Shown here: positions 1 through 64,000 of the stretch, in pieces
Layout of the letters: each line of letters opens with the position of its first letter
Numbering within the stretch: position 1 is the first letter of the stretch
Source: a virus
Direction: 5' to 3' (one strand)
DNA: 64,000 nt
IMG/VR virus record: IMGVR_UViG_3300044613_003659
Span: 1-64,000 of that record
Made by a program: the position numbers and the translations under genes
Notes under the pieces: model-generated
Told to the model about the DNA's origin: nothing
What the model saw: the letters and a program-made list of their open reading frames with translations, nothing else
Database searches by the model: none

Positions 1-710
1 TTTAATAGATTGACCATTGTTTCTTCAAACCTGTCTCGTAATTGACTTATTTCTAAAAATATTATGTTAGGAAATTCTTTATCAAGTATGCCTAATTCCT
101 GATGTACATTTATCCATTCTTCATACAGATATAAAGAAAGAAACTCCCTTAGTTCCCAAACTTCCATATCTTGTATGGAATCCTTATTCCAACTTGCAAC
201 AAGGTGTTTACTAGATTCCTTAAGCCTAAACAAAATATGTTCATTTAAACTCTTAGAGAATACTCCTTCATAATCTTGAATTTCATTTCGCTCTATGTGT
301 TTTAAATTAATGTAATTTTTTTCATCAAAACATTTTATCACATTATTATTATACCACAGCATATTTTCAATGTTACAATGTATAACAATTATATAATTAA
401 AATGTTGTTCAAGTAATTTTAATTCTTGTCTGTAACAATTCACTGTTTGTTTTGGAGTTAGCAATAATTTTCTAAATTCATAACTGGTAGACCCTGGATG
501 TAATCTTACAAATTTGTTGTTATTTTTTACAGCTTCTTGAAACATTTTATCTGAGGCTACAACAGTATGTTTGTTGAATTTATGAGCATTTCCGGATTCA
601 TTAAATGGCAATTCAACATTAAATAATGGATCACTAAAATAGTTCAAACACCATTCAACAAAAGTTCCATAATTTCCTGGATGGTAATAAATTGCCACTC
701 TATCGTTCAT
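1..710 (-). CDS. Unknown phage protein, 3' end beyond the window (paralog of 1811-2674)
   Basis: The frame starts at an ATG whose first base is 710 and stays open to the window edge, so about 236 residues are visible and the C-terminus is missing. The N-terminus reads MNDRVAIYYHPGNYGTFVEW. A later segment, VWELREFLSLYLYEEW, closely matches WELREYLSLTYEDF in the protein at 1811-2674, and both begin with a short hydrophobic strand followed by a Gly-rich turn (PGNYG or PAGGFG). They are paralogs. No known family was recognised. The start overlaps the stop of the next gene upstream by 4 bases, so translation is probably coupled. Confidence 0.75.
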   Translation of the reverse strand, partial: MNDRVAIYYHPGNYGTFVEWCLNYFSDPLFNVELPFNESGNAHKFNKHTVVASDKMFQEAVKNNNKFVRLHPGSTSYEFRKLLLTPKQTVNCYRQELKLLEQHFNYIIVIHCNIENMLWYNNNVIKCFDEKNYINLKHIERNEIQDYEGVFSKSLNEHILFRLKESSKHLVASWNKDSIQDMEVWELREFLSLYLYEEWINVHQELGILDKEFPNIIFLEISQLRDRFEETMVNLL

Positions 711-1294
711 TGTTTTATTAAGGTTACTAATATGTCCGAATGTATTTTTGGAATTTGTATCGCTGTACCAAAGTTTTCTACTACCCATTTTGGCGTAAAA
801 TAATTCCAATTAGCTTGTTTTTTGCAAGCATACTCCAATATAAGTTTATTGGTTCTTGATATCTCGTGTAACATATCTGCTTCATCTTTATACCATTCAT
901 AGCTAGGGTATTTAATTTGAAATCCTCCGGCCTCATGCCACCAGGCAAAACTGGACATATCAGGACGATACACTAACATAATCCAATCATCTGGATAAAA
1001 TTTCTCTATTTCATCAAATTTATCTGGCCATTGGTGACTTTTCACTAAACGGCAACCACCAGGATCTTTCCAAGCTTGGTCTATATAATTTTCTCCTACC
1101 CATTTAATAACAGGTTCAAACTCCATACCCCATCCAAAATAGGCTCCTAAATGTCCGGTATAACTATGATGCGTGTAAGTGCGTTCTGGTGTACGGTCAC
1201 TGGTATTAAATCCAGGAATTGTTTCCAAAATTTGAGCAATGCCGGACCATCGCGATCCGGGCACGCCTGTAAAAAATATTCTCTCGGGTAGCAT
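707..1294 (-). CDS. Unknown protein with a P-loop-like N-terminus (possible sulfotransferase fold)
   Basis: This 195-residue protein begins MLPERIFFTGVPGSRWSG. That is a strand followed by a Gly/Ser-rich turn, as in the PAPS-binding loop of sulfotransferases and other P-loop proteins. The middle is rich in aromatic residues (FYPDDWIMLVYRPDMSSFAWW). The assignment to sulfotransferases is tentative, and no second diagnostic motif was found. It is divergent from the methyltransferase at 1308, with only about 13 bases between the two starts, and overlaps the following gene by 4 bases. Confidence 0.6.
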   Translation of the reverse strand: MLPERIFFTGVPGSRWSGIAQILETIPGFNTSDRTPERTYTHHSYTGHLGAYFGWGMEFEPVIKWVGENYIDQAWKDPGGCRLVKSHQWPDKFDEIEKFYPDDWIMLVYRPDMSSFAWWHEAGGFQIKYPSYEWYKDEADMLHEISRTNKLILEYACKKQANWNYFTPKWVVENFGTAIQIPKIHSDILVTLIKQ

Positions 1295-1307
1295 AATAAG
1301 TAATTAT

Positions 1308-1829
1308 ATGGAGCAACAACTACTCAATAATTATTTCAGTCAGCATTGGCGAGGCCATTTGAATATCTATAACTATTCTGGACTAAGTCTTGCTAAAAAA
1401 GTAAAACCTGATGAATGGGTGCTAGATGTTGGATGCGGTATTAATTCATTTAAACCATTAATAGCAAATTTAATTGGAATTGATCCTGCATTTGGTCAAG
1501 CCGACTACCAAACTACCATAGAAGATTTTGAGACAGAATTAAGATTTGATGTGGCCTTTTGTTTAGGTAGTATTAATTTTGGTAGTGAAAAAACAATTAA
1601 AAATCAAATCAAGTGTGTAATAAATTTATTAAAACCAAAATCTAGAATATATTGGCGTGTGAACCCTGGACTAAAAGATCACGGAAACAATGAATGCCGA
1701 TCTATAGAATTTTTTCCTTGGTCAAAATCTTTGCTAGTAAGTTATGCTAAAGAATTTGATTTTCGAGCAGTTGACATTCAAGATGATTTGAATAACAGAA
1801 TATATTGCGAATGGCATCGAGAAAAATAA
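1308..1829 (+). CDS. SAM-dependent methyltransferase-like protein
   Basis: The motif WVLDVGCGINSFKPL near residue 40 is the glycine-rich SAM-binding motif I of class I methyltransferases, and LIGIDPAF follows as the acidic motif II. A later block (RFDVAFCLGSINFG) fits motif IV. The protein is about 173 residues when started at the ATG at 1308. An upstream in-frame ATG at 1239 would run antisense through the start of the opposing gene, so 1308 is preferred. The substrate is unknown. Its 3' end overlaps the next gene's start by 19 bases. Confidence 0.72.
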   Translation: MEQQLLNNYFSQHWRGHLNIYNYSGLSLAKKVKPDEWVLDVGCGINSFKPLIANLIGIDPAFGQADYQTTIEDFETELRFDVAFCLGSINFGSEKTIKNQIKCVINLLKPKSRIYWRVNPGLKDHGNNECRSIEFFPWSKSLLVSYAKEFDFRAVDIQDDLNNRIYCEWHREK

Positions 1830-2674
1830 TTATCTTTTTTCCAGCCGGCGGGTTTGGTTCTACAATTGAATATTGTATAAGGAAATTTTCTAAAGAATTT
1901 GAAACAATAGAAACTCAAGTGCTTGATGATGGATCCATGCATGGATTTTCTAAAGAAGCACACTTAATATGGCATGATAAGTTTGAGCTTATAAAAACAA
2001 GTTCTGGAAACATTTTTACCCCAGTTTATCCTAATTTAAATCACGCTACAGTTAAAGAAACTATTCTGCAATTTAAATCTTTTAATGAGAATAGTAAAGT
2101 TATTTTTATTACTTTAGATAACGAAGCAGCAGTGGAAAAAAATGAATTTTTTGGTTTTTACAAAATTCCAAATAAAATTATACTGCAATCTAAATTAGAA
2201 AATATTCGTCAATGGAATTCCGAATATAAAACAGTGTCTGATATGCAGCGATGGGAATTACGCGAATATTTGAGTTTAACTTATGAAGATTTTATTCCAA
2301 TGATGACTGATGCTCACACTCTGTCAGAATCTAACTGGCTTAATCTTAATCCTCAAAATTTATTAGATAATTTTGAGGAAACTGTTCAAAAAATTATTAA
2401 ATACTCTAATTTAACATTTGATGATGAAAAAAGTTTGCACGAATTTTCAAAACTTTGGTTATCAAAACAACAATATATCATTGATAAACACACTACTATG
2501 CAAACTATATTTGAAAACACCGTGCAAAATAAAAGTCTTACTTGGGATAGTTTGGATATAATTAGTGAATCTCTTTTACAATATAAGTTTAAAAAAAGAG
2601 GTATGACAATGAAATGCTTTGGTTTGAATAGTTTTCCTACATCGACTAAATCTTTAATGCAATGCTTTGAATAA
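1811..2674 (+). CDS. Unknown phage protein (paralog of 1-710)
   Basis: The protein has 287 residues from the ATG at 1811; a TTG two codons earlier is less likely. It begins MASRKIIIFFPAGGFGSTIEY. The WELREYLSLTYEDF segment is shared with the gene at 1-710. No catalytic motif was recognised. The paralog pair flanks a methyltransferase and a possible P-loop protein, which suggests a small module acting on one substrate; that is inference. Confidence 0.7.
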   Translation: MASRKIIIFFPAGGFGSTIEYCIRKFSKEFETIETQVLDDGSMHGFSKEAHLIWHDKFELIKTSSGNIFTPVYPNLNHATVKETILQFKSFNENSKVIFITLDNEAAVEKNEFFGFYKIPNKIILQSKLENIRQWNSEYKTVSDMQRWELREYLSLTYEDFIPMMTDAHTLSESNWLNLNPQNLLDNFEETVQKIIKYSNLTFDDEKSLHEFSKLWLSKQQYIIDKHTTMQTIFENTVQNKSLTWDSLDIISESLLQYKFKKRGMTMKCFGLNSFPTSTKSLMQCFE

Positions 2675-2799
2675 TCAGCAAAAACAATTACTTAGTATGA
2701 TAATTTATTCATAAACTAGCACTTTTCGGAACAAAAAAACGCATGTAAATACTTCGTGGACTTGATAAAAAAAGCCAAGCCCACTCAAGGGACAAGGCA

Positions 2800-3549
2800 A
2801 TGACAGATCCACCAACTACAAAGGAGGAAGTCTTGAGCAAGCGCCGAAAAAGCGAAGCAGCACAATTACAAGTAGTACAAATTGATTCATATCAAAAACA
2901 ACGCCGCACCATTCAATTAATCCCTAAAAGTCTCAATCAAGAAAAATATATAGATCTCTTACAAAATCCACAACGCTTAATAGTTTACGCTACAGGCCCG
3001 GCAGGCACAGGGAAAACTATGTTGGCTGTGTTGGCTGCGTTAAAAGCATTTAGAGCAGGTGAATGTTCTAAGATTGTTATAACCAGACCGGCAGTAGGCG
3101 TTGACGACGAGCAACATGGATTTTTGCCGGGCACACTAAATCAAAAAATGGAACCTTGGACTAGGCCTATTTTTGATATTGTAGAAGAATATTATAGACC
3201 ACAGGAGGTCGTACGTTTGCTAGAAGAAAAATATATTGAGATTGCTCCACTAGCATACATGCGAGGACGGACATTTAAACAATCGTGGATTATTGCAGAT
3301 GAAATGCAAAACGCGACACCAAGTCAGATGAAAATGCTGTTAACTCGACTAGGCGAAAACTCCAAGATGGTCATTACAGGCGATACACAGCAGGCCGACC
3401 GTAGGGCCAAGGACAACGGATTGTTGGATTTTCAAAATTTAATGTCAAAATTTGATAGCCAATATATTGCTGGTGTAGAATTTGCAGTCAAAGATGTCAG
3501 ACGGCATCCTGCTGTAAGCGAAGTTCTTAAATTATACGGGGAGGAATGA
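2800..3549 (+). CDS. phoH: PhoH-family ATPase
   Basis: The protein is 249 residues with Walker A GPAGTGKT at about residues 66-73 and Walker B IIADEMQN at about 164-171. The ITRPAVG, MRGRTF and TGDTQQ blocks of the PhoH domain are all present. PhoH is a P-loop ATPase/putative RNA helicase very common in marine tailed phages; its phage role is unsettled. The ATG at 2800 is used here. However, AAGGAGG at 2821-2827 sits 5 bases before an in-frame TTG at 2833, which could be the true or a second start and would remove 11 residues. Confidence 0.95.
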   Translation: MTDPPTTKEEVLSKRRKSEAAQLQVVQIDSYQKQRRTIQLIPKSLNQEKYIDLLQNPQRLIVYATGPAGTGKTMLAVLAALKAFRAGECSKIVITRPAVGVDDEQHGFLPGTLNQKMEPWTRPIFDIVEEYYRPQEVVRLLEEKYIEIAPLAYMRGRTFKQSWIIADEMQNATPSQMKMLLTRLGENSKMVITGDTQQADRRAKDNGLLDFQNLMSKFDSQYIAGVEFAVKDVRRHPAVSEVLKLYGEE

Positions 3550-3566
3550 TATAGTTTAAATACTGG

Positions 3567-4556
3567 ATGCTAGAATATAAAAATATACGCCGTGTTCATT
3601 TAGAAATTTCAACTAGGTGCAACGCGGCGTGCCCTGAGTGTCCAAGAAATTTTCGAGGTGTTGATATAATAGACACATATCCAATATGCGATATGAGTTT
3701 AGAACAAGCTCAACAAATTTTCACAGTTCCTTTCTTATTACAACTTGATCAAATATTAATTAACGGCAATTTTGGAGATTTTATTACTGCTCGTGATGGC
3801 CTGGAAATTGTAGAATATTTTTTATCCTCAAATCAAAAATTAAAAATTATAATAAGTACCAACGCAAGTGGTAGACCAAATATTTGGAAACGTTTAGGGG
3901 AGTTAGGTGTTGAAGTTCAATTTAGATTAGATGGGCTCGAAGATACTCACGTTCTTTACCGTCAATATACCGACTATAATTTAATTATAGAAAACGCTAA
4001 AAAATTTATTGAAGCTGGTGGTGTTGCAGTTTGGGCAATGATAAAATTTAAACACAATCTTCATCAAATTGAAACTGCACAACAATTATCAAAAAAACTA
4101 GGATTTAATAGATTTGAGTTGATTGATGCCGGTAGAGATACTACTGTTGTTTTTACAAGAGATAAAAAATTTAGCCATGTGATAGGTGATTATAACGGTG
4201 ATACGGATTTTAATAATCTGTACGATCAATACAAACACTACATTAAGGATCCTGATTTAACACTTAAAAAAGTACCAATACAAGAGAAAAAGATTTCATG
4301 TTATGCTAAAAAAAATAATGAAATTTATATATCTGCCAATGGGGAAGTATATCCTTGTTGCTGGTTAGGTTTGTATCCCAAAAACAAACCAGGAGATCCA
4401 CGAACATTTCGATTACTCCCTTTAATTAAACAAAATAATGCATTAGAATATGGATTAGACAGGACCATTGAATGGTTTAATGCTATCGAAAAAACTTGGG
4501 ATAAAACTGTGTTAGAAGGTAAAATTTATGCCTGTAACGAAACCTGCGGCATATAA
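3567..4556 (+). CDS. Radical SAM protein with SPASM-like C-terminus
   Basis: The 329-residue protein carries the radical SAM cluster motif CNAACPEC near residue 18. The C-terminal third is cysteine-rich (SCYAKKN, VYPCCWLG, ACNETCGI), which resembles a SPASM/twitch domain binding auxiliary Fe-S clusters. The family makes 5'-deoxyadenosyl radical chemistry, often on peptides or sugars; the substrate here is unknown. It is one of four radical SAM genes in the window. The 3' end overlaps the convergent nucleotidase gene by 31 bases. Confidence 0.88.
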   Translation: MLEYKNIRRVHLEISTRCNAACPECPRNFRGVDIIDTYPICDMSLEQAQQIFTVPFLLQLDQILINGNFGDFITARDGLEIVEYFLSSNQKLKIIISTNASGRPNIWKRLGELGVEVQFRLDGLEDTHVLYRQYTDYNLIIENAKKFIEAGGVAVWAMIKFKHNLHQIETAQQLSKKLGFNRFELIDAGRDTTVVFTRDKKFSHVIGDYNGDTDFNNLYDQYKHYIKDPDLTLKKVPIQEKKISCYAKKNNEIYISANGEVYPCCWLGLYPKNKPGDPRTFRLLPLIKQNNALEYGLDRTIEWFNAIEKTWDKTVLEGKIYACNETCGI

Positions 4557-5029
4557 TGATTCAGTTGTAATATTGTACTTTCGTAATCTCTATGTAATAT
4601 AGCGATACCCCCTGCTGCATTCCATTCATCAATATTGCTTTGTCTATCATCAATCAAAATATCATTGATTTTACAATGTTGGTGTTTATCTTTACTATAT
4701 GGACCAAAAAAAACAGGCACATTAGGGAAGTATTTTTGTGCCCATTCAACTTTATCATAAAATGCAAATTTAACATCGTTTCTTTTTGGTACAGCAGTTA
4801 AGAATGCCCAGTTATAATTATATTTTAAACACAGTTTAACACACTCTTGGTACAATCGCTGAGCATATTCTGTAGGGAGCAAGTCTCGATATATTCTAGG
4901 ATTTGTAGCAAGTTTATTCCATTTATCGTCAGTATAGATGCCAATACTAGGAGCGAATCCAAATGCACGAAAAGCATACTCATCGAAGTCTGCCACGACT
5001 CCGTCCATGTCTAAATAAAGTGTATTCAT
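4526..5029 (-). CDS. 5'(3')-deoxyribonucleotidase-like HAD phosphatase
   Basis: The N-terminus LYLDMDGVVADFD (about residues 4-16) is HAD motif I with both catalytic aspartates. A later ILIDDRQSNIDEW supplies the acidic motif IV. Length (167 residues) and the DMDGV start fit the NT5C-type 5'(3')-nucleotidase family found in many phages, which dephosphorylates dNMPs. The start overlaps the preceding gene's stop (ATGA). Confidence 0.82.
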   Translation of the reverse strand: MNTLYLDMDGVVADFDEYAFRAFGFAPSIGIYTDDKWNKLATNPRIYRDLLPTEYAQRLYQECVKLCLKYNYNWAFLTAVPKRNDVKFAFYDKVEWAQKYFPNVPVFFGPYSKDKHQHCKINDILIDDRQSNIDEWNAAGGIAILHRDYESTILQLNHYMPQVSLQA

Positions 5030-5262
5030 TTATTTTTTATTTTTGAATGTACTGCTTGCAGATAAACAGTTTGATTGTTGAGTTTGTTTTGTAATGATCT
5101 TACGCTATCTTTTAAATTGTAAATTTCAAATTGCATATTTGAAATTATGTTTTGCTGATCTCTAATTTTGACGTCATGAGTCATAAGATTGGGTCTAGGT
5201 GGAGCATTTGGATCCACGGCCCTTTTCTTTTTTGCTTTCATTGCCTTAAATATACCGCTCAT
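5026..5262 (-). CDS. Small unknown protein with predicted coiled coil
   Basis: The protein has 78 residues: a Lys-rich N-terminal part (MKAKKKRAVDPNAPPRP), then a heptad-like stretch (QNIISNMQFEIYNLKDSVRSL) that should form a coiled coil. No family was recognised. It is preceded by a T4-type late box and embedded in an overlapping run of minus-strand genes. Confidence 0.6.
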   Translation of the reverse strand: MSGIFKAMKAKKKRAVDPNAPPRPNLMTHDVKIRDQQNIISNMQFEIYNLKDSVRSLQNKLNNQTVYLQAVHSKIKNK

Positions 5263-5582
5263 ATATAATATTTATCGCCAGGAATACTTGGAAATTTTAC
5301 AGCAACTACTTCCGTATCTTCTAAATATTCCGCATGATATTCTTCACCGGGCTCACTTACGTAAATATCGCCAGATTTAAATACTTGATTGTTTATTATC
5401 ATGCTACCACGTGTAATAAGTTGAATTTCAGTAATAATTTTATGCGTATGTGGTTTGTCCTTAGTACCAGCTTTGTTTTGTTGCCAACAACATTCAAAGT
5501 CTTTGGTGCGAATTACGGCTTCAGGAAAATCTCCTATGAACCAACCTCTAGCACCACTATCGCTAAGTTTGTATTTCTTCAT
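5259..5582 (-). CDS. Cupin-fold protein
   Basis: The protein is 107 residues. The DKPHTHKIITEIQLITRGSM segment fits cupin motif 1 (two His spaced before a Glu, then Gly), and SGDIYVSEPGEEYHAEYLED fits motif 2. Small single-domain cupins bind a metal through these residues and can be sugar isomerases, dioxygenases or sensors. The sequence alone does not say which. It overlaps both neighbours. Confidence 0.72.
   Translation of the reverse strand: MKKYKLSDSGARGWFIGDFPEAVIRTKDFECCWQQNKAGTKDKPHTHKIITEIQLITRGSMIINNQVFKSGDIYVSEPGEEYHAEYLEDTEVVAVKFPSIPGDKYYI
5269..5276 (-). promoter_or_regulatory. T4-type late promoter box (GATAAATA)
   Basis: The minus strand reads GATAAATA just upstream of the ATG at 5262. 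It matches the T4 late consensus TATAAATA except at the first base. It lies inside the 3' end of the cupin gene. Confidence 0.5.
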
Positions 5583-5937
5583 TTTTACCTGCGTCTACTT
5601 CTGCCTGTAATTCATCTAACATACTATTAAAATATTCAGCATCAAGTTGTACCATAACATCGGTAATATATTTGTGGTAACCTTTAAAAAAATATTTAAA
5701 TAAATCGTTAAAATTTTTATTATTATTAAAATTATTAATTTGCACTTCTTTATCACTTAAATTAATAATGATTTTTGCGCTGTTTAAATCTTTTGGTCGT
5801 AACTTTGTGCTTATATGAACTTGCTCGTCATATCTAACATTAGCTGGATCTTTCATATACCCAGGAATATGTGTCTTGGCAGGATTTTTAGGTTTAGCAC
5901 TATAGTTTGCTAACAGATATATTTTTTGTTTTTTCAT
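5563..5937 (-). CDS. Unknown phage protein
   Basis: This 124-residue protein begins MKKQKIYLLANYSAKPKNP and has a strongly acidic C-terminus (LDELQAEVDAGKNEEIQT). It overlaps the clamp-loader gene upstream and the cupin gene downstream, which supports it being real. No motif was recognised. Confidence 0.6.
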   Translation of the reverse strand: MKKQKIYLLANYSAKPKNPAKTHIPGYMKDPANVRYDEQVHISTKLRPKDLNSAKIIINLSDKEVQINNFNNNKNFNDLFKYFFKGYHKYITDVMVQLDAEYFNSMLDELQAEVDAGKNEEIQT

Positions 5938-6854
5938 ATTTGAGATAATTCAACTAGTGTAGCACTTAAATTTATTTCAGGATCGGCAATTATAGGATGA
6001 TTAACTAAACCTTTGCGAATAATTAAAATTGCCTGATCTTGTTTGTCCTGAGTGTCTCCCCAAAGATCAAGATTATCGTACATCCAACGAAACACTTCCT
6101 CCATTTCGTCAGCTGAAGTATGTGTACATAATAAAGTTCTTCCTTCTTTGATCTTGCCTTGTTTAAATAGATTTATTACTTCTAATTTATGATCAGCTGA
6201 GTTAGATCCGCTGCTGGATCGTGATAATACTAGTTTTCCTGACACGCTATTTGTTTGTAGTAGTTTTAAACAACTACGTAAATCAGGATATGTTGCTTTA
6301 ACAAAACTATCTAGTGTGTCTAGATCAAATTCTATATTTTCGTTTATAAGAACAGTTGCAGCTCTGCTTGTAAAATCAGTTTGATCTGTCTTGTCTATAA
6401 TAATTTGCTGGCAACGACTTTTTAAAGGAGCAATTATTTTATGGGCAAGATTTGCTGTTAAAATAAATCTAGCCTGACTTTGGTAAGTCTCCATTAATCC
6501 ACGTAGGATAGCCTGTGCATTATGACTCAGATAATCTGCTTCATCTAACAACACAATCTTTAAATCGCCAAATGGTAATGTACTTACAAAACCTTCAATT
6601 TTAGTTTTTAAAAAATCAACACCATTATCTCTAGATGCATTTACCTGCAAAAAATCATAAGAATCAATTTCAAGACTATTAACTAATATTTTAGCTAGTG
6701 TAGTTTTTCCTGTACCGGCAGGTCCAATAAAAAGTAGATGTGGAATACTTTTTTCGCTTACAAAGTATTCAATTTGTTCCTTTTGTATAGGATCGGTGAA
6801 AACGTATCCATCTAGTGTTTGTGGACGATATTTTTCAGTCCATAATTCCTTCAT
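5934..6854 (-). CDS. Sliding-clamp loader ATPase subunit (gp44-like)
   Basis: The protein has 306 residues, close to T4 gp44 (319). It has Walker A GPAGTGKTT near residue 44, Walker B VLLDEAD near 100, and the SRC motif (LKSRCQQ) near 145 that carries the arginine finger of clamp-loader AAA+ subunits. It loads the sliding clamp at primer-template junctions with ATP. No small clamp-loader subunit or clamp gene is visible in this window. It is co-oriented and overlapping with its neighbours. Confidence 0.92.
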   Translation of the reverse strand: MKELWTEKYRPQTLDGYVFTDPIQKEQIEYFVSEKSIPHLLFIGPAGTGKTTLAKILVNSLEIDSYDFLQVNASRDNGVDFLKTKIEGFVSTLPFGDLKIVLLDEADYLSHNAQAILRGLMETYQSQARFILTANLAHKIIAPLKSRCQQIIIDKTDQTDFTSRAATVLINENIEFDLDTLDSFVKATYPDLRSCLKLLQTNSVSGKLVLSRSSSGSNSADHKLEVINLFKQGKIKEGRTLLCTHTSADEMEEVFRWMYDNLDLWGDTQDKQDQAILIIRKGLVNHPIIADPEINLSATLVELSQI

Positions 6855-7651
6855 ATATTATCTCGATGTAAACAAACTAAATCCTCGCTACGAATGCTAG
6901 GATCTGATTCTTCCATTGTCAATGGATTTAATGCAACATAGCCTGCATCATTTATTACACGGAACAGTTCTGCTGTATCAGCTTGACTGTATTGAGCGAA
7001 CCATTCTGTAAACAACACGGGTTTGTATTTTATTAGAATATCACGAATATTGCGAATAATTTCTATGTCGTGTCCTTCAGTATCAGTTTTTATAAAACCA
7101 ATGTTAGCTATTTCGTCATTGGTTAGATATTTGTGCAACATTGATTCTAAAGTCAATCCTGAAACTTGAATACTATCTCCACTCATTCCAGCCATCCTGG
7201 CCTGTGTTTCTGCGTCCCAATTCTCTCCTACTAATCCTCCGTTACACATGCCATTATGATGATCCTTAAAAGTTAAATTATCTGCATTTTTGTCAGTAAC
7301 TGCTTCTGAGGCAATAACAAAAGTGCCACCTAAGTGTCTGTTAAGATGGCAGTTTAGTTCTAGGTATGGACGTATAGTTGGGTTGGGCTCAACTGTTAAT
7401 ACTGTTCCACGACTGTATACCATCATGGGAATGGCCGTATCACCTGAGTGTCCTCCTATGTCTATGCAGGTTGTACCCGGAGTTATCCATTTACTCCAAT
7501 GATTTTTTACAGCATAGTAGTCAAAAATTTCTTTAAAACTAGGAACACGTTCAAATTGATGGTCCATTTCTAACCAAATACAATGGTCGTCATAGCCGTA
7601 ATCTATCAGCTCAAGTGTATGAGCTCTGCGTAATGGTAATGTTAATATCAT
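6851..7651 (-). CDS. FkbM-family methyltransferase
   Basis: The 266-residue protein has TCIDIGGHSGDTAIP (SAM motif I), VLTVEPNP (motif II) and the characteristic IGFIKTDTEGHDIEIIRNI block of FkbM methyltransferases. FkbM enzymes O-methylate sugars and polyketide-like hydroxyls, and phage copies are often thought to modify glycans. Start and stop overlap adjacent genes by 4 bases. Confidence 0.88.
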   Translation of the reverse strand: MILTLPLRRAHTLELIDYGYDDHCIWLEMDHQFERVPSFKEIFDYYAVKNHWSKWITPGTTCIDIGGHSGDTAIPMMVYSRGTVLTVEPNPTIRPYLELNCHLNRHLGGTFVIASEAVTDKNADNLTFKDHHNGMCNGGLVGENWDAETQARMAGMSGDSIQVSGLTLESMLHKYLTNDEIANIGFIKTDTEGHDIEIIRNIRDILIKYKPVLFTEWFAQYSQADTAELFRVINDAGYVALNPLTMEESDPSIRSEDLVCLHRDNI

Positions 7652-8070
7652 TCGTATTGTTCTCTTGTGCGTCGTTCTGCGTGGAGTGCATTTGAAATTG
7701 TGTCTATGTGTTCAGGTTCGGTATCTGATACAAAAATAATTGCCCCAGGATCTGCTCTGCGTATAATCGTTTCTTGATCATCTTTAACGATCTTTACACC
7801 TCGGCTCCATCGGCCGTGTTCAACAAGCACCCATTGACCAACACGAATATCTCGCTGCTCAGGTCCAACAGCATATACTCTTGCCCAGCGTGGACGAATG
7901 CCGTCTGTTTTACCATCATCACCTAATAATACTATACCGCTGGCTAGTTGTCTACCTTCAAAGCTCATGTCAGTAACAATTATACTGTCATGAAGAGGTT
8001 TTATTTCGCCATCTATGTGTAAACCAAATTGATATCCACGTTTTTGATCAAACGGATTTTCGACTGCCAT
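7648..8070 (-). CDS. GroES-fold co-chaperonin (gp31-like)
   Basis: The 140-residue protein shows the GroES barrel pattern: PLHDSIIVTD near the start, a mobile-loop-like region ending SGIVLLGDD, then RWARVYAVGPEQRDIRVGQW and VKIVKDDQETIIRRADPGAIIF. Phage co-chaperonins replace host GroES so that large capsid proteins can fold in GroEL. It is longer than GroES (about 97 residues), with N- and C-terminal extensions. Confidence 0.78.
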   Translation of the reverse strand: MAVENPFDQKRGYQFGLHIDGEIKPLHDSIIVTDMSFEGRQLASGIVLLGDDGKTDGIRPRWARVYAVGPEQRDIRVGQWVLVEHGRWSRGVKIVKDDQETIIRRADPGAIIFVSDTEPEHIDTISNALHAERRTREQYE

Positions 8071-8081
8071 GTTTTCCTCGC

Positions 8082-8489
8082 TTAAATTCTAGTTGGACCA
8101 GTTTTCTTAGGTTCTGGAATTTTTGGTAATTGTGTTTTTGAGACTGAACTAGCTAGACTTCCTCTAGGTGGTTTAACTTCAATTTCATCCAACTGTTCTT
8201 CTACTGAATCAGTTACTGTAATTATAGGTTCAACCCAATCATCGACTAAATCTTTTTTAGCTGGTTCTCTTGGAGTTGGAATTAGATCGGATGCAACCGG
8301 AGTGTTTAATTTATAGTAGTCGGCCATAACTTTATCTTTAGAACGCTCAATTTTGCCACCTGGACCTAACTCGTCACCTCTTGCATTTACTTTCATGTTT
8401 CCAATGGCGATTGAATCTTCATTTTGTGCTATTATAGCGTCAATGTTAATACTTCTACCATTAGCAGTTCTGTAAACTCTTTTTGTCAT
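8082..8489 (-). CDS. Unknown phage protein, probably disordered C-terminus
   Basis: The protein has 135 residues. The N-terminal part (TANGRSINIDAIIAQNEDSIAIGNMKVNARGDELGPGGKI) resembles conserved small proteins of T4-like cyanophages. The C-terminal half is rich in Pro, Lys and Glu and is probably disordered. AAGGAG precedes the ATG at a normal distance, and a GATAAATA late box lies about 20 bases upstream. Confidence 0.65.
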   Translation of the reverse strand: MTKRVYRTANGRSINIDAIIAQNEDSIAIGNMKVNARGDELGPGGKIERSKDKVMADYYKLNTPVASDLIPTPREPAKKDLVDDWVEPIITVTDSVEEQLDEIEVKPPRGSLASSVSKTQLPKIPEPKKTGPTRI

Positions 8490-8508
8490 CTAAATCTCCT
8501 TGTGCGGG

Positions 8509-8516
8509 TATTTATC
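8509..8516 (-). promoter_or_regulatory. T4-type late promoter box (GATAAATA)
   Basis: The minus strand reads GATAAATA, 20 bases upstream of the ATG at 8489, followed by an AAGGAG ribosome site. It overlaps the stop region of the gene at 8512. Confidence 0.6.
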
Positions 8517-9030
8517 GTAAGAATTCATGTATGTCTAAATCATAATATATACTGTTAATTTGATGAACTCCGATTAGATACAAAACATAGCTAGCTACAC
8601 TTGATCCTCGACCTACGCCCCATACTATGTTATTTGATCTCCAAGTATCTATTATGTATTTTAGTTGTCTTAATAATGGAAATAAATTGCGTTCTTGATA
8701 TAACAGTAATTCACTGCCAACTCTTTGTAGTTCAACTTCTGTTTTACATTGATCTAACAACCATTGAGCAATATTCATATCGACGTATTTCGCGGGCATA
8801 TTCCATACATCTTGTCTACTCTTATGAAATACATCAACAGAATAATCATCTGGGTAAGGATGATATTGTTTGACCTGCGGTAGGTCTGCAAAGGTTGTGT
8901 GGACTGCGCTGTTGTATTGACTCCAATCTTCAACATAAAACAAATTTAAATCAATGTCTGGATTTTTATAAAGTAAATCGCACAACTCTGTGCTAGACAC
9001 ATAGCCTTGCCCAAATTTATCGTACTTCAT
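8512..9030 (-). CDS. DNA polymerase III alpha-like fragment lacking the catalytic aspartates
   Basis: The C-terminal part (VWGVGRGSSVASYVLYLIGV near residues 136-155, then a DLDIHEFLR ending) matches the GRGS-containing palm entry of bacterial DnaE/PolC. The protein stops right after the phenylalanine-leucine-arginine position that precedes the PDxDxDF catalytic motif in full enzymes, so the catalytic carboxylates are absent. It is 172 residues. The window also has a catalytic relative at 48737-50410 with its own GS-type motif. This may be a nucleotide- or DNA-binding partner, or half of a split polymerase. Confidence 0.7.
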   Translation of the reverse strand: MKYDKFGQGYVSSTELCDLLYKNPDIDLNLFYVEDWSQYNSAVHTTFADLPQVKQYHPYPDDYSVDVFHKSRQDVWNMPAKYVDMNIAQWLLDQCKTEVELQRVGSELLLYQERNLFPLLRQLKYIIDTWRSNNIVWGVGRGSSVASYVLYLIGVHQINSIYYDLDIHEFLR

Positions 9031-9263
9031 TGAATATCAATTATGCCTTTAAACTTGTCATTCTTTGCTTCCATTTCTTCTAATATTTTCCTATTACGTA
9101 CATCCATTTCATACCTATAGTTTTCTAGTATCATTTGCATTTGCGGTATAGCACCGCTAGGTCCAAATTTGTATGCCTGATTTAATTTTTGAAGTAATTC
9201 ATTATATTTTTTATGTAGGTCTTCTGTGCTTAAACCTGACAAGTCTGGTACCAATGGATGCAT
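9027..9263 (-). CDS. Small unknown phage protein
   Basis: The protein has 78 residues, mostly helical by composition (LSTEDLHKKYNELLQKLNQAY), with an acidic/basic C-terminus. It overlaps the genes on both sides, which supports expression as part of the same operon as mazG. No family was recognised. Confidence 0.6.
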   Translation of the reverse strand: MHPLVPDLSGLSTEDLHKKYNELLQKLNQAYKFGPSGAIPQMQMILENYRYEMDVRNRKILEEMEAKNDKFKGIIDIQ

Positions 9264-9718
9264 TATAAATCTCCTTCGCTCCTGTTTTCGGAGTGGTGTA
9301 CATCAAATTCGCCACCGGGATAACGAGCTTTTAATTTATTTACATTTTCTTCAATAACGTCGTTTGGATTTAATCTTAATGCTCTACAAGCATTGATCCA
9401 ATACCACATGATATCACCCAGTTCTCGTTTCATATGAAATAAATTTTCTTCATTCAAGGGTTTACCTTGGAAATATATTTTTTTTGGTATTTCACAAAAC
9501 TCGCCTGTTTCTGCTGCTAAACCTAAGGCAGCGGTGAGTAGCAAAGGAACATTGATATCTGGTCCATGACCTTTTACTTCAACATCCCAATTGCCATCAA
9601 GTTGATCTAGTCTGGTCATGAAGGTTGTGAGATCATTGGAAGGTTTACTGGTTACAGCCTCAACAAACTCTTGATATCGCTCTAAATCTACAGTCATAAA
9701 AAAACTCCTAGTTTGCAC
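9263..9718 (-). CDS. MazG-type nucleotide pyrophosphohydrolase
   Basis: The segment GLAAETGEFCEIPKK and, some 30 residues later, MKRELGDIMWYW give the ExxE...ExxD metal-binding pattern of all-alpha NTP pyrophosphohydrolases. The protein is 151 residues, a normal single-domain size. Phage MazG proteins hydrolyse NTPs or dNTPs and were proposed to affect ppGpp. A clear sigma70-like promoter lies directly upstream. Confidence 0.85.
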   Translation of the reverse strand: MQTRSFFMTVDLERYQEFVEAVTSKPSNDLTTFMTRLDQLDGNWDVEVKGHGPDINVPLLLTAALGLAAETGEFCEIPKKIYFQGKPLNEENLFHMKRELGDIMWYWINACRALRLNPNDVIEENVNKLKARYPGGEFDVHHSENRSEGDL

Positions 9719-9719
9719 A

Positions 9720-9748
9720 ATTATAAACTATGCAAAACTAGAAGTCAA
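9720..9748 (-). promoter_or_regulatory. Sigma70-like promoter (TTGACT-17-TATAAT)
   Basis: The minus strand has TTGACT (9743-9748), a 17-base spacer and TATAAT (9720-9725), directly upstream of the mazG start at 9718. The transcript would have almost no leader. Confidence 0.75.
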
Positions 9749-9766
9749 TTATAGCAGTAAAAAAAA

Positions 9767-10894
9767 TTATCCTACTTTAAACCATCTACCAACTGATGAG
9801 TTATAAAGTAATTTAATCGAAACTGAGTTAGTTAAACTAGCAGATGCAGACCAGTTGTTGGCCAACCCATATACAGAAGTTACATCTGGCGTCATGTTTG
9901 ATACAAAACAACTTGTGATAGCAGTCATTGAAGTAATATCAATGATTCTACCATCTTCTATTGAATCGGGTAGTGTAATAAAAAGGTTGGCTACTGTACC
10001 AGTTGGGCTGCAATTAGCAATAAATCTATTATAATTTACGTTGGCAAAAAGATTCTGTCCGGTAACAACATTAGCAAGTAAATAATCTGGATTTATAATA
10101 CCGTTGTTAATTATGAGATTACCGTTGACAAATGTATTGCCACTTACACCTACACCTCCGTTAACTACTAATGCTCCTGTAGTGGATGAAGTTGAGCCAG
10201 TGGTAGCTGCAACAACAACATTACTTGAACCTGAACCTAAAGTGGCAGTACCATTTGCTGTAAATGATCCGGCTACGCTAAATGTGTTACCGTCAAAATC
10301 TCTATTTCTTCCTAAATCTCTGATACCTAAAGTGGTTCCGCCATCAACTGTGAAGATTTCAAAGAAATAATCGGTCGAGTTTGAAATTTCTGTTGAACTA
10401 AAAGTGATTGTATTTCCACTGAATCCTATAATGCTAGAAGGATTGCCTAATGTCAATGAGTTAGGAAAGGTTAATACATAGGCAGAATTTGGGTTGCTTA
10501 CCCATAACTTAATGCTTGCATATTGTGAGCTAGCATTTGAAGGCCAACTAAATGTTAGCGTAGTTGATCCTGCCATAGTAATTTTTTGGAAATTACCATT
10601 TGTAAAATTGATAGTAACACTTCCACTAACAGCTCCAATGTTATTATATGTTTCACGCCAGGCTGTTAGGGTAGGGTTAACTATTGCGTTACCGGCAAAA
10701 TCATTGCTTAATGTTGTGTTTAAAAGTGCGCTTTTTAAAACCGCTTTATTTTGAATATCTTCAATTTCGGCTTTAACAAAAGTAAAATTGTTTCTAATGT
10801 TAGTAAAATTATCGCGAAAACCTTGGCTGTCATTATCTTGCCCGGCAACAGGATAAGTACCATCAATATTATTTGGATTAACTTGGCTTGTCAT
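9767..10894 (-). CDS. Tail-fibre or virion structural protein
   Basis: The 375-residue protein begins with the module TYPVAGQDNDSQGFRDNFTN, related to the N-termini of the tail-fibre-like genes at 14415 and 16514. The rest is Asn/Thr/Gly/Ser-rich and beta-prone. The VAATTGSTSSTTGALVVNGG block recurs in the 14415 protein, as expected of repeated shaft units. It is last of four co-oriented fibre genes, separated by 0 to 17 bases. Confidence 0.78.
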   Translation of the reverse strand: MTSQVNPNNIDGTYPVAGQDNDSQGFRDNFTNIRNNFTFVKAEIEDIQNKAVLKSALLNTTLSNDFAGNAIVNPTLTAWRETYNNIGAVSGSVTINFTNGNFQKITMAGSTTLTFSWPSNASSQYASIKLWVSNPNSAYVLTFPNSLTLGNPSSIIGFSGNTITFSSTEISNSTDYFFEIFTVDGGTTLGIRDLGRNRDFDGNTFSVAGSFTANGTATLGSGSSNVVVAATTGSTSSTTGALVVNGGVGVSGNTFVNGNLIINNGIINPDYLLANVVTGQNLFANVNYNRFIANCSPTGTVANLFITLPDSIEDGRIIDITSMTAITSCFVSNMTPDVTSVYGLANNWSASASLTNSVSIKLLYNSSVGRWFKVG

Positions 10895-13800
10895 TTATAC
10901 AAATACTCCAATCTGTGGGAATTTAATATATTTATCTAAAGATTCCGGAACGATCCAAATATCTTTATTACTGCCAAAGGTGGTGCCTCCAGCAAAGGAA
11001 TTTCCAGCAGTAAATCCTTCGCGCACCACACATGTTCCGCCATCAAAAGTAGTTTCTGCTGTACGGAAAATTCCTGTAGGATTTTGGAAAATAAAGTACG
11101 ATGGTATGATTTGGCCGGGGAAAGTTTGATACTGCAAAGTTGAAACTTTATAAGTGTCTCCGGTTCTAACTTTCACTGTCTGATTTACAATTATTTCTAA
11201 TAAAAAGGTTAATTTTACCTCTGCGTCATTACCTTGATCAAAATGGCTGAAATTTAACTCTTCGCCTTCTTCATCAAATCCTATACTATTATCATCAAAC
11301 CCCAATTCTGCGAATTCAGTCCAAGTTAATTCCCATACTCCCCCTTGTTGGTTAATAACAGACGCACCACTTACTTTTGACAAATATCCTGGTATAGCTT
11401 GACCACTTGAATTTATCCATCCGTCATTAATGCCCCCATATCCATATTGTTGAGCAAAAATAATTTTACTTCTTTGATTAAATTCTCTTACACCATCAAT
11501 TAAGAAATTATCTCTTACAGCACTTAAATTTTCCCCATCGATGGTGCTAAACGGGGTACTTACTGCATAATCAACGCTGGCTTCTCCATTGATTCTTATA
11601 CTCTGACCAGCTTGAACATTTATATTACTCGTTATGGAAAGTACATTGCCACTTGAGTTGTAATTACTAATTGTGGTGTTTTCGGGAATTGACAGGTTAG
11701 CACTTCGACTCTGTACCGTCCATCCATACCCAATGTTTATATTATTTGGAATAGTAATAACATTTGAGTTCGTTACGGTATTTGTTATAATTGTGTCAAT
11801 TATAGCAGATCCTTGTGTAATAGTTGGGTATTTGTCAAAAGTAGTGGGTACACTTGGCTCAAAACTATTAGTTTCTGTGTTATAAAATCTTGATAGATAG
11901 TTGTCCCATTGGTATCTGTCTGCAATAAATGGAATAGAATTTATTTCAAATCCACTGTTTTCTAATCTATATGCAATTAGTTTTGAAGCTCCTGGTTTTG
12001 TATATGCCAATACAACACATCTTATTAAACCTAAAACCATGCCGTCTTCTTGCACACTGGTCATCCAACCAGGTAAAGTGCTTCTATTTGTATATCCTAT
12101 TCCATTCTCTAACCTTTTTTGCATATTAGGGAAACTATTAGGGTAGATAATATTATATGCTTGATTGTTAAAAAGAAAACTATTTGCTATCGTCAATTGA
12201 ACTTCTAAAGGAGGACCTGCAGTGCCAAAAGATTGTTCATCTATTAGATCAACATATACAACTTCGTAGTCAACGTCGCCATTTTCATTAACTGCTCTTG
12301 CAGTCTTAATTTGTCCAAAGTTTAATCTCTTAAAATAATGATTTCTATTTATTGCAGACACAAATGTTTCCGCAGTTGAGGCTGCTAATCCAGATAAAAA
12401 TAAAGATTTGAAACTTTGTTGTACACCAAAATAGGTATCATCGGGCCTGTAAATAAGTTCAGAAGGAAAAATTGTTTCATCTTTTGTAATATTAGCCCAA
12501 CTGTTTCTTGCTGTATAGCTAGGTAGTGCTTTAAAATAAACATTTTCATACGGTGCTAAATTTCTTGGCCTTACTATGATTGTAAATTCTTTAGTGGCCG
12601 AAATCGTACCATCAATTGAAGTGGCTTTAATAGTAAATCCACATTGTTGATCAAAAGTTGTTGTTCCACTATCAATTACAGTAGATATCGCATTTGTAGT
12701 TGTGCTGACTGCTTTTTGTATTAAATCATTTGTAAATACTAAAATTGATCCTTGTGTAACATAAATTGCTGGCCGAACTTCTATAGTATTAGCATCAACG
12801 ATTGCGGTTAATCGACAACCTTGTGCCACTCCTACACCTTGCACAGTCATGCCTACTGTCAAATCTTGTGTGGAAGTAACATTAATTGTAGCGGATTGGC
12901 CATCTAAACTAAAATATCTAAACGAAGTACGTCCAACCATTTGCCCACTTTGTAAAAATTTGAGCCCTTGTGGAATTTTCCTAAACGGTGCATAAATTAA
13001 CGAATAGACTAATTCTTTGCCTAAAGTGTTATAAGCACTGATACTTATTTCACTAACAGCACCATTATCAATAGTTCCTAAATCTCTTGCTGTCGTCCAG
13101 ATTATTTCTTCATTAATAGTTTGTTTAACTGTTAGTGAAAAAGTTACAGGATCACTTTGTTCATTTATGTTTGAAGTTCTATATGCAATAACTATAAAAG
13201 AATAAGTCACAAAACTTTCTGTTTGGTCAGGTAATACGCCTATTACCCAGCCTGTAGACTGATTTATAGATAACCCAGACGGTAGCCCACTGGCTCCTTG
13301 ATCAAAAAGTATTGAATCATAACCCGTATTCACTGCGATAAATTGTATATAGATGGTATCAGTAACACCGGGAGTTAGACTTACAAACGTTAATTGATTT
13401 CCTGCCGTGGTGTAATCAGTATAGGCAGTATATAACACACCGTTTACCTGTACAACTATCCTGGCAGCGTTCAATGGTGATTGACTCATACTATATGGAC
13501 CTGATGTTCCGTTTCCAATTATTGTTTGTTCTGCTGCGGCATCTAAATCGTCCATACCACTGAATTCTAATTCGTCAATTTTCCATTTTACATCTTCATC
13601 TTCAGGATCGTAGGCAATAAATTTATAAGCAAATGTATTACCTGCAACAACAATAGGTAGAGATGAAGGGTTATTTAAAATAATTGGTCTGTAACTATTA
13701 TCTGCATCGACTTTTATAAATGAATTGTTTATTAAAGTAAGACTATTATCTGCAGTATAATTGCCCTTACTTACAATAAGCAATCTTACATTATATGTCT

Positions 13801-14413
13801 CAGTCTTGAATCCGTCATCTGCTTGTACAGTAAAATTATAAAATCTATCTGTACTAATTGGTAATGCATCGTAAATAACAGATTCAATTGGTGCTGCTTC
13901 AAAGCCCAGACTGGTAATATTTTGAGCTATAATACTTACATAACCAGATAATCTACCATTTGAATCAAATGTCGTGCCCAATGGAATGTCGCCGTCTATA
14001 ATGCTCCAGGTTTGCACAGCATTTGGATTATCATTTACAGCATTAAAAGTATAATCTAAAAAATTTCCATCAAACCATGCGCCAATAAAATCTGGTTTGG
14101 GAATTATCTGTGGACCATTGATATTACTGACAGTTACACTAAAAGTTCTATCGGCTACATCTCCGTTTGGATTAGTTGCCCTTATAGTAAAAGTGCTTAC
14201 AAATGTTTGATTAACTGAACTGAGAATAGTTGGTATTCCGCGTAATTCTCCGGTGCGTGTTACGTACATCCCTCCGGGCAAATTACCACTGATAAAACTA
14301 TAAAATAAATCTTGCTGACTGCTATCAACCGCTTCAAGTTGATAAGAATAAAACGTATTTTCAGGAATGGTTCCTAAATCGCCTCGAGGTGTTATCCAAG
14401 TAATGACACTCAT
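10895..14413 (-). CDS. Large tail-fibre/adhesin-like protein with Ig-like repeats
   Basis: This 1172-residue protein has repeats of the putative-Ig (He_PIG) type: LPGGMYVTRTGELRGIP near residue 50, IPLGTTFDSNGRLSG and LPSGLSINQSTGWVIGVLP. Such domains stack as beta sandwiches in cell-surface and phage fibre proteins. There is no signal peptide, consistent with a virion component. Its stop adjoins the next fibre gene's start. Confidence 0.78.
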   Translation of the reverse strand: MSVITWITPRGDLGTIPENTFYSYQLEAVDSSQQDLFYSFISGNLPGGMYVTRTGELRGIPTILSSVNQTFVSTFTIRATNPNGDVADRTFSVTVSNINGPQIIPKPDFIGAWFDGNFLDYTFNAVNDNPNAVQTWSIIDGDIPLGTTFDSNGRLSGYVSIIAQNITSLGFEAAPIESVIYDALPISTDRFYNFTVQADDGFKTETYNVRLLIVSKGNYTADNSLTLINNSFIKVDADNSYRPIILNNPSSLPIVVAGNTFAYKFIAYDPEDEDVKWKIDELEFSGMDDLDAAAEQTIIGNGTSGPYSMSQSPLNAARIVVQVNGVLYTAYTDYTTAGNQLTFVSLTPGVTDTIYIQFIAVNTGYDSILFDQGASGLPSGLSINQSTGWVIGVLPDQTESFVTYSFIVIAYRTSNINEQSDPVTFSLTVKQTINEEIIWTTARDLGTIDNGAVSEISISAYNTLGKELVYSLIYAPFRKIPQGLKFLQSGQMVGRTSFRYFSLDGQSATINVTSTQDLTVGMTVQGVGVAQGCRLTAIVDANTIEVRPAIYVTQGSILVFTNDLIQKAVSTTTNAISTVIDSGTTTFDQQCGFTIKATSIDGTISATKEFTIIVRPRNLAPYENVYFKALPSYTARNSWANITKDETIFPSELIYRPDDTYFGVQQSFKSLFLSGLAASTAETFVSAINRNHYFKRLNFGQIKTARAVNENGDVDYEVVYVDLIDEQSFGTAGPPLEVQLTIANSFLFNNQAYNIIYPNSFPNMQKRLENGIGYTNRSTLPGWMTSVQEDGMVLGLIRCVVLAYTKPGASKLIAYRLENSGFEINSIPFIADRYQWDNYLSRFYNTETNSFEPSVPTTFDKYPTITQGSAIIDTIITNTVTNSNVITIPNNINIGYGWTVQSRSANLSIPENTTISNYNSSGNVLSITSNINVQAGQSIRINGEASVDYAVSTPFSTIDGENLSAVRDNFLIDGVREFNQRSKIIFAQQYGYGGINDGWINSSGQAIPGYLSKVSGASVINQQGGVWELTWTEFAELGFDDNSIGFDEEGEELNFSHFDQGNDAEVKLTFLLEIIVNQTVKVRTGDTYKVSTLQYQTFPGQIIPSYFIFQNPTGIFRTAETTFDGGTCVVREGFTAGNSFAGGTTFGSNKDIWIVPESLDKYIKFPQIGVFV

Positions 14414-14414
14414 T

Positions 14415-16496
14415 TTAAATTATAACCGCCTCGATAATTTTACTACCATTTCTACCATCAGTAACTAAACTTTTTGCAAATACTGCCTGACCAAAATTAT
14501 TTGCTTGTCCTATACTCTGGGCAAAACCGGCCTGAGCTGATGTAACGAGTAGATCACCTTTACTTACAGCTCCTAGTACCTGCACAGGCACTCTGCCACG
14601 TAATGCAATTGGTAATCCTGGAGAAGCAGCATTCATGAGATATGCAGGATTAGTTGACACGACACCAGCAACACGTATATCAGCAAAAGTATCAGTTACG
14701 GTAATTTCTTGATCTCCCCCAAAGACTACAACGGTGCCAGGCGAATAATCTGAGTCTGCTACATATCTTTCTGCTAAGTCAGCGTATCTAGCTTGTGTCG
14801 AAACTCCATAGAAAGTATTCCACCATTGAGTAACGCTACCTAAGTTATAAGTTATGTTGGCTCCAAAAGGCAAAATATGGCCAACCACGCCAACATTACC
14901 AGTTGCAACAATTGAATTGCCGCCGCTACCACCAATATACAAATTACCCTGCGTAAGGCTGGCTCCTCCTTGTATTTGTAAAGCTCCAGTGGTGGTTGAG
15001 GTAGCCTGCGTATTGCTTGAGGTTTCTAATATATTATTGGTCCAGATCATTCCAGTAGCCACAATAGCGTTTCCGGCACTTCCGCCTATGTAAAGATTTG
15101 CACCTGTACTGATTGCCATGCCACCGGTAAGAACTACTGCACCTGTCGAAGTTGATGTTGCTTTTGTATTATTTCTAAATTGCGTAACACCACCGCCACC
15201 AATTCTGATTGTGGTTGGTCCTGATTCAAACAATTCACCTACTGCGGTGGTAGATGTCAGTGCCGCTGCTGTGGCTGTGTTAATTGCTATGTTACCAGTA
15301 TGAGTTCCTCCGGTCCCGTTAACTGTGCCACCAGTTAAAGTTCCACTCATGTCTATATCGAATACCCACAGTTTACTCCATCTATCACTGGTGCCGGTCC
15401 CTAAAACATACGTGTTGTTGGCATTTGGGCTTATGTCATTGGCATTGATCTGACCGGACACATCTAATCCGGTAAGAGTTCCTAAACTTGTTATATAGGG
15501 TTGAGCTGCGGTAAAAATGTTTCCTTGCACATTGGCTCTGACATTGCCACCAATGTTTGATTGTAGGTTGCCTACCCACACATTGCCAGCTACACCCAGT
15601 CCACCTCTTATTTGCACAGCTCCAGAAATTGCCGAGGTTGATTGTGTGGTATCATTGAATGTAGTGGGTAATCCTATTGGGCCACCATTAAATGCGGTTG
15701 CCGCTGTTTGCACCGGACTACCGCCTATATATATGGTATCTGCTCCGCCATTGAAATACATGCTACCTTCTACATTACCACGCACAACTAGATTACCAAC
15801 GTTTGCTGTATTACCAACAAAAACATTACTTTGAACAAAAACATTACCCTGGATACCAGCACCGCCAACTACCTGAAGTGCGCCTGTCACGTTACTGGTT
15901 GATGATGTTGTATTACTTAATAGAAGTTGTCCAAATTGAACATTACCAAATGTACCTGATGTGATAACATTTGCTGTATCAACTACATCGTCTAAATAAA
16001 CTAAACTACCAGTACTGTTTTGTCTGCCTAAAAATCCATATTTGTCGGCTCCATCATAGTATTGCCATTCTAGGCCTATATCTTTAAGATCATTTACAGT
16101 GTACGGAGCAGCATTAGCATGTATCAAAATAATAGGGGCAGTAGAGTTACTTGTTTGTGTAGCTAATTGCGAACCAGAGACTGATAAATTGCCTATAATA
16201 CTAACATTACCAACAATATAAGCACCTTGTTGACTAACATATAAATTACCATTGCTAGTTACTGTTCCTGCTACTACACTTCCTGCATTAACATAAGTTG
16301 TTGCATAAACATAGCTATTTGAATACAAGTAACCGCCAGTTACACTTACAGCACTTATTATTGAAGGTTCAGTGCCAGCAAATAATCCTGCCTGTACAAA
16401 ACTAAAATTGTCATTGACAGTATCAAAAGCTGTCCTGATTGGATCACCTGTGCCATCATTGGCTACTGCACCTATGTTAATATTGTTTATTGCCAT
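14415..16496 (-). CDS. Tail-fibre-like structural protein
   Basis: The 693-residue protein begins with the shared module INIGAVANDGTGDPIRTAFD. The centre repeats shaft units of the kind TTGALQIQGGA...GNVFVGG. The C-terminal 130 residues (ARYADLAERYVADSDYSPG, RVAGVVSTNPAYLMN, GLPIALRGRVPVQV) match a C-terminal domain common in marine myovirus fibre proteins. Host-range or adsorption roles are inferred. Confidence 0.82.
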   Translation of the reverse strand: MAINNINIGAVANDGTGDPIRTAFDTVNDNFSFVQAGLFAGTEPSIISAVSVTGGYLYSNSYVYATTYVNAGSVVAGTVTSNGNLYVSQQGAYIVGNVSIIGNLSVSGSQLATQTSNSTAPIILIHANAAPYTVNDLKDIGLEWQYYDGADKYGFLGRQNSTGSLVYLDDVVDTANVITSGTFGNVQFGQLLLSNTTSSTSNVTGALQVVGGAGIQGNVFVQSNVFVGNTANVGNLVVRGNVEGSMYFNGGADTIYIGGSPVQTAATAFNGGPIGLPTTFNDTTQSTSAISGAVQIRGGLGVAGNVWVGNLQSNIGGNVRANVQGNIFTAAQPYITSLGTLTGLDVSGQINANDISPNANNTYVLGTGTSDRWSKLWVFDIDMSGTLTGGTVNGTGGTHTGNIAINTATAAALTSTTAVGELFESGPTTIRIGGGGVTQFRNNTKATSTSTGAVVLTGGMAISTGANLYIGGSAGNAIVATGMIWTNNILETSSNTQATSTTTGALQIQGGASLTQGNLYIGGSGGNSIVATGNVGVVGHILPFGANITYNLGSVTQWWNTFYGVSTQARYADLAERYVADSDYSPGTVVVFGGDQEITVTDTFADIRVAGVVSTNPAYLMNAASPGLPIALRGRVPVQVLGAVSKGDLLVTSAQAGFAQSIGQANNFGQAVFAKSLVTDGRNGSKIIEAVII

Positions 16497-16513
16497 GTTT
16501 TATCCAAGTTATT

Positions 16514-19285
16514 TTATCCACCTAATGCTTTTAATCTTGCCGCTAGCTCATCTAATGCATCTTGTATGTTAGTTATTGTGGCGTTATAGTTAGCTGCATT
16601 ATTAGGAGTATATGGTTGTGATCCTATATTAGAAAGTGATCCAACATTCGCGTCAATATAAGTTTCAAATGCGCCAACATTAGCACTTAATAAATTTAGA
16701 TCAATTACTGTTGTATCAACAATAGTGCTAATGTTTCCAACGTTAGCATCTAGTAAGTTAAAATCAATTACTATTGTATCAACAGTAGTGCTAATGTTAC
16801 CAACATTACTGTCCAAAGTATCTAAACTAATTTGCAAATTACCAATATTTGCATATAATCCTGGTACATCTGTAATCGCTGATGATTGTACAGTGCCATC
16901 TTGAAATTGTAAATTAGAAGTACCTAGTGAAAAAATATTACTATTTAATAGATAAACCAGTGCATTTCCTGCGCCCAAGAAAACGTTGCTCAAAGTTTTT
17001 ATAATAACATTACCACCTACGCATTCAATGAATCCATCAAATGGCTTATCATTAAATATTGTGCCTTGCCAGGGGTTATCATAATTGCTACTATGAATTC
17101 CTATAGACATATAATGATTTTGGTTGTCCCCGGTGTCGCCTACTAATTTTAACTCCGACGTGGCATTTATACTATCGCTTAAATTTTGAACTACAATTTG
17201 ATAATTGCTATCAACATTGGCTACAAATCTGCCTCCTAGATTTGGATAGTTGATACTATTTTGAGTTTGAACTGACTCAATGATTCCACTTACCTTTAAA
17301 TTAGCATTTGCTAACAAGTAATCAGATTGAACATTTCCTGAAAATATTGCTCCTGACAAATTTGCTTTCGAGGCTATGTTTAGGTTTGCTGATTGCAGTG
17401 CTGAATTGGCATATGTCTGGTAAGCACCCAAATTGGCTTGTATAGCCACAACATTGGCATTTGCATATGTCTGGTAAGCACCCAAATTGGCTTGTATAGC
17501 CACAACATTGGCATTTGCATATGTCTGGTAAGCACCCAAATTGGCTTGTATTGCCACGACATTGGTTTGTATTGCAGCAACATTGGCATTTGCATAGGTT
17601 TGATATGCTCCCAAATTGGCTTGTATAGCCACAACATTGGCATTTGCATAGGTTTGATATGCTCCCAAATTGGCTTGTATTGCCACGACATTGGTTTGTA
17701 TCGCAGCAACATTGGCATTTGCATATGTCTGGTAAGCACCCAAATTGGCTTGTATAGCCACAACATTGGCATTTGCATAGGTTTGATATGCTCCCAAATT
17801 AGATTGTAAGTTAATTTGGAACGCACCTAGATTTGCCTGCAAATTTGTAATGTTTATGTTTGCCGCAGTTAGATTGGCATTTATTAAATTTATTTGAGTT
17901 GCTTGTGTAGTGGCGTTTGATAATAATGTGCTTATGTTAACGTTAGCCGCTGATACGTTAGATTGAATGGAATTGACATTATTAGTCAAACCTATTAATA
18001 CAGTCTCTTGCACAATTGCGTTTGATAATAAATTATCAAGTTCTAATGCTTGTGCTGCTGCATTGGACTGTAAAGATATTAAATTTAAGTTTGCAGCTAT
18101 AATATTAGCATTAATTAAATTAATTGACGAAGCCAACCCGCTTACATTTGCATTTGCAAATATTTGATAAGATCCTATGTTAGCATTTATTGAATTAATA
18201 GATGTAGTCTGACTACTTGCATTAGCTGTGAGTGTAATTATATCTGCTGCTTGGGAAGCAGCATTAGATGTTAAACTGTCAATATCTAATGCTTGACTAG
18301 CAGAATTGGACTGCAGGATAGAAATAGCTGCATTAGCAGCAGACAAGTTAGCATTAATAGAAGCAACATTGATTGCAGAAATAGCTAAATTTGCTGCCGT
18401 AATGTTTGCCCTTAACGAATTAATTTCTATGTTAGCTGCTGCTACTCTATTAGTATTAGTTAATATTGCAGAGTTAGCACTAGTTACGTTTGCATTAATT
18501 GTGTTAATATAGGCAGCTAATATTCCTGTGTTGCTTTGTAGATTTGTTATTAGAGTAGACTTTGTGCCGAGGTTAGCATCAATGCTTGCAATTTTTGCAT
18601 TAGCAGCAGTTACATTAGCATTAACAGCATCAACATTAGAATTATTAATCGAAGCAATTACTAAATTTGCCGCAGTAATATTTGCTCTAAGGGAATTTAT
18701 TTCAATATTTGCCGCAGTTATTCTATTTGTGTTTGTTGCAATTAGGGTATTAGCGGCATTAACGTTGGCCTGAACAGAGTTTATAATATTTGTAACATCA
18801 ACTATTTCTGAATTTATAAGGCTATCTACATATGCAATGCTAGCTGCGCCTGTTATATTATTAACTGTTAATGTTACATTTCCAGTCAGTCCGTTTACTC
18901 TTAAAACAGGAGAAACTGGTATACCAACCGCAGAAACTGTAGCAATGTTTCCAACAGTTACATTGGCAAGTGAAGTTACAGTTAGAAGGACATCATTTAA
19001 TGGTGTAGTACCACCTAGCACATTGCCACGTATTAAATAAACATTGCCTACAACTTGGCCAGTGCCCTGTAGTACAGGATTGGCTGAATAGCTTTCTGTG
19101 TACCTAGTTACATTAAATGTTATACCCGAAACATTTGATGAAACATTGCCATAGGTTAATCCTTCGTTATCTACGGATCCGTAGAGTTCAGAAAAGTTGT
19201 CATTAATTTTAGTAAACGCTGTGCGTAATGGATCTCCTGTGCCATCACTAGCAGAAGTTCCAACATTAATAACTTGTTGTGCCAT
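16514..19285 (-). CDS. Long coiled-coil tail-fibre-like protein with tandem repeats
   Basis: The 923-residue protein begins with the shared module INVGTSASDGTGDPLRTAFT. Residues about 150-630 are almost pure Ala/Asn/Ile/Leu heptads (for example INSLRANITAANLVIASI), which predicts a long coiled-coil rod. An 18-residue unit (ANLGAYQTYANANVVAIQ) is repeated many times, some copies carrying a 7-residue insertion. A globular segment and a short C-terminal helix (NIQDALDELAARLKALGG) follow. A late box precedes the gene. Confidence 0.82.
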   Translation of the reverse strand: MAQQVINVGTSASDGTGDPLRTAFTKINDNFSELYGSVDNEGLTYGNVSSNVSGITFNVTRYTESYSANPVLQGTGQVVGNVYLIRGNVLGGTTPLNDVLLTVTSLANVTVGNIATVSAVGIPVSPVLRVNGLTGNVTLTVNNITGAASIAYVDSLINSEIVDVTNIINSVQANVNAANTLIATNTNRITAANIEINSLRANITAANLVIASINNSNVDAVNANVTAANAKIASIDANLGTKSTLITNLQSNTGILAAYINTINANVTSANSAILTNTNRVAAANIEINSLRANITAANLAISAINVASINANLSAANAAISILQSNSASQALDIDSLTSNAASQAADIITLTANASSQTTSINSINANIGSYQIFANANVSGLASSINLINANIIAANLNLISLQSNAAAQALELDNLLSNAIVQETVLIGLTNNVNSIQSNVSAANVNISTLLSNATTQATQINLINANLTAANINITNLQANLGAFQINLQSNLGAYQTYANANVVAIQANLGAYQTYANANVAAIQTNVVAIQANLGAYQTYANANVVAIQANLGAYQTYANANVAAIQTNVVAIQANLGAYQTYANANVVAIQANLGAYQTYANANVVAIQANLGAYQTYANSALQSANLNIASKANLSGAIFSGNVQSDYLLANANLKVSGIIESVQTQNSINYPNLGGRFVANVDSNYQIVVQNLSDSINATSELKLVGDTGDNQNHYMSIGIHSSNYDNPWQGTIFNDKPFDGFIECVGGNVIIKTLSNVFLGAGNALVYLLNSNIFSLGTSNLQFQDGTVQSSAITDVPGLYANIGNLQISLDTLDSNVGNISTTVDTIVIDFNLLDANVGNISTIVDTTVIDLNLLSANVGAFETYIDANVGSLSNIGSQPYTPNNAANYNATITNIQDALDELAARLKALGG
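17408..17804 (-). repeat. In-frame tandem repeat, 54-base unit with 21-base insertions
   Basis: Near-identical copies of a 54-base unit encode ANLGAYQTYANANVVAIQ. Two copies carry an extra heptad, QTNVVAI. Within the array there are two sub-types of spelling (tatgtctggtaagcaccc and taggtttgatatgctccc), suggesting recent block duplications. Open frames on the other strand and frame here are by-products of the repeat. Confidence 0.9.
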
Positions 19286-19305
19286 AAATTATCCTATATA
19301 CTAGG

Positions 19306-19313
19306 TATTTATG
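19306..19313 (-). promoter_or_regulatory. T4-type late promoter box (CATAAATA)
   Basis: The minus strand reads GCCATAAATACC about 20 bases upstream of the first tail-fibre gene's ATG at 19285. A late promoter is the expected control for a structural operon. Confidence 0.6.
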
Positions 19314-19344
19314 GCTTTTGGTAGGATTGAAGTTTTGAGTAAAA

Positions 19345-19671
19345 CTAGTAAGGATTAAAACTGCTACCGCAACCACAAGTAGTTTGTGCCTGTGGATTAT
19401 CAATGCTGAAACTGGCACCCATAGCATCTTCTGAGTATTTAATTTTAGCACCTTGCAGGTACTGTGCGCTCATTGAGTCAACCAGTAAGCCTACACCGTC
19501 AAATTCTAAGTCAAAATCATCTTCGTTTTTGTCTTCGTCGAAGGTAAAACCATACTGCATACCCGAACAGCCGCCGCCCTGCACAAATATACGTAGTTTA
19601 AGATCCGGATTGCCTTCTTCAGCAATAAGTTCCTTTAGTTTGGATACTGCACTTTCTTGTAAATCAATCAT
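19345..19671 (-). CDS. A-type iron-sulfur carrier (IscA/ErpA/HesB family)
   Basis: The 108-residue protein has the three conserved cysteines: C35 in [11 protein letters not shown], and C99 and C101 in the C-terminal TTCGCGSSF. These ligate the cluster in A-type carriers that hand Fe-S clusters to apoproteins. The length is typical (107-118). It overlaps the superoxide dismutase gene by 4 bases. The several Fe-S enzymes in this phage (radical SAM, Rieske) would be plausible clients; that is inference. Confidence 0.95.
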
Positions 19672-20219
19672 GCTCGATCTCCTGCGTAAATTCTACGATT
19701 AACATATTCCCAGTTGATAATACGCCAAATGTTTTTAAGATAACGTTTTTTGTCTGCACCATAATCATTAACCCAGGCATGCTCCCACCAATCTACAAGC
19801 AAAGCAATGTCTGTACGTTTTTGATGATTTTTAATTGTTTTTATCTTACCATCCCTGCTTAGATAAATCCAATTAGAACCTTGAAGTTTCATTGCTTCTT
19901 CTTCAAAATCTTTTTTGAAATCTGTAAAATTACCAAAGTGTCTGTTAATTAATGCTAGACTAGCGCCTGTAGGACTATTACCATTCTTGGGTGCCTTTAG
20001 CTGCGGAAAGAAAATATTGTGCAAATATGCACCTGCTTCATTAAAAGTAGCATCGCCTTCGCCCTTGTTGTACCTATCCACATACCCACGAGCTAGTTTA
20101 CCATAATGATTTTTAATTGTGGTACTACTCATTACTGGAGCCAATCCACCTTCGCTGTAAGGAAGTTTTTTTAACTCTAGTTTTTTCTTTTCTTCTAGTA
20201 AATCAATGATGTCACGCAT
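19668..20219 (-). CDS. Fe/Mn superoxide dismutase
   Basis: The 183-residue protein retains all four metal ligands of the Fe/Mn family: H38 (IKNHYGK), H67 (GAYLHNIFF), D143 and H147 (LVDWWEHAW). The [11 protein letters not shown] block of the core is also present. The second helical His pair normally seen near the first ligand is changed (KLAR in place of KHHA). It dismutates superoxide and pairs here with an Fe-S carrier, suggesting protection of Fe-S enzymes during infection. Confidence 0.92.
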
Positions 20220-20223
20220 GTAG

Positions 20224-20442
20224 CTATTTAGTGCGATATACTATGCGTCCACGATGTAAATCATATGGACTCATTTCAATTTCTACACTGTCGCCGGCTA
20301 ATATACGTATATTATTTTGACGAAGCCTACCTGCAATGGTGGCTATGATTTGATGGTTGTTTTCTAGTGTTACACGAAACATTGCACTTGGTAGTAGTTC
20401 ATCCACTACCCCAGTCATCCTAATTAAATCTTCCTTGCCCAC
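20224..20442 (-). CDS. infA: Translation initiation factor IF-1
   Basis: The 72-residue protein is the exact length of bacterial IF-1. It has the OB-fold signature: [20 protein letters not shown], then [20 protein letters not shown] and a C-terminal [15 protein letters not shown]-1 binds the ribosomal A site during initiation. A viral copy could bias initiation toward phage mRNAs. A GATAAATA box lies about 20 bases upstream. Confidence 0.95.
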
Positions 20443-20462
20443 ATATCCTCTTATAAAATACC

Positions 20463-20470
20463 TATTTATC
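20463..20470 (-). promoter_or_regulatory. T4-type late promoter box (GATAAATA)
   Basis: The minus strand reads TAGATAAATAGG upstream of the IF-1 ATG at 20442, overlapping the stop of the gene at 20466. Confidence 0.55.
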
Positions 20471-20843
20471 TACGCATAGAACTGATGTCTTTAGCTTCTT
20501 GATCAGTGAAGATAGGCACAGCATTTGACTTATGCATAGTACCAATACCTACAATATTATCTCCTGTATACTTCTGTGGCATACGAACATTGACAGCACC
20601 CTTTACGCCTGTGTCTAGGCTAGGAATACGCGGCTTGTCTGCGTCACGTCGCAAAGGCTTAGGAGCAACAAAACTTTTGCGCTCAAATTTGATTTTGGTC
20701 TTGGGCGCATAACGGTCCTTAAGAGCCTGCCATTCTTGTTCGAGAATTTCAGCCTTGCGTTTTTGCTCTGCCGATGCAAATTTTTTCTTTCCTTTGCGCT
20801 TGCCTGTAAGCGACAGCCAAGGACCTTCCATGTGCATACTCAT
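20466..20843 (-). CDS. Unknown basic phage protein
   Basis: The 125-residue protein has a very basic N-terminal half ([24 protein letters not shown]) and a C-terminal segment [21 protein letters not shown]. That segment resembles conserved short proteins of other large phages. AGGAG precedes the first of three close ATGs. A strong sigma70-like promoter lies upstream. Nucleic-acid binding is plausible from charge only. Confidence 0.65.
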
Positions 20844-20874
20844 AGCAAACTCCTAAATAATTTTACAGATTTAC

Positions 20875-20903
20875 ATTATAACAAATAAAGGATTTATTGT
20901 CAA
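20875..20903 (-). promoter_or_regulatory. Sigma70-like promoter (TTGACA-17-TATAAT)
   Basis: A perfect -35 TTGACA (20898-20903) and -10 TATAAT (20875-20880) are separated by 17 bases, about 30 bases upstream of the ATG at 20843. Confidence 0.85.
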
Positions 20904-20914
20904 GTGTTGCTTAT

Positions 20915-21349
20915 CTAGCAAGATTTTGGACCTAGGATTTCGTAGCCATCAATTTGACTTTTATATTCGTTCGCTTCACCAAGGTAAAAAAATTGATATC
21001 CTTGCTGTTTGTAATATGCACACTCATGTTTTAAACTTGTAATGCCTAATCTTAATTTAGGGTTGTTGTAAGTCCATGCAAATTGAACTGCTTCGACATT
21101 ATCTTTGTCGTGTTTTTTAATCAAGCTAAATGCAACTAGTATGTTGTTGTCATAGTAACCAATTATCTCTGACTTACTATCTAAGTATTCAGATTCAAAT
21201 ATTGGCATGTAGCTTTTGAATTTTTTATACAGGCAATAAGTGTCGTATATTGTATTAAGAACTTGTATGTCTGGTTTTAAAATGATTTGCCAGTTATTTT
21301 CTAATAGAAAGTAATTAGTGTTTTTTAAATTTATTCTAGCAAATATCAT
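20915..21349 (-). CDS. Possible GNAT-fold acyltransferase
   Basis: The 144-residue protein has the strand/helix order of GNAT proteins: IIGYYDNNILVAFSLIKK, EAVQFAWTYNN, then LGITSLKHECAYYKQQGYQFFYLGE. This also resembles the transferase half of arginyl/leucyl-tRNA-protein transferases. There is no unequivocal acetyl-CoA loop, so the assignment is weak. It overlaps the next gene upstream by 14 bases. Confidence 0.45.
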   Translation of the reverse strand: MIFARINLKNTNYFLLENNWQIILKPDIQVLNTIYDTYCLYKKFKSYMPIFESEYLDSKSEIIGYYDNNILVAFSLIKKHDKDNVEAVQFAWTYNNPKLRLGITSLKHECAYYKQQGYQFFYLGEANEYKSQIDGYEILGPKSC

Positions 21350-21824
21350 AACGCCAGTTAACTACTTCATCTAAACATTGTTTAGACCAAGTGTGGTAAT
21401 ATCCTTTTGATTTTAGCTGATCTGCTGCTGTGTTTAATTTACTTAGCCGTTGTAAGATAAACAGACCGCATTTTCCAAAATTCATTTTCACGCCATTGAT
21501 AAATTCTTCGGAATTGGGATGATCTTCTAAGACAACATAATCCTGAAACATTAAAATAGAGTTTACATGTTTTGTAAATAGTTCAATTTGACCGGCTGAA
21601 TAAGCACGATGATCGAAACATAAAATAACCACATCAAATTCTGAAAGTTTATGGGTATACTGTGCAATTTCTAGTGGGCAATCAAAAACCGTGAGTATTT
21701 TATTGGTAAGTCTGGCTTGCCTTGCATAAGGGCAAGGCGGCCAGTTATTTAAAAGTGGATTTGGTTGTTCAACAAAATTAACAAGCCAATGCTCTAAATC
21801 TTGTCGAATTTGCAATTCATCCAT
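21336..21824 (-). CDS. Unknown phage protein with conserved WPPCPYA motif
   Basis: The 162-residue protein has NNWPPCPYARQARL near residue 27, then VVILCFDHRAYSAGQIELF and GLFILQRLSKLN. The motif suggests a conserved family but I cannot name it. The gene overlaps both neighbours and probably belongs with the adjacent GNAT-like protein. Confidence 0.6.
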   Translation of the reverse strand: MDELQIRQDLEHWLVNFVEQPNPLLNNWPPCPYARQARLTNKILTVFDCPLEIAQYTHKLSEFDVVILCFDHRAYSAGQIELFTKHVNSILMFQDYVVLEDHPNSEEFINGVKMNFGKCGLFILQRLSKLNTAADQLKSKGYYHTWSKQCLDEVVNWRYDIC

Positions 21825-22176
21825 TGGATGTTTGTAACGGGTCTAAAACTTTTGTAATTGTAGCTTTATCGTTTACAATAAGAATTTTGTGTCGAGGGTA
21901 ATATATTTGAATATTTTTTGCTGCATCATCTTCTGAGAGTCCTTGTCCGAGAAATTTGTTATTTTTTCCATAGGCCAAAACTACATGGTGTCCGTTTTCC
22001 TCTACGTGTTCAAATCTAAGAGCCAAGACTGCTTTTTCAGCTTCTCTAAGAAGCTCTGCTTCTTCTATGGCATCGTTCATTTTATGTTTTAACTGTTGGA
22101 CAAATACCCAAGAACGTAACAACTGCCACATCAAGTAAAAGAAAACAGCCCACCCAAGAATGTCCAAAAAGTTCAT
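21817..22176 (-). CDS. Membrane-anchored unknown protein
   Basis: The 119-residue protein has one N-terminal membrane segment (LGWAVFFYLMWQLLRSWVFV), then a helical linker and a soluble domain ending KILIVNDKATITKVLDP. With an uncleaved N-terminal anchor the soluble part would lie on one face of the inner membrane. No family was recognised. Confidence 0.6.
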   Translation of the reverse strand: MNFLDILGWAVFFYLMWQLLRSWVFVQQLKHKMNDAIEEAELLREAEKAVLALRFEHVEENGHHVVLAYGKNNKFLGQGLSEDDAAKNIQIYYPRHKILIVNDKATITKVLDPLQTSNG

Positions 22177-22177
22177 A

Positions 22178-23005
22178 TTAAGTCCAAAGTGATTGACGGA
22201 TTTTAATTAGACGAATAATCATTTCTTCGTCCTCTCGATTATACTTATCTTCTATTTCATTTGAAAGGTCAAGTGCTTTTTTACTTTGTTCCTGTTCTTC
22301 ATCAGTACGATCTTCAAAGTCTAAAAAGTCGCGACCGGACTGTCGGCGCTGTTCGCAGAATGCACTCCACCCACTTGCATCCATGGGATCTGGACGGTTA
22401 GGATACACTTCAGTCCACCATTTGTATAGTTCAAGTATTTCCGTAGCAGTTTTAGCTTGTTGACTTGGTTTGTGTCTGTCAGGATGGTCGTCATCTAGCC
22501 AATCATTGGTAAGGCTCATTTGCCACTCAAGATTGTCAAGCCCGGCTTGAGCGCAACGCCAAGTGCGCCAACGAAACCAACCAGTTGCCCAAAATGGCGG
22601 ATCATATTTCTTTCTGAATTCCTGACCTTCCCAGGCTATGTGCCACCAAGCGAGCTCAACTTCAACAAAGTCTCTAAGTTCATTAAACAGACATGGAAGA
22701 AACCTGCTGCCAACATCACGCCAAGAACCGCGAGGAATATCGCTTGCGCTAGCAGTAAGAGCGTGGGTACGAGTGACCCAACGATTGTTGATATAGTATT
22801 TGAGATCATACAGTTTGTCTGGTATGTAGAAAAAAAAGCGTTGAAGATAATCTAGCCCTTCTTCGGCCAACCAATAGCGCACAGGATGCCGTGCTTCAGC
22901 TTCGGCACGCCACTCTTTCCAACCACGGTGTGTTAAGGCACCGGGGCTAGGTGTACCTCTCAGCCAGTCAGCAAATGGTCCAATTGTCCAATAATGATTA
23001 CGCAT
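22178..23005 (-). CDS. Large unknown phage protein, Trp-rich
   Basis: The 275-residue protein is unusually rich in tryptophan (about 20). Its N-terminus is IGPFADWLRGTPSPGALTHRGWKEW and its C-terminus is strongly acidic (DFLDFEDRTDEEQEQSKKALD). The gene has a slightly higher GC content than its neighbours. It looks like a conserved large-phage protein, but no function could be assigned. Confidence 0.65.
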   Translation of the reverse strand: MRNHYWTIGPFADWLRGTPSPGALTHRGWKEWRAEAEARHPVRYWLAEEGLDYLQRFFFYIPDKLYDLKYYINNRWVTRTHALTASASDIPRGSWRDVGSRFLPCLFNELRDFVEVELAWWHIAWEGQEFRKKYDPPFWATGWFRWRTWRCAQAGLDNLEWQMSLTNDWLDDDHPDRHKPSQQAKTATEILELYKWWTEVYPNRPDPMDASGWSAFCEQRRQSGRDFLDFEDRTDEEQEQSKKALDLSNEIEDKYNREDEEMIIRLIKIRQSLWT

Positions 23006-23208
23006 TATTCTTGAAAATATTTGTTTATAACTTCCAGTTTATCTTCGTATTCAGCAATAGCTGCGATTTCTGCTTCCATGGCTGTCATCCAGTCTGTATG
23101 ATCATGTATGGCAATGGGATTGCCCAACATAACTTCTACATTCATGCGATGCTTTTCGATGTTGCTAACAAAATAGGCTCTTGCTGCATTTAGTAATTGC
23201 TGTCTCAT
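23005..23208 (-). CDS. Small unknown phage protein
   Basis: The protein has 67 residues (AARAYFVSNIEKHRMNVEVML near the start), helical and acidic. Its stop overlaps the start of the gene at 23005, and its start abuts the metallophosphoesterase stop. It belongs to the frequent phage family of short helical proteins of unknown role. Confidence 0.6.
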   Translation of the reverse strand: MRQQLLNAARAYFVSNIEKHRMNVEVMLGNPIAIHDHTDWMTAMEAEIAAIAEYEDKLEVINKYFQE

Positions 23209-24045
23209 TTAAACCTCCACATATTTGAGTTGAAATTGATCGGCACGAGCTTCGTACCCATCGTAGCCACGAGGATTACAAACAATTCTGGTAGTGCCAA
23301 TCATATAATCAAAATCCTCATGTGTGTGACCGTGTGTCCATAGTCGAATCTGCCTACGGTCTAATATATAATTATCCAAACTGGTACTATAAGCACCATT
23401 CATTACCAGTTCATTTTTGTATCTTGGATGAGTACTGGCTCGACTAGGTGCATGATGCCCGCAAACTACCACCGGCAAATCAGGGTGCTGCTCTAATACC
23501 GCATCCAATCCACGCTTAAATGCAAAATGATCTTCAACTGCATCTTCGGGCATGAATACCTTTTTGCCTTCTTCGCTGGTATTTTTGATGCAATTAAAAT
23601 CATTCATCATCATGCGAATACGATGCATAGTGGTAGGATCTTGCCCATTCATGTCGGTCCATAGTGTACCGCCATAGAATAAAACACCGTTGATGATACG
23701 CCACTCTTTGTCTAAGAAATGAACATTGTGCATATCACCAAAAGCACTTCTAATGTCTTGAGCACTGGTAGCAAAGTCACCGTGATAATGTTCGTGGTTA
23801 CCCATGATAAGAATCACGTGCGGAAATCTCTCTGCGCAACGGCCAACAAAATTTACATAACGTTGGGCTCGGGCACGAGCGGTAGCAGTCACAGCGATCA
23901 ATCCTGAATCATCGTACATGAAGTCACGCAGCTCTGAGGCAATAAAAATATCGCCGCCTAGAACTAGAACATCCGCGCCATGGGTGTTCTCTAATTCTAA
24001 ATCTCCAAATTCTAAGTGGAGGTCTGAGCAAATTGCAATTTTCAT
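23209..24045 (-). CDS. Calcineurin-like metallophosphoesterase
   Basis: Starting at the ATG at 24045 gives 278 residues beginning MKIAICSDLHLEF. All metal-binding motifs are present: SDLHLEFGD, GGDIF, MGNHEHYHGD, VCGHHAPS and THGHTHEDFD. The family cleaves phosphomonoesters, phosphodiesters or cyclic nucleotides. The longer frame to 24183 lies antiparallel-free but covers a separate 56-codon gene, so the later start is chosen. A second metallophosphoesterase is at 35510. Confidence 0.88.
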   Translation of the reverse strand: MKIAICSDLHLEFGDLELENTHGADVLVLGGDIFIASELRDFMYDDSGLIAVTATARARAQRYVNFVGRCAERFPHVILIMGNHEHYHGDFATSAQDIRSAFGDMHNVHFLDKEWRIINGVLFYGGTLWTDMNGQDPTTMHRIRMMMNDFNCIKNTSEEGKKVFMPEDAVEDHFAFKRGLDAVLEQHPDLPVVVCGHHAPSRASTHPRYKNELVMNGAYSTSLDNYILDRRQIRLWTHGHTHEDFDYMIGTTRIVCNPRGYDGYEARADQFQLKYVEV

Positions 24046-24046
24046 A

Positions 24047-24217
24047 TCACATCCATTTAAGTGCAAATAGTGTTGCTTGATCCGGCCGCTCAAATGTAAA
24101 TTCATACATGTTGCCGGGAAAATTATGTTGTATAATGTAACCACCTGGCCCAAATTGTTCACTGGCCCAAATAATAGCATCATATGCCTTTGTATTCGGA
24201 ACGGTAATTTTATTCAT
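24047..24217 (-). CDS. Small unknown protein (56 residues), possibly leaderless
   Basis: The frame starts ITVPNTKAYDAIIWASEQFG and runs to a TGA one base before the metallophosphoesterase ATG, giving tight coupling. The ATG lies about 7 bases after the -10 element of a sigma70-like promoter, where transcription would begin, so the mRNA may have no leader. Confidence 0.65.
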   Translation of the reverse strand: MNKITVPNTKAYDAIIWASEQFGPGGYIIQHNFPGNMYEFTFERPDQATLFALKWM

Positions 24218-24223
24218 ACACAC

Positions 24224-24252
24224 AGTATAGCATAAAAATCATTTAGTGTCTA
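24224..24252 (-). promoter_or_regulatory. Sigma70-like promoter (TAGACA-17-TATACT)
   Basis: The -35 TAGACA (24247-24252) and -10 TATACT (24224-24229) are 17 bases apart and face the genes at 24217 and below. The start codon sits at the expected +1. Confidence 0.6.
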
Positions 24253-24258
24253 TAAATA
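24251..24258 (+). promoter_or_regulatory. T4-type late promoter box (exact TATAAATA)
   Basis: An exact match to the T4 late consensus, 15 bases before the ATG at 24274 and on its strand. It overlaps the -35 of the opposing sigma70-like promoter, so early and late transcription diverge from the same spot. Confidence 0.7.
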
Positions 24259-24273
24259 TCCAAAAGGATCCGT

Positions 24274-24471
24274 ATGTGGTTATTATTAATTATTGTACTT
24301 AGTTCAGAGTCACCATACAATCATCGAGGCTCAGTGCAAAATTTTTATATTTCCGAAAATGAATGTAGAACAGAACTATCCAAAGCGGTACAGGCGCTAT
24401 ATCTAAAAGGTACACAAGTAACAGGTAGTTGTGAATTTAGAGAATACCTGACACCTAAGCGGACCTTTTAA
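24274..24471 (+). CDS. Small Cys-containing protein with hydrophobic N-terminus
   Basis: The protein has 65 residues, starting MWLLLIIVLSSESP, then NFYISENECRTELSKAVQAL and TGSCEF. The layout (hydrophobic start, aromatic-Ser, Cys, helix, Cys near the end) is repeated in the small proteins at 38817-38978 and 45687-45863, which look like paralogs. The N-terminus could be a short signal or anchor. It is followed directly by the gene at 24472. Confidence 0.6.
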   Translation: MWLLLIIVLSSESPYNHRGSVQNFYISENECRTELSKAVQALYLKGTQVTGSCEFREYLTPKRTF

Positions 24472-24675
24472 ATGAAAACTCATATTGCGTTATTACTAGA
24501 AAAATTTGATTCTGTATCCAAATATCAACCCAAAGATAGTGAGAAACAAACTGAAGCAGTGGCAATGATTGTAGCACTTGATATTTTAAAATGTATACTG
24601 CAAGATAAATCTTTAGGTAAGGCTAGGATTGATTTAGTCAAACGCATAGCAGCAACATACGAAATAGACTTGTAA
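24472..24675 (+). CDS. Small unknown helical protein
   Basis: The 67-residue protein (EAVAMIVALDILKCILQDKS in the middle) is helical and starts immediately after the stop of the gene at 24274, so the two are probably co-translated from the late promoter. No family was recognised. Confidence 0.55.
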   Translation: MKTHIALLLEKFDSVSKYQPKDSEKQTEAVAMIVALDILKCILQDKSLGKARIDLVKRIAATYEIDL

Positions 24676-24677
24676 CT

Positions 24678-25031
24678 TTAACTTTTTTTAAGTATATCAA
24701 ACACTTGTTGCTTTTCTAGTAATTTGCGTTCTAGTTCAACATACTTCATTCTTAACTCGGCCAATTCCGACCATTCGGCTTCTAATTCGGTATTCGGGCG
24801 TAAAATAGCCAAACGAGATTCAACTGATTCTAACCATTCTCGCATATCTCTACCCTGCCACGTGATATTTCCTTTGAACTCAGCATCACCTTGTACCTGT
24901 AAATCACTCGGGGATATGGTAGTGTTGGTAAAATCATAGTCTGAAACAGCAATTGTTGTCATGTTATCGTCAGTGAAATCCAGATCAATATGGTACGTAT
25001 CCGGATCTAATGGATCAAAATGTTCGTTCAT
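24678..25031 (-). CDS. Conserved phage protein, probably virion- or assembly-related
   Basis: The 117-residue protein has NITWQGRDMREWLESVESRL followed by AILRPNTELEAEWSELAELR and a helical C-terminus (KYVELERKLLEKQQVFDIL). This arrangement matches short conserved proteins of T4-like cyanophages. It is convergent with the gene at 24472 and overlaps the start of the next upstream gene (ATGA). Confidence 0.68.
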   Translation of the reverse strand: MNEHFDPLDPDTYHIDLDFTDDNMTTIAVSDYDFTNTTISPSDLQVQGDAEFKGNITWQGRDMREWLESVESRLAILRPNTELEAEWSELAELRMKYVELERKLLEKQQVFDILKKS

Positions 25032-25207
25032 TTAACTTTTACCATACTGTCTTTTCTAATCCAATTTACTCTACGATGCGGATCAGATTCACGCCAGACA
25101 CCAATAAACTGTTCTCCATCAATGTCCTTTTCGTAAACCGTGCTCGTAGTGAAAACTTCACCAGTGCGAAGATTTTTTACTCTATAAATTTTTTCAGGTT
25201 TACGCAT
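25028..25207 (-). CDS. Small basic unknown protein (59 residues)
   Basis: The frame runs from the ATG at 25207 (MRKPEKIYRVKNLRTGEVF) to a TGA overlapping the next ATG. It ends WIRKDSMVKVK. The stop/start overlap supports it being translated. No family was recognised. Confidence 0.6.
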   Translation of the reverse strand: MRKPEKIYRVKNLRTGEVFTTSTVYEKDIDGEQFIGVWRESDPHRRVNWIRKDSMVKVK

Positions 25208-25238
25208 AACATTATTGTATTATTAAAAATAGAAAAAA

Positions 25239-26000
25239 TCAAACATTAAATGTAGGCAATTCAGTCAAATCAAAATCTTTTAGATCCAAATCCACTAAAG
25301 AATTATTAACTTGTGGGTACTTATCTATAATATTTTTCATTTGTGTAACAAATATTTCGTGATTGTGATCATTGAAATGACCCATTCTGCCACAGGCAAT
25401 AGGCATTGGTCCAATGCTACCCGTTTCTAAGTTTGATAACACTTCAAAACTAAAATTCACCAAAACACCACTTGTAAAATATTTTAAGGACAAGTGCCTA
25501 CTATGTTCTGTACAAGGTAAAAATATAAATTTAATATTCTTATATTGATTTGGTAATTCTAGAATCCATTTTAAAGAGTGTTCATAGTTAAACAGTTTTT
25601 CATTTTCTTGATAAAAATATTTGTAATATAAATCAAGACCTTGATCTATTTCGTGATAGTTTATGTGTGGATTGGTAGATTCGGGTATAGGTCTGCGCTC
25701 TGCTCTGGCAGAAAAAACCGGCTGAAAGTGTTCGCTGGTATACAAGCGATTGTGCCAAGTTAGTGACCAAAATACAAAATCATAATCATTTTTATGAACA
25801 TCTTTTTCCCACTTATCGATTGAATGGTATATACTAGAACCTCCCAATCCCGAAGACAGAATTGGTGATTGCATATCGTCTAACAATCTTGCACACCAAG
25901 TTTTGTATTGCCTGCCCCATTTTTCGGGATGTGCTCTGTATTCTTGATCATCAAAATAAATTATGTCGCAATAACTATCTCCAAAAAAACCAATGTTCAT
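25239..26000 (-). CDS. SGNH/GDSL-like hydrolase domain protein
   Basis: The 253-residue protein starts IGFFGDSYCD (block I, GDS), has SSGLGGSS (block II, Gly), FWSLTWHNR (block III-like, Asn), and near the end a His-rich HFNDHNHEIF. SGNH enzymes are esterases or acyltransferases, often acting on polysaccharide O-acyl groups. Related small proteins are at 33671 and 47111, and possibly 44265. Confidence 0.65.
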   Translation of the reverse strand: MNIGFFGDSYCDIIYFDDQEYRAHPEKWGRQYKTWCARLLDDMQSPILSSGLGGSSIYHSIDKWEKDVHKNDYDFVFWSLTWHNRLYTSEHFQPVFSARAERRPIPESTNPHINYHEIDQGLDLYYKYFYQENEKLFNYEHSLKWILELPNQYKNIKFIFLPCTEHSRHLSLKYFTSGVLVNFSFEVLSNLETGSIGPMPIACGRMGHFNDHNHEIFVTQMKNIIDKYPQVNNSLVDLDLKDFDLTELPTFNV

Positions 26001-26042
26001 AAATATCCTATATCAATATAAAGCTACTTATTTCAATTCCTA

Positions 26043-27329
26043 ATGCCAGATCATATTTTAACCAACGACAGCTTTGATAGGTACACTCAAAGAAAAGAAT
26101 GGGCTACAGATAATAAACATATTTGTTATTTGCCTTACAATAGCTTACAATTTTTCCATTCATCCAAATATGTAAGTCCATGTTGTAATTTAATACCAAC
26201 TGTAGAAACAGATTATTTAAGACCCATTATCCAAATCAAAGAAGCGATAAAAAACAAAAAAACTTTTCTAAATTGTTCTATTTGTTACGAATGTGAAGAG
26301 GATGACAAAATTAGCGAAAGAACCCGTTATTTAATCGAACTTACTGATAGTCAGCTCGACAACTTTTTGCGAGAACAAGAAATTACCGCGTTCAATATTC
26401 ATTGTACCTTTAGTAATTTGTGTAATATGGCATGTAGAAGTTGTAATGTTGACACAAGCAGCCTGTTTGCCAAAATTGAAACTGGTCAAGAGATAAAAAC
26501 ACCAACTATTTCAGATGATCCCCAATATTGGAATACAATGTTGGATTCAATTGCAAACGAAGTTAATAAAAGAGAATTAGTAAACCTAGTAATTTCTGGA
26601 GGTGAAGGATTTGTTCAGCCCGATTTTAAAAAACTTTTAGATTGGTTAATTGAGACTAATATAGCCCAAAAAATAAATTTAACAATAAACACAAATGGAA
26701 TAATTGACAACGAAAAATTTATACAATTTTTATGTAACAACTTTAAGATGCTATCTTTGGCTGTCAGCGTAGACAGTATTAACGAAAATTATCATTATGT
26801 AAGATGGCCGGGAACTTGGCAAAAAATAGAAGAAAACTTAAAAACTTTTGCTTATTATAGAAATAATACTAACAATTTTAACTTTTTTTTAACTCCAGTA
26901 TGGAGCACTAACAACATATTTTATGTCGAAGATTGGATTCGTTATTTTGAAAATTTTAAAAAAGAATTTAATTTTCCATATTTTTTTGCCTATGATACAC
27001 CTTTGTATCAACCATCATGGCTAGATATAAAATATATGCCAGCTTATTTAAAAAAACATGCTGCTACAAGTTTATCCACTATACTAAACAATAAATGGTT
27101 ACAGTCAAATAAATCATTATACGTTAATATCAATAACTTGTATTCAATATTGTTAGATACTGATAATTCTGATGAGAAAATTTGGAAATACTATTTACAA
27201 AAAACAGCAGAATGGGATTTAAAAACAAATGCAAAAGCACAAATCTATAACCAAAAAATGTTTAATTTCTTAAGCGAAGAAGATAAAAATCTTTTTAATT
27301 CTAAACAAAAATTGATTTTTAGAAATTAA
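26043..27329 (+). CDS. Radical SAM protein with extra cysteine domains
   Basis: The 428-residue protein has the radical SAM motif CNMACRSC near residue 131 and a later GGEGF motif typical of the SAM pocket. The N-terminus carries more cysteine pairs (VSPCCNL and CSICYECE), as in twitch/SPASM-type clusters but at the opposite end. Phage proteins of this arrangement are known, with unknown substrates. The 3' end overlaps the convergent carbamoyltransferase gene by 11 bases. Confidence 0.85.
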   Translation: MPDHILTNDSFDRYTQRKEWATDNKHICYLPYNSLQFFHSSKYVSPCCNLIPTVETDYLRPIIQIKEAIKNKKTFLNCSICYECEEDDKISERTRYLIELTDSQLDNFLREQEITAFNIHCTFSNLCNMACRSCNVDTSSLFAKIETGQEIKTPTISDDPQYWNTMLDSIANEVNKRELVNLVISGGEGFVQPDFKKLLDWLIETNIAQKINLTINTNGIIDNEKFIQFLCNNFKMLSLAVSVDSINENYHYVRWPGTWQKIEENLKTFAYYRNNTNNFNFFLTPVWSTNNIFYVEDWIRYFENFKKEFNFPYFFAYDTPLYQPSWLDIKYMPAYLKKHAATSLSTILNNKWLQSNKSLYVNINNLYSILLDTDNSDEKIWKYYLQKTAEWDLKTNAKAQIYNQKMFNFLSEEDKNLFNSKQKLIFRN

Positions 27330-28899
27330 TATTAGATACCAGTTTATCTTGTACTATTAGGTGATCAAGATCAGTTGTGTTTAGAATAGTAAGAGCATCT
27401 TTAATAGATGTAATCATAGGTGTGCCATTGATATTAAATGAAGTGTTTAGTAATACATTAGTTTGGCCTAATAGATTATATAAAAATTCATTTTGCTCAC
27501 TAGTTACAGTTTGTACTCTAGCTGTACCGTCGACATGTGTTATTGATGGGAACATTTTTTGATATTCATTTCTAACCTTTGGTGAAAAAGACATAAATCT
27601 TGATTCGTAATCAAATTCAAAATATTTGTTTCTATCTTCAAATCGCACCACTGGTGCAAATGGCCTGAACCATTCTCTATTTTTTATTTTGTTTAGTTTG
27701 TCTTTCATGTTAGGAAAAGACGGATCGCATAGAATACTTCTGTTTCCAAGTGCTCTTGGTCCAATTTCAGATTTATTCATTATGACCCCAAAAATGTGTC
27801 CTTGTTTTAATAATAAACTTATTTCATTTATATCAATGTTTTTTGTATAATATCCGGCTAATAAAGTATCCTTTTCTTCAAGATCTAAAATAGGGAAACC
27901 GCAATAAGTTACATCAATTTGACGAGTAGGCGGGTTAACCAAAAAAAGTTGCCCTAAAGATATACCACTATCATCGGTATTAGGTGGAACAAATACACGG
28001 TTGCCATATCGAAGTCTTATATTTTCATTAAGTAGAACATTTAACCCACAGCCACCTGCAATTATTATAGGACGATCATCTATAAAACTATCAACCAAAT
28101 TAAAAAATTCTTTTTCAAATACGTATTGATTTGTTGCTGCTAAATCATATGCAAGTTGTCCTGAATATTGTGTGTATGCAATGTCATTTTTTATCCTAGT
28201 TAAAAATTCATCTTCGTTTATATGTAATAAACCTGTTGTTTGTTTTAACTTTGTAAGATTACCAGTTTGGTAAAAATCACTGAATCCTTCTATCCAATCA
28301 TTTCTTACTTTGCCATACGCTACTAGTCCCATTAATTTACCAGCATAGCCAACCATGAGTTTTGCTTTGCCATTTTTTACTTTTTCTATATCCTGCAAGA
28401 TAAAAGCAACTTGTCTGTAACACTTACCAAAAGAAGGAACATCTAACCGTGTAATATGTTCTATTGTTTTATCATAGTTGTAAAGATTAAATCTACCGTC
28501 ATTTCCTGATCCGTCAAAAGAAATTACCAGACCAGAGGCATAAGGAGATTGATATGCGGCACAAGCTGCGTGTGATAAATGATGATTTAGCAAGACATAT
28601 TTGTTAGCAGAAATTAAATTTCTACACGCCTCGATTAATGGAAGAGTTTTAGCCTGGGCACGAAGCGTATATCCAGGAAATACGCAGGTATCAAATTGGT
28701 TATCTATGTTATAATGATATTGCAAAATATTTAAAGCGTCATTGATTATTTTTAGAGCATCATCAATTGCCACACTTAATAAACTAAAATATCTTTTTTT
28801 TACTAATCTTTCCAGTTCAAAAATAAAATATTCGCCATTTTTTTCAACACTAATTGCAGCGCCGTGTTGAAAATAAAAAGAAATATTATTTTTTAACAT
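27319..28899 (-). CDS. Carbamoyltransferase (NodU/CmcH family)
   Basis: The 526-residue protein has the HHLSHAA motif near residues 106-112 and SFDGSGNDG of the Kae1/TsaD-like domain. The C-terminal domain carries KSEIGPRALGNRS and WFRPFAPV, typical of the YrdC-like part. These enzymes form carbamoyl-adenylate from carbamoyl phosphate and ATP and carbamoylate hydroxyls on sugars or antibiotics. It sits between a radical SAM gene and an FG-GAP gene, suggesting a tailoring pathway for a glycan, nucleotide or small molecule. Confidence 0.93.
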   Translation of the reverse strand: MLKNNISFYFQHGAAISVEKNGEYFIFELERLVKKRYFSLLSVAIDDALKIINDALNILQYHYNIDNQFDTCVFPGYTLRAQAKTLPLIEACRNLISANKYVLLNHHLSHAACAAYQSPYASGLVISFDGSGNDGRFNLYNYDKTIEHITRLDVPSFGKCYRQVAFILQDIEKVKNGKAKLMVGYAGKLMGLVAYGKVRNDWIEGFSDFYQTGNLTKLKQTTGLLHINEDEFLTRIKNDIAYTQYSGQLAYDLAATNQYVFEKEFFNLVDSFIDDRPIIIAGGCGLNVLLNENIRLRYGNRVFVPPNTDDSGISLGQLFLVNPPTRQIDVTYCGFPILDLEEKDTLLAGYYTKNIDINEISLLLKQGHIFGVIMNKSEIGPRALGNRSILCDPSFPNMKDKLNKIKNREWFRPFAPVVRFEDRNKYFEFDYESRFMSFSPKVRNEYQKMFPSITHVDGTARVQTVTSEQNEFLYNLLGQTNVLLNTSFNINGTPMITSIKDALTILNTTDLDHLIVQDKLVSNINF

Positions 28900-28908
28900 T
28901 TAAAGATT

Positions 28909-30513
28909 TTACCAGACATCAAACGAAATTCCATCAGCGATCAACGACGCAACATTAGTTTGATTTTCAGGGCTCTCGGAGAAATCGGCTAGTACCTTTG
29001 CCCAAGTTTTATCAGTATTTGTCGTCATCTCATTTACCCACCAAGCAAGACCGTTGGTATCAGGATTTCGATCGAGTACATTGTTATACACCCGAGTTAA
29101 AAATTCTGAGTGTGTTGGATTTTGCCCATAGTTGGATTTAAATTCTGCAGAGTCAATAAATCTCGCGGATACCTCAACCAAGTCCATACCACCGTTCATC
29201 CTAGCTATCCAATAATTCAAGCCAGCAGTGTCAGGAGTTCGATCAAATGCAGCTTTGTAGATTCGAAAAGCTTTTGCTGCCGTACTATTGTTTACCGAAG
29301 GCGAAATTTCGTTTACACCGATTTCTAGATCTATTAACTTCGCACCATCGTAAAAGGTATTATTGTCTAACGGGATTACTCTTGGCAAAACTGAATACTT
29401 AGTGTAAATCTCAAATTTTGAACCATCACTAACACATACGTCAAACAGTATAGAACCTGTGTTGTTTACATTTGGAAAACGTGCCCACGCAAAATCTGAA
29501 ATACCGTCCATGTTCACATCGCAGGTATCAAGATACGCCATGCTGGCAGACATGTTTTGGTACTTGTTTCCTAAAAACTGTTGTGTCCGATCGACTAGAT
29601 CAGTGCCATTTTGATTAATCAATACTCTTATGCTTTTATTCAAATCTGGCGTTCGACGATCAACTCCAAACACAACAATGTCTGGCAATTTATCACCATT
29701 GAAATCTCCAACAGCAACTTCTTCAACATGCACATTTGGTGGCAAGCCGGTATCAATGTGTTTGTAATAACTAAATTTTCCGTTGCCGTCATTTAAATAG
29801 GCTACGTTGTCTCCTGACAGCCAAGCTGAAAATCCAATTATGTCTGAGTTTCCGTCATTGTTTATGTCAACGGTAGTTTGATAGAAAAATTCTTTGCCTG
29901 ACACTTGATCGTAATAAGTGCTTTTACTTGTAAAGTAATCTGAAGTGAACTTCTGTGTGATCGAGTCATAGGTGGAAATGACTGTGCTAACTCCGCCAAT
30001 ATGATTTTCAGTCCAGGGTGTGTTAAACACAATTCTAAATTTATTGTCCCGACTGTTTATGATTCCCCATCCATGCACAGCGTACTTGTCATTGCCAATC
30101 TGTACTTTACGGTAACTCCCAATGCCTGAGCTAATGTAGGCATATTGAAAATTTCCTTCGAAGGTTCCTTGGGTACCCGGAACTTCACTTTGATCGATAG
30201 GTATGATGTCTGGTATTCCATCTTGATTGATGTCGTCCACAACCGTGTACATGCCGAACTTCACTTGCGGGAATTGATCAGGCACACCGTCTATAGTAAT
30301 TTTGTAGGGAACAAATCCTGATTCAGTGTTTTTGAAAATGCCTACAGGCGATAGATAATCATTTTTTCCGCCATTTGAAATATCCATGCTGTAGGCAATG
30401 TCCATCAAGCCGTCTTGATCAAAATCCGCAGCGGTGCCATTGCCTAGTCTGTCAGAATCTTTGGTTGGATAAGATTTAAATGTGTGTTTGAGCATGAGAT
30501 TTTTAGAAAACAA
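28909..30513 (-). CDS. FG-GAP/VCBS-repeat protein with C-terminal DUF4214 domains
   Basis: The 534-residue protein has many Ca-binding-like repeats: ADFDQDGLMDIAYS, DDINQDGIPDIIP, VDINNDGNSDIIGFS, VGDFNGDKLPDIVVFG and CDVNMDGISDFAWAR. They predict a beta-propeller of the integrin-alpha type. The C-terminus has two DUF4214-like units (AFDRTPDTAGLNYWIARMNGG and VLDRNPDTNGLAWWVNEM). This is a bacterial secreted/S-layer-type design and is unusual in a phage. There is no obvious signal peptide. It abuts the radical SAM gene at 30514. Confidence 0.88.
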   Translation of the reverse strand: MFSKNLMLKHTFKSYPTKDSDRLGNGTAADFDQDGLMDIAYSMDISNGGKNDYLSPVGIFKNTESGFVPYKITIDGVPDQFPQVKFGMYTVVDDINQDGIPDIIPIDQSEVPGTQGTFEGNFQYAYISSGIGSYRKVQIGNDKYAVHGWGIINSRDNKFRIVFNTPWTENHIGGVSTVISTYDSITQKFTSDYFTSKSTYYDQVSGKEFFYQTTVDINNDGNSDIIGFSAWLSGDNVAYLNDGNGKFSYYKHIDTGLPPNVHVEEVAVGDFNGDKLPDIVVFGVDRRTPDLNKSIRVLINQNGTDLVDRTQQFLGNKYQNMSASMAYLDTCDVNMDGISDFAWARFPNVNNTGSILFDVCVSDGSKFEIYTKYSVLPRVIPLDNNTFYDGAKLIDLEIGVNEISPSVNNSTAAKAFRIYKAAFDRTPDTAGLNYWIARMNGGMDLVEVSARFIDSAEFKSNYGQNPTHSEFLTRVYNNVLDRNPDTNGLAWWVNEMTTNTDKTWAKVLADFSESPENQTNVASLIADGISFDVW

Positions 30514-32472
30514 TTATATTATAATTTCTTTAGAATCATTGAGCCTAGTCCAATTTCCTTGTCCTTCCCAATCTAATACAAAATCATAAATTTTATCTTC
30601 GCTGTTGTAACTGGTGAGATTGGCTTTTACATCATAATGGTGTTTAGAATAATACTCACCAGAATCTAAGATTTTAAATTCTACACTTGCATTAAGTTGA
30701 GTATTGCCATCGTCTGCTGGCATACGACTATGACCCCACTCTAGCATATCAACATTGTGATCAAAGTTCACTGTAATTTCGTAACCGCCGTAGGCTAACC
30801 ATAACGTTCTAAACAATGGCCAAAGTTCATTGACAAGACTATCTGCTACTGGATTGATGTTTGGCTGTATTATATTATAATCAAAATCAGTTTCATATGG
30901 AATAAATGTTCGAGCTTTGTTATCTTTATAATTTAAAGTATAATGTGTCTCTACTCCAGGTCTTTCAATAGCATGTCTATCAGTTCCACGTCGCATGTGA
31001 TTCATAATAATGTTAATACTTTTTAACCTTATTAACCGGTGTAATATTGTGTTTTTATGATCATCTGTTAACCATTGGCCGCCAAGATGATCTAGACTGA
31101 TACCAAATTTTTCTGGCTGTTGACCTAATGGGGTATCGTGTAAAACATAACATGATTGGACAGAATACACTGTAATATTTGTTTGCCGTGTACGCCACAT
31201 TAATGTCATTGTGTGTGCTAGATCTTTAAGATCTTCTCCAGGAAATCCCACAAACCAGGTAGTTATGGCCCCAATTCTTACAGTGGTAATATCTCTCATG
31301 TTTTGTTCAATGGCAGTCACTGATACATTTTTTTTCATGAGATTTAAAACTTTTTGGCTTCCGGATTCAATTCCAAAATTTAAATATTGACAACCTGATT
31401 TTTTTAAATCTTGTAAATACTCTAAATCCATTCTATGGTCGCATCTGCAATATCCGACCCAATTTAAATCATGCAGTCCTTTGGCAACTACTCCTAATGC
31501 AAATGCTCTCAATTCTTTAAGATTACCATTTACTAAACTATCAATAAACCAAATTGTCCTTACATTGAATGTACGATAATGATATTCAATTTCGTCAACA
31601 ATATTTGTTGCTAGTCGCCCGCGATATCTCCAAAAAGTTGTTTCGGAACAAAATTGACATTTAGCCACGCAACCTCGACTTATTTCACTGCCAACCGCTG
31701 TTCCGAGTTCATACAGTTCCAATGGTAAATCTGAATAGTCAGGCCAGGGCATGCTGTCCAAATCTATTCTTTGAGATTTAGGGTGGTATAACATTTTATC
31801 TAAAGGCGGTGAATTTGATTCTATATTTTCTAATAGTTCTAAAAAAATTATCTCACCTTCGCCAGAAACTATATGATCAAACAGTTCCTCATACCTAACC
31901 TGACCTTGCACTGCTTGACTACCACCTCCTAATATTTTAATATTGGGTAATCTTTCTTTTAATTTTCGAATAATCCAAGATGCACAATTATTATTTGTGT
32001 AATAAAGACTGAATCCTGCTATATCTGGTTTAAATTCTACAATACGATCTATTTCTTCTAATAAAATATCTTCTATTAAAGGATGAACTTCTGTCCAATA
32101 AACATCTTGGTCCCATTTCCAATCAAGGTAAGGGCTCCACAAATCTTTTGCTTTATGATAACACAACACATTTAGATCATAGGCACATGATTTAAAACCA
32201 GCACTTTTAGCTAAAGCTGTAAGACGTGCAATATTGTAAGGGGCAATGTGCGGGCTCCAAAAAGGAGCCATAATCATAGCCACTTTCTTTGTCCTAGTCA
32301 CAGGATTAATAATTACAGAACTTAAATTTTTCTGGGGGTTAACTCGGCTAAGTTCGGCTACCCTAGCTAGCATTTGAGTATGAGGGTTTTGATCTGGGCC
32401 ATACAACTGTATGCCATCTACCGGTTCTTCGGAAGCAGAATTTTGAATTTCGATTATATTTTTAGAAATCAT
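30514..32472 (-). CDS. B12-binding-domain radical SAM protein
   Basis: The 652-residue protein has an N-terminal cobalamin-binding-like Rossmann domain (KVAMIMAPFWSPHIAPYNIA, ADIAGFSLYY-type strand, KILGGGSQAV, IVSGEGEIIFLELL). The radical SAM motif RGCVAKCQFCS is near residue 265 and YRGR follows. B12-dependent radical SAM enzymes methylate unactivated carbons or phosphorus, or rearrange rings. The last 200 residues form an extra domain of unknown role. Its stop abuts the FG-GAP gene, so the three genes 30514, 28909 and 27319 form one operon. Confidence 0.9.
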   Translation of the reverse strand: MISKNIIEIQNSASEEPVDGIQLYGPDQNPHTQMLARVAELSRVNPQKNLSSVIINPVTRTKKVAMIMAPFWSPHIAPYNIARLTALAKSAGFKSCAYDLNVLCYHKAKDLWSPYLDWKWDQDVYWTEVHPLIEDILLEEIDRIVEFKPDIAGFSLYYTNNNCASWIIRKLKERLPNIKILGGGSQAVQGQVRYEELFDHIVSGEGEIIFLELLENIESNSPPLDKMLYHPKSQRIDLDSMPWPDYSDLPLELYELGTAVGSEISRGCVAKCQFCSETTFWRYRGRLATNIVDEIEYHYRTFNVRTIWFIDSLVNGNLKELRAFALGVVAKGLHDLNWVGYCRCDHRMDLEYLQDLKKSGCQYLNFGIESGSQKVLNLMKKNVSVTAIEQNMRDITTVRIGAITTWFVGFPGEDLKDLAHTMTLMWRTRQTNITVYSVQSCYVLHDTPLGQQPEKFGISLDHLGGQWLTDDHKNTILHRLIRLKSINIIMNHMRRGTDRHAIERPGVETHYTLNYKDNKARTFIPYETDFDYNIIQPNINPVADSLVNELWPLFRTLWLAYGGYEITVNFDHNVDMLEWGHSRMPADDGNTQLNASVEFKILDSGEYYSKHHYDVKANLTSYNSEDKIYDFVLDWEGQGNWTRLNDSKEIII

Positions 32473-32518
32473 TTACAAGATATTTAGTAATCAACAACTG
32501 CAATGATTACATAATGGT

Positions 32519-32591
32519 TGCGGAGAACAGGAATCGAACCTGATGTCTTCAGCTTATGAGACTGACGAGTAAACCGTTTCTCCCCTCCGCC
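32519..32591 (-). tRNA. tRNA with CAU anticodon (Met or Ile2)
   Basis: The anticodon arm TCAGT-CTCATAA-GCTGA gives CAU. The T arm contains GGTTCGATTCC. The acceptor stem pairs GCGGAGG with TCTCCGC, and no in-register CCA is encoded. The D stem is short. CAU could be elongator Met or, if lysidine-modified, Ile2; no initiator GGG/CCC stem is present. Confidence 0.8.
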
Positions 32592-32596
32592 ACAGT

Positions 32597-32674
32597 TTAT
32601 CGAAAGCGTTTCAACAACTGTTTAAAACGCCATTTGATGTAATAGGGAATTTCACGTAATGGTATTGTAAACAT
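32597..32674 (-). CDS. Basic micropeptide (25 residues)
   Basis: The frame MFTIPLREIPYYIKWRFKQL plus RKRFR-like basic end starts at an ATG one base after the upstream gene's stop (TAATATG), suggesting translational coupling. It ends 6 bases before the tRNA. It is short, so the call rests on the coupling only. Confidence 0.35.
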   Translation of the reverse strand: MFTIPLREIPYYIKWRFKQLLKRFR

Positions 32675-32675
32675 A

Positions 32676-32867
32676 TTATACCGAATCCTTGTTTGAACTA
32701 TCTTTCCTAAAGTTAATAATTTCATCTACCATGATAATTACCCAGCCAAGAAAAGCAGTCATGTATGCCTGACTGGCAACATAATTTTCATCGTAATAGG
32801 TTATATAGCAATTTGCAATAATTGTTAAAACAACAATAAAAGGAAAACCCACTCTAACGTATTTCAT
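32676..32867 (-). CDS. Small membrane protein (two segments)
   Basis: The 63-residue protein has two hydrophobic stretches (FPFIVVLTIIANCYITYY and AYMTAFLGWVIIMVDEI) and a charged C-terminus. AGGAG lies upstream of the ATG. No family was recognised; it lies between two tRNA genes. Confidence 0.6.
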   Translation of the reverse strand: MKYVRVGFPFIVVLTIIANCYITYYDENYVASQAYMTAFLGWVIIMVDEIINFRKDSSNKDSV

Positions 32868-32891
32868 AATCTACTCCTAAAATTAAAAGTT

Positions 32892-32965
32892 TGGCTCCGG
32901 TGGAGAGAATCGAACTCCCACTAACGGTTTTGGAGACCGCCGCACTGCCATTATACTACACCGGA
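32892..32965 (-). tRNA. tRNA-Trp (CCA)
   Basis: The acceptor stem TCCGGTG pairs with CACCGGA. The anticodon arm GCGGT-CTCCAAA-ACCGT gives CCA. The T loop is TTCGATT. The 3' CCA is encoded. Confidence 0.95.
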
Positions 32966-32970
32966 CAGGA

Positions 32971-33228
32971 TTACTCTGGATTTTTAACCATGTTGGAAAT
33001 CATTGTTTCTCTGCGCTCTTGAATCTCTTTGATTTTTTCTTCACTCTCTAGCTGGCCCAAATTGATTGAATAAATTACCCAGACCATCCAAACAAAAACC
33101 GAAAAGATAAACAAATTAAAAAGAGTTTCGGCATCCAATTGAAACAATGCTACGATTGCAATTGGTCCTAATGCTGCAACAGCTATCATGCCCACAGTAC
33201 GAAGAATTGCTCGAGTTCGAATATTCAT
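32971..33228 (-). CDS. Small membrane protein (two segments)
   Basis: The 85-residue protein has hydrophobic stretches TVGMIAVAALGPIAIVALF and LFNLFIFSVFVWMVWVIYSI, then a charged helical tail (EEKIKEIQERRETMISNMV). The topology is like a small holin or a membrane anchor, but no specific evidence supports either. A sigma70-like promoter lies upstream. Confidence 0.6.
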   Translation of the reverse strand: MNIRTRAILRTVGMIAVAALGPIAIVALFQLDAETLFNLFIFSVFVWMVWVIYSINLGQLESEEKIKEIQERRETMISNMVKNPE

Positions 33229-33258
33229 TACTACTCCTAATTAACTAATGTACTTAAC

Positions 33259-33287
33259 ATTTTACTTGAAGTTCTAATAAATGTCAA
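33259..33287 (-). promoter_or_regulatory. Sigma70-like promoter (TTGACA-17-TAAAAT)
   Basis: TTGACA (33282-33287), 17 bases, then TAAAAT (33259-33264), about 30 bases upstream of the ATG at 33228. It overlaps the 3' end of the gene at 33284. Confidence 0.65.
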
Positions 33288-33583
33288 TTATATCCGCGAA
33301 CAATATCATCCTCATCGTAATAATGGAATTTGTCCTGTAAGAATCGTTTTTCTTGTATTGTTATTTCTTTGAACCATTTTCTAGGATTACCGCAAATAGA
33401 ACAATTAGAATCACCGCAGTTTAAAATATGTTTTTTATGATTGCGATGTGGTTGAGTTATATACTTCCATTTTGTGTTTTGGTGCATGAGATAATCTTTG
33501 GCTATCTTTATCTGTCTTTCGATCGCTGTATCGTCTCGATACCTACGAGTACTATTTTTAATTTTATCATTTTCGTTTGACAT
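33284..33583 (-). CDS. Phage protein with CxxCxxC zinc-finger-like motif
   Basis: From the ATG at 33583, preceded by CAGGAG, the protein has 99 residues beginning MSNENDKIKN. Near residue 65 it has NCGDSNCSICGNPRKWFKEI, a motif seen in many short phage proteins. The cysteines could bind zinc. The longer frame to 33649 would run into the tRNA-Ser gene and is rejected. Confidence 0.68.
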   Translation of the reverse strand: MSNENDKIKNSTRRYRDDTAIERQIKIAKDYLMHQNTKWKYITQPHRNHKKHILNCGDSNCSICGNPRKWFKEITIQEKRFLQDKFHYYDEDDIVRGYN

Positions 33584-33601
33584 ACTTGCTCCTGTAAAAT
33601 C

Positions 33602-33692
33602 TGGCGGAAGCGGACGGAGTCGAACCCTCAAGGCGCCATTAACGCTCAACTGTTTTCAAGACAGGTACCATCACCAATTGGTTTGCGCTTCC
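33602..33692 (-). tRNA. tRNA-Ser (UGA)
   Basis: The acceptor stem GGAAGCG pairs with CGCTTCC, the anticodon loop is CTTGAAA, and a long variable arm (GAGCGTTAATGGCGCC) is present as in class II Ser tRNAs. CCA is encoded. Its 5' end overlaps the 3' end of the gene at 33671. Confidence 0.95.
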
Positions 33693-34330
33693 TTGTGACT
33701 ATTAAAACGACTTTCAATTATCTCTTTGAGTTTATGATAATAAGCCAATTGTCCGGCCGGGCCATCATGTCCATTCCACCCATATAAATCATAATCCCAT
33801 GGTTTTATTCCGCTGTATGTTTCATGAAAATTATATCTAGAATACTGATATAAGTTTAATATTCTAGGATTATCTTTGATGTAATCAAAAAACGGTTTCC
33901 GCGGTCCAAAAGGATCCCAATCAAATGCTTTTGAATTATTAATGATGTAATAATTTTTTTTGTATAAATCTAAGCAAGAAACAACACCGACGATTTGACT
34001 GTACGCTATTAGCTCTGCGGTTTCAAAATCAATTCTGCTGATAGCTTCTGGTGTTAATATCTCTTGAAATTTATCTGACTTACATTGCTCTAAATCTAGT
34101 CTGTTTAATGAAGTAAGATTTATTATATAAAAAGTATCAGAATCTAAATTTGATAACAAATGACGATACACTCGTTGGATAATTAAGTTGTTGCTAGAAC
34201 CATGGCCGGAATCATTTACGATAGTTTTTGCTCCCATATCTAATGCAAGATAATGCCAATACATTTGTTCATTGGTTATTATGCCGGGCTGCTCTGAAGT
34301 AAAACTACATCCAGAATTATAAAGTATCAT
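33671..34330 (-). CDS. SGNH-like protein
   Basis: The 219-residue protein starts ILYNSGCSFTSE (block I position with Cys-Ser), has NDSGHGSSNN (block II) and YIINLTSLNRLDLE (block III-like Asn). It ends with a WNGHDGPAGQLAYYHKL segment that could supply the Asp/His. GCSFT proteins are common in cyanophages. The last 22 bases overlap tRNA-Ser. Confidence 0.55.
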   Translation of the reverse strand: MILYNSGCSFTSEQPGIITNEQMYWHYLALDMGAKTIVNDSGHGSSNNLIIQRVYRHLLSNLDSDTFYIINLTSLNRLDLEQCKSDKFQEILTPEAISRIDFETAELIAYSQIVGVVSCLDLYKKNYYIINNSKAFDWDPFGPRKPFFDYIKDNPRILNLYQYSRYNFHETYSGIKPWDYDLYGWNGHDGPAGQLAYYHKLKEIIESRFNSHKEAQTNW

Positions 34331-34377
34331 ATGCAGTTACCTCTTTGTTACCTTTCCAGTACATTTATTATCAATTG

Positions 34378-34614
34378 CTAGTCAGACCAAGTTAAAATAA
34401 ACAATGTTCTATCCTGATCCCACTTGAATGCAACACCTATATTATAAAGTGCTTGACAATCATCATAGGCCCATCGAGCATATCTTGGGCCTACACATTC
34501 ACGTAACCACGATTCAATTGACAATAATCCTTCTATCCAGTCTAACTGAGCTGAATTGCTGATTGGCCACGGTATTTGGGCATGGTATCGGAAAGCATGA
34601 CTGTCCACTAACAT
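34378..34614 (-). CDS. Conserved phage protein (78 residues)
   Basis: From the ATG at 34614 the protein begins MLVDSHAFRYHAQIPWPI and contains IESWLRECVGPRYARWAYDD and ends FILTWSD. Longer frames would cover the tRNA-Cys gene. A CATAAATA late box lies 6 bases upstream, overlapping the tRNA CCA end. No function is known to me. Confidence 0.65.
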   Translation of the reverse strand: MLVDSHAFRYHAQIPWPISNSAQLDWIEGLLSIESWLRECVGPRYARWAYDDCQALYNIGVAFKWDQDRTLFILTWSD

Positions 34615-34619
34615 GCAGA

Positions 34620-34627
34620 TATTTATG
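34620..34627 (-). promoter_or_regulatory. T4-type late promoter box (CATAAATA)
   Basis: The minus strand reads CATAAATA between the CCA end of tRNA-Cys and the ATG at 34614. The gene could be transcribed late, independently of the upstream tRNA cluster. Confidence 0.5.
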
Positions 34628-34703
34628 GAGCATCGGGCGTGATTCGAACACGCGGTTGTACAGTTTTGCAGACTGCTGCTTTGGACCACTCAGCCACCGA
34701 TGC
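34626..34703 (-). tRNA. tRNA-Cys (GCA)
   Basis: GCATCGG pairs with CCGATGC, and the anticodon arm CAGT-CTGCAAA-ACTG gives GCA. The variable region is slightly long. CCA is encoded. Confidence 0.9.
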
Positions 34704-34711
34704 ATCAAATT

Positions 34712-34786
34712 TGGTCCGGCGTAAGGGAATCGAACCCCTATTTAAAGATTAGAAGTCTTCTGTATTATCCATTATACGAACGCCAG
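34712..34786 (-). tRNA. tRNA-Arg (UCU)
   Basis: CTGGCGT pairs with ACGCCGG, and the loop CTTCTAA gives UCU. The T loop is TTCGATT. CCA is encoded. Confidence 0.93.
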
Positions 34787-34793
34787 TAAAACT

Positions 34794-34870
34794 TGGTGGG
34801 CCGGGTGAGACTCGAACTCACTGTCCCCCGATTATGAGTCGGACGCTTATACCAATTAAGCTTCCGGCCC
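34794..34870 (-). tRNA. tRNA with CAU anticodon (Met or Ile2)
   Basis: GGGCCGG pairs with CCGGCCC, and the loop CTCATAA gives CAU. The arm CGACTCATAATCG resembles that of bacterial tRNA-Ile2, so lysidine modification is possible. CCA is encoded. Confidence 0.92.
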
Positions 34871-34877
34871 TACAACT

Positions 34878-34962
34878 TGGTGCGACTGGCCGGAATCGAA
34901 CCGGCACGACTTTCGTCGGCAGATTTTAAGTCTGCTGTGTATACCTGTTTCACCACAGTCGC
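34878..34962 (-). tRNA. tRNA-Leu (UAA)
   Basis: GCGACTG pairs with CAGTCGC, the loop CTTAAAA gives UAA, and the long variable arm (CGACGAAAGTCGT) is typical of Leu. CCA is encoded. Confidence 0.95.
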
Positions 34963-34970
34963 ATTTTAAA

Positions 34971-35050
34971 TGGTCCGGGAAGTGGGATTCGAACTCACGA
35001 TCTCCTGCTCCCAAAGCAGGCGCTTTAAGCCAGACTAAGCTACACCCGGA
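34971..35050 (-). tRNA. tRNA-Pro (UGG)
   Basis: TCCGGGT pairs with the TCCCGGA side, and the arm CCTGC-TTTGGGA-GCAGG gives UGG. CCA is encoded. The D loop is slightly long. Confidence 0.93.
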
Positions 35051-35057
35051 TAATTTT

Positions 35058-35282
35058 TTATTCTTCCTCGCTTGAATTAAAATATGCTATTATTTTACTA
35101 CGAGCTTCTGCTTCTGTCAAGGCCGGAACAGTTACGGTAGCTGTTCCGTTTTTAATACTAATATCAAATGGTACACGACCATTAGGCATCCAATTTTCTT
35201 CTACAGGAACACTGATAGTAAACTCCTGTAAGTTCATTAATCTGTCAATTACGCTTTTTGTAAGATCGCTTGGACGTGGCAT
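35058..35282 (-). CDS. Small unknown protein
   Basis: The 74-residue protein begins MPRPSDLTKSVIDRLMNLQE and continues with alternating hydrophobic residues (FDISIKNGTATVTVPAL) and a helix (EAEARSKIIAYF). It lies between tRNA-Pro and tRNA-Thr within the tRNA operon. No family was recognised. Confidence 0.6.
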   Translation of the reverse strand: MPRPSDLTKSVIDRLMNLQEFTISVPVEENWMPNGRVPFDISIKNGTATVTVPALTEAEARSKIIAYFNSSEEE

Positions 35283-35293
35283 AAAGTATCCTT

Positions 35294-35367
35294 TGGTGCC
35301 CCTTGACAGAATCGAACTGCCATCAGAGGATTACAAATCCACTGTATTACCATTATACTAAAAGGGC
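35294..35367 (-). tRNA. tRNA-Thr (UGU)
   Basis: GCCCTTT pairs with the AAGGGGC side, and the loop TTTGTAA gives UGU. The T loop is TTCGATT. CCA is encoded. Confidence 0.93.
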
Positions 35368-35373
35368 CGAATT

Positions 35374-35468
35374 TGGCGGAGAGTGAGGGATTCGAACCCT
35401 CGATACAGGTTTTAGCCCGTATGTCTTCTTAGCAGGAAGGTGGTTTCAGCCAGCTCACCCAACTCTCC
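35374..35468 (-). tRNA. tRNA-Ser (GCU)
   Basis: GGAGAGT pairs with the ACTCTCC side, the arm CTTC-CTGCTAA-GAAG gives GCU, and the variable arm (ACGGGCTAAAACCTGT) is long. CCA is encoded. It is the first gene after a strong promoter. Confidence 0.95.
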
Positions 35469-35477
35469 AATAACATT

Positions 35478-35506
35478 ATTATATAGTTGAGTAATAGTCC
35501 TGTCAA
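35478..35506 (-). promoter_or_regulatory. Sigma70-like promoter of the tRNA cluster (TTGACA-17-TATAAT)
   Basis: TTGACA (35501-35506), 17 bases and TATAAT (35478-35483) lie immediately upstream of tRNA-Ser (GCU), so transcription would begin at the tRNA 5' flank and read through the seven tRNAs down to about 34626. Confidence 0.85.
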
Positions 35507-35509
35507 CAA

Positions 35510-36112
35510 TTACATGATAGGACCATTACCGTTACGCATTTCAATTGTACCACCTTCTGCCTTGATTCTTTTAATCAAGTCTTCAAGCAAGATAGGTGCA
35601 AAGTCAGTTTGTTCTACACATACACAATGATAGCGAGGATCAATTCGTTCTCGAACACCCCATTCCATGAACTCCATCATAGAACTAGCTCTGCGCATCA
35701 CACGGTTGGCATGAAGGTGACCGTGTACATTTACACCGAAGCGACCCAGGCTTTCTTCATGTATAGGTATATGACTCAAGATCATGCCACTCATCACATG
35801 ATAGCCACGAATATCTCTAAAGTATTTGGTGTAGTCCTCTAGTTTAAAAATATCATGGTTACCACGGATTAACACTTTGTCGCCGTTGAGACGGCCGAGT
35901 GTGGTCAAATGTTTCCTATTAATAACTACATCACCTAGGTGATATACTTTGTCCTTAGGTCTAACACGCTCGTTCCAGGCTTGGACCATGAACTCGTCCA
36001 TTTCCTCAGGGTCATCCCATGGGCGCAGTTTGGTAATACCGTCATTGCGTAGGAATCTGCAGACGCCGGCGTGACCAAAATGCGTGTCACTTATTAAAAA
36101 AGTTGCCGGCAT
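35510..36112 (-). CDS. Metallophosphoesterase (phage type)
   Basis: The 200-residue protein has the full motif set SDTHFGHAG, LGDVVINR, RGNHDIFK, SHIPIHEES and VHGHLHANR. It is a shorter type than the protein at 23209 and resembles metallophosphoesterases common in T4-like phages. Substrate unknown. AAGGAG precedes the ATG. Confidence 0.9.
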   Translation of the reverse strand: MPATFLISDTHFGHAGVCRFLRNDGITKLRPWDDPEEMDEFMVQAWNERVRPKDKVYHLGDVVINRKHLTTLGRLNGDKVLIRGNHDIFKLEDYTKYFRDIRGYHVMSGMILSHIPIHEESLGRFGVNVHGHLHANRVMRRASSMMEFMEWGVRERIDPRYHCVCVEQTDFAPILLEDLIKRIKAEGGTIEMRNGNGPIM

Positions 36113-36125
36113 CTTGTTCTCCTTG

Positions 36126-36431
36126 TTATGCTACTAGCCACTTGGTGTTGGCTTTTAATTCAATTGATTCCGCACCATCAAATTCGTCAATTCTAAACTC
36201 TGTGCCTTGATCTATCCATTCAACAGTTAAATCGTCTAATCCACCAAAATATTCGTTTGGATATTTCAATGTTAGGTAGTGTTCTATTTTGTCTAGTTCT
36301 TTGGCCTCAAGCCATAATACAATACTAGGGTCATAAAGCAGTTCCTCTATTTTGTGCCAAGAATACCAACCGGCACCGTAGTCAGGCGATACGAGAACTG
36401 CTACCTTTCCGTCACGGATTAACTTATTCAT
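36126..36431 (-). CDS. Conserved phage protein of unknown function
   Basis: The 101-residue protein begins MNKLIRDGKVAVLVSPDYGA with GWYSWH following, and has FGGLDDLTVEWIDQGTEFRI near the C-terminus. Similar proteins occur in many large phages. Its start overlaps the stop of the gene at 36431. Confidence 0.68.
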   Translation of the reverse strand: MNKLIRDGKVAVLVSPDYGAGWYSWHKIEELLYDPSIVLWLEAKELDKIEHYLTLKYPNEYFGGLDDLTVEWIDQGTEFRIDEFDGAESIELKANTKWLVA

Positions 36432-36592
36432 TACAATAACACATTACATGCCTCGTAAAACTTGGTAATATTAAATCTCGTATTAATTTTCATACATGCA
36501 GCGGCTACCGCTGTCGCTGCTTCTACTCTAGTGTTTCTATCTGCAATTTCACTAATATGTTTTGCTATCAACTCAAAGTCTTTTCTAGACAT
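36431..36592 (-). CDS. Small conserved phage protein
   Basis: AAGGAG sits 6 bases before the ATG at 36592, which gives a 53-residue product starting MSRKDFELIAKHISEIADRN and ending FYEACNVLL. An ATG two codons earlier touches the ribosome site and is less likely. The pattern resembles short phage proteins found widely next to metallophosphoesterases. Confidence 0.65.
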   Translation of the reverse strand: MSRKDFELIAKHISEIADRNTRVEAATAVAAACMKINTRFNITKFYEACNVLL

Positions 36593-36602
36593 CGTCATCT
36601 CC

Positions 36603-36914
36603 TTAGGCCCAAACAAGTTCACGTGCTGGAAATTCAATCCGGCCATCAAACTCAAGTTGGTCACGCTCAAATTGGGTTAGATAGTCATCGGCTACAATAT
36701 TGAAATCAACAATGTGTTCACGGAAGTACGCACTGTCTTCTTCAATCTGACTACGCAAAGCCATAACAGCCTGGGTCACATCTTTGCCTCGAAAATTCTT
36801 GACCACATAGTCGTTGCCGCCTTTGGCTTTCCAATACTCAGGGCACTCGCCTTTGCCGTCCCAATCGTGGGCGCCGTAGTTTTCGTAAACTTGGGTAGTG
36901 ATTACTAGTTTCAT
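36603..36914 (-). CDS. Conserved phage protein of unknown function
   Basis: The 103-residue protein begins MKLVITTQVYENYGAHDWDG and has VVKNFRGKDVTQAVMALRSQ. It is acidic, and resembles conserved large-phage proteins. It is first in a three-gene run behind a sigma70-like promoter. Confidence 0.68.
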   Translation of the reverse strand: MKLVITTQVYENYGAHDWDGKGECPEYWKAKGGNDYVVKNFRGKDVTQAVMALRSQIEEDSAYFREHIVDFNIVADDYLTQFERDQLEFDGRIEFPARELVWA

Positions 36915-36942
36915 AACAGCTCCTTTGCTTTACTATACCTGT

Positions 36943-36971
36943 ATTATAGCAAAATGAGCCATTATGGTCTA
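36943..36971 (-). promoter_or_regulatory. Sigma70-like promoter (TAGACC-17-TATAAT)
   Basis: TAGACC (36966-36971), 17 bases and TATAAT (36943-36948), upstream of the ATG at 36914. The -35 is a variant of the TTGACC seen elsewhere. Confidence 0.65.
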
Positions 36972-37027
36972 CCGTTTTGTTTTGTTGCAAGAATAGCAAC
37001 AAACGTTGCTAGAATAGTAACAATGTA
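36962..37027 (-). pseudogene. Possible relic of a small membrane peptide gene
   Basis: The minus strand reads in frame IVTILATFVAILATKQNGRP then TAA. This matches LIATFVAIFATSAI in the 34-residue peptide gene at 61455-61559, and both precede a similar promoter. No ATG, GTG or TTG starts this frame, so it is either decayed or uses a rare start. Confidence 0.35.
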
Positions 37028-37028
37028 G

Positions 37029-37102
37029 TGGAGCGGGGTAAGAGAATCGAACTCTCAGCATGAGCTTGGAAGGCTCAGGTATTACCATTATACGAACCCC
37101 GC
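37029..37102 (-). tRNA. tRNA-Gly (UCC)
   Basis: GCGGGGT pairs with ACCCCGC, and the arm GAGC-CTTCCAA-GCTC gives UCC. CCA is encoded. Confidence 0.95.
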
Positions 37103-37110
37103 ATAAAATT

Positions 37111-37185
37111 TGGCGGTCGGTACGGGAGTCGAACCCGTGACTACGGCGTGACAGGCCATTATTATCACCGTTTAACTAACCGACC
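37111..37185 (-). tRNA. tRNA-Asp (GUC)
   Basis: GGTCGGT pairs with ACCGACC, and the arm GGC-CTGTCAC-GCC gives GUC. CCA is encoded. Confidence 0.94.
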
Positions 37186-37191
37186 TACAAC

Positions 37192-37268
37192 TGGCTCCAG
37201 GAATAGGAATCGAACCTATCTGATGAACGGATTAACAGTCCGCTGCCCCACCTTGTGGCCGTCCTGGA
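37192..37268 (-). tRNA. tRNA-Asn (GUU)
   Basis: TCCAGGA pairs with TCCTGGA, and the arm GGA-CTGTTAA-TCC gives GUU. The D loop is somewhat long. CCA is encoded. Confidence 0.93.
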
Positions 37269-37275
37269 ATAAAAC

Positions 37276-37349
37276 TGGTGCCTCGTGATGGAATCGAACC
37301 ACCGTAACCACCGTGTAAGGATGGAGTTCTACCATTAAACTAACGAGGC
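37276..37349 (-). tRNA. tRNA-Val (UAC)
   Basis: GCCTCGT pairs with ACGAGGC, and the arm CCATC-CTTACAC-GGTGG gives UAC. CCA is encoded. Confidence 0.94.
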
Positions 37350-37350
37350 T

Positions 37351-37635
37351 TTAAATATATCTATCAATGTTTAGTCCTACTGCACTAGCACGTTGAACTA
37401 ATCTTTGTTCTTTGATACTTTCGCCAAAGGCATAAAGTCTTAAAAATTCTGTTTGTTTGTCATAATCATAATTTCGCTGTAACCTTGTGGCTTCTTGAAT
37501 TGCCATCAAATGGGCTAATTCTCTCATTTCCTGCTGATCAATGTCCTTGCGTTTCATGTCCATAAGAACCTGCACTCGCTGACCAATCATTTGATAATCA
37601 TTCAAATAAGCATAAGGCACACGATATATAATCAT
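37351..37635 (-). CDS. Unknown helical phage protein
   Basis: From the ATG at 37635 the protein has 94 residues beginning MIIYRVPYAYLNDYQMIGQR, then a helical, Gln/Arg-rich remainder. The upstream in-frame TTG is poorer. It sits between tRNA-Val and tRNA-Tyr and nearly touches both. Confidence 0.6.
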   Translation of the reverse strand: MIIYRVPYAYLNDYQMIGQRVQVLMDMKRKDIDQQEMRELAHLMAIQEATRLQRNYDYDKQTEFLRLYAFGESIKEQRLVQRASAVGLNIDRYI

Positions 37636-37649
37636 AACTATTCCCAATT

Positions 37650-37734
37650 TGGTGGGGATGGAAGGAATCGAACCTACTCACCCGAAAGAACTGATTTACA
37701 GTCAGCCGCCACTCTCCAACTTAGCCGCATCCCC
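37650..37734 (-). tRNA. tRNA-Tyr (GUA)
   Basis: GGGGATG pairs with CATCCCC, the arm CTGA-CTGTAAA-TCAG gives GUA, and the variable arm is long as in bacterial Tyr. CCA is encoded. Confidence 0.95.
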
Positions 37735-37735
37735 T

Positions 37736-38380
37736 CTATTGCCAAAATTTAATTATTCTACCAGATATGTTAGAATTGAAAGTATTTAAATTTTCATAAA
37801 TTCTACTGATAGTTTTTGACAGTTTTTCACTGTTATCATATTCAAAATGTGTGGAAATAGAATAGACTATAACACCTTTATCATTATGTTTAGCTAGTGC
37901 AAACATTAAATGAGTTTGTGCCGCTTTACCTCCAGGATGACCTACTGAACTGGTAGCAAAATTTCTTGGCACAGCAAAGGCCAATCCACTGGTCATAAAA
38001 ACTATTTTACTATTTTTTTCCATTTTTGTCAGTGCAATAGTAGCAATGATATGTGGAATTATAGCTTGAATAGAAAGGGTAGCTATCCAAGAATTTGTTA
38101 TTCTAGTTATATCTGCTCCTGTGCAATAATCTTCTTCGCTACAAGGGCCGTAATCTGCATTAGAATTGTAAAGAAACAAGTCAATTTTATCAATGTTCTC
38201 TATTAGCTTTTTAAATTTATTCACTACATCATGAATGTCAAAAAAATTTGCGTATAAGTGGTTTGGATTATTTCCGTAATCTTTATGACTCAATATGTAA
38301 ACATTATTACCTTCATCTCGAAATTTATCTGCAATAATTTTTCCGAACTTTTGCCCGCCGCCAATAATAACCACATTCAT
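37736..38380 (-). CDS. Short-chain dehydrogenase/reductase-like protein with altered active site
   Basis: The 214-residue protein starts NVVIIGGGQKFGKIIADKF, a Rossmann nucleotide loop, and has FLYNSNADYG in the NNAG position and KIVFMTSG in the catalytic Ser strand. The usual YxxxK is replaced by HPGGK, so the tyrosine is lost. It may be a reductase with different chemistry or a non-catalytic NAD(P)-binding protein. Confidence 0.7.
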   Translation of the reverse strand: MNVVIIGGGQKFGKIIADKFRDEGNNVYILSHKDYGNNPNHLYANFFDIHDVVNKFKKLIENIDKIDLFLYNSNADYGPCSEEDYCTGADITRITNSWIATLSIQAIIPHIIATIALTKMEKNSKIVFMTSGLAFAVPRNFATSSVGHPGGKAAQTHLMFALAKHNDKGVIVYSISTHFEYDNSEKLSKTISRIYENLNTFNSNISGRIIKFWQ

Positions 38381-38398
38381 AGTAGATTCCTGATATAA

Positions 38399-38474
38399 TG
38401 GTGGAGGTGACAGGACTTGAACCCGCTACCTTGACCTTGCAAAGGTCCTGCTCTCCCAGGTGAGCTACACCCCC
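38399..38474 (-). tRNA. tRNA-Ala (UGC)
   Basis: The arm GACC-TTTGCAA-GGTC gives UGC. The acceptor stem GGGGGTG pairs with CACCTCC and keeps the G3:U70 pair that AlaRS recognises. CCA is encoded. Confidence 0.95.
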
Positions 38475-38476
38475 AA

Positions 38477-38725
38477 TTATTCTTTTACGTCTTTTGCATC
38501 AACGCACGTTTCGCCTCTAAACACGTATACATCAGAGTCTACTCGCAGTTGTTCAAATACTTGATTGTTTACACAAATATATGGATCTTTGTGATTTTCC
38601 ATATAAAAGAAAATGCCATATCCAATACCCGCTAATACCATCAATACAGGTACATATTTTAAATATTTTACAATTTCGGGCATAGCACCCAAAATTTGCG
38701 GTAAGTTCTTGAGCAATTCTTTCAT
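38477..38725 (-). CDS. Small membrane protein
   Basis: From the ATG at 38725 the protein has 82 residues. One membrane segment (YVPVLMVLAGIGYGIFFYM) follows an amphipathic N-terminus, then a soluble tail with two Cys (YICVNNQ and GETCVDA). A CATAAATA late box lies 5 bases upstream of the start codon. Confidence 0.62.
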   Translation of the reverse strand: MKELLKNLPQILGAMPEIVKYLKYVPVLMVLAGIGYGIFFYMENHKDPYICVNNQVFEQLRVDSDVYVFRGETCVDAKDVKE

Positions 38726-38730
38726 GCTCG

Positions 38731-38738
38731 TATTTATG
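38731..38738 (-). promoter_or_regulatory. T4-type late promoter box (CATAAATA)
   Basis: The minus strand reads CACATAAATACG between the end of tRNA-Glu and the ATG at 38725. Confidence 0.55.
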
Positions 38739-38814
38739 TGGCACACCCAACCGGATTCGAACCGGTGTAACCACCGTGAAAGGGTGGTGTCCTAGGCCAC
38801 TAGACGATGGGTGC
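38739..38814 (-). tRNA. tRNA-Glu (UUC)
   Basis: GCACCCA pairs with the TGGGTGT side, and the arm CCACC-CTTTCAC-GGTGG gives UUC. CCA is encoded. Confidence 0.95.
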
Positions 38815-38816
38815 AT

Positions 38817-38978
38817 CTATTTTTCAACTCTACATTCAGCATTCATTTTACTATTCACTGCTCTTAATCTTGCATTCCAAGTTTTTGCTGATTCTAAGCA
38901 CTTAAGTTCGTTAGGAAACTTTTCGTAGATAGTAAAGTTTTCAGGAAATTGTATCCAAAACACTAACACCCAAGTCAT
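38817..38978 (-). CDS. Small Cys-containing protein with hydrophobic N-terminus
   Basis: AGGAG precedes the ATG at 38978. The 53-residue product begins MTWVLVFWIQFPENFTIYEK, has LKCLESAKTWNARL and ends AECRVEK. It shares its layout with the proteins at 24274 and 45687 and is probably a paralog. It stops just before tRNA-Glu. Confidence 0.62.
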   Translation of the reverse strand: MTWVLVFWIQFPENFTIYEKFPNELKCLESAKTWNARLRAVNSKMNAECRVEK

Positions 38979-39043
38979 TGCAATCTCCTGTTATGACACT
39001 TAGACCACTGGTACTTGTTAGGTAATCCAATAACCAAAAAATT

Positions 39044-39469
39044 TCATTTATCTGTTATAATTTTTTTACAGTCTAGTAACCAAAGGGCAGCATCGTCTTT
39101 ATCAATAATTAACTTTGCAACGCCATTTCTAGACCAGTAATAACTAAAAATTTTTGTATGTTGATCTGTTTCAAAATAAAACGACTCTTCCGGTAATTGC
39201 CAGGATTCTATAAAAAATCCATCTATTTCTAAACTATCAATGCGAATAAATTTATCAGCTACAATTTCACCATTACTGGTGATTGTGTCATTATCTTTCC
39301 TGTTACCTAAATGAAACTCAATAGTTGTAGGTAATGCAATATCAACATTGACGCAAAATATATCTTTCGTCTCTATTTGTTTAATTTGATTGCCAAATTT
39401 AAGTTCAAGAAACATATATTCATCAGATACCTGTCCTGCTGAAAAATTAAATTTAAAACTAGCAATCAT
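39044..39469 (-). CDS. Unknown protein, possible jelly-roll or beta-sandwich
   Basis: The 141-residue protein alternates short strands (EYMFLELKFGNQIKQIET, DIALPTTIEFHLG, EIVADKFIRIDSLEIDGFF) as in a beta-rich carbohydrate-binding-type fold. That is composition-based only. It overlaps the gene at 39466 by 4 bases, so the two probably work together. Confidence 0.55.
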   Translation of the reverse strand: MIASFKFNFSAGQVSDEYMFLELKFGNQIKQIETKDIFCVNVDIALPTTIEFHLGNRKDNDTITSNGEIVADKFIRIDSLEIDGFFIESWQLPEESFYFETDQHTKIFSYYWSRNGVAKLIIDKDDAALWLLDCKKIITDK

Positions 39470-40116
39470 AAAAAGTTATTTGCAGCCAAAAAACTCTTGA
39501 CTTCTGACACCGGACTCAACCATCTCATTTGAAATACTTCTCTAAAGCCAGCATTTATAACTCCGTGATCAACTGAAGCATCAATTAAGTTTATTGTACC
39601 AGGTATTGATTGATAAGTTTCTTTATGACCTGTTACTTTATCTATGGCATAACTATATGCTTTTGGATCTGTAGAAGTTATGATTAAATTCAAGTTACAA
39701 ATTTTTTTTGATTCATTTTGAAATGGTTGTGCATTCCAAGTATATTCAGGAATTCCGTCATAATGTTTTATTAATTCTCCATAATGTTCAAAAAAACTAA
39801 ATCCTACAAAATTTAACTTTGCTTCTTTACTTTTTGTAGCAAAATTTTTTAACTCTTGAGGTAAAATATATTCTAAAAAAAGCCCTGACCAAACATAAAA
39901 ATCACAAGCGGAAACATATTTTTTTGATTTATCTACAGTCATTGAACCGTACTTACCTATGCTTCCTCTATAGGCTTGATAACCTGGTTCAAATTCTAAC
40001 TTCAATTCGTTGTTATCAATCTTTTCACGTATTCTATAATATATTTTTCTAATTCTGTCAGAATCAATTTTGATTTTTAAATTTTTTACTGGACAGCAGA
40101 GTAGATTTTTGGACAT
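39466..40116 (-). CDS. Possible 2-oxoglutarate/Fe(II) oxygenase-like protein (Asp/Asn hydroxylase type)
   Basis: The 216-residue protein has FFEHYGELIKHYDG and, about 70 residues later, INLIDASVDHGVINAGFREV. This order of an H-x-D-like turn and a distal His followed by an Arg/Phe strand resembles aspartyl/asparaginyl hydroxylase cupins. The match is by eye and not decisive. It is followed by a beta-rich partner gene. Confidence 0.4.
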   Translation of the reverse strand: MSKNLLCCPVKNLKIKIDSDRIRKIYYRIREKIDNNELKLEFEPGYQAYRGSIGKYGSMTVDKSKKYVSACDFYVWSGLFLEYILPQELKNFATKSKEAKLNFVGFSFFEHYGELIKHYDGIPEYTWNAQPFQNESKKICNLNLIITSTDPKAYSYAIDKVTGHKETYQSIPGTINLIDASVDHGVINAGFREVFQMRWLSPVSEVKSFLAANNFL

Positions 40117-40130
40117 AAAATTCTTTCGTC

Positions 40131-40367
40131 TATTAAATATTTAATAGACTAATTTCTCAACACAAATATATTTTGGATGTAATTGCTTAGGCCACGCTTT
40201 TCCACGGTCGCCCCCAAGCTGAGTTGTTACCCTGTCCGAACACTAAAGGACTTTGCCGCGTAGTGTTCACGCTGCTATGTCGTCTGAGTTGCCCCGCTAA
40301 AGGTGCCATAGCCACCTGGATTTTCTCGTGCACCACACGCCACTTTCAGGAAAGTGGTAACCGGAAA
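40131..40367 (-). ncRNA. Candidate structured RNA of unknown class
   Basis: No coding frame is convincing here. The minus strand folds into clear hairpins: CCACTTT/AAAGTGG (7 bp, loop CCTG), AGGTG/CACCT, and AACACTA/TAGTGTT closing a 15-base loop. GC content is well above the flanks. A palindrome (TCTATTAAATATTTAATAGA) closes the 3' end before the ATG at 40116. It does not show tmRNA, RNase P or group I intron signatures that I could recognise. Confidence 0.5.
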
Positions 40368-40452
40368 CCATATTGAAACACACTCATCTCGCACCGTCAT
40401 ATAGGCGATCAACTCTATACGCTTATAGGCATCAAAATGTGCTTCAATATGG
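40368..40452 (-). ncRNA. 15-bp stem element starting at the CCA of tRNA-Leu
   Basis: The arms CCATATTGAAGCACA (40438-40452) and TGTGTTTCAATATGG (40368-40382) pair over 15 bases with one G-U. The first CCA is the 3' end of tRNA-Leu (UAG). Two smaller hairpins (CTATA/TATAG and TCGC/GCGA) lie inside. The same stem, with a compensatory base change, follows tRNA-Lys at 45363-45460. Confidence 0.7.
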
Positions 40453-40530
40453 TGCCCCAGGAGGGACTCGAACCCTCACCCGAAGACTGGCTTCTAAGAC
40501 CAGCGTGTCTACCAGTTCCACCACCGGGGC
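40450..40530 (-). tRNA. tRNA-Leu (UAG)
   Basis: GCCCCGG pairs with the CTGGGGC side, the arm CTGGT-CTTAGAA-GCCAG gives UAG, and the variable arm is long. CCA is encoded and is shared with the following stem element. Confidence 0.95.
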
Positions 40531-40575
40531 ATTTACTGCTTGATTGTTAATGAACGTTTACTGCACTATTTCATT

Positions 40576-40604
40576 ATTATATAAAACTAGTGATTAATTG
40601 TCAA
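40576..40604 (-). promoter_or_regulatory. Sigma70-like promoter (TTGACA-17-TATAAT)
   Basis: TTGACA (40599-40604), 17 bases, TATAAT (40576-40581), about 45 bases upstream of tRNA-Leu (UAG). It would transcribe that tRNA and the structured RNA region behind it. Confidence 0.85.
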
Positions 40605-40616
40605 CCTAAAGTGTCT

Positions 40617-40624
40617 TATAAATA
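40617..40624 (+). promoter_or_regulatory. T4-type late promoter box (exact TATAAATA)
   Basis: Exact consensus ending 5 bases before the ATG of the radical SAM gene at 40630. The start codon is at or next to the expected transcription start, so the message may be leaderless. Confidence 0.65.
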
Positions 40625-40629
40625 TTGCA

Positions 40630-41691
40630 ATGAATAAAGTGTTTACAATCAAGCCAAATTTATTTCCAAAGAAAAACTTTAAAGATTTGTACTGCCCGGA
40701 TCCATTTGAAACAGTTCAAATTGATCAAGCAGGTAATGTTCGTTTATGTGGATGCGAAAACTGGCATCCTCAGCAAATAGGAAACATATTTCAACAATCA
40801 TTAGTAGAAATTTTTAATAGTAAATTAGCCAATCAAATTAGACAAAGTATACGTGATGGTTCCTATATATATTGCAACGAACAAACGTGTGGAAGCATAA
40901 TTAATCAAACATTAATTCCGTTAAATAAACTTGACCCAGAGCTTCAAAAAAAATTTACTACCTGCGATTACTTTGAAATGCCTTATACTTTTTATATTGC
41001 CGGCGATGATACTTGTAATCTAAGTTGCCCAAGTTGTCGCACAAGAGTAATTGATAAAAATGAATATAACCTCACGCAAAATTCTGCAGCATTAAATATT
41101 TTAAATGAACAAATTTTCAATGGATCAAGCGATAAAAATATTACTATAAAATTAAGCACATCCGGCGAAGTGTTTGCCAGTACTTTGTTAATGGAATTTG
41201 TTTCAAAATTCAACATTCAAAACTATCCTAAAGCAGAATTTTGGTTTCAAAGTAATGGACTTTTGATCAGCAGTAGATGGAACAGAATAGCGCATATCGC
41301 CGATCACATACAAAATTTCACTATTACAGCAGACAGTTGTACCAAAGCCACTTACGAAAAACTTCGAAGAGGTGGTAAGTTTGAAAAATTGCTTGATAAC
41401 TTAAATTTTTTGAAAATTAAAAAACATCAGCATCATTTTCATTTTATGTTACGTATAGTAGTGCAATATGACAACTATAGCGAACTAGAACAGTTTTATA
41501 ATTTTGCCAAATCGTATGATGTTGATTTAGTTGAATATGTTAGAATCACCAATTGGAACACATATTCTCAAGAACAGTTTTCTAGTATCGATGTCCTTGA
41601 TGCCAGACATCCATTATACGATACTGTTTCTAGTAAATTAAAAGTACTGCACCAGCGACCCGATGTAAAAATTTATGGAGCAACTTTGTAA
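40630..41691 (+). CDS. Radical SAM protein with N-terminal SPASM-like cysteines
   Basis: The 353-residue protein has the radical SAM motif CNLSCPSC near residue 131. Before it, CPDPFETVQIDQAGNVRLCG and a NEQTCGS segment look like a SPASM-type half domain placed N-terminally, as in the gene at 26043. The substrate is unknown. It is one of few plus-strand genes here and has its own late box. Confidence 0.82.
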   Translation: MNKVFTIKPNLFPKKNFKDLYCPDPFETVQIDQAGNVRLCGCENWHPQQIGNIFQQSLVEIFNSKLANQIRQSIRDGSYIYCNEQTCGSIINQTLIPLNKLDPELQKKFTTCDYFEMPYTFYIAGDDTCNLSCPSCRTRVIDKNEYNLTQNSAALNILNEQIFNGSSDKNITIKLSTSGEVFASTLLMEFVSKFNIQNYPKAEFWFQSNGLLISSRWNRIAHIADHIQNFTITADSCTKATYEKLRRGGKFEKLLDNLNFLKIKKHQHHFHFMLRIVVQYDNYSELEQFYNFAKSYDVDLVEYVRITNWNTYSQEQFSSIDVLDARHPLYDTVSSKLKVLHQRPDVKIYGATL

Positions 41692-41693
41692 AA

Positions 41694-41769
41694 TGGCAGT
41701 AGAGATCGGATTCGAACCGATGATAGCCACCGTATGAAGATGGTGCATTAGCCACTATGCTACTCTACT
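41694..41769 (-). tRNA. tRNA with CAU anticodon (Met or Ile2)
   Basis: AGTAGAG pairs with CTCTACT, and the arm CCATC-TTCATAC-GGTGG gives CAU. CCA is encoded, with G as discriminator. It is the third CAU tRNA in the window. Its 5' end contains the TAG stop of the acyl carrier protein gene. Confidence 0.9.
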
Positions 41770-41999
41770 TTGGATTTTACTAATTTGATTATTTTTTCAA
41801 TTGTGATAGCATCAGCAGCTTCGTCGGCTTGGATAGCTATCTTGAACACTCGTTCAATATCCATGGTGATCTCTACGGTGTCAAGCGAGTCGGCACCAAG
41901 ATCAGCAACAATGGCATGCGCCATTGATAACTCTGCTGGATCTACTCCAAACTGATTGGCAATTATTTCAAATATTTTTGATTCTATGTCAGTCAACAT
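41760..41999 (-). CDS. acpP: Acyl carrier protein
   Basis: The 79-residue protein has the phosphopantetheine site LGADSLDTVE with Ser38, the correct length and the acidic recognition helix (TMDIERVFKIAI). It would need a phosphopantetheinyl transferase, presumably from the host. It is downstream of an LbH acyltransferase and a dioxygenase. The last bases overlap a tRNA, an unusual gene/tRNA overlap. Confidence 0.93.
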   Translation of the reverse strand: MLTDIESKIFEIIANQFGVDPAELSMAHAIVADLGADSLDTVEITMDIERVFKIAIQADEAADAITIEKIIKLVKSKVE

Positions 42000-42714
42000 A
42001 TTGATACACTAGCCTACTTTGGTTGATTGAATTCATACTAACTACTTCGTTTTCAGTGGTGCCTCTGCGTATGTAAATACCCTCATGTATGAAGCTGTTA
42101 CGTTTAAAAACTGCACCTGGTTTTAGAGCTTTTACAGCCACTCCAAAAAATACATCCGGCTCCACAACGTTGTTGCCGGTCAAAATGCATTGTCTTTGAA
42201 ACACGCAATTTTTACCTACCACATTGTCATGCCCTATTAGCGTATTATAGTATATGCTAACAAAATCGCCAATCTTTGATTTTACCTCTATCATTACATG
42301 TGCATCCAAAAATACTCCGCGCCCAATTTCTGCATACTTGAGCATTCGTGCATCCCTATCAACCAAACTGATACAGTTTAGACTGTTGGATTCAATCAAG
42401 TCAATCAAACGATTTCGCTTTTGTCTGTTGCGTACAGCAACAGGAGATTGTTCCGGTATCCAATTGGTAGCACAGAAAAAATTATAGTTGTTTCTGTAGT
42501 GCGCCAATTTTGCAGTGTCATTGATAAATGATTCTGAATCAATGACAGGAATCTCACACAGTTGATCACAGTTACCGTAGTAATCAGAATCAATTATGCC
42601 AGCAACTGTAATGCCGTGGTCTTCGCAAATGCCGGCCAACTTGTACATTATGCTGTTTGATCCCAGAAATATCAAAGGCCGAGTGGCGTCATTGATGTGC
42701 GAGATATGCGTCAT
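41989..42714 (-). CDS. Sugar O- or N-acyltransferase of the PglD/NeuD type (left-handed beta-helix)
   Basis: From the ATG at 42714 the protein has 241 residues. The N-terminal part (PLIFLGSNSIMYKLAGICED and TVAGIIDSD) is the Rossmann-like domain of PglD-type proteins. The C-terminal part has hexapeptide repeats (IGRGVFLDAHVMIEVKSKIG, VSIYYNTLIGHDNVVGKNCV). The family acylates amino sugars from acyl-CoA. The adjacent ACP gene suggests an acyl-ACP donor is possible; that is inference. Confidence 0.75.
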   Translation of the reverse strand: MTHISHINDATRPLIFLGSNSIMYKLAGICEDHGITVAGIIDSDYYGNCDQLCEIPVIDSESFINDTAKLAHYRNNYNFFCATNWIPEQSPVAVRNRQKRNRLIDLIESNSLNCISLVDRDARMLKYAEIGRGVFLDAHVMIEVKSKIGDFVSIYYNTLIGHDNVVGKNCVFQRQCILTGNNVVEPDVFFGVAVKALKPGAVFKRNSFIHEGIYIRRGTTENEVVSMNSINQSRLVYQYVD

Positions 42715-43750
42715 GTTGCTCTTCTTCAAATATCCTACGACGTTCTTGATCAACAAGACTTGCAAATTGATCATGTGTGATTGTTTCACCTTTGAATCTC
42801 AATGTGTTCATTGGCGCTGCATGTTCATACAACTTGTCCCAATAGGTAATTACTCTTGCCATGGTTCTACGGTCACCATCTTTGACATTGGTAGGGCGTT
42901 TGTGCAACGTGATCTCTTGGTCCATGAATACAATTTGCCCATCTTGCCAATGCTGGCTGTAAACCCAACGATTGTTATATACTATTCTTTTTAACTCATC
43001 AAATAGTCTCACACTTTCATCCATACTCATTCCCACAAATCCATCAAAACTGTGTGCAGGAAATTTAATACCCGGTAATCCTGTGACTGACTCGGCATAC
43101 AATCTAGTTTCTGTACCGTCCAGTGGTGCTTGATTGTAGCGTATGACCAAGCTGGGAGTTGGTTCTAGGTCTGGCGCCATACGTCCTTCTACCCAACGGT
43201 GTTTGCAATATAATTCTTTGACTGTGCTTTGCATATCGGCACTCATTGAGTCAAATGCATCATGGGTGCATAAAAATTGTGTACAACTGTTGGCAGTATC
43301 ACTTACGCTTTGCAGACCAATCACTCTTGGACTGTCATCGTATGCACATTGATCACTGTGCCAGTCTAGTTCACCATTTGGAAACAATCCCTTGGGACGA
43401 TTCTTTTCGTCTTTTTTGTATGTGACAGCAGAAACTGCAGAAATCATTTGTTTGTCTACATTTCTGATGTCTTTGGTTGTATATCCTAGGTGTAAATAAA
43501 TTTCTCTCCAATGCCGCCCATTCAAGCGTTCACTTACAATATAATCGTGTATAAGTGCGCGGCTGGGCCTGCCCCACTGAGTCTGTATTTCAAACAGTCT
43601 TTGTGTACTGATCTTTTGATCCACTAGAACAATACACTGGCTAGCAACTAGGCGCCCAAATTCAAGTATTTCCTCATCGGAGTTCAAATCAATATCATAC
43701 ACTTCTACACCTACACTGGCGCTATAATTCTTTAACGCACGAATTTTCAT
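42689..43750 (-). CDS. TauD/TfdA-type Fe(II)/2-oxoglutarate dioxygenase
   Basis: The 353-residue protein has the facial triad LDWHSDQ (H131, D133) and the distal QEITLHKRP (H283), with R295 (DRRTMARV) for 2-oxoglutarate. It hydroxylates an unknown substrate. It overlaps the acyltransferase gene by 26 bases, which in turn overlaps ACP, giving a three-gene tailoring operon. Confidence 0.85.
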   Translation of the reverse strand: MKIRALKNYSASVGVEVYDIDLNSDEEILEFGRLVASQCIVLVDQKISTQRLFEIQTQWGRPSRALIHDYIVSERLNGRHWREIYLHLGYTTKDIRNVDKQMISAVSAVTYKKDEKNRPKGLFPNGELDWHSDQCAYDDSPRVIGLQSVSDTANSCTQFLCTHDAFDSMSADMQSTVKELYCKHRWVEGRMAPDLEPTPSLVIRYNQAPLDGTETRLYAESVTGLPGIKFPAHSFDGFVGMSMDESVRLFDELKRIVYNNRWVYSQHWQDGQIVFMDQEITLHKRPTNVKDGDRRTMARVITYWDKLYEHAAPMNTLRFKGETITHDQFASLVDQERRRIFEEEQHDAYLAHQ

Positions 43751-43892
43751 AACATTATCCTCTTAAAATTTTTTTTGTAGGCTAGCAGCAATCTGCATAC
43801 GGACGGCGTTCTACATGTAACACAGTAGTAAAAGGGTCGTACCCTAAGCGTCATAGTGATACCGACGTCAACTGTTGTTGGCGTTGCAAAAT
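43751..43892 (-). other. Structured 5' leader of the TauD-acyltransferase-ACP operon
   Basis: Between an exact late box and the dioxygenase ATG lie about 140 bases without a gene. The minus strand can form GGGT/ACCC, CTAC/GTAG and GACGTC-centred hairpins, and ends in an A8 tract next to a GAGGATAA ribosome site. It does not match a riboswitch I recognise. Confidence 0.4.
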
Positions 43893-43900
43893 TATTTATA
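43893..43900 (-). promoter_or_regulatory. T4-type late promoter box (exact TATAAATA)
   Basis: Exact consensus on the minus strand about 140 bases upstream of the dioxygenase start at 43750. Confidence 0.65.
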
Positions 43901-43927
43901 ATTAATTGTGTGTAATAAAAAAATACT

Positions 43928-44004
43928 TGGTACCCACTCCTGGAATCGAACCAGGGACCCCAACCTTATCAAGATTGTGCTCTAACCGACTGAGCTAAGT
44001 GGGC
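43928..44004 (-). tRNA. tRNA-Ile (GAU)
   Basis: GCCCACT pairs with AGTGGGT, and the arm CAATC-TTGATAA-GGTTG gives GAU. CCA is encoded. Confidence 0.95.
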
Positions 44005-44005
44005 A

Positions 44006-44080
44006 TGGCCGGTCCGGACAGATTCGAACTGCCGACAGCTGGTTTCGAAGACCAGAACTCTTCCGCTGAGCTACGGACCG
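44006..44080 (-). tRNA. tRNA-Arg (UCG)
   Basis: CGGTCCG pairs with CGGACCG, and the arm CTGGT-CTTCGAA-ACCAG gives UCG. CCA is encoded. Confidence 0.94.
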
Positions 44081-44113
44081 TTAAATAAAAGTATGCTTGG
44101 TAAATTAATATGT

Positions 44114-44187
44114 TGGGTCTGGATGGATTTGAACCAACTACCTCCGTGTTGTTTGCACGGTGCTCTACCAGATTGAGCTACAGACCT
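44114..44187 (-). tRNA. Atypical tRNA lacking U33 and encoded CCA
   Basis: D arm (AGCTCAATCTGGTAGAGCA) and T arm (TTGGTTCAAATCCA) are normal. The anticodon stem CCGTG/CACGG closes a CAAACAA loop: position 33 is A, and the nominal anticodon is AAC (Val). The acceptor stem has an A-C pair at 1-72, and CCCAACA replaces CCA. It may be decayed or a specialised tRNA. Confidence 0.6.
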
Positions 44188-44225
44188 CCCCGGTCCGGGA
44201 ACTAATTCTCCTGCAACCGGTACAA

Positions 44226-44233
44226 TATTTATA
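44226..44233 (-). promoter_or_regulatory. T4-type late promoter box (exact TATAAATA)
   Basis: Exact consensus on the minus strand about 40 bases upstream of the atypical tRNA at 44187. It would drive the three tRNAs at 43928-44187 late in infection. Confidence 0.55.
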
Positions 44234-44264
44234 GGACAACAATTTACATAGTTCGAGAACTTAT

Positions 44265-44966
44265 ATGACATTACACATCATTGGACACAGTATGACAATC
44301 GGGCATCATTGTCATGAATCACAGTCAAATCGAAATTTACCTACAACATTCAGTGACATGTTGATAGAAAAATATCGTGATCAATTTGATGTTCAAGTGC
44401 ATTCCTACAGACAATGTTCTGAAGAACGAATTTTACAGATTGTAAGAACAATAAAGTCGCCCATCGATAAAGTGATTATTTTCCATTCCCACCCGTCATT
44501 TGTTTATTTTCCTAGTTTTGATCGAGACATTGGATGCATAGATGATATAGAATATATACAAAGTTTAGATATTGTATGTTACTATAATTACTGTAAACCC
44601 GGAAAACCATTTGACCCTAACGATAAGCTTTCTAGACCCATATCCGGCTCTGAGTTCGTGCAGATATATAAAACAGTTATGAACTACACGGTGTCAGCTG
44701 ATGTTTCACAAAAACGTTTCAATGGAGCAATACTACAAATTGATCAACTGCTAACAGTTAGAAAAATTCCTGTGATACATTGTCCAATGGCCAAAACATT
44801 ACCAGTCTGGTTTAATTTTTCTTCTGGCATTACAGATAACGAGTTGAGTATCATCGACTCGGGTAAACATAATATAGGGTACCAAAGATCTTTAAACGCT
44901 ATTGATAATGAAGGGAATACAATTATCTTTAATAAATTATCAGAATATATTGACAATTTAACTTAA
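44265..44966 (+). CDS. Unknown protein, possible SGNH-like fold
   Basis: The 233-residue protein starts MTLHIIGHSMTIGHHCHESQ, a strand and turn at the position of an SGNH block I but with GHS instead of GDS. IDKVIIFHSHPSF follows as a later strand. The catalytic pattern is incomplete, so function is uncertain. It is a plus-strand gene flanked by minus-strand tRNAs. Confidence 0.5.
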   Translation: MTLHIIGHSMTIGHHCHESQSNRNLPTTFSDMLIEKYRDQFDVQVHSYRQCSEERILQIVRTIKSPIDKVIIFHSHPSFVYFPSFDRDIGCIDDIEYIQSLDIVCYYNYCKPGKPFDPNDKLSRPISGSEFVQIYKTVMNYTVSADVSQKRFNGAILQIDQLLTVRKIPVIHCPMAKTLPVWFNFSSGITDNELSIIDSGKHNIGYQRSLNAIDNEGNTIIFNKLSEYIDNLT

Positions 44967-45042
44967 TGGTGCCGGCTCCTGGTTACGCTCCAGGCCATTA
45001 TGCTCTTCAGGCATACGCTTCCACTAGGTTAGCTTAGACGGC
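44967..45042 (-). tRNA. tRNA-Phe (GAA) with non-canonical T loop
   Basis: The arm TATGC-CTGAAGA-GCATA gives GAA. The acceptor stem GCCGTCT/AGCCGGC has one mismatch. The T stem CCTGG/CCAGG is intact but its loop is AGCGTAA rather than TTCRANN. CCA is encoded. Confidence 0.8.
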
Positions 45043-45043
45043 A

Positions 45044-45119
45044 TGGGGTGTCCGACCGGTATCGATCCGGTACTACCAGTTTCACAGACTAGTGTGCAGG
45101 CCACTACACTACGGACACC
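45044..45119 (-). tRNA. tRNA-His (GUG)
   Basis: The arm CTAGT-CTGTGAA-ACTGG gives GUG. The 5' GG and 3' ACCCCA permit the extra G-1:C73 pair characteristic of tRNA-His. The T loop is ATCGATA. Confidence 0.92.
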
Positions 45120-45121
45120 AC

Positions 45122-45195
45122 TGGTAGGGGATGAGGGATTCGAACCCCCGCATGGCGGAATCAAAATCCGCTGTCTTACCGCTTGACGAATCCCC
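45122..45195 (-). tRNA. tRNA-Gln (UUG)
   Basis: GGGGATT pairs with the ATCCCCT side, and the arm CGGA-TTTTGAT-TCCG gives UUG. CCA is encoded. Confidence 0.94.
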
Positions 45196-45197
45196 AA

Positions 45198-45347
45198 TTA
45201 ACTTGGTATGACTTTTGGAATGTAAGGAACATTCCTGGGCCCGTGACGTTGTTCAAACAACATTCTTGCTTCTTGCAAATCTTTTGCGTACACACGATCT
45301 TTTTGATCACCTTGCGGTGTTCTTACTGTAGTTTCATACATTGGCAT
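45198..45347 (-). CDS. Small unknown phage protein (49 residues)
   Basis: AAGGAG lies 6 bases before the ATG at 45347. The product begins MPMYETTVRTPQGDQKDRVY and has DLQEARMLFEQRHGPRNVPY. The pattern resembles short conserved phage proteins. Upstream frame extension crosses a structured RNA and is rejected. Confidence 0.62.
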   Translation of the reverse strand: MPMYETTVRTPQGDQKDRVYAKDLQEARMLFEQRHGPRNVPYIPKVIPS

Positions 45348-45362
45348 TACCGTCTCCTTGTA

Positions 45363-45460
45363 CCATATAGAAACACACTGTGGGATTCGAACCCTCACTC
45401 TCGGCATCAGAGAGCATTACCACCCGTCGTGCCCTTCGGCTCAATGTGTTTTTATATGGT
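45363..45460 (-). ncRNA. tRNA-like RNA closed by a 15-bp stem starting at the CCA of tRNA-Lys
   Basis: The arms CCATATAAAAACACA (45446-45460) and TGTGTTTCTATATGG (45363-45377) pair over about 15 bases. Inside is a tRNA-like body: a T arm with GGGTTCGAATCCC and an anticodon-like stem CTCTC/GAGAG with loop TGATGCC lacking U33. There is no CCA end. The closing stem matches the element at 40368-40452 with covariation. Confidence 0.7.
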
Positions 45461-45533
45461 GGGTGCGGTGAGATTCGAACTCACGACTCTCTGATTAAAA
45501 GTCAGATACTCTAACCAACTGAGTTACGCACCC
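45458..45533 (-). tRNA. tRNA-Lys (UUU)
   Basis: GGGTGCG pairs with CGCACCC, and the arm CTGA-CTTTTAA-TCAG gives UUU. CCA is encoded and forms the first bases of the next stem element. Confidence 0.95.
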
Positions 45534-45571
45534 TTACGTTTGGGACCGCCGTCCGTCTTGTCACTGTCCAT
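45524..45571 (-). CDS. Possible 15-residue micropeptide overlapping tRNA-Lys
   Basis: AAGGAG is 4 bases before an ATG opening MDSDKTDGGPKRKGA, whose TAA lies within the tRNA-Lys 5' end. The strong ribosome site is the only support. Confidence 0.3.
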   Translation of the reverse strand: MDSDKTDGGPKRKGA

Positions 45572-45686
45572 ATGTCTCCTTAAAAATATATTTTACATCT
45601 ATTTTACATTACGGTCAACCATTACTAAAATTACTATTGTAAAAAATAATACTGTCAAAGCCCCATTTTGGTTTCCTCCTAAAAAA

Positions 45687-45863
45687 TTATTTAAATGGAA
45701 TACACCCTGCACTCGCTCTATAGTTTTCAATTTGAATAGTTTTTACTGCCTGATCTCGAGCCCTAATACAAGATTCGTAGTTTGGGAATTTCGCTTGAAT
45801 ACTACCGCTACTGGTTGGCAACTCAGATGTATTACTCCATAATGAAATTACCAGAATCCACAT
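45687..45863 (-). CDS. Small Cys-containing protein with hydrophobic N-terminus
   Basis: AAGGAGG precedes the ATG at 45863. The 58-residue product begins MWILVISLWSNTSELPTSSG, has FPNYESCIRARDQAVKTIQI and ends SAGCIPFK. The layout matches the proteins at 24274 and 38817 and suggests a three-member family. The N-terminus may be a signal or anchor. Confidence 0.65.
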   Translation of the reverse strand: MWILVISLWSNTSELPTSSGSIQAKFPNYESCIRARDQAVKTIQIENYRASAGCIPFK

Positions 45864-45882
45864 ACAGCCTCCTTGTTGTATT

Positions 45883-45977
45883 TGGTAGTAGGCCAGGGAT
45901 TCGAACCCTGTCGTTCCAGCCCATCTAGCCAGTCTCCACGGTTTATAAGTCCGCGCCGCATACCAATGCTGCCTACC
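45883..45977 (-). tRNA. Atypical tRNA, UAU anticodon (Ile?), long variable region
   Basis: GGTAGGC pairs with GCCTACT and a CCA end is encoded. The T arm AGGGTTCGAATCCCT is normal. The anticodon loop CTTATAA gives UAU, closed by CGG/CCG with an A-A mismatch. The D loop has only 4 bases, and about 20 extra bases lie before the T stem. UAU would read AUA codons. A suppressor-like or decayed tRNA is an alternative. Confidence 0.6.
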
Positions 45978-46045
45978 ATTTCAGCACACTCTGGTTGTCC
46001 AAAAGACCTCCTTCTCATCGTCACGGGACAAGAACGATATTCGTC

Positions 46046-46249
46046 CAAAGTGTATGATTGAGCAGACTAGTGGCTACGGTGATAGCACGACTGCTGTCCA
46101 AGCAGCTGGGATTACAAGGCCCCCGATACTCTTCTAATCTGTTCAATCATTCCCGTTTTACTAAGCCGTTACCGCCGGCAGGTTCATCAAGGGCTCCGCC
46201 CGTTTAGCAATTTATAGTGCTGCTGCGGCCTCGTTCCGCTTACACTTTG
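46046..46249 (-). ncRNA. Candidate structured RNA closed by long-range stems
   Basis: CAAAGTGTA (46241-46249 on the minus strand) pairs with TACACTTTG (46046-46054), enclosing about 190 bases. A 15-bp stem GATTGAACAGATTAG / CTAGTCTGCTCAATC (46134-46148 with 46056-46070) adjoins it. Further hairpins are GCGG/CCGC, GGGC/GCCC, GCCG/CGGC and CTGCT/AGCAG. No good coding frame is present. The class is unknown to me. Confidence 0.6.
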
Positions 46250-46417
46250 TTATCTATGTCGCTTAGTTAGACGACGTAATTCTTCATTTGTTTCCAATTG
46301 CTCACGCAATCTTTTCATTTTACCTTTAACTAATTGTTCAAGTAACTTATCGTTAAAAACAAAATTACGTTCTTCTAACTTTTTTTGAAACGACAGTATA
46401 TCTTGTTCGTTCGTCAT
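46250..46417 (-). CDS. Small helical unknown protein (55 residues)
   Basis: AAAGGAAG precedes the ATG at 46417. The product begins MTNEQDILSFQKKLEERNFV and ends ELRRLTKRHR, a charged helical peptide. Its stop adjoins the closing stem of the structured RNA. Confidence 0.62.
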   Translation of the reverse strand: MTNEQDILSFQKKLEERNFVFNDKLLEQLVKGKMKRLREQLETNEELRRLTKRHR

Positions 46418-46435
46418 CGCTTCCTTTATAAAACA

Positions 46436-46466
46436 AAAACCCCAGGGTTTTGAGTCCTGGGGTTTT
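46436..46466. terminator. Rho-independent terminator, usable in both directions
   Basis: AAAACCCCAGG and CCTGGGGTTTT form an 11-bp stem with A and T tracts on the two sides. It would end transcription from the gene at 46486 and upstream. Confidence 0.85.
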
Positions 46467-46485
46467 ATAGAATTTAATTACAACC

Positions 46486-46605
46486 TTAGATTCTATGATC
46501 CCCCCAGGCACGATTACTATCACCGCGTGTAATCATAACCCAATAGGCTATTAGCCCAAATTCGGGTTGTGATTTAAATGAGCAATGTAATTGTACTTGG
46601 TTCAT
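46486..46605 (-). CDS. Possible small protein (39 residues)
   Basis: The frame from the ATG at 46605 begins MNQVQLHCSFKSQPEFGLIA, continues with YWVMITRGDSNRAWG and stops just before the terminator. There is no clear ribosome site, but a GATAAATA box lies 20 bases upstream and the unit is bounded by terminators. Confidence 0.45.
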   Translation of the reverse strand: MNQVQLHCSFKSQPEFGLIAYWVMITRGDSNRAWGDHRI

Positions 46606-46625
46606 AATAGTTTCTATACTACATT

Positions 46626-46633
46626 TATTTATC
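46626..46633 (-). promoter_or_regulatory. T4-type late promoter box (GATAAATA)
   Basis: The minus strand reads AAGATAAATAAATG about 20 bases upstream of the ATG at 46605, right after the pqqA terminator. Confidence 0.5.
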
Positions 46634-46655
46634 TTTGTAGTCAACCTGATTTGAT

Positions 46656-46682
46656 AAAAAAGCCCGATAGTTGGGCTTTTTT
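46656..46682. terminator. Rho-independent terminator of the pqqA-like gene
   Basis: AAAAAAGCCC and GGGCTTTTTT close a short loop, about 25 bases after the pqqA-like stop. It works on either strand. Confidence 0.9.
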
Positions 46683-46705
46683 ATTTTTAAAAAGTTAACA
46701 ATGAA

Positions 46706-46780
46706 TTAACGATTTGCAATATACATAGTGATTTCAAAACCAAAACGCATATCATTTGCTTGTGGTGTAGTCCATGCCAT
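46706..46780 (-). CDS. pqqA: PqqA-like PQQ precursor peptide (24 residues)
   Basis: The peptide starts MAWTTPQANDM and ends RFGFEITMYIANR. The length, the N-terminal WT-P and the C-terminal GFE-x-TMY-x-NR block are those of proteobacterial PqqA. Glu16 and Tyr20, the two residues PqqE cross-links and that become PQQ, are at the canonical ExxxY spacing. AAGGAG lies 7 bases upstream of the ATG. The gene has its own TATAAT promoter, a 5' hairpin and a terminator. No PqqB, C, D or E is seen in this window, so host enzymes would have to process it, or it is a decoy. Confidence 0.9.
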   Translation of the reverse strand: MAWTTPQANDMRFGFEITMYIANR

Positions 46781-46804
46781 TTTATTTCTCCTTGATTAAA
46801 ATTA

Positions 46805-46858
46805 ACATACTGCACAAGTATGTATCACGATTATACCTTATGTTGCGGTGCATTTGCA
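46805..46858 (-). promoter_or_regulatory. Promoter and 5' stem-loop of the pqqA-like gene
   Basis: TATAAT (46830-46835) with a weak TGCAAA -35 at a 17-base spacing (46853-46858). A stem ACATAC/GTATGT (46805-46823) would be at the very 5' end of the mRNA, followed by about 20 bases to the ribosome site. Confidence 0.65.
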
Positions 46859-46880
46859 TCCATGGCATCATGATTTTGTA

Positions 46881-47072
46881 CTAGTGATTTTCTTTAGCAC
46901 CAGTGCCCCATTTTAGTTTTAACCACAATCTTTCGTGTATATAGTGAGCTATAGTCATAAAAATATTAATTACTATAGCACCACTCAAACCTGTCCATAC
47001 TGCTGTAACTAATGTAGCTACTATACGCCATGTTATCGCTCTGATAATTGTTCTTTTATGTGTTTCTGTCAA
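46881..47072 (-). CDS. DUF2061-type small membrane protein
   Basis: The 63-residue protein has RAITWRIVATLVTAVWTGLS, a second hydrophobic stretch (IVINIFMTIAHYI) and the HERLWLKLKWG end typical of DUF2061. The family spans the membrane twice, and function is unknown. It is upstream of and co-oriented with the pqqA-like gene. A terminator lies just upstream of its start. Confidence 0.78.
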   Translation of the reverse strand: MTETHKRTIIRAITWRIVATLVTAVWTGLSGAIVINIFMTIAHYIHERLWLKLKWGTGAKENH

Positions 47073-47083
47073 TTGTTTCTCCT

Positions 47084-47105
47084 AAAAAAAAGCCCCTTTC
47101 GGGGC
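47084..47105 (-). terminator. Rho-independent terminator
   Basis: The minus strand reads GCCCC-GAAA-GGGGC followed by eight T, directly after the SGNH hydrolase stop at 47111. Confidence 0.93.
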
Positions 47106-47110
47106 AAATA

Positions 47111-47506
47111 TTATTTTGTTAGCTTACCTAACATTCGATATCCTTTTGCTGTTGGATGCACACCATCGGGTGATAGTTCAGGTATATTTATAAAAGTATC
47201 GCCATAACTTCGAGCAATCTTTTGTACTATTTCTTGTTTTTGTGGTTGATTGGCAGGCACAATCCAAAACACTCGATCAGATTTTACGCTATGCCTCAGT
47301 GCCACTAGCTCTATTTGTGTATTAAGTAATCTGTAGTCATTGCTGCCCAAACTGATAATTGTAGTCTGGGCAGGTTTGACTTTTCTTATATAGATGTTGT
47401 TCCAATCATGACTGTTAATACCACTTTGTGCATAGGTTACACATTCGGTTCTAACTTGACCAATACCTTTGGCGATACTGTCACCTACTATCAAACATTC
47501 TAACAT
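47111..47506 (-). CDS. SGNH hydrolase
   Basis: The 131-residue protein has all blocks: LIVGDSIAKGIG (Ser), YAQSGINSHDW (Gly), ISLGSNDYR (Asn) and SPDGVHPTAKGYRM (Asp/His). It is smaller than bacterial lipases and lacks a signal peptide. Phage SGNH enzymes may act on host surface polymers or virion glycans. It lies in the same direction as DUF3501 and rubrerythrin. Confidence 0.88.
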   Translation of the reverse strand: MLECLIVGDSIAKGIGQVRTECVTYAQSGINSHDWNNIYIRKVKPAQTTIISLGSNDYRLLNTQIELVALRHSVKSDRVFWIVPANQPQKQEIVQKIARSYGDTFINIPELSPDGVHPTAKGYRMLGKLTK

Positions 47507-47516
47507 ACCACTCCTA

Positions 47517-48119
47517 TCAAGACAAAGTTAAACTAGGTTGACTATCAAAGTCTCGAATTAAACTTTGTACAGTATTGGCATATACCTGAGTACTGTGAGA
47601 GTAATCAGCATGATCCACACCAACAGTCAATGCAGTTTGGTTGTCGCGCAGTGTCTTGATCATGTCTGCAGTTAGTTCAAAACGTAAAAAATGCACTGCT
47701 GCTGTTTTAACTTCGTTGCTACGATCAAGATCTTCGTCTGCAATTGCATACACAGGATCATGACCTTCTACTCGAACATACACACGGTCTTCAACTCCGC
47801 GTAGTCGAGCCAACTGTTGTTGTCTTACTGCAGGATCACCGTATTCAAGAGTGAGAGTAGCTTTTAGATTGGTACCTGTGGGAATCAATGGATTGTATGC
47901 ATCAAGTTCATCCTGGATTCCCTGCTTACTAAAAGTACGCTCAATCAACAGCATCTCTTGAATCTGATATTGAACTGTAACACGATCCTCAAAGTGCAAG
48001 GTCATGTTCATGCCCAATTTGATCTGCCTACGCTTACGGTGTTCTACAGCCAGACGCTTGTAGTCTGGACGTTTTGAACTGTACTGTTCAAGAGAATGTA
48101 GGTCTTGATGTGTAAGCAT
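47517..48119 (-). CDS. DUF3501 family protein
   Basis: The segments LTHQDLHSLEQYSSKRPDYK, LHFEDRVTVQYQIQEMLLIE, ELDAYNPLIPTGTNLKATL and YAIADEDLDR match the DUF3501 family. In proteobacteria this gene is typically next to rubrerythrin, as here. The ATG at 48119 lies one base after the rubrerythrin stop (TAATATG). The protein has 200 residues. The function is unknown but probably in peroxide or Fe-S stress. Confidence 0.88.
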   Translation of the reverse strand: MLTHQDLHSLEQYSSKRPDYKRLAVEHRKRRQIKLGMNMTLHFEDRVTVQYQIQEMLLIERTFSKQGIQDELDAYNPLIPTGTNLKATLTLEYGDPAVRQQQLARLRGVEDRVYVRVEGHDPVYAIADEDLDRSNEVKTAAVHFLRFELTADMIKTLRDNQTALTVGVDHADYSHSTQVYANTVQSLIRDFDSQPSLTLS

Positions 48120-48120
48120 A

Positions 48121-48555
48121 TTAGGCACTTTCAGCACGATAGGTGTCTAGAGTTTTCTTGAACTTGCCAGCATGGCTACGCTCGGCCTTGGCCAATGTGT
48201 CAAACCAGTCAGCAATTTCGTCAAAGCCTTCGTCTCTGGCATCACGAGCCATACCCGGATACATATCGGTATATTCGTGTGTTTCGCCATGGATAGCACT
48301 TTCTAGAGCCTGTACGATATCACCAGCTGGCAAACCAGTTTCTGGATCGCCTGAACCGCCGGCAATTAGATATTCCATGTGACCATGTGCATGACCTGTT
48401 TCACCTTCTGCGGTATGACGGAAGATGTTGGCTACGTCAGTTGCACCAGCGATGTCGGCCATGTTTGCGAAATACAAATAGCGACGATTGGCCTTTGATT
48501 CACCTGCAAAAGCATCTTTCAAATGCTGTTCTGTTTTAGTTCCTGTAATTTTCAT
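48121..48555 (-). CDS. Rubrerythrin-family diiron protein
   Basis: From the ATG at 48555 (AAGGAG upstream) the protein has 144 residues. It has the first Glu helix ([19 protein letters not shown]) and [14 protein letters not shown], then [19 protein letters not shown] and [11 protein letters not shown], giving the repeated ExxH diiron ligands. It lacks a C-terminal rubredoxin domain. It would reduce peroxide or protect against oxidative stress. Codon GC is higher than in flanking genes, consistent with host origin. Confidence 0.92.
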
Positions 48556-48593
48556 TTTGATCTCCTTGTTGAAAAAGTGTTGCATTGCATTAT

Positions 48594-48623
48594 ATTATAT
48601 ATGACTATTAGGCCTATTGTCAA
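48594..48623 (-). promoter_or_regulatory. Sigma70-like promoter (TTGACA-18-TATAAT)
   Basis: Perfect TTGACA (48618-48623) and TATAAT (48594-48599) with an 18-base spacer, about 40 bases upstream of the rubrerythrin start. This is one of the strongest promoters in the window. Confidence 0.85.
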
Positions 48624-48736
48624 CTCGTTTTTAATAGTTTTTTTATGAATATTTTTTTATTGTTCTAATAGAAAAAATCTAAGTCCGTGTTGTCCAATAA
48701 ATATTTGTGCTTAAGGCTTTCAATTATGGGTGATAA

Positions 48737-50410
48737 ATGAATCGATATGATGAACTTGAATTACTGATCAAAAAATTTACCAGACCGATACCGGACACAG
48801 AAGAATACAATAACAGACTACAAGAAGAATTAGAAATTATTGCAAAGTTAGGTTTTGCCAAACACTTTCTTCGTGTTAGAGAAATATTAGATTTAACAAA
48901 AGACATACCACACATTACCAGAGGTTCAGCAGGTTCAAGCTTGATATGCTACCTTATGGGTATTAGTGATGTAGATCCTATTCAGGAACGTATACCACTA
49001 AGTCGTTTTATGAATCCACGTCGTGATGACTTGCCCGACATCGACTTAGACTTTCCACATTGGCAGCAAGAAACTGTAATGAACAGAATCTTCAAACGGT
49101 GGTCCGGACAGAGTGCTAGAGTATCAAACTATGTGATGTATAAAGAAAAGAGTGCCGTACGTGAAGCAGCCAAACGTTATGGTGCCAAGGGTAGACTCAA
49201 ACGCAATTTCAAGCTTGAGGATGTAGTACCTGCTGAATATGTGGGCGAAGCAGAACGTCTGGCAGACAAGTTGTTAGGTAAGAAACGTTGCATAAGCAAA
49301 CACTGCGGTGGCATATTGATATTTGATCGAGCTGTGCCAAAGAGTTTGATCAATGGTGAAAATCAAATCTTGCTTGACAAATACGAAATCGAAGATCTCG
49401 AACACTTCAAGATTGATATCTTGGCCAATCGTGGACTGAGTCAACTGTGGGAAATAGATCAAAGAGATCTATTAGATTATCCAGAACACGACGAAGCAAC
49501 TGCTGCATTGCTCAGCAGAGGTGATGTGCTAGGAGTAACACAGGCAGAATCACCAGCAATGAAACGACTGTTTAGAGCAATACGTCCTCAAAGTCGTGCA
49601 GACTGTGTGCTAGGTACAGCACTAATTCGTCCTGTGGCCACACAAGGTCGTCGGCGTGCATCAGCGTTTCAAGATTGGACCCGAGATAATTTGTCTGAAA
49701 CTATTGTGTTTGAAGATGATGCTATAGAACTTATATCAGAAATACTAGGGTGTGACCAATATGAAGCAGACATGTGGCGTAGGGCATTTGCTAAGAAGAA
49801 CGAAGAGAAGATGTTTGAGTTCATGCAAAAGGTTGGGGATCATCCTCGTAGAGATGATGTGTTGTTGGCCTTACGTGAATTGAGTCACTTTGGCTTGTGT
49901 CGTGCTCATGCCATCAACCTAGGCAGACTAATTTGGGCACTAGCGTATCAAAAAGCACATAATCCAACTCTATTCTGGCAAGCTGCTCTCAAACACTGTC
50001 AAGGCAGTTATGCCAGATGGGTGTACTGGCAAGAAGCCAAACTGGCAGGAGCTGTTCCAGCTGTAGGTGAAGGCGGTGAAGTGGCAGACTTGTTACAAGA
50101 AGGTCGCTGGCGTAGTGGTAGATTTATCCCGGTATGTCAAGAAATTCGTAAACCCGGGCAGGTAGAATTCTGTGGCCTAGTTGCCAACTATCGTGTGTTT
50201 AAAAGTGGTCCCAAAGAGTACATTACTTTTGCTACTCTAGGAACCGGTAACGGTAGATACCTAGATGTGATATTACCACATGCCACCAGTTTTCATGAAC
50301 AGCCTATCTTGTGGGGAACGGGCAAGTTGGGGTATAAAAATAATTCAGAATATGTTACAGTATATCGTAGCAAGAAAATGAAACTTGCAGATATCGCACA
50401 TATAACATGA
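48737..50410 (+). CDS. DNA polymerase III alpha-like catalytic protein (C family, no PHP domain)
   Basis: The 557-residue protein has the GS motif HITRGSAGSSLICYLMGISD near residues 60-78 and the catalytic PDIDLDF at 100-106 (D101, D103, D105). KHCGGILIF follows near 188, and the third aspartate is in FKIDILANRGL near 227. It lacks the PHP exonuclease domain and is half the length of bacterial DnaE (about 1160). The C-terminal part has helix-rich finger-like segments and an OB-like end. It overlaps the next gene by 4 bases. Confidence 0.88.
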   Translation: MNRYDELELLIKKFTRPIPDTEEYNNRLQEELEIIAKLGFAKHFLRVREILDLTKDIPHITRGSAGSSLICYLMGISDVDPIQERIPLSRFMNPRRDDLPDIDLDFPHWQQETVMNRIFKRWSGQSARVSNYVMYKEKSAVREAAKRYGAKGRLKRNFKLEDVVPAEYVGEAERLADKLLGKKRCISKHCGGILIFDRAVPKSLINGENQILLDKYEIEDLEHFKIDILANRGLSQLWEIDQRDLLDYPEHDEATAALLSRGDVLGVTQAESPAMKRLFRAIRPQSRADCVLGTALIRPVATQGRRRASAFQDWTRDNLSETIVFEDDAIELISEILGCDQYEADMWRRAFAKKNEEKMFEFMQKVGDHPRRDDVLLALRELSHFGLCRAHAINLGRLIWALAYQKAHNPTLFWQAALKHCQGSYARWVYWQEAKLAGAVPAVGEGGEVADLLQEGRWRSGRFIPVCQEIRKPGQVEFCGLVANYRVFKSGPKEYITFATLGTGNGRYLDVILPHATSFHEQPILWGTGKLGYKNNSEYVTVYRSKKMKLADIAHIT

Positions 50411-50703
50411 AATCAAGAATACACCTTTACCCACACACAGGACCCGGAACTCGCGGCTATATTGTGGCCGAACGATCTGCATTGAGATCATTAGCCAGGC
50501 ATCTCGAAGACGCTGCTAGAGGCATTGTTGGATTTGAAACAGTTCGATGCTATGGATCAGATGGGCACGAATACGAACTAGTAATAGTGTGTGATGTATC
50601 AGAAGATGAATGGCAAAACTTGCCGGTACCCGATGATAAAAATTCTGATCCCAGCAAGTTAACAGTGGTCAAAACTTTTGATGAACTAAGAGGAAATACC
50701 TAG
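50407..50703 (+). CDS. Unknown phage protein
   Basis: The 98-residue protein begins MKSRIHLYPHTGPGTRGYIV and has RSLARHLEDAARGIVGFETV and a strand-rich middle. Its start overlaps the polymerase stop (ATGA), so the two are probably co-translated. No family was recognised. Confidence 0.62.
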   Translation: MKSRIHLYPHTGPGTRGYIVAERSALRSLARHLEDAARGIVGFETVRCYGSDGHEYELVIVCDVSEDEWQNLPVPDDKNSDPSKLTVVKTFDELRGNT

Positions 50704-50892
50704 CTATTTCTTCTTGTAACTACTACACATCATTTCAAATTCTGACTGTTTAGACTGTATTTGTCCGTAGCTGGCTTTTGGATTACGCTGTCTGTATTCT
50801 TCTTTTTGTCTTTCAATACAGGCATCATATTCATTTGAACATCCTGCTAACGACATTAATACTAATAATACCACAACAATTGCTTGTAACAT
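50704..50892 (-). CDS. Small predicted lipoprotein
   Basis: The 62-residue protein has a signal peptide (AIVVVLLVLMSLAGC) ending in a lipobox LAGC, so Cys18 is the likely lipidated residue. The mature part is a short charged helix (YDACIERQKEEYRQRNPKAS) with another Cys near the end. It could be an outer spanin-like or superinfection-exclusion protein; this is not shown by the sequence. Confidence 0.68.
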   Translation of the reverse strand: MLQAIVVVLLVLMSLAGCSNEYDACIERQKEEYRQRNPKASYGQIQSKQSEFEMMCSSYKKK

Positions 50893-50903
50893 TTTTTTAG
50901 CTC

Positions 50904-51143
50904 CTAAACGTATTCACCAAAATTCATTGGAACAAATTCACTGGCGGGTTTGAACACAGGTTTATTAGATTCTGGGTCAAATTTTATACTAAACCCTACA
51001 AGTTGACCTTCGTCAATTATTACTTCCATATCTGTAACTTGTTTACCCGTTTCCCGCTCAACTGCGGCAACAATAATACTCTTAGCTACTTCGGCATCTA
51101 TGTTTGCTGTCATTGCAACATCAATTTTAAAGTTATATGGCAT
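50904..51143 (-). CDS. Small unknown phage protein
   Basis: AAGGAG is 5 bases before the ATG at 51143. The 79-residue product begins MPYNFKIDVAMTANIDAEVA and has VTDMEVIIDEGQLVGFSIKF. It looks like a small alpha/beta protein. No family was recognised. Confidence 0.6.
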   Translation of the reverse strand: MPYNFKIDVAMTANIDAEVAKSIIVAAVERETGKQVTDMEVIIDEGQLVGFSIKFDPESNKPVFKPASEFVPMNFGEYV

Positions 51144-51164
51144 TCGCACTCCTTATACAATAAT

Positions 51165-51803
51165 TTATCTACTCATTAGATTATTAACAAAATCCAGCAA
51201 GTAACTGTGTTTTGGTGCTTGCCAACGTCGTCTCATCCATGAGTAATCTTGATACCAATGCTGTTCCGCTTCAGGATGACACCCAATCAGTCCTATTCTA
51301 TCTTGAATAATGGCCATTGGTGCTCCGTTTGGATATGATGCAATTGTTTCATATCCTGTGCCATAATAAGTACAACCATCATAAAAATACATACTTGTTT
51401 GCACACCTTGCCAATTTACTGCCATTTCTTTAGCGTGTGGCCTACGAGTGCAAGCGGTAGGATGTGTTATGTATTGTTGTACTCTAATACCATTCATCAA
51501 ACCAAAGTAATCTGTATCTGCCCAATATGCGCCCATACAAATGCCCAGATAATGACCGCCGGCTGCTACATAATTTCTGATGTCACGTTGATGTATACGC
51601 ATTAGATAATCATAACTATCTGCTTCGCCCACTCCGCCTGGCACAGCGATCAGATCTACATCCGTGAAAAAATCCGTTTCAAGCTCGTGTCGTGTGAAGA
51701 TTTTGAAGTTGTAATACTGCCCTAATGCTCTTATAATGCCGTTAGCCGACTGCACAGAGCATTTTGGTTGATGAATAAACAGAGCAATAGTGGCTCGGCG
51801 CAT
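51165..51803 (-). CDS. Class I glutamine-amidotransferase-like protein (BPL_N type)
   Basis: The 212-residue protein has VDLIAVPGGVGEADSY, then HYLGICMGAYWAD with the nucleophilic Cys elbow, and GLIGCHPEAEQHW with the distal His/Glu. This order matches the biotin-protein-ligase N-terminal-like (BPL_N) branch of the class I amidotransferase superfamily. The substrate is unknown. Confidence 0.8.
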   Translation of the reverse strand: MRRATIALFIHQPKCSVQSANGIIRALGQYYNFKIFTRHELETDFFTDVDLIAVPGGVGEADSYDYLMRIHQRDIRNYVAAGGHYLGICMGAYWADTDYFGLMNGIRVQQYITHPTACTRRPHAKEMAVNWQGVQTSMYFYDGCTYYGTGYETIASYPNGAPMAIIQDRIGLIGCHPEAEQHWYQDYSWMRRRWQAPKHSYLLDFVNNLMSR

Positions 51804-51835
51804 GGTTGATATAATTTTACTTTGTATTTAGCGAT

Positions 51836-51855
51836 AAAAAAAGCCCTTTCGGGCT
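51836..51855 (-). terminator. Rho-independent terminator of the pstS-porin operon
   Basis: The minus strand reads AGCCC-GAAA-GGGCT followed by seven T, about 45 bases after the porin stop at 51904. Confidence 0.9.
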
Positions 51856-51903
51856 ATTTTGTGCTGGTTACGAGTTCCAGCTGCACTCTATCATTGTGCT
51901 CGA

Positions 51904-53310
51904 TTAAAAGTTCAATTGGCTTCTAAACATAATTGCTTGGTCGCCATTTACACGGCTACCTGAACTACCAACTAATTGATCAAACTTGGTGTCAACATAA
52001 TTGACGGTGAATCGTAGATTGTCAGTGGCAAACCAAGTTAGGCCGTATGTGATTGCTGTAGCACGGTTAGTTTTGCCAGCAACCACTGTGATCGGGCTAG
52101 CATCAAACTCACTGGCTCGTATACCCACTTGCCAAGCACCGCGTCCACCTTTGTCTACAGGATTAGCGGGTTTAACTGAACTAAACACCCCATCCCGATA
52201 GTTATAGCTTTCACCGGTTAAATTGTACACAGCTTGAACATAATAACCTTTAATTTCTTGATCTGAACCTGTAGCAGGATCGTATCGAAAGTTAAATTGT
52301 TCTGCTTGTACCTTGAATGCATTGTAAGCAAATGCAGCTTCTAAGCCTTGACGAGTTCTATTAGTTACGCCACTCAGAGCAGGTCCAGTGAAGAATGTAT
52401 TAGCTGAACGCGATTCTGTTCTGCCACTGGATGGAGTAACACCGCCTTTGATTTCACCTGTACTGTATGCAGCTCCCAAATGTGCAACGTAAGTTTTTAC
52501 ACCTTGTATGTCGGCAATATTGGTAGTAACACGACCAATATAGTCAAAGCCATCACTTACAGCATCCTTGTTGGCACGACCTCGGCTGGCTGCTAGAGCA
52601 TATGTAAAACCAGGTTTTGGTACACCATGTAACATGAAGCCAGTTTCCTTACCAGGAATGAACTCGCCTTCGACCTGGCCGATCAAACTACGCTCCATAA
52701 AGTCTATGTTATTAGAACTAGTTAATTGTTCCAAGCTGAATGGCATTTTGAATAAACCAAATTGAAACTGAGCTTCTGGATTAGCAGCGTAGTTTACCCA
52801 GGCCACATCCATGGTAGTAGTCGAACTTGATGCTCCAACATCGTTGCCTAAGTTGCCTACAATCTCATATTTGAAATCTTTTTGAAATTGACCACGTACA
52901 CCAAACCTAGCTCTACGTACTTCTGCTAGGTTCTGGTACGAATCCGTGGTTTGACCTGCACCATAAGCGGGTGAGTACTGACGATAGTCCATGTGTAATC
53001 GACCTGTAAGTTGGATGGTACTGTTTCCATCCTTGCTTTTGAGTCCGATTCCATTTTCAGCGACCGATCCATCGTTTGCTCTGGCTTGTCTGTATTTGAC
53101 TGATTCACTGACATCTTTGTCGATTCTTTGTTCGGCAAACTTTTTGTTTTCCGCTTTTTCTTCGTATGCTTTGACTTTAACATCATATTCTGTTTGTGTC
53201 AATACGCCTTTGTCTCTCAAGATGTTAAGTGTTTCTAAATACTCGTCTGCATATGCAGGTACACTGAATACCAAACTGATAGCCAATGCAATTTTTGTAA
53301 ATGCTTTCAT
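51904..53310 (-). CDS. Phosphate-selective porin (OprO/OprP family)
   Basis: The 468-residue protein has a signal peptide (KIALAISLVFSVPAYA), a periplasmic coiled-coil segment (EYLETLNILRDKGVLTQTEY), then a beta-barrel of the Porin_O_P type (LTGRLHMDYRQY, EVRRARFGVRGQF, FGLFKMPFSLEQL, KGYYVQAVYNLTGE) and a C-terminal Phe (FRSQLNF) for outer-membrane insertion. It would place a phosphate channel in the host outer membrane. It is 10 bases downstream of pstS. Confidence 0.92.
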   Translation of the reverse strand: MKAFTKIALAISLVFSVPAYADEYLETLNILRDKGVLTQTEYDVKVKAYEEKAENKKFAEQRIDKDVSESVKYRQARANDGSVAENGIGLKSKDGNSTIQLTGRLHMDYRQYSPAYGAGQTTDSYQNLAEVRRARFGVRGQFQKDFKYEIVGNLGNDVGASSSTTTMDVAWVNYAANPEAQFQFGLFKMPFSLEQLTSSNNIDFMERSLIGQVEGEFIPGKETGFMLHGVPKPGFTYALAASRGRANKDAVSDGFDYIGRVTTNIADIQGVKTYVAHLGAAYSTGEIKGGVTPSSGRTESRSANTFFTGPALSGVTNRTRQGLEAAFAYNAFKVQAEQFNFRYDPATGSDQEIKGYYVQAVYNLTGESYNYRDGVFSSVKPANPVDKGGRGAWQVGIRASEFDASPITVVAGKTNRATAITYGLTWFATDNLRFTVNYVDTKFDQLVGSSGSRVNGDQAIMFRSQLNF

Positions 53311-53319
53311 TTCGGTTCC

Positions 53320-54345
53320 TTATTTCCAAATTGGGTTACCATCAGGACCACGGAAATCTCGCTTCCAGTTTTCCTGAACTAGTTTAATTACATCGGCTGG
53401 CATGTGAACATACTCTAACTCTGTTGACATCTGGCCACCGTTCTTGTAGCTCCAATCAAAGAACTTGAGAACTGCACGACCTGTCAGTGCATCTGCTTGC
53501 TGCTTGTGCATGAGAATAAAACTTGCACCTGTAGCTGGCCAAGCATCCTTACCTGTTTGCCATGTCAGTAATAAATACATACCTGGTGCATTCGCCCAAT
53601 CAGCATTAGCGGCTGCTGCTTTGAATGTAGTGTCGTCGGGTAATACAAAGTTACCATCACGATTCTTTAGTGCTGCGTATGGAATCTTATTGCGTTTTGC
53701 ATATGCATATTCAACATAACCAAATGCACCTTTCAGTCTTTGTACTTGTGCTGCAACACCTTCATTACCTTTACCACCTACACCAACTGGCCACTTGACT
53801 GCTGTACCTTCGCCGACTGTCTTTTGAAAGTCTGCGTTGGCTTTACCCAAAAAGTTTGTCCAGATAAATGTGGTGCCTGAACCATCAGCACGATGAACTA
53901 CAGTGATGTTCATTGCAGGCAAGTTTACACCAGGATTCAAATCAGTAATTGCTTTGTCATTCCATTTGGTAATTTTACCAAGATGAATGTTTGCAATTAC
54001 ATCAGGTGTCAACTTTAGTTTACCTGCATCAACACCATCAAGATTGTAAACTGGTACAACACCACCAATGATTGCTGGAAACTGTACTAGACCTTCTTTG
54101 TCTAGTTCTTCTTTTTTGAGTGGCATATCACTTGCACCAAAGTCAACTGTCTTGGCTTTGATTTGACGAATACCGCCACCTGAACCAATTGACTGATAAT
54201 TTAAACCAATGCCAGTTTGTGCTTTGTAGGCTTCTGCCCATTTAGCGTAGATAGGAAAAGGAAATGTTGCTCCTGCTCCAGTGAATTCTGCGGCTGTTGC
54301 AGTAACAGCTAGGGTAGCAAATACAATTGCCAAAAGTTTTTTCAT
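53320..54345 (-). CDS. pstS: Phosphate-binding periplasmic protein PstS
   Basis: From the ATG at 54345 the protein has 341 residues. A signal peptide (MKKLLAIVFATLAVTATAA) is followed by GAGATFPFPIYAKWAEAYK, SIGSGGGIRQI, DFGASDMPL, HRADGSGTTFIWTNFL and the PstS end WKRDF. It delivers phosphate to PstCAB of the host inner membrane. pstS is a known phage gene in marine myoviruses. The candidate Pho box upstream suggests induction through host PhoB. Confidence 0.96.
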   Translation of the reverse strand: MKKLLAIVFATLAVTATAAEFTGAGATFPFPIYAKWAEAYKAQTGIGLNYQSIGSGGGIRQIKAKTVDFGASDMPLKKEELDKEGLVQFPAIIGGVVPVYNLDGVDAGKLKLTPDVIANIHLGKITKWNDKAITDLNPGVNLPAMNITVVHRADGSGTTFIWTNFLGKANADFQKTVGEGTAVKWPVGVGGKGNEGVAAQVQRLKGAFGYVEYAYAKRNKIPYAALKNRDGNFVLPDDTTFKAAAANADWANAPGMYLLLTWQTGKDAWPATGASFILMHKQQADALTGRAVLKFFDWSYKNGGQMSTELEYVHMPADVIKLVQENWKRDFRGPDGNPIWK

Positions 54346-54397
54346 TCTGTAATCTCCATTTAATGTGCGATGCACAATAATATTTAAACACACTAAG

Positions 54398-54415
54398 ATT
54401 ACAATTCCGTTACAA
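54398..54415 (-). promoter_or_regulatory. Candidate Pho box upstream of pstS
   Basis: The minus strand has TTGTAAC-4 bases-TTGTAAT, two 7-base direct repeats with an 11-base period, as in PhoB sites. A TTTAAATATTAT -10-like segment follows about 10 bases downstream, and no good -35 is present, as in PhoB-activated promoters. Confidence 0.6.
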
Positions 54416-54445
54416 AATCAGGTTTTTAACAAATTATTTTGCCAT

Positions 54446-54472
54446 AAAAAAAGCTCGCCGAAGCGAGCTTTT
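54446..54472. terminator. Rho-independent terminator
   Basis: AAGCTCGCC and GGCGAGCTT-type arms (AGCTCGC-CGAA-GCGAGCT) with T/A tracts on both sides, just after the stop of the gene at 54489. Confidence 0.92.
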
Positions 54473-54488
54473 GCTTTGACTTCTACGC

Positions 54489-54758
54489 TTAGTCAACTAG
54501 GCCCATTGCAATAGCTTTGTAACCAGCTGCAATAATCTTACGGCTGGCCTTACCATGACGGTATTCGGTTACACGAACGCCATTACCTGCTTTACGGGTA
54601 TTAGCATATACAGGAAAACCTGCATAACGAATTTCGCTGATGGTAGCACGTGGATTCTTGATTGAGAATCGCTTTGTGATCTGGCTAGCAGTCAGGGACT
54701 CACCGTCAAGGACGAGAGCACGGAACAACTTTCCTTGTTTTGTGTTTAAATCAAACAT
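54489..54758 (-). CDS. Helix-turn-helix-like phage protein
   Basis: The 89-residue protein has QGKLFRALVLDGESLTASQI, TKRFSIKNPRATISEIRYAG and VYANTRKAGNGVRVTEYRHG. This winged-HTH-like arrangement is common in cyanophages and large myoviruses. A transcriptional role is plausible. It has a terminator after it and a sigma70-like promoter before it, so it is its own unit. Confidence 0.75.
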   Translation of the reverse strand: MFDLNTKQGKLFRALVLDGESLTASQITKRFSIKNPRATISEIRYAGFPVYANTRKAGNGVRVTEYRHGKASRKIIAAGYKAIAMGLVD

Positions 54759-54803
54759 CTAATATCTCCTAAATTAAGATATGCTGTACGACAGCATTCA
54801 AGT

Positions 54804-54832
54804 ATTATATTAGATTGTTTTGGATTTTGCAA
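54804..54832 (-). promoter_or_regulatory. Sigma70-like promoter (TTGCAA-17-TATAAT)
   Basis: TTGCAA (54827-54832), 17 bases and TATAAT (54804-54809), upstream of the ATG at 54758 and overlapping the end of the AbrB-like gene. Confidence 0.65.
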
Positions 54833-55019
54833 CGACTTTGTTCTTCTTTTTGTTTTTTTTCTTTACCAAACTCCAAGAGCCATCTTTGTTATCCACCCAT
54901 TCTAACACATCACCTTCTTGCCATCCTAGATCGGCTAGTATTTCGTCTGTGAATGGCAGTAAAAGATCACCAGTAACTGGGTCTTCTTCCAGTGTAACAG
55001 TCCAACTCTTATTCGCCAT
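54810..55019 (-). CDS. AbrB/SpoVT-like swapped-hairpin DNA-binding protein
   Basis: The 69-residue protein (WTVTLEEDPVTGDLLLPFTD, EILADLGWQEGDVLEWVDNK) has the AbrB-type strand-helix-strand pattern found in antitoxin-like regulators, with a Lys-rich tail (KKKNKKKNKVVAKSK). Similar proteins occur in cyanophages. It overlaps the gene at 55009. Confidence 0.75.
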   Translation of the reverse strand: MANKSWTVTLEEDPVTGDLLLPFTDEILADLGWQEGDVLEWVDNKDGSWSLVKKKNKKKNKVVAKSKTI

Positions 55020-55179
55020 CTTTATCGCCGCGATTTCGAGCTGAACGGGTTTTAGCTGAACGTTCTTTAATTTTTACAAACTCACGAATTAAATGTCTTT
55101 CAACTTCTTTATTGAAGGACATAATTGCCATTGTTTTTTCAGACTTGTGAATTTTTACTGCTCTTGGATCGTATCCCAT
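55009..55179 (-). CDS. Small basic unknown protein (56 residues)
   Basis: The frame from the ATG at 55179 begins MGYDPRAVKIHKSEKTMAIM and ends KTRSARNRGDKDGE. Its stop overlaps the AbrB-like start, supporting translation. The GYDPRA opening and basic composition resemble short conserved phage proteins. Confidence 0.62.
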   Translation of the reverse strand: MGYDPRAVKIHKSEKTMAIMSFNKEVERHLIREFVKIKERSAKTRSARNRGDKDGE

Positions 55180-55180
55180 T

Positions 55181-55588
55181 TTAGTTTCCTTTCAGTTCAT
55201 TTATGTGTTTACAGCTCTGTCTAAATTGAAATCCCGGACATGTACATGACCAAGCATTGTTAGAATTAATTACAACGTATTTACTACCACGACTTCCGTC
55301 AACCGAATATATTTTTTCTTGATTTTTTGTTTGTGTTTTGCTTGCTATACGACCGTCTGCGTACACAATATCGATTACACGGTCAAGTGCAATTTCTCTA
55401 GTACGTACAGGACTGTCAAAATCTGTTACGATTCTAACAAAATTTGGGGGAGTAAATTTTGTTGCTTTTTCAACAATGCCAGTAATTGTTGTTTTGTTAA
55501 CTTTTAATTGTCCTATAACGTAGCTAGGAAACTCAAAAGTAATAGCAACTTTGCAACCTGGATCCGGATTAGAGAATTGTGTATTCAT
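55181..55588 (-). CDS. SWIM zinc-finger protein, possibly leaderless
   Basis: The 135-residue protein ends WSCTCPGFQFRQSCKHI, the CxC...CxH SWIM zinc motif. The N-terminal part has strands ITGIVEKATKFTPPNFVRIV. SWIM domains bind DNA or proteins. Its ATG is at the expected +1 of a strong promoter, so the mRNA may lack a leader. Confidence 0.78.
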   Translation of the reverse strand: MNTQFSNPDPGCKVAITFEFPSYVIGQLKVNKTTITGIVEKATKFTPPNFVRIVTDFDSPVRTREIALDRVIDIVYADGRIASKTQTKNQEKIYSVDGSRGSKYVVINSNNAWSCTCPGFQFRQSCKHINELKGN

Positions 55589-55594
55589 GCTCTT

Positions 55595-55623
55595 ATTATA
55601 GCAAAGAGCTGAATTCTAGTCAA
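55595..55623 (-). promoter_or_regulatory. Sigma70-like promoter (TTGACT-17-TATAAT)
   Basis: TTGACT (55618-55623), 17 bases and TATAAT (55595-55600). The start codon at 55588 is 6 bases after the -10. Confidence 0.8.
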
Positions 55624-55632
55624 TATGGAATA

Positions 55633-55995
55633 TTAAGGTAAAATTTCCCCGGTAAAACTTCCAGGTGTAGACCATTTTGGGTCTTGTAAAAATTCATTGA
55701 ATACCATGTCTAATCCTTCGAAGCTGAAATTTTCAGGAACCTCAATTATATAATCAGTTGATGTTGGTGAATAAGAAAGGCCTTCGGCTGTAAAAGTATT
55801 TAAATGAATTTCTCTTTGATACTTGATAATATTACCCCATTTTTCTACATCTTGGGGATATTTTTCTTTAATCCAGTCTAGCAACTCTTTTAGAATATAA
55901 TTTAAGCTACCAAACTCCGAATCTATTGATGTGTATTTGTCTTGAAATTTAAACGACAATTCATCTGGTACACTAATGGTTATACGAGCTCGCAT
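55633..55995 (-). CDS. Unknown protein
   Basis: The 120-residue protein begins MRARITISVPDELSFKFQDK, has SLNYILKELLDWIKEKYPQD and IIEVPENFSFEGLDMVFNEF. It may be alpha/beta. An exact TATAAATA lies about 25 bases upstream, so late expression is likely. Confidence 0.6.
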   Translation of the reverse strand: MRARITISVPDELSFKFQDKYTSIDSEFGSLNYILKELLDWIKEKYPQDVEKWGNIIKYQREIHLNTFTAEGLSYSPTSTDYIIEVPENFSFEGLDMVFNEFLQDPKWSTPGSFTGEILP

Positions 55996-56019
55996 ACGAT
56001 TTTTCCTATTATACAGTTA

Positions 56020-56027
56020 TATTTATA
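56020..56027 (-). promoter_or_regulatory. T4-type late promoter box (exact TATAAATA)
   Basis: Exact consensus on the minus strand, just after the tmRNA terminator and about 25 bases upstream of the ATG at 55995. Confidence 0.7.
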
Positions 56028-56052
56028 AAAATAGGCACCTAAGTGCCTATTA
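56028..56052 (-). terminator. Rho-independent terminator of the tmRNA gene
   Basis: The minus strand reads AATAGGCAC-TTA-GGTGCCTATT followed by TTTAT. It ends the tmRNA coding piece. Confidence 0.88.
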
Positions 56053-56365
<313 letters not shown>

Positions 56366-56372
56366 AATACGT

Positions 56373-56507
56373 TTACTTACGTAAAAACCAAATCATATCT
56401 AAATATTTTTGAAGATGTTTTTCTTGAACGGATTTAGCCCAACTTGGTTGTGGTAAATTCCACCCAATAAATGCACCTACCATAATCCAAAAAATTGTTT
56501 CTAACAT
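56373..56507 (-). CDS. Small membrane protein (44 residues)
   Basis: AAAGGAG precedes the ATG at 56507. The product begins MLETIFWIMVGAFIGWNLPQ, one hydrophobic segment, then an amphipathic tail (SVQEKHLQKYLDMIWFLRK). It stops just before the tmRNA acceptor piece. Confidence 0.62.
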   Translation of the reverse strand: MLETIFWIMVGAFIGWNLPQPSWAKSVQEKHLQKYLDMIWFLRK

Positions 56508-56526
56508 TGTACGCTCCTTTGTTTTT

Positions 56527-56643
56527 TTACATTAGAAAACCATACAAAGCACACCATAATTCAAGAAGAACATAATATCCAGCATATGCTAGTATGCATA
56601 CCACTATTAAATCAACCACTGACCGAATATCATTTATTTTCAT
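56527..56643 (-). CDS. Small membrane protein (38 residues)
   Basis: The frame from the ATG at 56643 contains SVVDLIVVCILAYAGYYVLL, a membrane segment, and overlaps the end of the gene at 56630 by 14 bases. No ribosome site is obvious; coupling is likely. Confidence 0.5.
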   Translation of the reverse strand: MKINDIRSVVDLIVVCILAYAGYYVLLELWCALYGFLM

Positions 56644-56764
56644 CGTCTTTGTTTTCTTTGATCCATTCATAATAGATTAAGCCTAATGCAACGGATATAC
56701 TACCAACTAGTAAAACTCCGAGCAAAAAGCCTACAATAAAATACAAACGGTTTACTTCATCCAC
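56630..56764 (-). CDS. Small membrane protein (44 residues), GTG start
   Basis: From the GTG at 56764 the product contains LYFIVGFLLGVLLVGSISVA and an acidic tail (EWIKENKDDENK). The GTG is 4 bases after an exact late box. It heads a run of three membrane micropeptides. Confidence 0.5.
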   Translation of the reverse strand: MDEVNRLYFIVGFLLGVLLVGSISVALGLIYYEWIKENKDDENK

Positions 56765-56768
56765 CTAA

Positions 56769-56776
56769 TATTTATA
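56769..56776 (-). promoter_or_regulatory. T4-type late promoter box (exact TATAAATA)
   Basis: Exact consensus on the minus strand at the very end of the gene at 56772, upstream of the three membrane micropeptide genes and, beyond them, the tmRNA. Confidence 0.65.
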
Positions 56777-57329
56777 TCACTAAATGTTTGAAATAACTGT
56801 AATGTTGTTCAAGTGTCCAATTTTCAGAATCAATTTCTGTGCCATCATATGTAATAAATTGACTAGCAAAAACATTGCTGTAGCGACGAAATGGCAACCA
56901 CATGTCAGGAGTATGAGCAGCCCATCCGGCATCTTTTAATAACTCATGTTTGGATCTACTTAATCTTACTGTTGGTGCATTTAAACCTTGTTCAACTGTG
57001 ATTACATTTGCCAATATCAAATCACGTATCCTAGCTGCCGGTATGAGATGTTCAAAATCACAATCTTCGTCGGCGCCCACTTCGTAATAATGAGCTTTCA
57101 TACCATCACGTTGTTTAATACAGTATTCATGATATCTGCGTAGATAGTAATCAATATCGTTGCGTATTTCTCTTAGCAACTGTTGATCATTCTCAACGTT
57201 GTGATATTCTTCTACTAGCCTAACAATGTGCTTAGTGCAGTGTCCTGCTACCGTTCGATAGGTAGCAGGAGATCGCTGAGTCTTACCATAGTTTGGTGCA
57301 GTAAAATTTTCTAGCGATTCTTTAAGCAT
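56772..57329 (-). CDS. Unknown protein linked to the restriction-like nuclease
   Basis: From the ATG at 57329 the protein has 185 residues beginning MLKESLENFTAPNYGKTQRS, with EHLIPAARIRDLILANVITV and VRLSRSKHELLKDAGWAAHT. The EHLIPAA and later His/Asp residues could belong to a nuclease-like site, but I cannot name the family. It overlaps the nuclease gene by 8 bases. Confidence 0.6.
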   Translation of the reverse strand: MLKESLENFTAPNYGKTQRSPATYRTVAGHCTKHIVRLVEEYHNVENDQQLLREIRNDIDYYLRRYHEYCIKQRDGMKAHYYEVGADEDCDFEHLIPAARIRDLILANVITVEQGLNAPTVRLSRSKHELLKDAGWAAHTPDMWLPFRRYSNVFASQFITYDGTEIDSENWTLEQHYSYFKHLVI

Positions 57330-57948
57330 GTTTAATAATTTGTGTAATAAAACTACCTTTGAAACTCCAAGCAGGATAATTGTATCCACAATATCCGCTT
57401 CCTTTATAAGACAAAGTTAAATAATCACCCGAAATAGTTCCACACTGTCTGAGATGAGCAGTCAAATTATCTCTTGATGTAGAGTATCTTTTAATTTGTC
57501 TACATATAAAACGATAATCACCATCTAGTTCTTTTTTTACATAGTCAGAAAGTAAATCAAGTTTACACATAGCCCAACCAAGCACTACATATTCAGGCTG
57601 CGGGTAATCAGTCAACTTGTCATATACAACAAAAAGAGTATTCTTCATTTTTCTGTAAGGCTCGCTGTCAAAAAAAGAATAATCGTCGGAAGTAACAATT
57701 TTACGATGTTCTGATTCGGGCATTGTACCTATGCTAATTTTTTTACCCGGCCTTGTGGTTTTTAATTCCCACGAACCAAGGTCAGGACTCCTGTCATTGT
57801 TTGGTAGAATTCCAAAGTTTCGTTCAATAAAAAATCCTACTCTGCCGGTATTATCGTGCATGGTTTGCGAAGAACCATCTTGTTCAATAATAAAAGGCTT
57901 TCTCAAATGCCCAATTCGTTCTTCAATATACTCTTTTGAAGTTTTCAT
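57322..57948 (-). CDS. MvaI/BcnI-like restriction endonuclease
   Basis: The 208-residue protein has GRVGFFIERNFGILPNNDRS followed by PDLGSWELKTTR. This gives the E...D-x-x-x-x-ExK active site of MvaI/BcnI-type (MutH/Sau3AI-related) monomeric nucleases. No cognate methyltransferase is adjacent, so it may be a repair/nicking enzyme or act on host DNA while phage DNA is protected by modification. It overlaps genes on both sides. Confidence 0.75.
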   Translation of the reverse strand: MKTSKEYIEERIGHLRKPFIIEQDGSSQTMHDNTGRVGFFIERNFGILPNNDRSPDLGSWELKTTRPGKKISIGTMPESEHRKIVTSDDYSFFDSEPYRKMKNTLFVVYDKLTDYPQPEYVVLGWAMCKLDLLSDYVKKELDGDYRFICRQIKRYSTSRDNLTAHLRQCGTISGDYLTLSYKGSGYCGYNYPAWSFKGSFITQIIKHA

Positions 57949-59000
57949 TAATTTTCCTCCGGGAATAGGCCTGGTGCAATATTGTTTGACTCAATACCTA
58001 TTTTACTGCCTTCCCCGTGATAGGGCAACACAATTGTGCCACCGTTGCGAATATACAACTCTCGCAAAAAGTTACTCATGGCCAACGGAGCATTCCAACC
58101 CGCACCCGGATGACTGTATTCCCATTGGGTCTTTGCTTTACTATGGATCCATTGCGAACTCTTGAATGTCTGTTTGCACTTGGCCAGAACTTCTCGCATC
58201 CAACCCTTGGGCAGCTGGTCCCGCACATTGGTGCTGGACAATCTATACAATTCGTACAATCCAATATAAACACCTTGATCAATTTCTTCCTGCATTTGAA
58301 AAGTTTCTTTAATTGCAGCAAGAATATCGTACAACACTTTGCCCTTTTCGTCGAGTTCAATACCTTTTTGTGCGTATTTAAAATGGCTAAAGAAATACTC
58401 GTTGTCACCACGCAAGGCAGCACTTCTACGAGTGTTTTTATCTTCGAGATCAATACCTAGTGCATCAAATTGGTCCTGCATGACTCGGGCACGAACATTC
58501 TTAATCTCTTTACTACCATTCTTATATCGTACCAAAGCGTTACGATGTAGATCGCCCGGACCCAGTCTACGAACACCTGTGTCGTTGAGCATTTCAAAAG
58601 CCAACGAAGGAAAATTGGGATCATCAGTTTCTACAATGGCACAAGGAATTTCTTTAAAGCCAAGCAAAGTGGCTGCAATAGTACGATGTTGTGCGTCATA
58701 CAAAAAAATACGTCCATCACCACCAATGATACGGCATGCAGAACCCGGCGAGCAAATTCGCGGATCCCACTTCTTCATAATGTTTTTTATGTGCTCGTGT
58801 ATTACGTCCCGTTGTACTTCGTAGTCAATGTAAAGATTGCCAATGGCAACCATGCTACTGGTAGGGAACGTATAGGAGTTTGCATGAGCAGCATTGCACC
58901 ATACATCTAGTTGTTCTTGTGTTACGTTGAAATGAGATTTAAGGGTCTGCTCAACTTCAGCAGCAACATCGGTGAGTTTTCGAACAAGGCGCTTGGCCAT
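57948..59000 (-). CDS. ParB/sulfiredoxin-like domain protein
   Basis: The 350-residue protein has GDGRIFLYDAQHRTIAATLL followed by FKEIPCAIVETDDPNFPSLA, the DGxHR-type loop of the ParB/Srx fold. The C-terminal two thirds are helical and end with AMSNFLRELYIRNGG. It is unlikely to be a partition ParB. Phage members bind DNA or act as nucleases or ATPases. It overlaps the nuclease gene by 1 base, suggesting a joint role. Confidence 0.75.
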   Translation of the reverse strand: MAKRLVRKLTDVAAEVEQTLKSHFNVTQEQLDVWCNAAHANSYTFPTSSMVAIGNLYIDYEVQRDVIHEHIKNIMKKWDPRICSPGSACRIIGGDGRIFLYDAQHRTIAATLLGFKEIPCAIVETDDPNFPSLAFEMLNDTGVRRLGPGDLHRNALVRYKNGSKEIKNVRARVMQDQFDALGIDLEDKNTRRSAALRGDNEYFFSHFKYAQKGIELDEKGKVLYDILAAIKETFQMQEEIDQGVYIGLYELYRLSSTNVRDQLPKGWMREVLAKCKQTFKSSQWIHSKAKTQWEYSHPGAGWNAPLAMSNFLRELYIRNGGTIVLPYHGEGSKIGIESNNIAPGLFPEEN

Positions 59001-59073
59001 ATAATATTCTCCTAGTTAATGATGTACAATACATCCTGGAATTAACCGCTCTGTGTACGTGTGACAGAACTAG

Positions 59074-59100
59074 TTAAATAAGGCGGGACGAGCCCGCCTT
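59074..59100 (-). terminator. Rho-independent terminator
   Basis: The minus strand reads AAGGCGGGC-TCGT-CCCGCCTT then ATTTAAC, about 20 bases after the stop at 59120. Confidence 0.88.
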
Positions 59101-59119
59101 ATGCTACAGTTTACAACTA

Positions 59120-59449
59120 TTAGGCTGTGACAGCAGTTTTTGCACCAGCACGGGCTTTGATAGCATCCATGCTTGGCTTGGCACCTTTGACTTTAACAGT
59201 AGGTGCAGCATTGTATTTTGCATCAGCTGCATCAATGGCAGCAGCAAACTCTGGATTCTTGTAAAGATCCGTAGTCTTTAGATGTGTCACCAACTCGCCC
59301 TTGGTCATTGCACGTGGCAATTCAACAAGATTGATATCAGTGTCTGTCTTGGACAAGATCTTGACACGAGTCATGTCGCCAGCAAAGCGAACCTTGTACT
59401 GGCCTTTAGTTTTAGAAACACCACCAACGTTAAAAGTTTTGTCAGTCAT
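59120..59449 (-). CDS. Conserved phage protein, unknown
   Basis: GGAGAG precedes the ATG at 59449. The 109-residue product begins MTDKTFNVGGVSKTKGQYKV, with RFAGDMTRVKILSKTDTDIN and an Ala/Lys-rich C-terminus. It lies between a strong promoter and a terminator, forming a single-gene unit. It resembles conserved proteins of other large phages. Confidence 0.68.
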   Translation of the reverse strand: MTDKTFNVGGVSKTKGQYKVRFAGDMTRVKILSKTDTDINLVELPRAMTKGELVTHLKTTDLYKNPEFAAAIDAADAKYNAAPTVKVKGAKPSMDAIKARAGAKTAVTA

Positions 59450-59506
59450 TTTATACTCTCCACAAGTAAGTTGAAAATTTAGATTACTGTTTGTAACCAT
59501 ACCACT

Positions 59507-59535
59507 ATTATATTGCCATTCGAACAACAGGTCAA
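59507..59535 (-). promoter_or_regulatory. Sigma70-like promoter (TTGACC-17-TATAAT)
   Basis: TTGACC (59530-59535), 17 bases and TATAAT (59507-59512), upstream of the ATG at 59449. Confidence 0.8.
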
Positions 59536-59564
59536 CCTGTTTTTGGTCGGCAATTTAACCAAAA

Positions 59565-59693
59565 TCATTTACTAAGTTCTACTGCTTGAGTTTTGGTAAC
59601 ATTTACAGCCTTATCCAGCATACGAGCAATACCCGCAAAGCCAATGGTAGCTACCACAATGCCAAAAATGGTTCCGTAAATAAAAGTCTTCAT
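59565..59693 (-). CDS. Small membrane protein (42 residues)
   Basis: AGGAG precedes the ATG at 59693. The product begins MKTFIYGTIFGIVVATIGFA, one membrane segment, then a short soluble tail (DKAVNVTKTQAVELSK). It starts at the end of the gene at 59693. Confidence 0.62.
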   Translation of the reverse strand: MKTFIYGTIFGIVVATIGFAGIARMLDKAVNVTKTQAVELSK

Positions 59694-59845
59694 TACTTTT
59701 CTCCTACATCTACACTAATTAACATGGCCAATCTATCAGCACAATCACGCAGATCCAAACTCAGTTGACCTTGGCCAATTTCGCGTTCAACTGATCTGGC
59801 GATGTCATGTAATTCAATCACTGACTGTTTTAATTGTTCGTACAT
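59693..59845 (-). CDS. Small unknown helical protein (50 residues)
   Basis: From the ATG at 59845 the product begins MYEQLKQSVIELHDIARSVE and ends LAMLISVDVGEK. It overlaps the zinc-ribbon gene by 32 bases. No family was recognised. Confidence 0.55.
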   Translation of the reverse strand: MYEQLKQSVIELHDIARSVEREIGQGQLSLDLRDCADRLAMLISVDVGEK

Positions 59846-60044
59846 TTTTTGCCTTTGGAAACTTAGAACACCAAATACACTTGGTTGAGCTTGTACCATA
59901 AAAGTAAAGACCTAGATCAGCAAATCGACCACCGCAGCCTTTACACTCATATGTTAACATTTCTGGCTCGTTTTGGTCAATTGGTCCATTTGCTGCTTCG
60001 TGCTGCTTTGGACCAAGTTCGCCAGTGATAGCCTGAGACTCCAT
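59814..60044 (-). CDS. Zinc-ribbon-like protein
   Basis: The 76-residue protein has YECKGCGGRFADLGLYF and STKCIWCSKFPKAK: two CxxC pairs about 20 residues apart, a classical zinc ribbon. The N-terminal half is polar and probably disordered. It overlaps both neighbours. Confidence 0.7.
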   Translation of the reverse strand: MESQAITGELGPKQHEAANGPIDQNEPEMLTYECKGCGGRFADLGLYFYGTSSTKCIWCSKFPKAKNVRTIKTVSD

Positions 60045-60205
60045 TAGTTGTAACCAACTTCAAAATCAGGCTCTAACATGTCGGCTTCAAGTACGGCGTC
60101 CTGATAGTTAGTAGCATTAAGCAAAATTGTCTGTCCATGCAAGAAACAGGCCATATACACACCAGTAGACTCGTCGCGTTCTACACTGATCAAAAAATTA
60201 GCCAT
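60044..60205 (-). CDS. Small unknown protein (53 residues)
   Basis: The frame from the ATG at 60205 begins MANFLISVERDESTGVYMAC and ends LEPDFEVGYN. It overlaps the adjacent genes at both ends by one to three bases. Confidence 0.6.
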   Translation of the reverse strand: MANFLISVERDESTGVYMACFLHGQTILLNATNYQDAVLEADMLEPDFEVGYN

Positions 60206-60390
60206 TACCATTTACCTCCAGTTTGATTGACGTCTAGCAACATGTCATTGTCTTGAAATGCTGCACTCAGTTGTGTTTCTAATACATCTGCTCTAGTAGG
60301 ATAATCAGTTACAAGAATCTGTGCAAGTTGTACGATGCTCTGATTAGACAAAAGAGCTAATTCATTAGCAAGAATTTCAAGTCTGTTCAT
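60205..60390 (-). CDS. Small unknown protein (61 residues)
   Basis: The product begins MNRLEILANELALLSNQSIV and ends LLDVNQTGGKW. It is helical. The start overlaps the stop of the gene at 60387. Confidence 0.6.
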   Translation of the reverse strand: MNRLEILANELALLSNQSIVQLAQILVTDYPTRADVLETQLSAAFQDNDMLLDVNQTGGKW

Positions 60391-60560
60391 AGTTCGTCCA
60401 AGTTGATATCACTCAGTTCTTTGGGTTTAGCCTGCGGCCTGCCCCATGCGCTTTGACCTACTTCAGGAGAGCTTTTACCCAACGGTATCTGTTGAATCTC
60501 TCCTCCATTGGCCAAAAAATCTCGAATGGCCTGTTCATAAAGTTCTTTGTCTAATTTCAT
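60387..60560 (-). CDS. Small unknown protein (57 residues)
   Basis: The frame from the ATG at 60560 begins MKLDKELYEQAIRDFLANGG, has EIQQIPLGKSSPEVGQSAWG and ends KELSDINLDEL. Its start overlaps the stop of the gene at 60560. Confidence 0.6.
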   Translation of the reverse strand: MKLDKELYEQAIRDFLANGGEIQQIPLGKSSPEVGQSAWGRPQAKPKELSDINLDEL

Positions 60561-60751
60561 TACATATTCCCATAATGTTCTGCATCCAGATCGGCTGCAT
60601 GTTCAGCATAATACGTTGGATCTTCGATTTCGTCAAGTATGTCCAACACTTGGCGTACAGAAAGTCCCACGTGATCTGCAATAGCCTGTATTTGCATACC
60701 AGCGAAATCCAACTCACGGATTTCTTGATCAATGTGTTTCCAATAAGTCAT
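60560..60751 (-). CDS. Small unknown protein with HTH-like helix pair
   Basis: From the ATG at 60751 the 63-residue product has IRELDFAGMQIQAIADHVGL followed by SVRQVLDILDE, a helix-turn-helix-like pair, and an acidic end. DNA binding is possible. It is coupled to the upstream gene (TAATATG). Confidence 0.58.
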   Translation of the reverse strand: MTYWKHIDQEIRELDFAGMQIQAIADHVGLSVRQVLDILDEIEDPTYYAEHAADLDAEHYGNM

Positions 60752-60752
60752 A

Positions 60753-61004
60753 TTAACCCCAATCTTTCTTATCGCCGAAACGTTCATTCCATTCGTAACC
60801 GGCCATATACTCAGCTACACTGGCCTCATCCTTGACTTCTACTCGCGGACCTGAGTCGCCGCCTACGCCACCAAAGTGAGCCAACGGCGCACGATGGTAG
60901 TAGCTGTCAGCTGAACCACGATCATACAGACTGCCATGGTTGGCACGAACAAATTGCCATTGTTCCTTGAGGATTTTAAATACACGTTCTTTTTCTGCTT
61001 GCAC
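60753..61004 (-). CDS. Small unknown phage protein, GTG start
   Basis: AAGGAG lies 6 bases before a GTG at 61004. The 83-residue product has AEKERVFKILKEQWQFVRAN and YYHRAPLAHFGGVGGDSGPR. It is first behind a strong promoter that probably drives the whole run down to 59565. Confidence 0.6.
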   Translation of the reverse strand: MQAEKERVFKILKEQWQFVRANHGSLYDRGSADSYYHRAPLAHFGGVGGDSGPRVEVKDEASVAEYMAGYEWNERFGDKKDWG

Positions 61005-61034
61005 AATCAACTCCTTATTAATTACTATACCACA

Positions 61035-61063
61035 ATTATAACAAAATGGGTCTTTATGGTCAA
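61035..61063 (-). promoter_or_regulatory. Sigma70-like promoter (TTGACC-17-TATAAT)
   Basis: TTGACC (61058-61063), 17 bases and TATAAT (61035-61040), upstream of the GTG at 61004. Confidence 0.8.
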
Positions 61064-61067
61064 CTCA

Positions 61068-61397
61068 TTAATTCTTAGGAATACGATACGTAATACCTTG
61101 GGCTGTTACAACTTTTGCAATACCTTCAACCGCATAGTCCTCTTCCAACAATGCTAAATTGCGGCGGTCCTTGACCCGTGGATTTTCTACCTTGATAGTA
61201 ATAAATTTGGCACGTGGGTTAATATAAAAGTTCTTAGCGGAGTAGCAAAGTTCTAGAGCCAACTTCATACGCTCGGCTCTAACACGTTCGGCTTCTGTGT
61301 AATGACTCCACATTGCCGCAGCTCGCATACGAGCGTCGCGGGCAGCGGCATAAGCATAAAAACCAGCACTACGAGTTTCTAGTTCACGCTCTTGCAT
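61068..61397 (-). CDS. Unknown phage protein
   Basis: The 109-residue protein begins MQERELETRSAGFYAYAAAR, an Ala/Arg-rich helix, and ends with strands (AKFITIKVENPRVKDRRNLA, VVTAQGITYRIPKN). It has its own promoter at 61430. No family was recognised. Confidence 0.62.
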   Translation of the reverse strand: MQERELETRSAGFYAYAAARDARMRAAAMWSHYTEAERVRAERMKLALELCYSAKNFYINPRAKFITIKVENPRVKDRRNLALLEEDYAVEGIAKVVTAQGITYRIPKN

Positions 61398-61429
61398 TTT
61401 TGCTACTCCTTATTAGTTACTATACCAAT

Positions 61430-61458
61430 ATTATAGCAAAACGGTGAATTATGGTCAA
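61430..61458 (-). promoter_or_regulatory. Sigma70-like promoter (TTGACC-17-TATAAT)
   Basis: TTGACC (61453-61458), 17 bases and TATAAT (61430-61435), upstream of the ATG at 61397. The -35 overlaps the stop of the peptide gene at 61455. Confidence 0.82.
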
Positions 61459-61559
61459 CCCAAAAGATTCTGTGCTAAAATGTTGCCCAAAAGCAACAAA
61501 ATTGCCGAGGTTGCAAAGATAGCAACAAAAGTTGCAATTAATTTAACGGTAGAAATCAT
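61455..61559 (-). CDS. Small membrane peptide (34 residues)
   Basis: The frame starts at an ATG overlapping the Rieske gene's stop (ATGA) and reads VKLIATFVAIFATSAILLLL, one membrane segment, then a short tail ending AQNLLG. A related but startless sequence is at 36962-37027. Confidence 0.55.
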   Translation of the reverse strand: MISTVKLIATFVAIFATSAILLLLGNILAQNLLG

Positions 61560-62602
61560 ACAAAAGTCATAACATAGTTGTCGTAGTATTTGTAGAAATA
61601 ATTAAGACCTAATTCCATTGGATCGTGGACAGGTCCACTGTCGGTGGTGCCTCTACGGTCAAGTTGTCGTCTACCACGATCCATACGTTCGGCAATTTCG
61701 TCATCTTCATCACAGGTCTCCATGTACGCAGCCTGATGTGCTGCTACAAAGTCTGCTTCAAAATGAGCTATTTCTTCCGGGTAGTAAAATTCAACAATGT
61801 TTCTTGTTCGTTGCGGACCTTCGGGCCATAGTGTTGAAATAACAAGCACCTCTGGATACCACTCTACCATGACATTAGGATAGATGGTCAACCAAATAGC
61901 ACCAAAGTCAGGTAGTGCACCACGCCTGTAGTCTAACAAAGCTTTATGCCATGTTTTATAAACAGACGTGCCTGGTGTTTTTAATTGATTGCTGATACCC
62001 ACACTTTGTACACTGTACCATTCGCCAAATTGCCAATCTAATTTATTGCAGTCAACAAAATTACCAAGTCCTGGATGAAATGGAACCACATGGTAATCAT
62101 CCATGTACACTTCAATGAACGTTTTCCAGTTGTAATTGCATACATGTTCTTTTCTAGAATGGAAAACATAACCGGTAAAATCAAAATACCGACCTAATCG
62201 CATGGTATTCAAATCTGATTCTAAATCTGCTATACCGCGACCAAAGTATAATCCGTTCCATGTTTGAGTGCCAAATTTTGTCAAATGCCTTTCCGGACAA
62301 GGATCAAAGTGCGGCGCACCAATTAACTTACCTTCCAAGTCATAAGTCCAACCGTGTAACGGACAAACAATGTTGGCTGTGGTACCGGACCGATTCAACA
62401 TCACAGCCTGTCTATGCCTACAGGTATTTGATATACATTCAATGCCATTCTTGTTACGAATTAACATTCGTGCCGAATCTTCTTGTGGCAATGTATGGTA
62501 ATTGTCTACAAGAAGTTCGTGTGCAAAATACGGTGCGTGTTTGAACAAAATTTGCTCACGACGTAAAATATCGTCGTCAAAGTAAAAATGGCTGTATTTC
62601 AT
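61556..62602 (-). CDS. Rieske non-haem iron oxygenase, alpha subunit type
   Basis: The 348-residue protein has the Rieske motifs NTCRHRQAVML (C61, H63) and VCPLHGWTYDLEG (C80, H83), and a catalytic-domain EVYMDDYHVVPFHPGLG with H171 and H176. This is the layout of aromatic-ring-hydroxylating and related oxygenase alpha subunits. It needs a reductase, presumably from the host. The substrate is unknown. Fe-S supply by the phage IscA-like protein is plausible. Confidence 0.92.
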   Translation of the reverse strand: MKYSHFYFDDDILRREQILFKHAPYFAHELLVDNYHTLPQEDSARMLIRNKNGIECISNTCRHRQAVMLNRSGTTANIVCPLHGWTYDLEGKLIGAPHFDPCPERHLTKFGTQTWNGLYFGRGIADLESDLNTMRLGRYFDFTGYVFHSRKEHVCNYNWKTFIEVYMDDYHVVPFHPGLGNFVDCNKLDWQFGEWYSVQSVGISNQLKTPGTSVYKTWHKALLDYRRGALPDFGAIWLTIYPNVMVEWYPEVLVISTLWPEGPQRTRNIVEFYYPEEIAHFEADFVAAHQAAYMETCDEDDEIAERMDRGRRQLDRRGTTDSGPVHDPMELGLNYFYKYYDNYVMTFV

Positions 62603-62608
62603 TTATTT

Positions 62609-62872
62609 TCATGTAATCTTTGTAGTGTTTAACTGTCTATCATATTGAGATTCAATGCTGTTACTTGGTTCTAGTCCTTTGTATTTAACCGAACTTTCTA
62701 CTGGTAGTCCAAAACGCTGCCTGATGTTTTGGCGGTCGGCCTGACTCATACACATTCTGGCACATTCTTCTGCGATCATTTCGCCAAATCTGCGTCCGGT
62801 ATTCGTCCATAAGGAACTGTGATAGATATTAAAATGTGCCCTATCGGCGATTTCTTTAAAAGGGTCGTCCAT
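62609..62872 (-). CDS. Small phage protein with ECA(R)xC-type motif
   Basis: CGAGG precedes the ATG at 62872. The 87-residue product begins MDDPFKEIADRAHFNIYHSS and has GRRFGEMIAEECARMCM. The FxEMIxxECA pattern recurs in many short phage proteins and in the gene at 63077. It is a paralog of that gene. Confidence 0.62.
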   Translation of the reverse strand: MDDPFKEIADRAHFNIYHSSLWTNTGRRFGEMIAEECARMCMSQADRQNIRQRFGLPVESSVKYKGLEPSNSIESQYDRQLNTTKIT

Positions 62873-62873
62873 A

Positions 62874-63077
62874 TTACCTCGATAGCATTCGTGTAAGTTC
62901 ACAATGAAGTTCATTGACTTCGTCTTGTGGTACATAAAAATCTGTAGTAGGATCCCAATACTCTCCTACTTTGACATCATAATATAGCACACGACCTGTT
63001 GCAAAATAAAATGGACCTTCCAATCCTTTACGTGGTAGCCAACGTTCGTCACGCTTGCCGAGTACGGTGTATCCCAT
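62874..63077 (-). CDS. Small unknown protein (67 residues)
   Basis: The product begins MGYTVLGKRDERWLPRKGLE, continues GPFYFATGRVLYYDVKVGEY and ends LHCELTRMLSR. The stop abuts the next ATG and the start overlaps the upstream stop. Confidence 0.6.
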   Translation of the reverse strand: MGYTVLGKRDERWLPRKGLEGPFYFATGRVLYYDVKVGEYWDPTTDFYVPQDEVNELHCELTRMLSR

Positions 63078-63286
63078 TATTCAACTCCAAAATGTTTTTT
63101 TATTTCCCGAACAGTCAAGTTCACAGGATATTTAACTTCAAAGTCAATCATCAATTGACAACATTCTTTGACAATCAATTCGGCGAACTTTTGATTGTAT
63201 TGTTCAATCCACAGTTCCGGACTCAGTATGCCTTGCGGCACCTGTGTTTTTGCTTGCTCGGCCAACTGTTGAATCAGTTCAGACAT
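63077..63286 (-). CDS. Small phage protein with FAELIVKECC motif
   Basis: From the ATG at 63286 the 69-residue product has QQLAEQAKTQ and YNQKFAELIVKECCQLMIDF. It belongs to the same short phage family as the gene at 62609. The ATG overlaps the upstream TGA. Confidence 0.65.
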   Translation of the reverse strand: MSELIQQLAEQAKTQVPQGILSPELWIEQYNQKFAELIVKECCQLMIDFEVKYPVNLTVREIKKHFGVE

Positions 63287-63627
63287 CAATCCAACCTTGA
63301 TCCTGCGTAGGCATCGAATCCATACTTGCGGAACACATCGGCCGCAGCTCTGGCACCTGTTTCCAGTGTATCAATGTTCTGCACTGGATAACCTGCCGGA
63401 TTCCAAAGTTGGAATGCCTTGGTATAGTCTTGACGCACACCAGCGGCCTTGAGCATTTTGCCCAACTTGGTATTGCCTTTTACCTTATAAATATTGGTCC
63501 AAGCAAAACCACAAGCATACTGATCTACGCCGCCTAACTTGACACGAAAAAACTCATCCGCAGCCGCATAGGCAGCATCTCTAGCTTCGCGCACAATTGA
63601 GTTAACTTGTTCTTGTGTAAAGTCCAT
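63286..63627 (-). CDS. Conserved phage protein, unknown
   Basis: The 113-residue protein has VREARDAAYAAADEFFRVKL, GGVDQYACGFAWTNIYKVKG and FRKYGFDAYAGSRLD. It resembles proteins conserved among large myoviruses. Start and stop overlap both neighbours. Confidence 0.66.
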   Translation of the reverse strand: MDFTQEQVNSIVREARDAAYAAADEFFRVKLGGVDQYACGFAWTNIYKVKGNTKLGKMLKAAGVRQDYTKAFQLWNPAGYPVQNIDTLETGARAAADVFRKYGFDAYAGSRLD

Positions 63628-63800
63628 TACGCTGCCTCCCTCATAACATAACCTTCCGCCACATTAAAAAGATTACTACGCTGCCAGTCCCAAAGATCAT
63701 TTATACGATTATACACAGGACCAAATGGATATTCATTACCGTCGGCAGTATAAACTACAGTCTGCCAACCACCTGGTACATTTGCACAGGTAATTTTCAT
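63627..63800 (-). CDS. Small unknown protein (57 residues)
   Basis: GGGGAAA precedes the ATG at 63800. The product begins MKITCANVPGGWQTVVYTAD and has NRINDLWDWQRSNLF. No family was recognised. Confidence 0.6.
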   Translation of the reverse strand: MKITCANVPGGWQTVVYTADGNEYPFGPVYNRINDLWDWQRSNLFNVAEGYVMREAA

Positions 63801-63801
63801 T

Positions 63802-63945
63802 TTATTTCCCCTTGAATACTTTTCGGACATCACTTAGTGATACCTGCAACTCGAGTGCAATAAAGTCTATGGTTTCGTCCAATTTGCCTTTTGGGTCTTC
63901 TAGGATGTCTGCCAATTGTCTTACTTGTTTTTCAAATTTGCTCAT
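63802..63945 (-). CDS. Small unknown protein (47 residues)
   Basis: AAGGAG precedes the ATG at 63945. The product begins MSKFEKQVRQLADILEDPKG and ends LSDVRKVFKGK. It is helical and overlaps no annotated gene. Confidence 0.62.
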   Translation of the reverse strand: MSKFEKQVRQLADILEDPKGKLDETIDFIALELQVSLSDVRKVFKGK

Positions 63946-64000
63946 TTTAATCTCCTTGACGATTACATGCTGTAAAAAGATTCGCTGGACGGCGAGCAGT

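Follow-up and report, generated by a model that had tools for sequence, protein, structure and literature searches.

A stand-alone pqqA gene on a movable cassette in a large T4-like phage suggests that phages of PQQ-using bacteria feed a cofactor precursor to their hosts

The window analysed here, a stretch of 64,000 nucleotides, corresponds to bases 1–64,000 of a 107,596-base (107.6-kb) virus record, IMGVR_UViG_3300044613_003659, and its gene content indicates that it is part of a large T4-like phage. The genes around the short open reading frame (ORF) described below include those for PhoH, a T4-type clamp loader and a phage-type DNA polymerase, together with tail-type matches, and the window further carries 24 tRNAs, one tmRNA, pstS, a phosphate porin gene and genes for a TauD-type oxygenase and a rubrerythrin. 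The tmRNA (56026–56415, minus strand) is of the betaproteobacterial type, also matches the permuted tmRNA model and has the tag ANAANDEVFALAA. The pstS gene adjoins that for the phosphate porin; this pair is conserved in phage G012 (82–87% protein identity), and a similar pair is found in L261. The features at the locus are the following:

46644..46901, minus strand: 258-bp cassette, present in the window phage and absent from its sister phage L349
46655..46683, minus strand: putative intrinsic-terminator hairpin AAAAAAGCCC..GGGCTTTTTT with a T run (-13.2 kcal/mol, z -3.9)
46706..46780, minus strand: pqqA ORF, 24 amino acids, MAWTTPQANDMRFGFEITMYIANR, with Glu16 and Tyr20; ATG at 46780, stop at 46706
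46788..46793, minus strand: ribosome-binding site AAGGAG, 7 nt before the pqqA ATG
46805..46823, minus strand: leader hairpin ACATACT...AGTATGT, just behind the expected transcript start
46830..46835, minus strand: -10-like TATAAT box, 55 nt before the ATG and likewise positioned in L014 and L257
48121..48585, minus strand: rubrerythrin-like gene, whose homologues in relatives have pqqA about 1–1.5 kb downstream or directly upstream
51904..54393, minus strand: phosphate porin (Porin_O_P) and pstS, near pqqA also in relatives L257 and L261

An earlier note on this DNA had placed a frame at 46706–46780 and left its strand unstated. The coordinates hold and the strand is minus: translation from 46780 to 46706 yields an intact frame of 24 codons, and the plus strand of the interval contains no such peptide. 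The length, the good ribosome site and the ExxxY spacing of Glu16 and Tyr20 described there are all correct. The signature of PqqA that the note recognized is confirmed by both curated models, the peptide scoring 40.7 bits (E=2e-10) against Pfam PF08042 (PqqA; cut-off, 21.1 bits) and 38.4 bits against the NCBIfam PqqA equivalog TIGR02107 (cut-off, 20 bits). PF08042 had zero matches in 14 control genomes and exactly one in the 107,596-base record. The likeness to PqqA extends over the length, the WTxP start, the MRFGFEITMY core and the Glu16/Tyr20 spacing, these two residues being the counterparts of those cross-linked by PqqE in Methylorubrum PqqA (PMC10906245). The frame combines a start codon and a ribosome site with the selection on a short peptide gene described below. 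A chance ORF is ruled out by the model scores and conservation, and the ORF is pqqA, predicted to encode the precursor peptide of the bacterial redox cofactor pyrroloquinoline quinone (PQQ).

Judging from its predicted signals, the pqqA unit is self-contained: within 258 bp, the ORF and its ribosome site are preceded by a -10-like box and a leader hairpin and followed by a putative terminator. The promoter is only suggested, since there is no clear -35 and the TATAAT box is not among the sigma-70 consensus matches. The leader hairpin, probably located at the 5' end of the pqqA mRNA, is kept in several relatives with differing stem sequences. When scored against shuffles, the predicted folding of the 45-nt stretch preceding the ribosome site in 115 viral copies had a mean z of -1.16, compared to -0.23 in control regions, and bacterial pqqA genes show a similar enrichment of leader folding over control regions. 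Downstream, many related pqqA copies are followed by a hairpin and a T run.

Typically, pqqA precedes pqqBCDE, an arrangement which is common, not defining, given the many solo pqqA copies of methylotrophs, and which is not found in the window record. Unlike its bacterial counterparts, the window gene resides in a phage, alone, without pqqBCDE and on a free-standing cassette. As had been noted, there is no other pqq gene in the window, where tblastn of PqqB–E found nothing; PqqE, PqqD and PqqB have no match, and there is no PQQ-repeat enzyme, anywhere in the 107.6-kb record. The window does encode four radical SAM proteins (3567–4556, 26043–27329, 30514–32472 and 40630–41691), one B12-binding, one with a twitch domain and two distantly SPASM-like; a PqqE among them is ruled out, as none matches the PqqE model. 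Given that PqqE is itself a radical SAM enzyme, the four proteins invite the idea that the PqqA-derived peptide has another role, for example as a signal, or that one of these phage enzymes converts it to a product other than PQQ. However, this appears highly improbable, considering that none of the four resembles PqqE and that, among the carriers searched, the cultured phages and almost all of the others have pqqA without any PqqE-like match, with no match to the PqqE model reaching the cut-off.

To establish how widespread the gene is, the window peptide was compared by tblastn with 50,697 phage records, yielding 12 matches. Nine of these are methylophage records (four Melnitz isolates, P19250A, MEP301, MEP401, MEP402 and Venkman), which fall in several phage groups, and the remainder comprise a phage genome from spring water and two bacterial contigs under a wrong label. 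The latter, filed as 'Acinetobacter phage MD-2021a' (CAKLQF020000010.1 and CAKLQH020000055.1; L008 and L010), contain pqq operon genes, one stretch having a complete pqqABCDE, and were set aside. All cultured methylophage records that could be checked contain pqqA; the Methylophilales phages MEP431–434 and EXVC038S, which are in the taxonomy, are not among the matches. In the records examined, phage pqqA is either unannotated or lies under an antisense hypothetical ORF, and in methylophages it is never labelled as pqqA. Such antisense ORFs are annotated over the true gene at L002:4967-5062 and L004:2067-2195 (Melnitz and ctXG6705). Papers describing these methylophages make no mention of pqqA, and PHROGs has no family matching phage PqqA, in line with the expectation that a gene this short is easily missed by gene callers. 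In IMG/VR, a degenerate DNA pattern recovered at least 120 stretches with a stand-alone pqqA. All copies inspected encode an intact peptide with an ATG, and nearly all have a clear AAGGAG-type ribosome site. No PqqB–E was found by tblastn at these viral loci, whereas many bacterial loci retrieved with the same pattern have matches.

As Glu and Tyr are prescribed by this first pattern, their conservation was judged from a second one, in which both were left free and only the N-terminal half of the peptide was fixed. The ExxxY pair is present in all 129 viral copies recovered in this way, which represent 116 distinct DNA sequences and split almost evenly in the Tyr codon (TAT in 64, TAC in 65). 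Across the nine C-terminal codons, the pN/pS ratio comes to 0.16, and pN is zero at Glu, Thr and Tyr. Viral pqqA is under strong purifying selection, and the frame is conserved in related phages, so that neither of the outcomes singled out beforehand as speaking against the gene, a frame unconserved in related phages or an excess of coding changes, was encountered.

This conservation bears on the possibility that the phage peptide is a decoy, occupying PqqD/PqqE or the protease and thereby slowing host PQQ synthesis or diverting the enzymes. A solo gene in a record devoid of pathway enzymes would be compatible with such a role, and host PqqA would face competition from an abundance of substrate peptide. 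A decoy, however, has no need for an intact Glu/Tyr pair, which would be expected to drift, yet the ExxxY is found in every copy and no viral copy lacks Glu or Tyr. Moreover, some pqqA carriers also encode a PQQ enzyme, and 49 of 126 viral peptides (about 40%) are identical to a bacterial PqqA and so should be turned over. With the reactive residues never lost and many peptides the same as those of the host, we regard the decoy as unlikely; of the two uses proposed in the earlier note, the data favour extra precursor for PQQ-dependent dehydrogenases over a diversion of PqqD/PqqE.

Relatives of the window phage were collected through neighbouring genes, independently of pqqA, and their flanks of 10 kb or less were searched. 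PqqA was found in the flanks of 11 of the 80 loci identified with PstS and 17 of the 80 identified with rubrerythrin, a patchiness from which pqqA appears dispensable in this phage group. The closest relative, L349 (99% identity in rubrerythrin and 94% in PstS), is colinear with the window on both sides of the cassette and has 2 bases in place of 46644–46901, the exact edges being blurred by divergence. The position of the cassette relative to rubrerythrin varies among relatives, and in L368 it is 92% identical to that of the window compared to 70–84% for the flanks, as expected of movement by recombination. By these comparisons, the pqqA cassette is movable. Bacterial contamination of the record is ruled out, since phage genes flank pqqA and the same cassette occurs in related phages.

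A patchy distribution and the clean absence of the cassette from a sister phage could also denote a neutral or recently captured host gene without a role in infection, and as hosts carry many pqqA copies, capture would be easy. Nevertheless, the strong purifying selection across 116 distinct DNA versions, the occurrence mainly in methylophages among cultured phages and the dedicated, if predicted, transcription signals render this explanation improbable. In genomic terms, pqqA resembles phage auxiliary metabolic genes: it is a host-like metabolic gene residing in a genuine phage genome, present in cultured phages too and dispensable among relatives.

The viral peptides also carry information on hosts. 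Those of methylophages are of the MWTxPxATEMRFGFEVTMYVMNK type, as in Methylophilaceae, whereas the tail of the window peptide, DMRFGFEITMYIANR, is exactly that of PqqA from Comamonadaceae, Thauera, Limnobacter and Hydrogenophaga, with which the core is identical as well. The window peptide matches the Burkholderiales type at 18 of 21 positions and the Methylophilales type at 16 of 21, so that a Methylophilales host for the window phage is unsupported; PstS, with best near-full-length identities of 63% against 59%, does not discriminate between the two. Because the peptide ends like the above PqqAs, we think that the host is of Burkholderiales type. pqqA occurs in only 20 of 101 genomes of the family of the Comamonadaceae MAG and in 149 of 150 Methylophilaceae genomes, most of which have several copies (up to 12). 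Multiple pqqA copies in Methylophilaceae, with the rest of the pathway usually in single copy, have been published (PMC4109929). In the OM43 genome LSUCC0665 (G003), none of the three pqqA copies is near pqqB, precursor and enzymes being unlinked in the host. Such orphan pqqA genes resemble the viral ones in being solo and dispersed, with their own ribosome site and often a terminator, but are chromosomal, coexist with pqqBCDE in the same cell and are of the EVTMYVMNK type as opposed to EITMYIANR in the window.

A link to methanol oxidation is provided by five viral contigs encoding a XoxF-type PQQ methanol dehydrogenase, with the family match over the cut-off in both of those tested. In all three contigs with sequence beyond xoxF, pqqA follows, at distances of 199 bp, 3.6 kb and 6 kb. 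One of these three (G019; IMGVR_UViG_3300025120_009955) has the lanthanide-type DYDG motif in its XoxF, as read from the sequence, and phage traits including phage-type exonucleases, an endonuclease and a ribonucleotide reductase. In the same contig (L256:5990-10784), xoxF adjoins a gene for the formate dehydrogenase alpha subunit (TIGR01591, 884.8 bits), accompanied by a csgG-like curli gene and pqqA, and this gene group is possibly a viral C1-oxidation set.

pqqA is thus carried by many phages of PQQ-using, and especially methanol-eating, bacteria, suggesting that these phages feed the precursor to their hosts during infection. Each PQQ uses up one PqqA, whereas PqqBCDE are reusable catalysts, so that the precursor alone could keep PQQ up, or increase it, once the host no longer transcribes its genes. 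Presumably, the 24-residue peptide would be made during infection from the phage's own small transcription unit. It would be bound by PqqD and PqqE of the host, with Glu16 and Tyr20 becoming cross-linked, and the host protease, PqqB and PqqC would complete the cofactor. Periplasmic quinoproteins (XoxF/MxaF methanol dehydrogenases or related alcohol dehydrogenases) would stay loaded with the extra PQQ, and respiration would continue. The analysis establishes the identity and conservation of the gene, its solo cassette, its host-matched sequence and its company with viral XoxF; expression, processing, the increase in PQQ and the benefit to the phage are inferred here, and PqqA is assumed to be limiting in infected cells. 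Of the pathway genes, only that for the substrate, pqqA, is multiplied, in hosts as in phages, and not pqqBCDE. Against this reading stand the patchy occurrence in the window's own phage group, the lack of a PQQ enzyme in its record and the low share of pqqA carriers in the family of the Comamonadaceae MAG. Overall, we consider it likely that phage-borne pqqA is an auxiliary metabolic gene which supplies only the substrate of a cofactor pathway and thereby raises or sustains host PQQ during infection.

One viral PqqA has already been published, so the kind is known: Lake Baikal virus VP_266 (2020) encodes PqqA together with a methanol dehydrogenase, and a PQQ boost was proposed (PMC7678222). 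Our search of the open-access literature for viral PqqA or viral methanol dehydrogenase returned that paper alone; pqqA also figures among listed reservoir viral genes (PMC13188868). VP_266 is a single virus linked to methylotrophs, whereas the window phage lacks a PQQ enzyme and has a Burkholderiales-type peptide. As far as these searches show, what looks new is the presence of pqqA in every checkable cultured methylophage, its systematic omission from annotation and its stand-alone cassette, as well as its occurrence in a second phage group, where the peptide is of Burkholderiales type and a PQQ enzyme is lacking. The movable 258-bp cassette, the generality among methylophages, the viral methanol dehydrogenase partner and the hint of a Burkholderiales-type host had all escaped the earlier note. 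In common with other morons or small auxiliary metabolic genes known from T4-like phages, pqqA forms a self-contained, patchily distributed cassette that brings its own signals and has tRNA, pstS and porin genes nearby; unlike other such genes, it would provide a consumable substrate rather than an enzyme.

More broadly, it is quite possible, though slightly less likely than not, that a substrate-only gene, in the form of a movable cassette matched to the host, has entered phages of PQQ-dependent bacteria repeatedly and in several groups, and that precursor supply is a general bottleneck in infected methylotrophs and some Burkholderiales. If so, a gene too short for gene callers would be among the commonest metabolic genes of methylophages while missing from their published descriptions, and its 24-residue product would be a simple marker by which to recognize, in metagenomes, phages that infect PQQ-dependent bacteria. 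The proposal could be tested at once with the cultured phages Venkman, Melnitz, MEP301 and P19250A. If true, cofactor supply, not enzyme supply, would limit methanol oxidation in infected cells.
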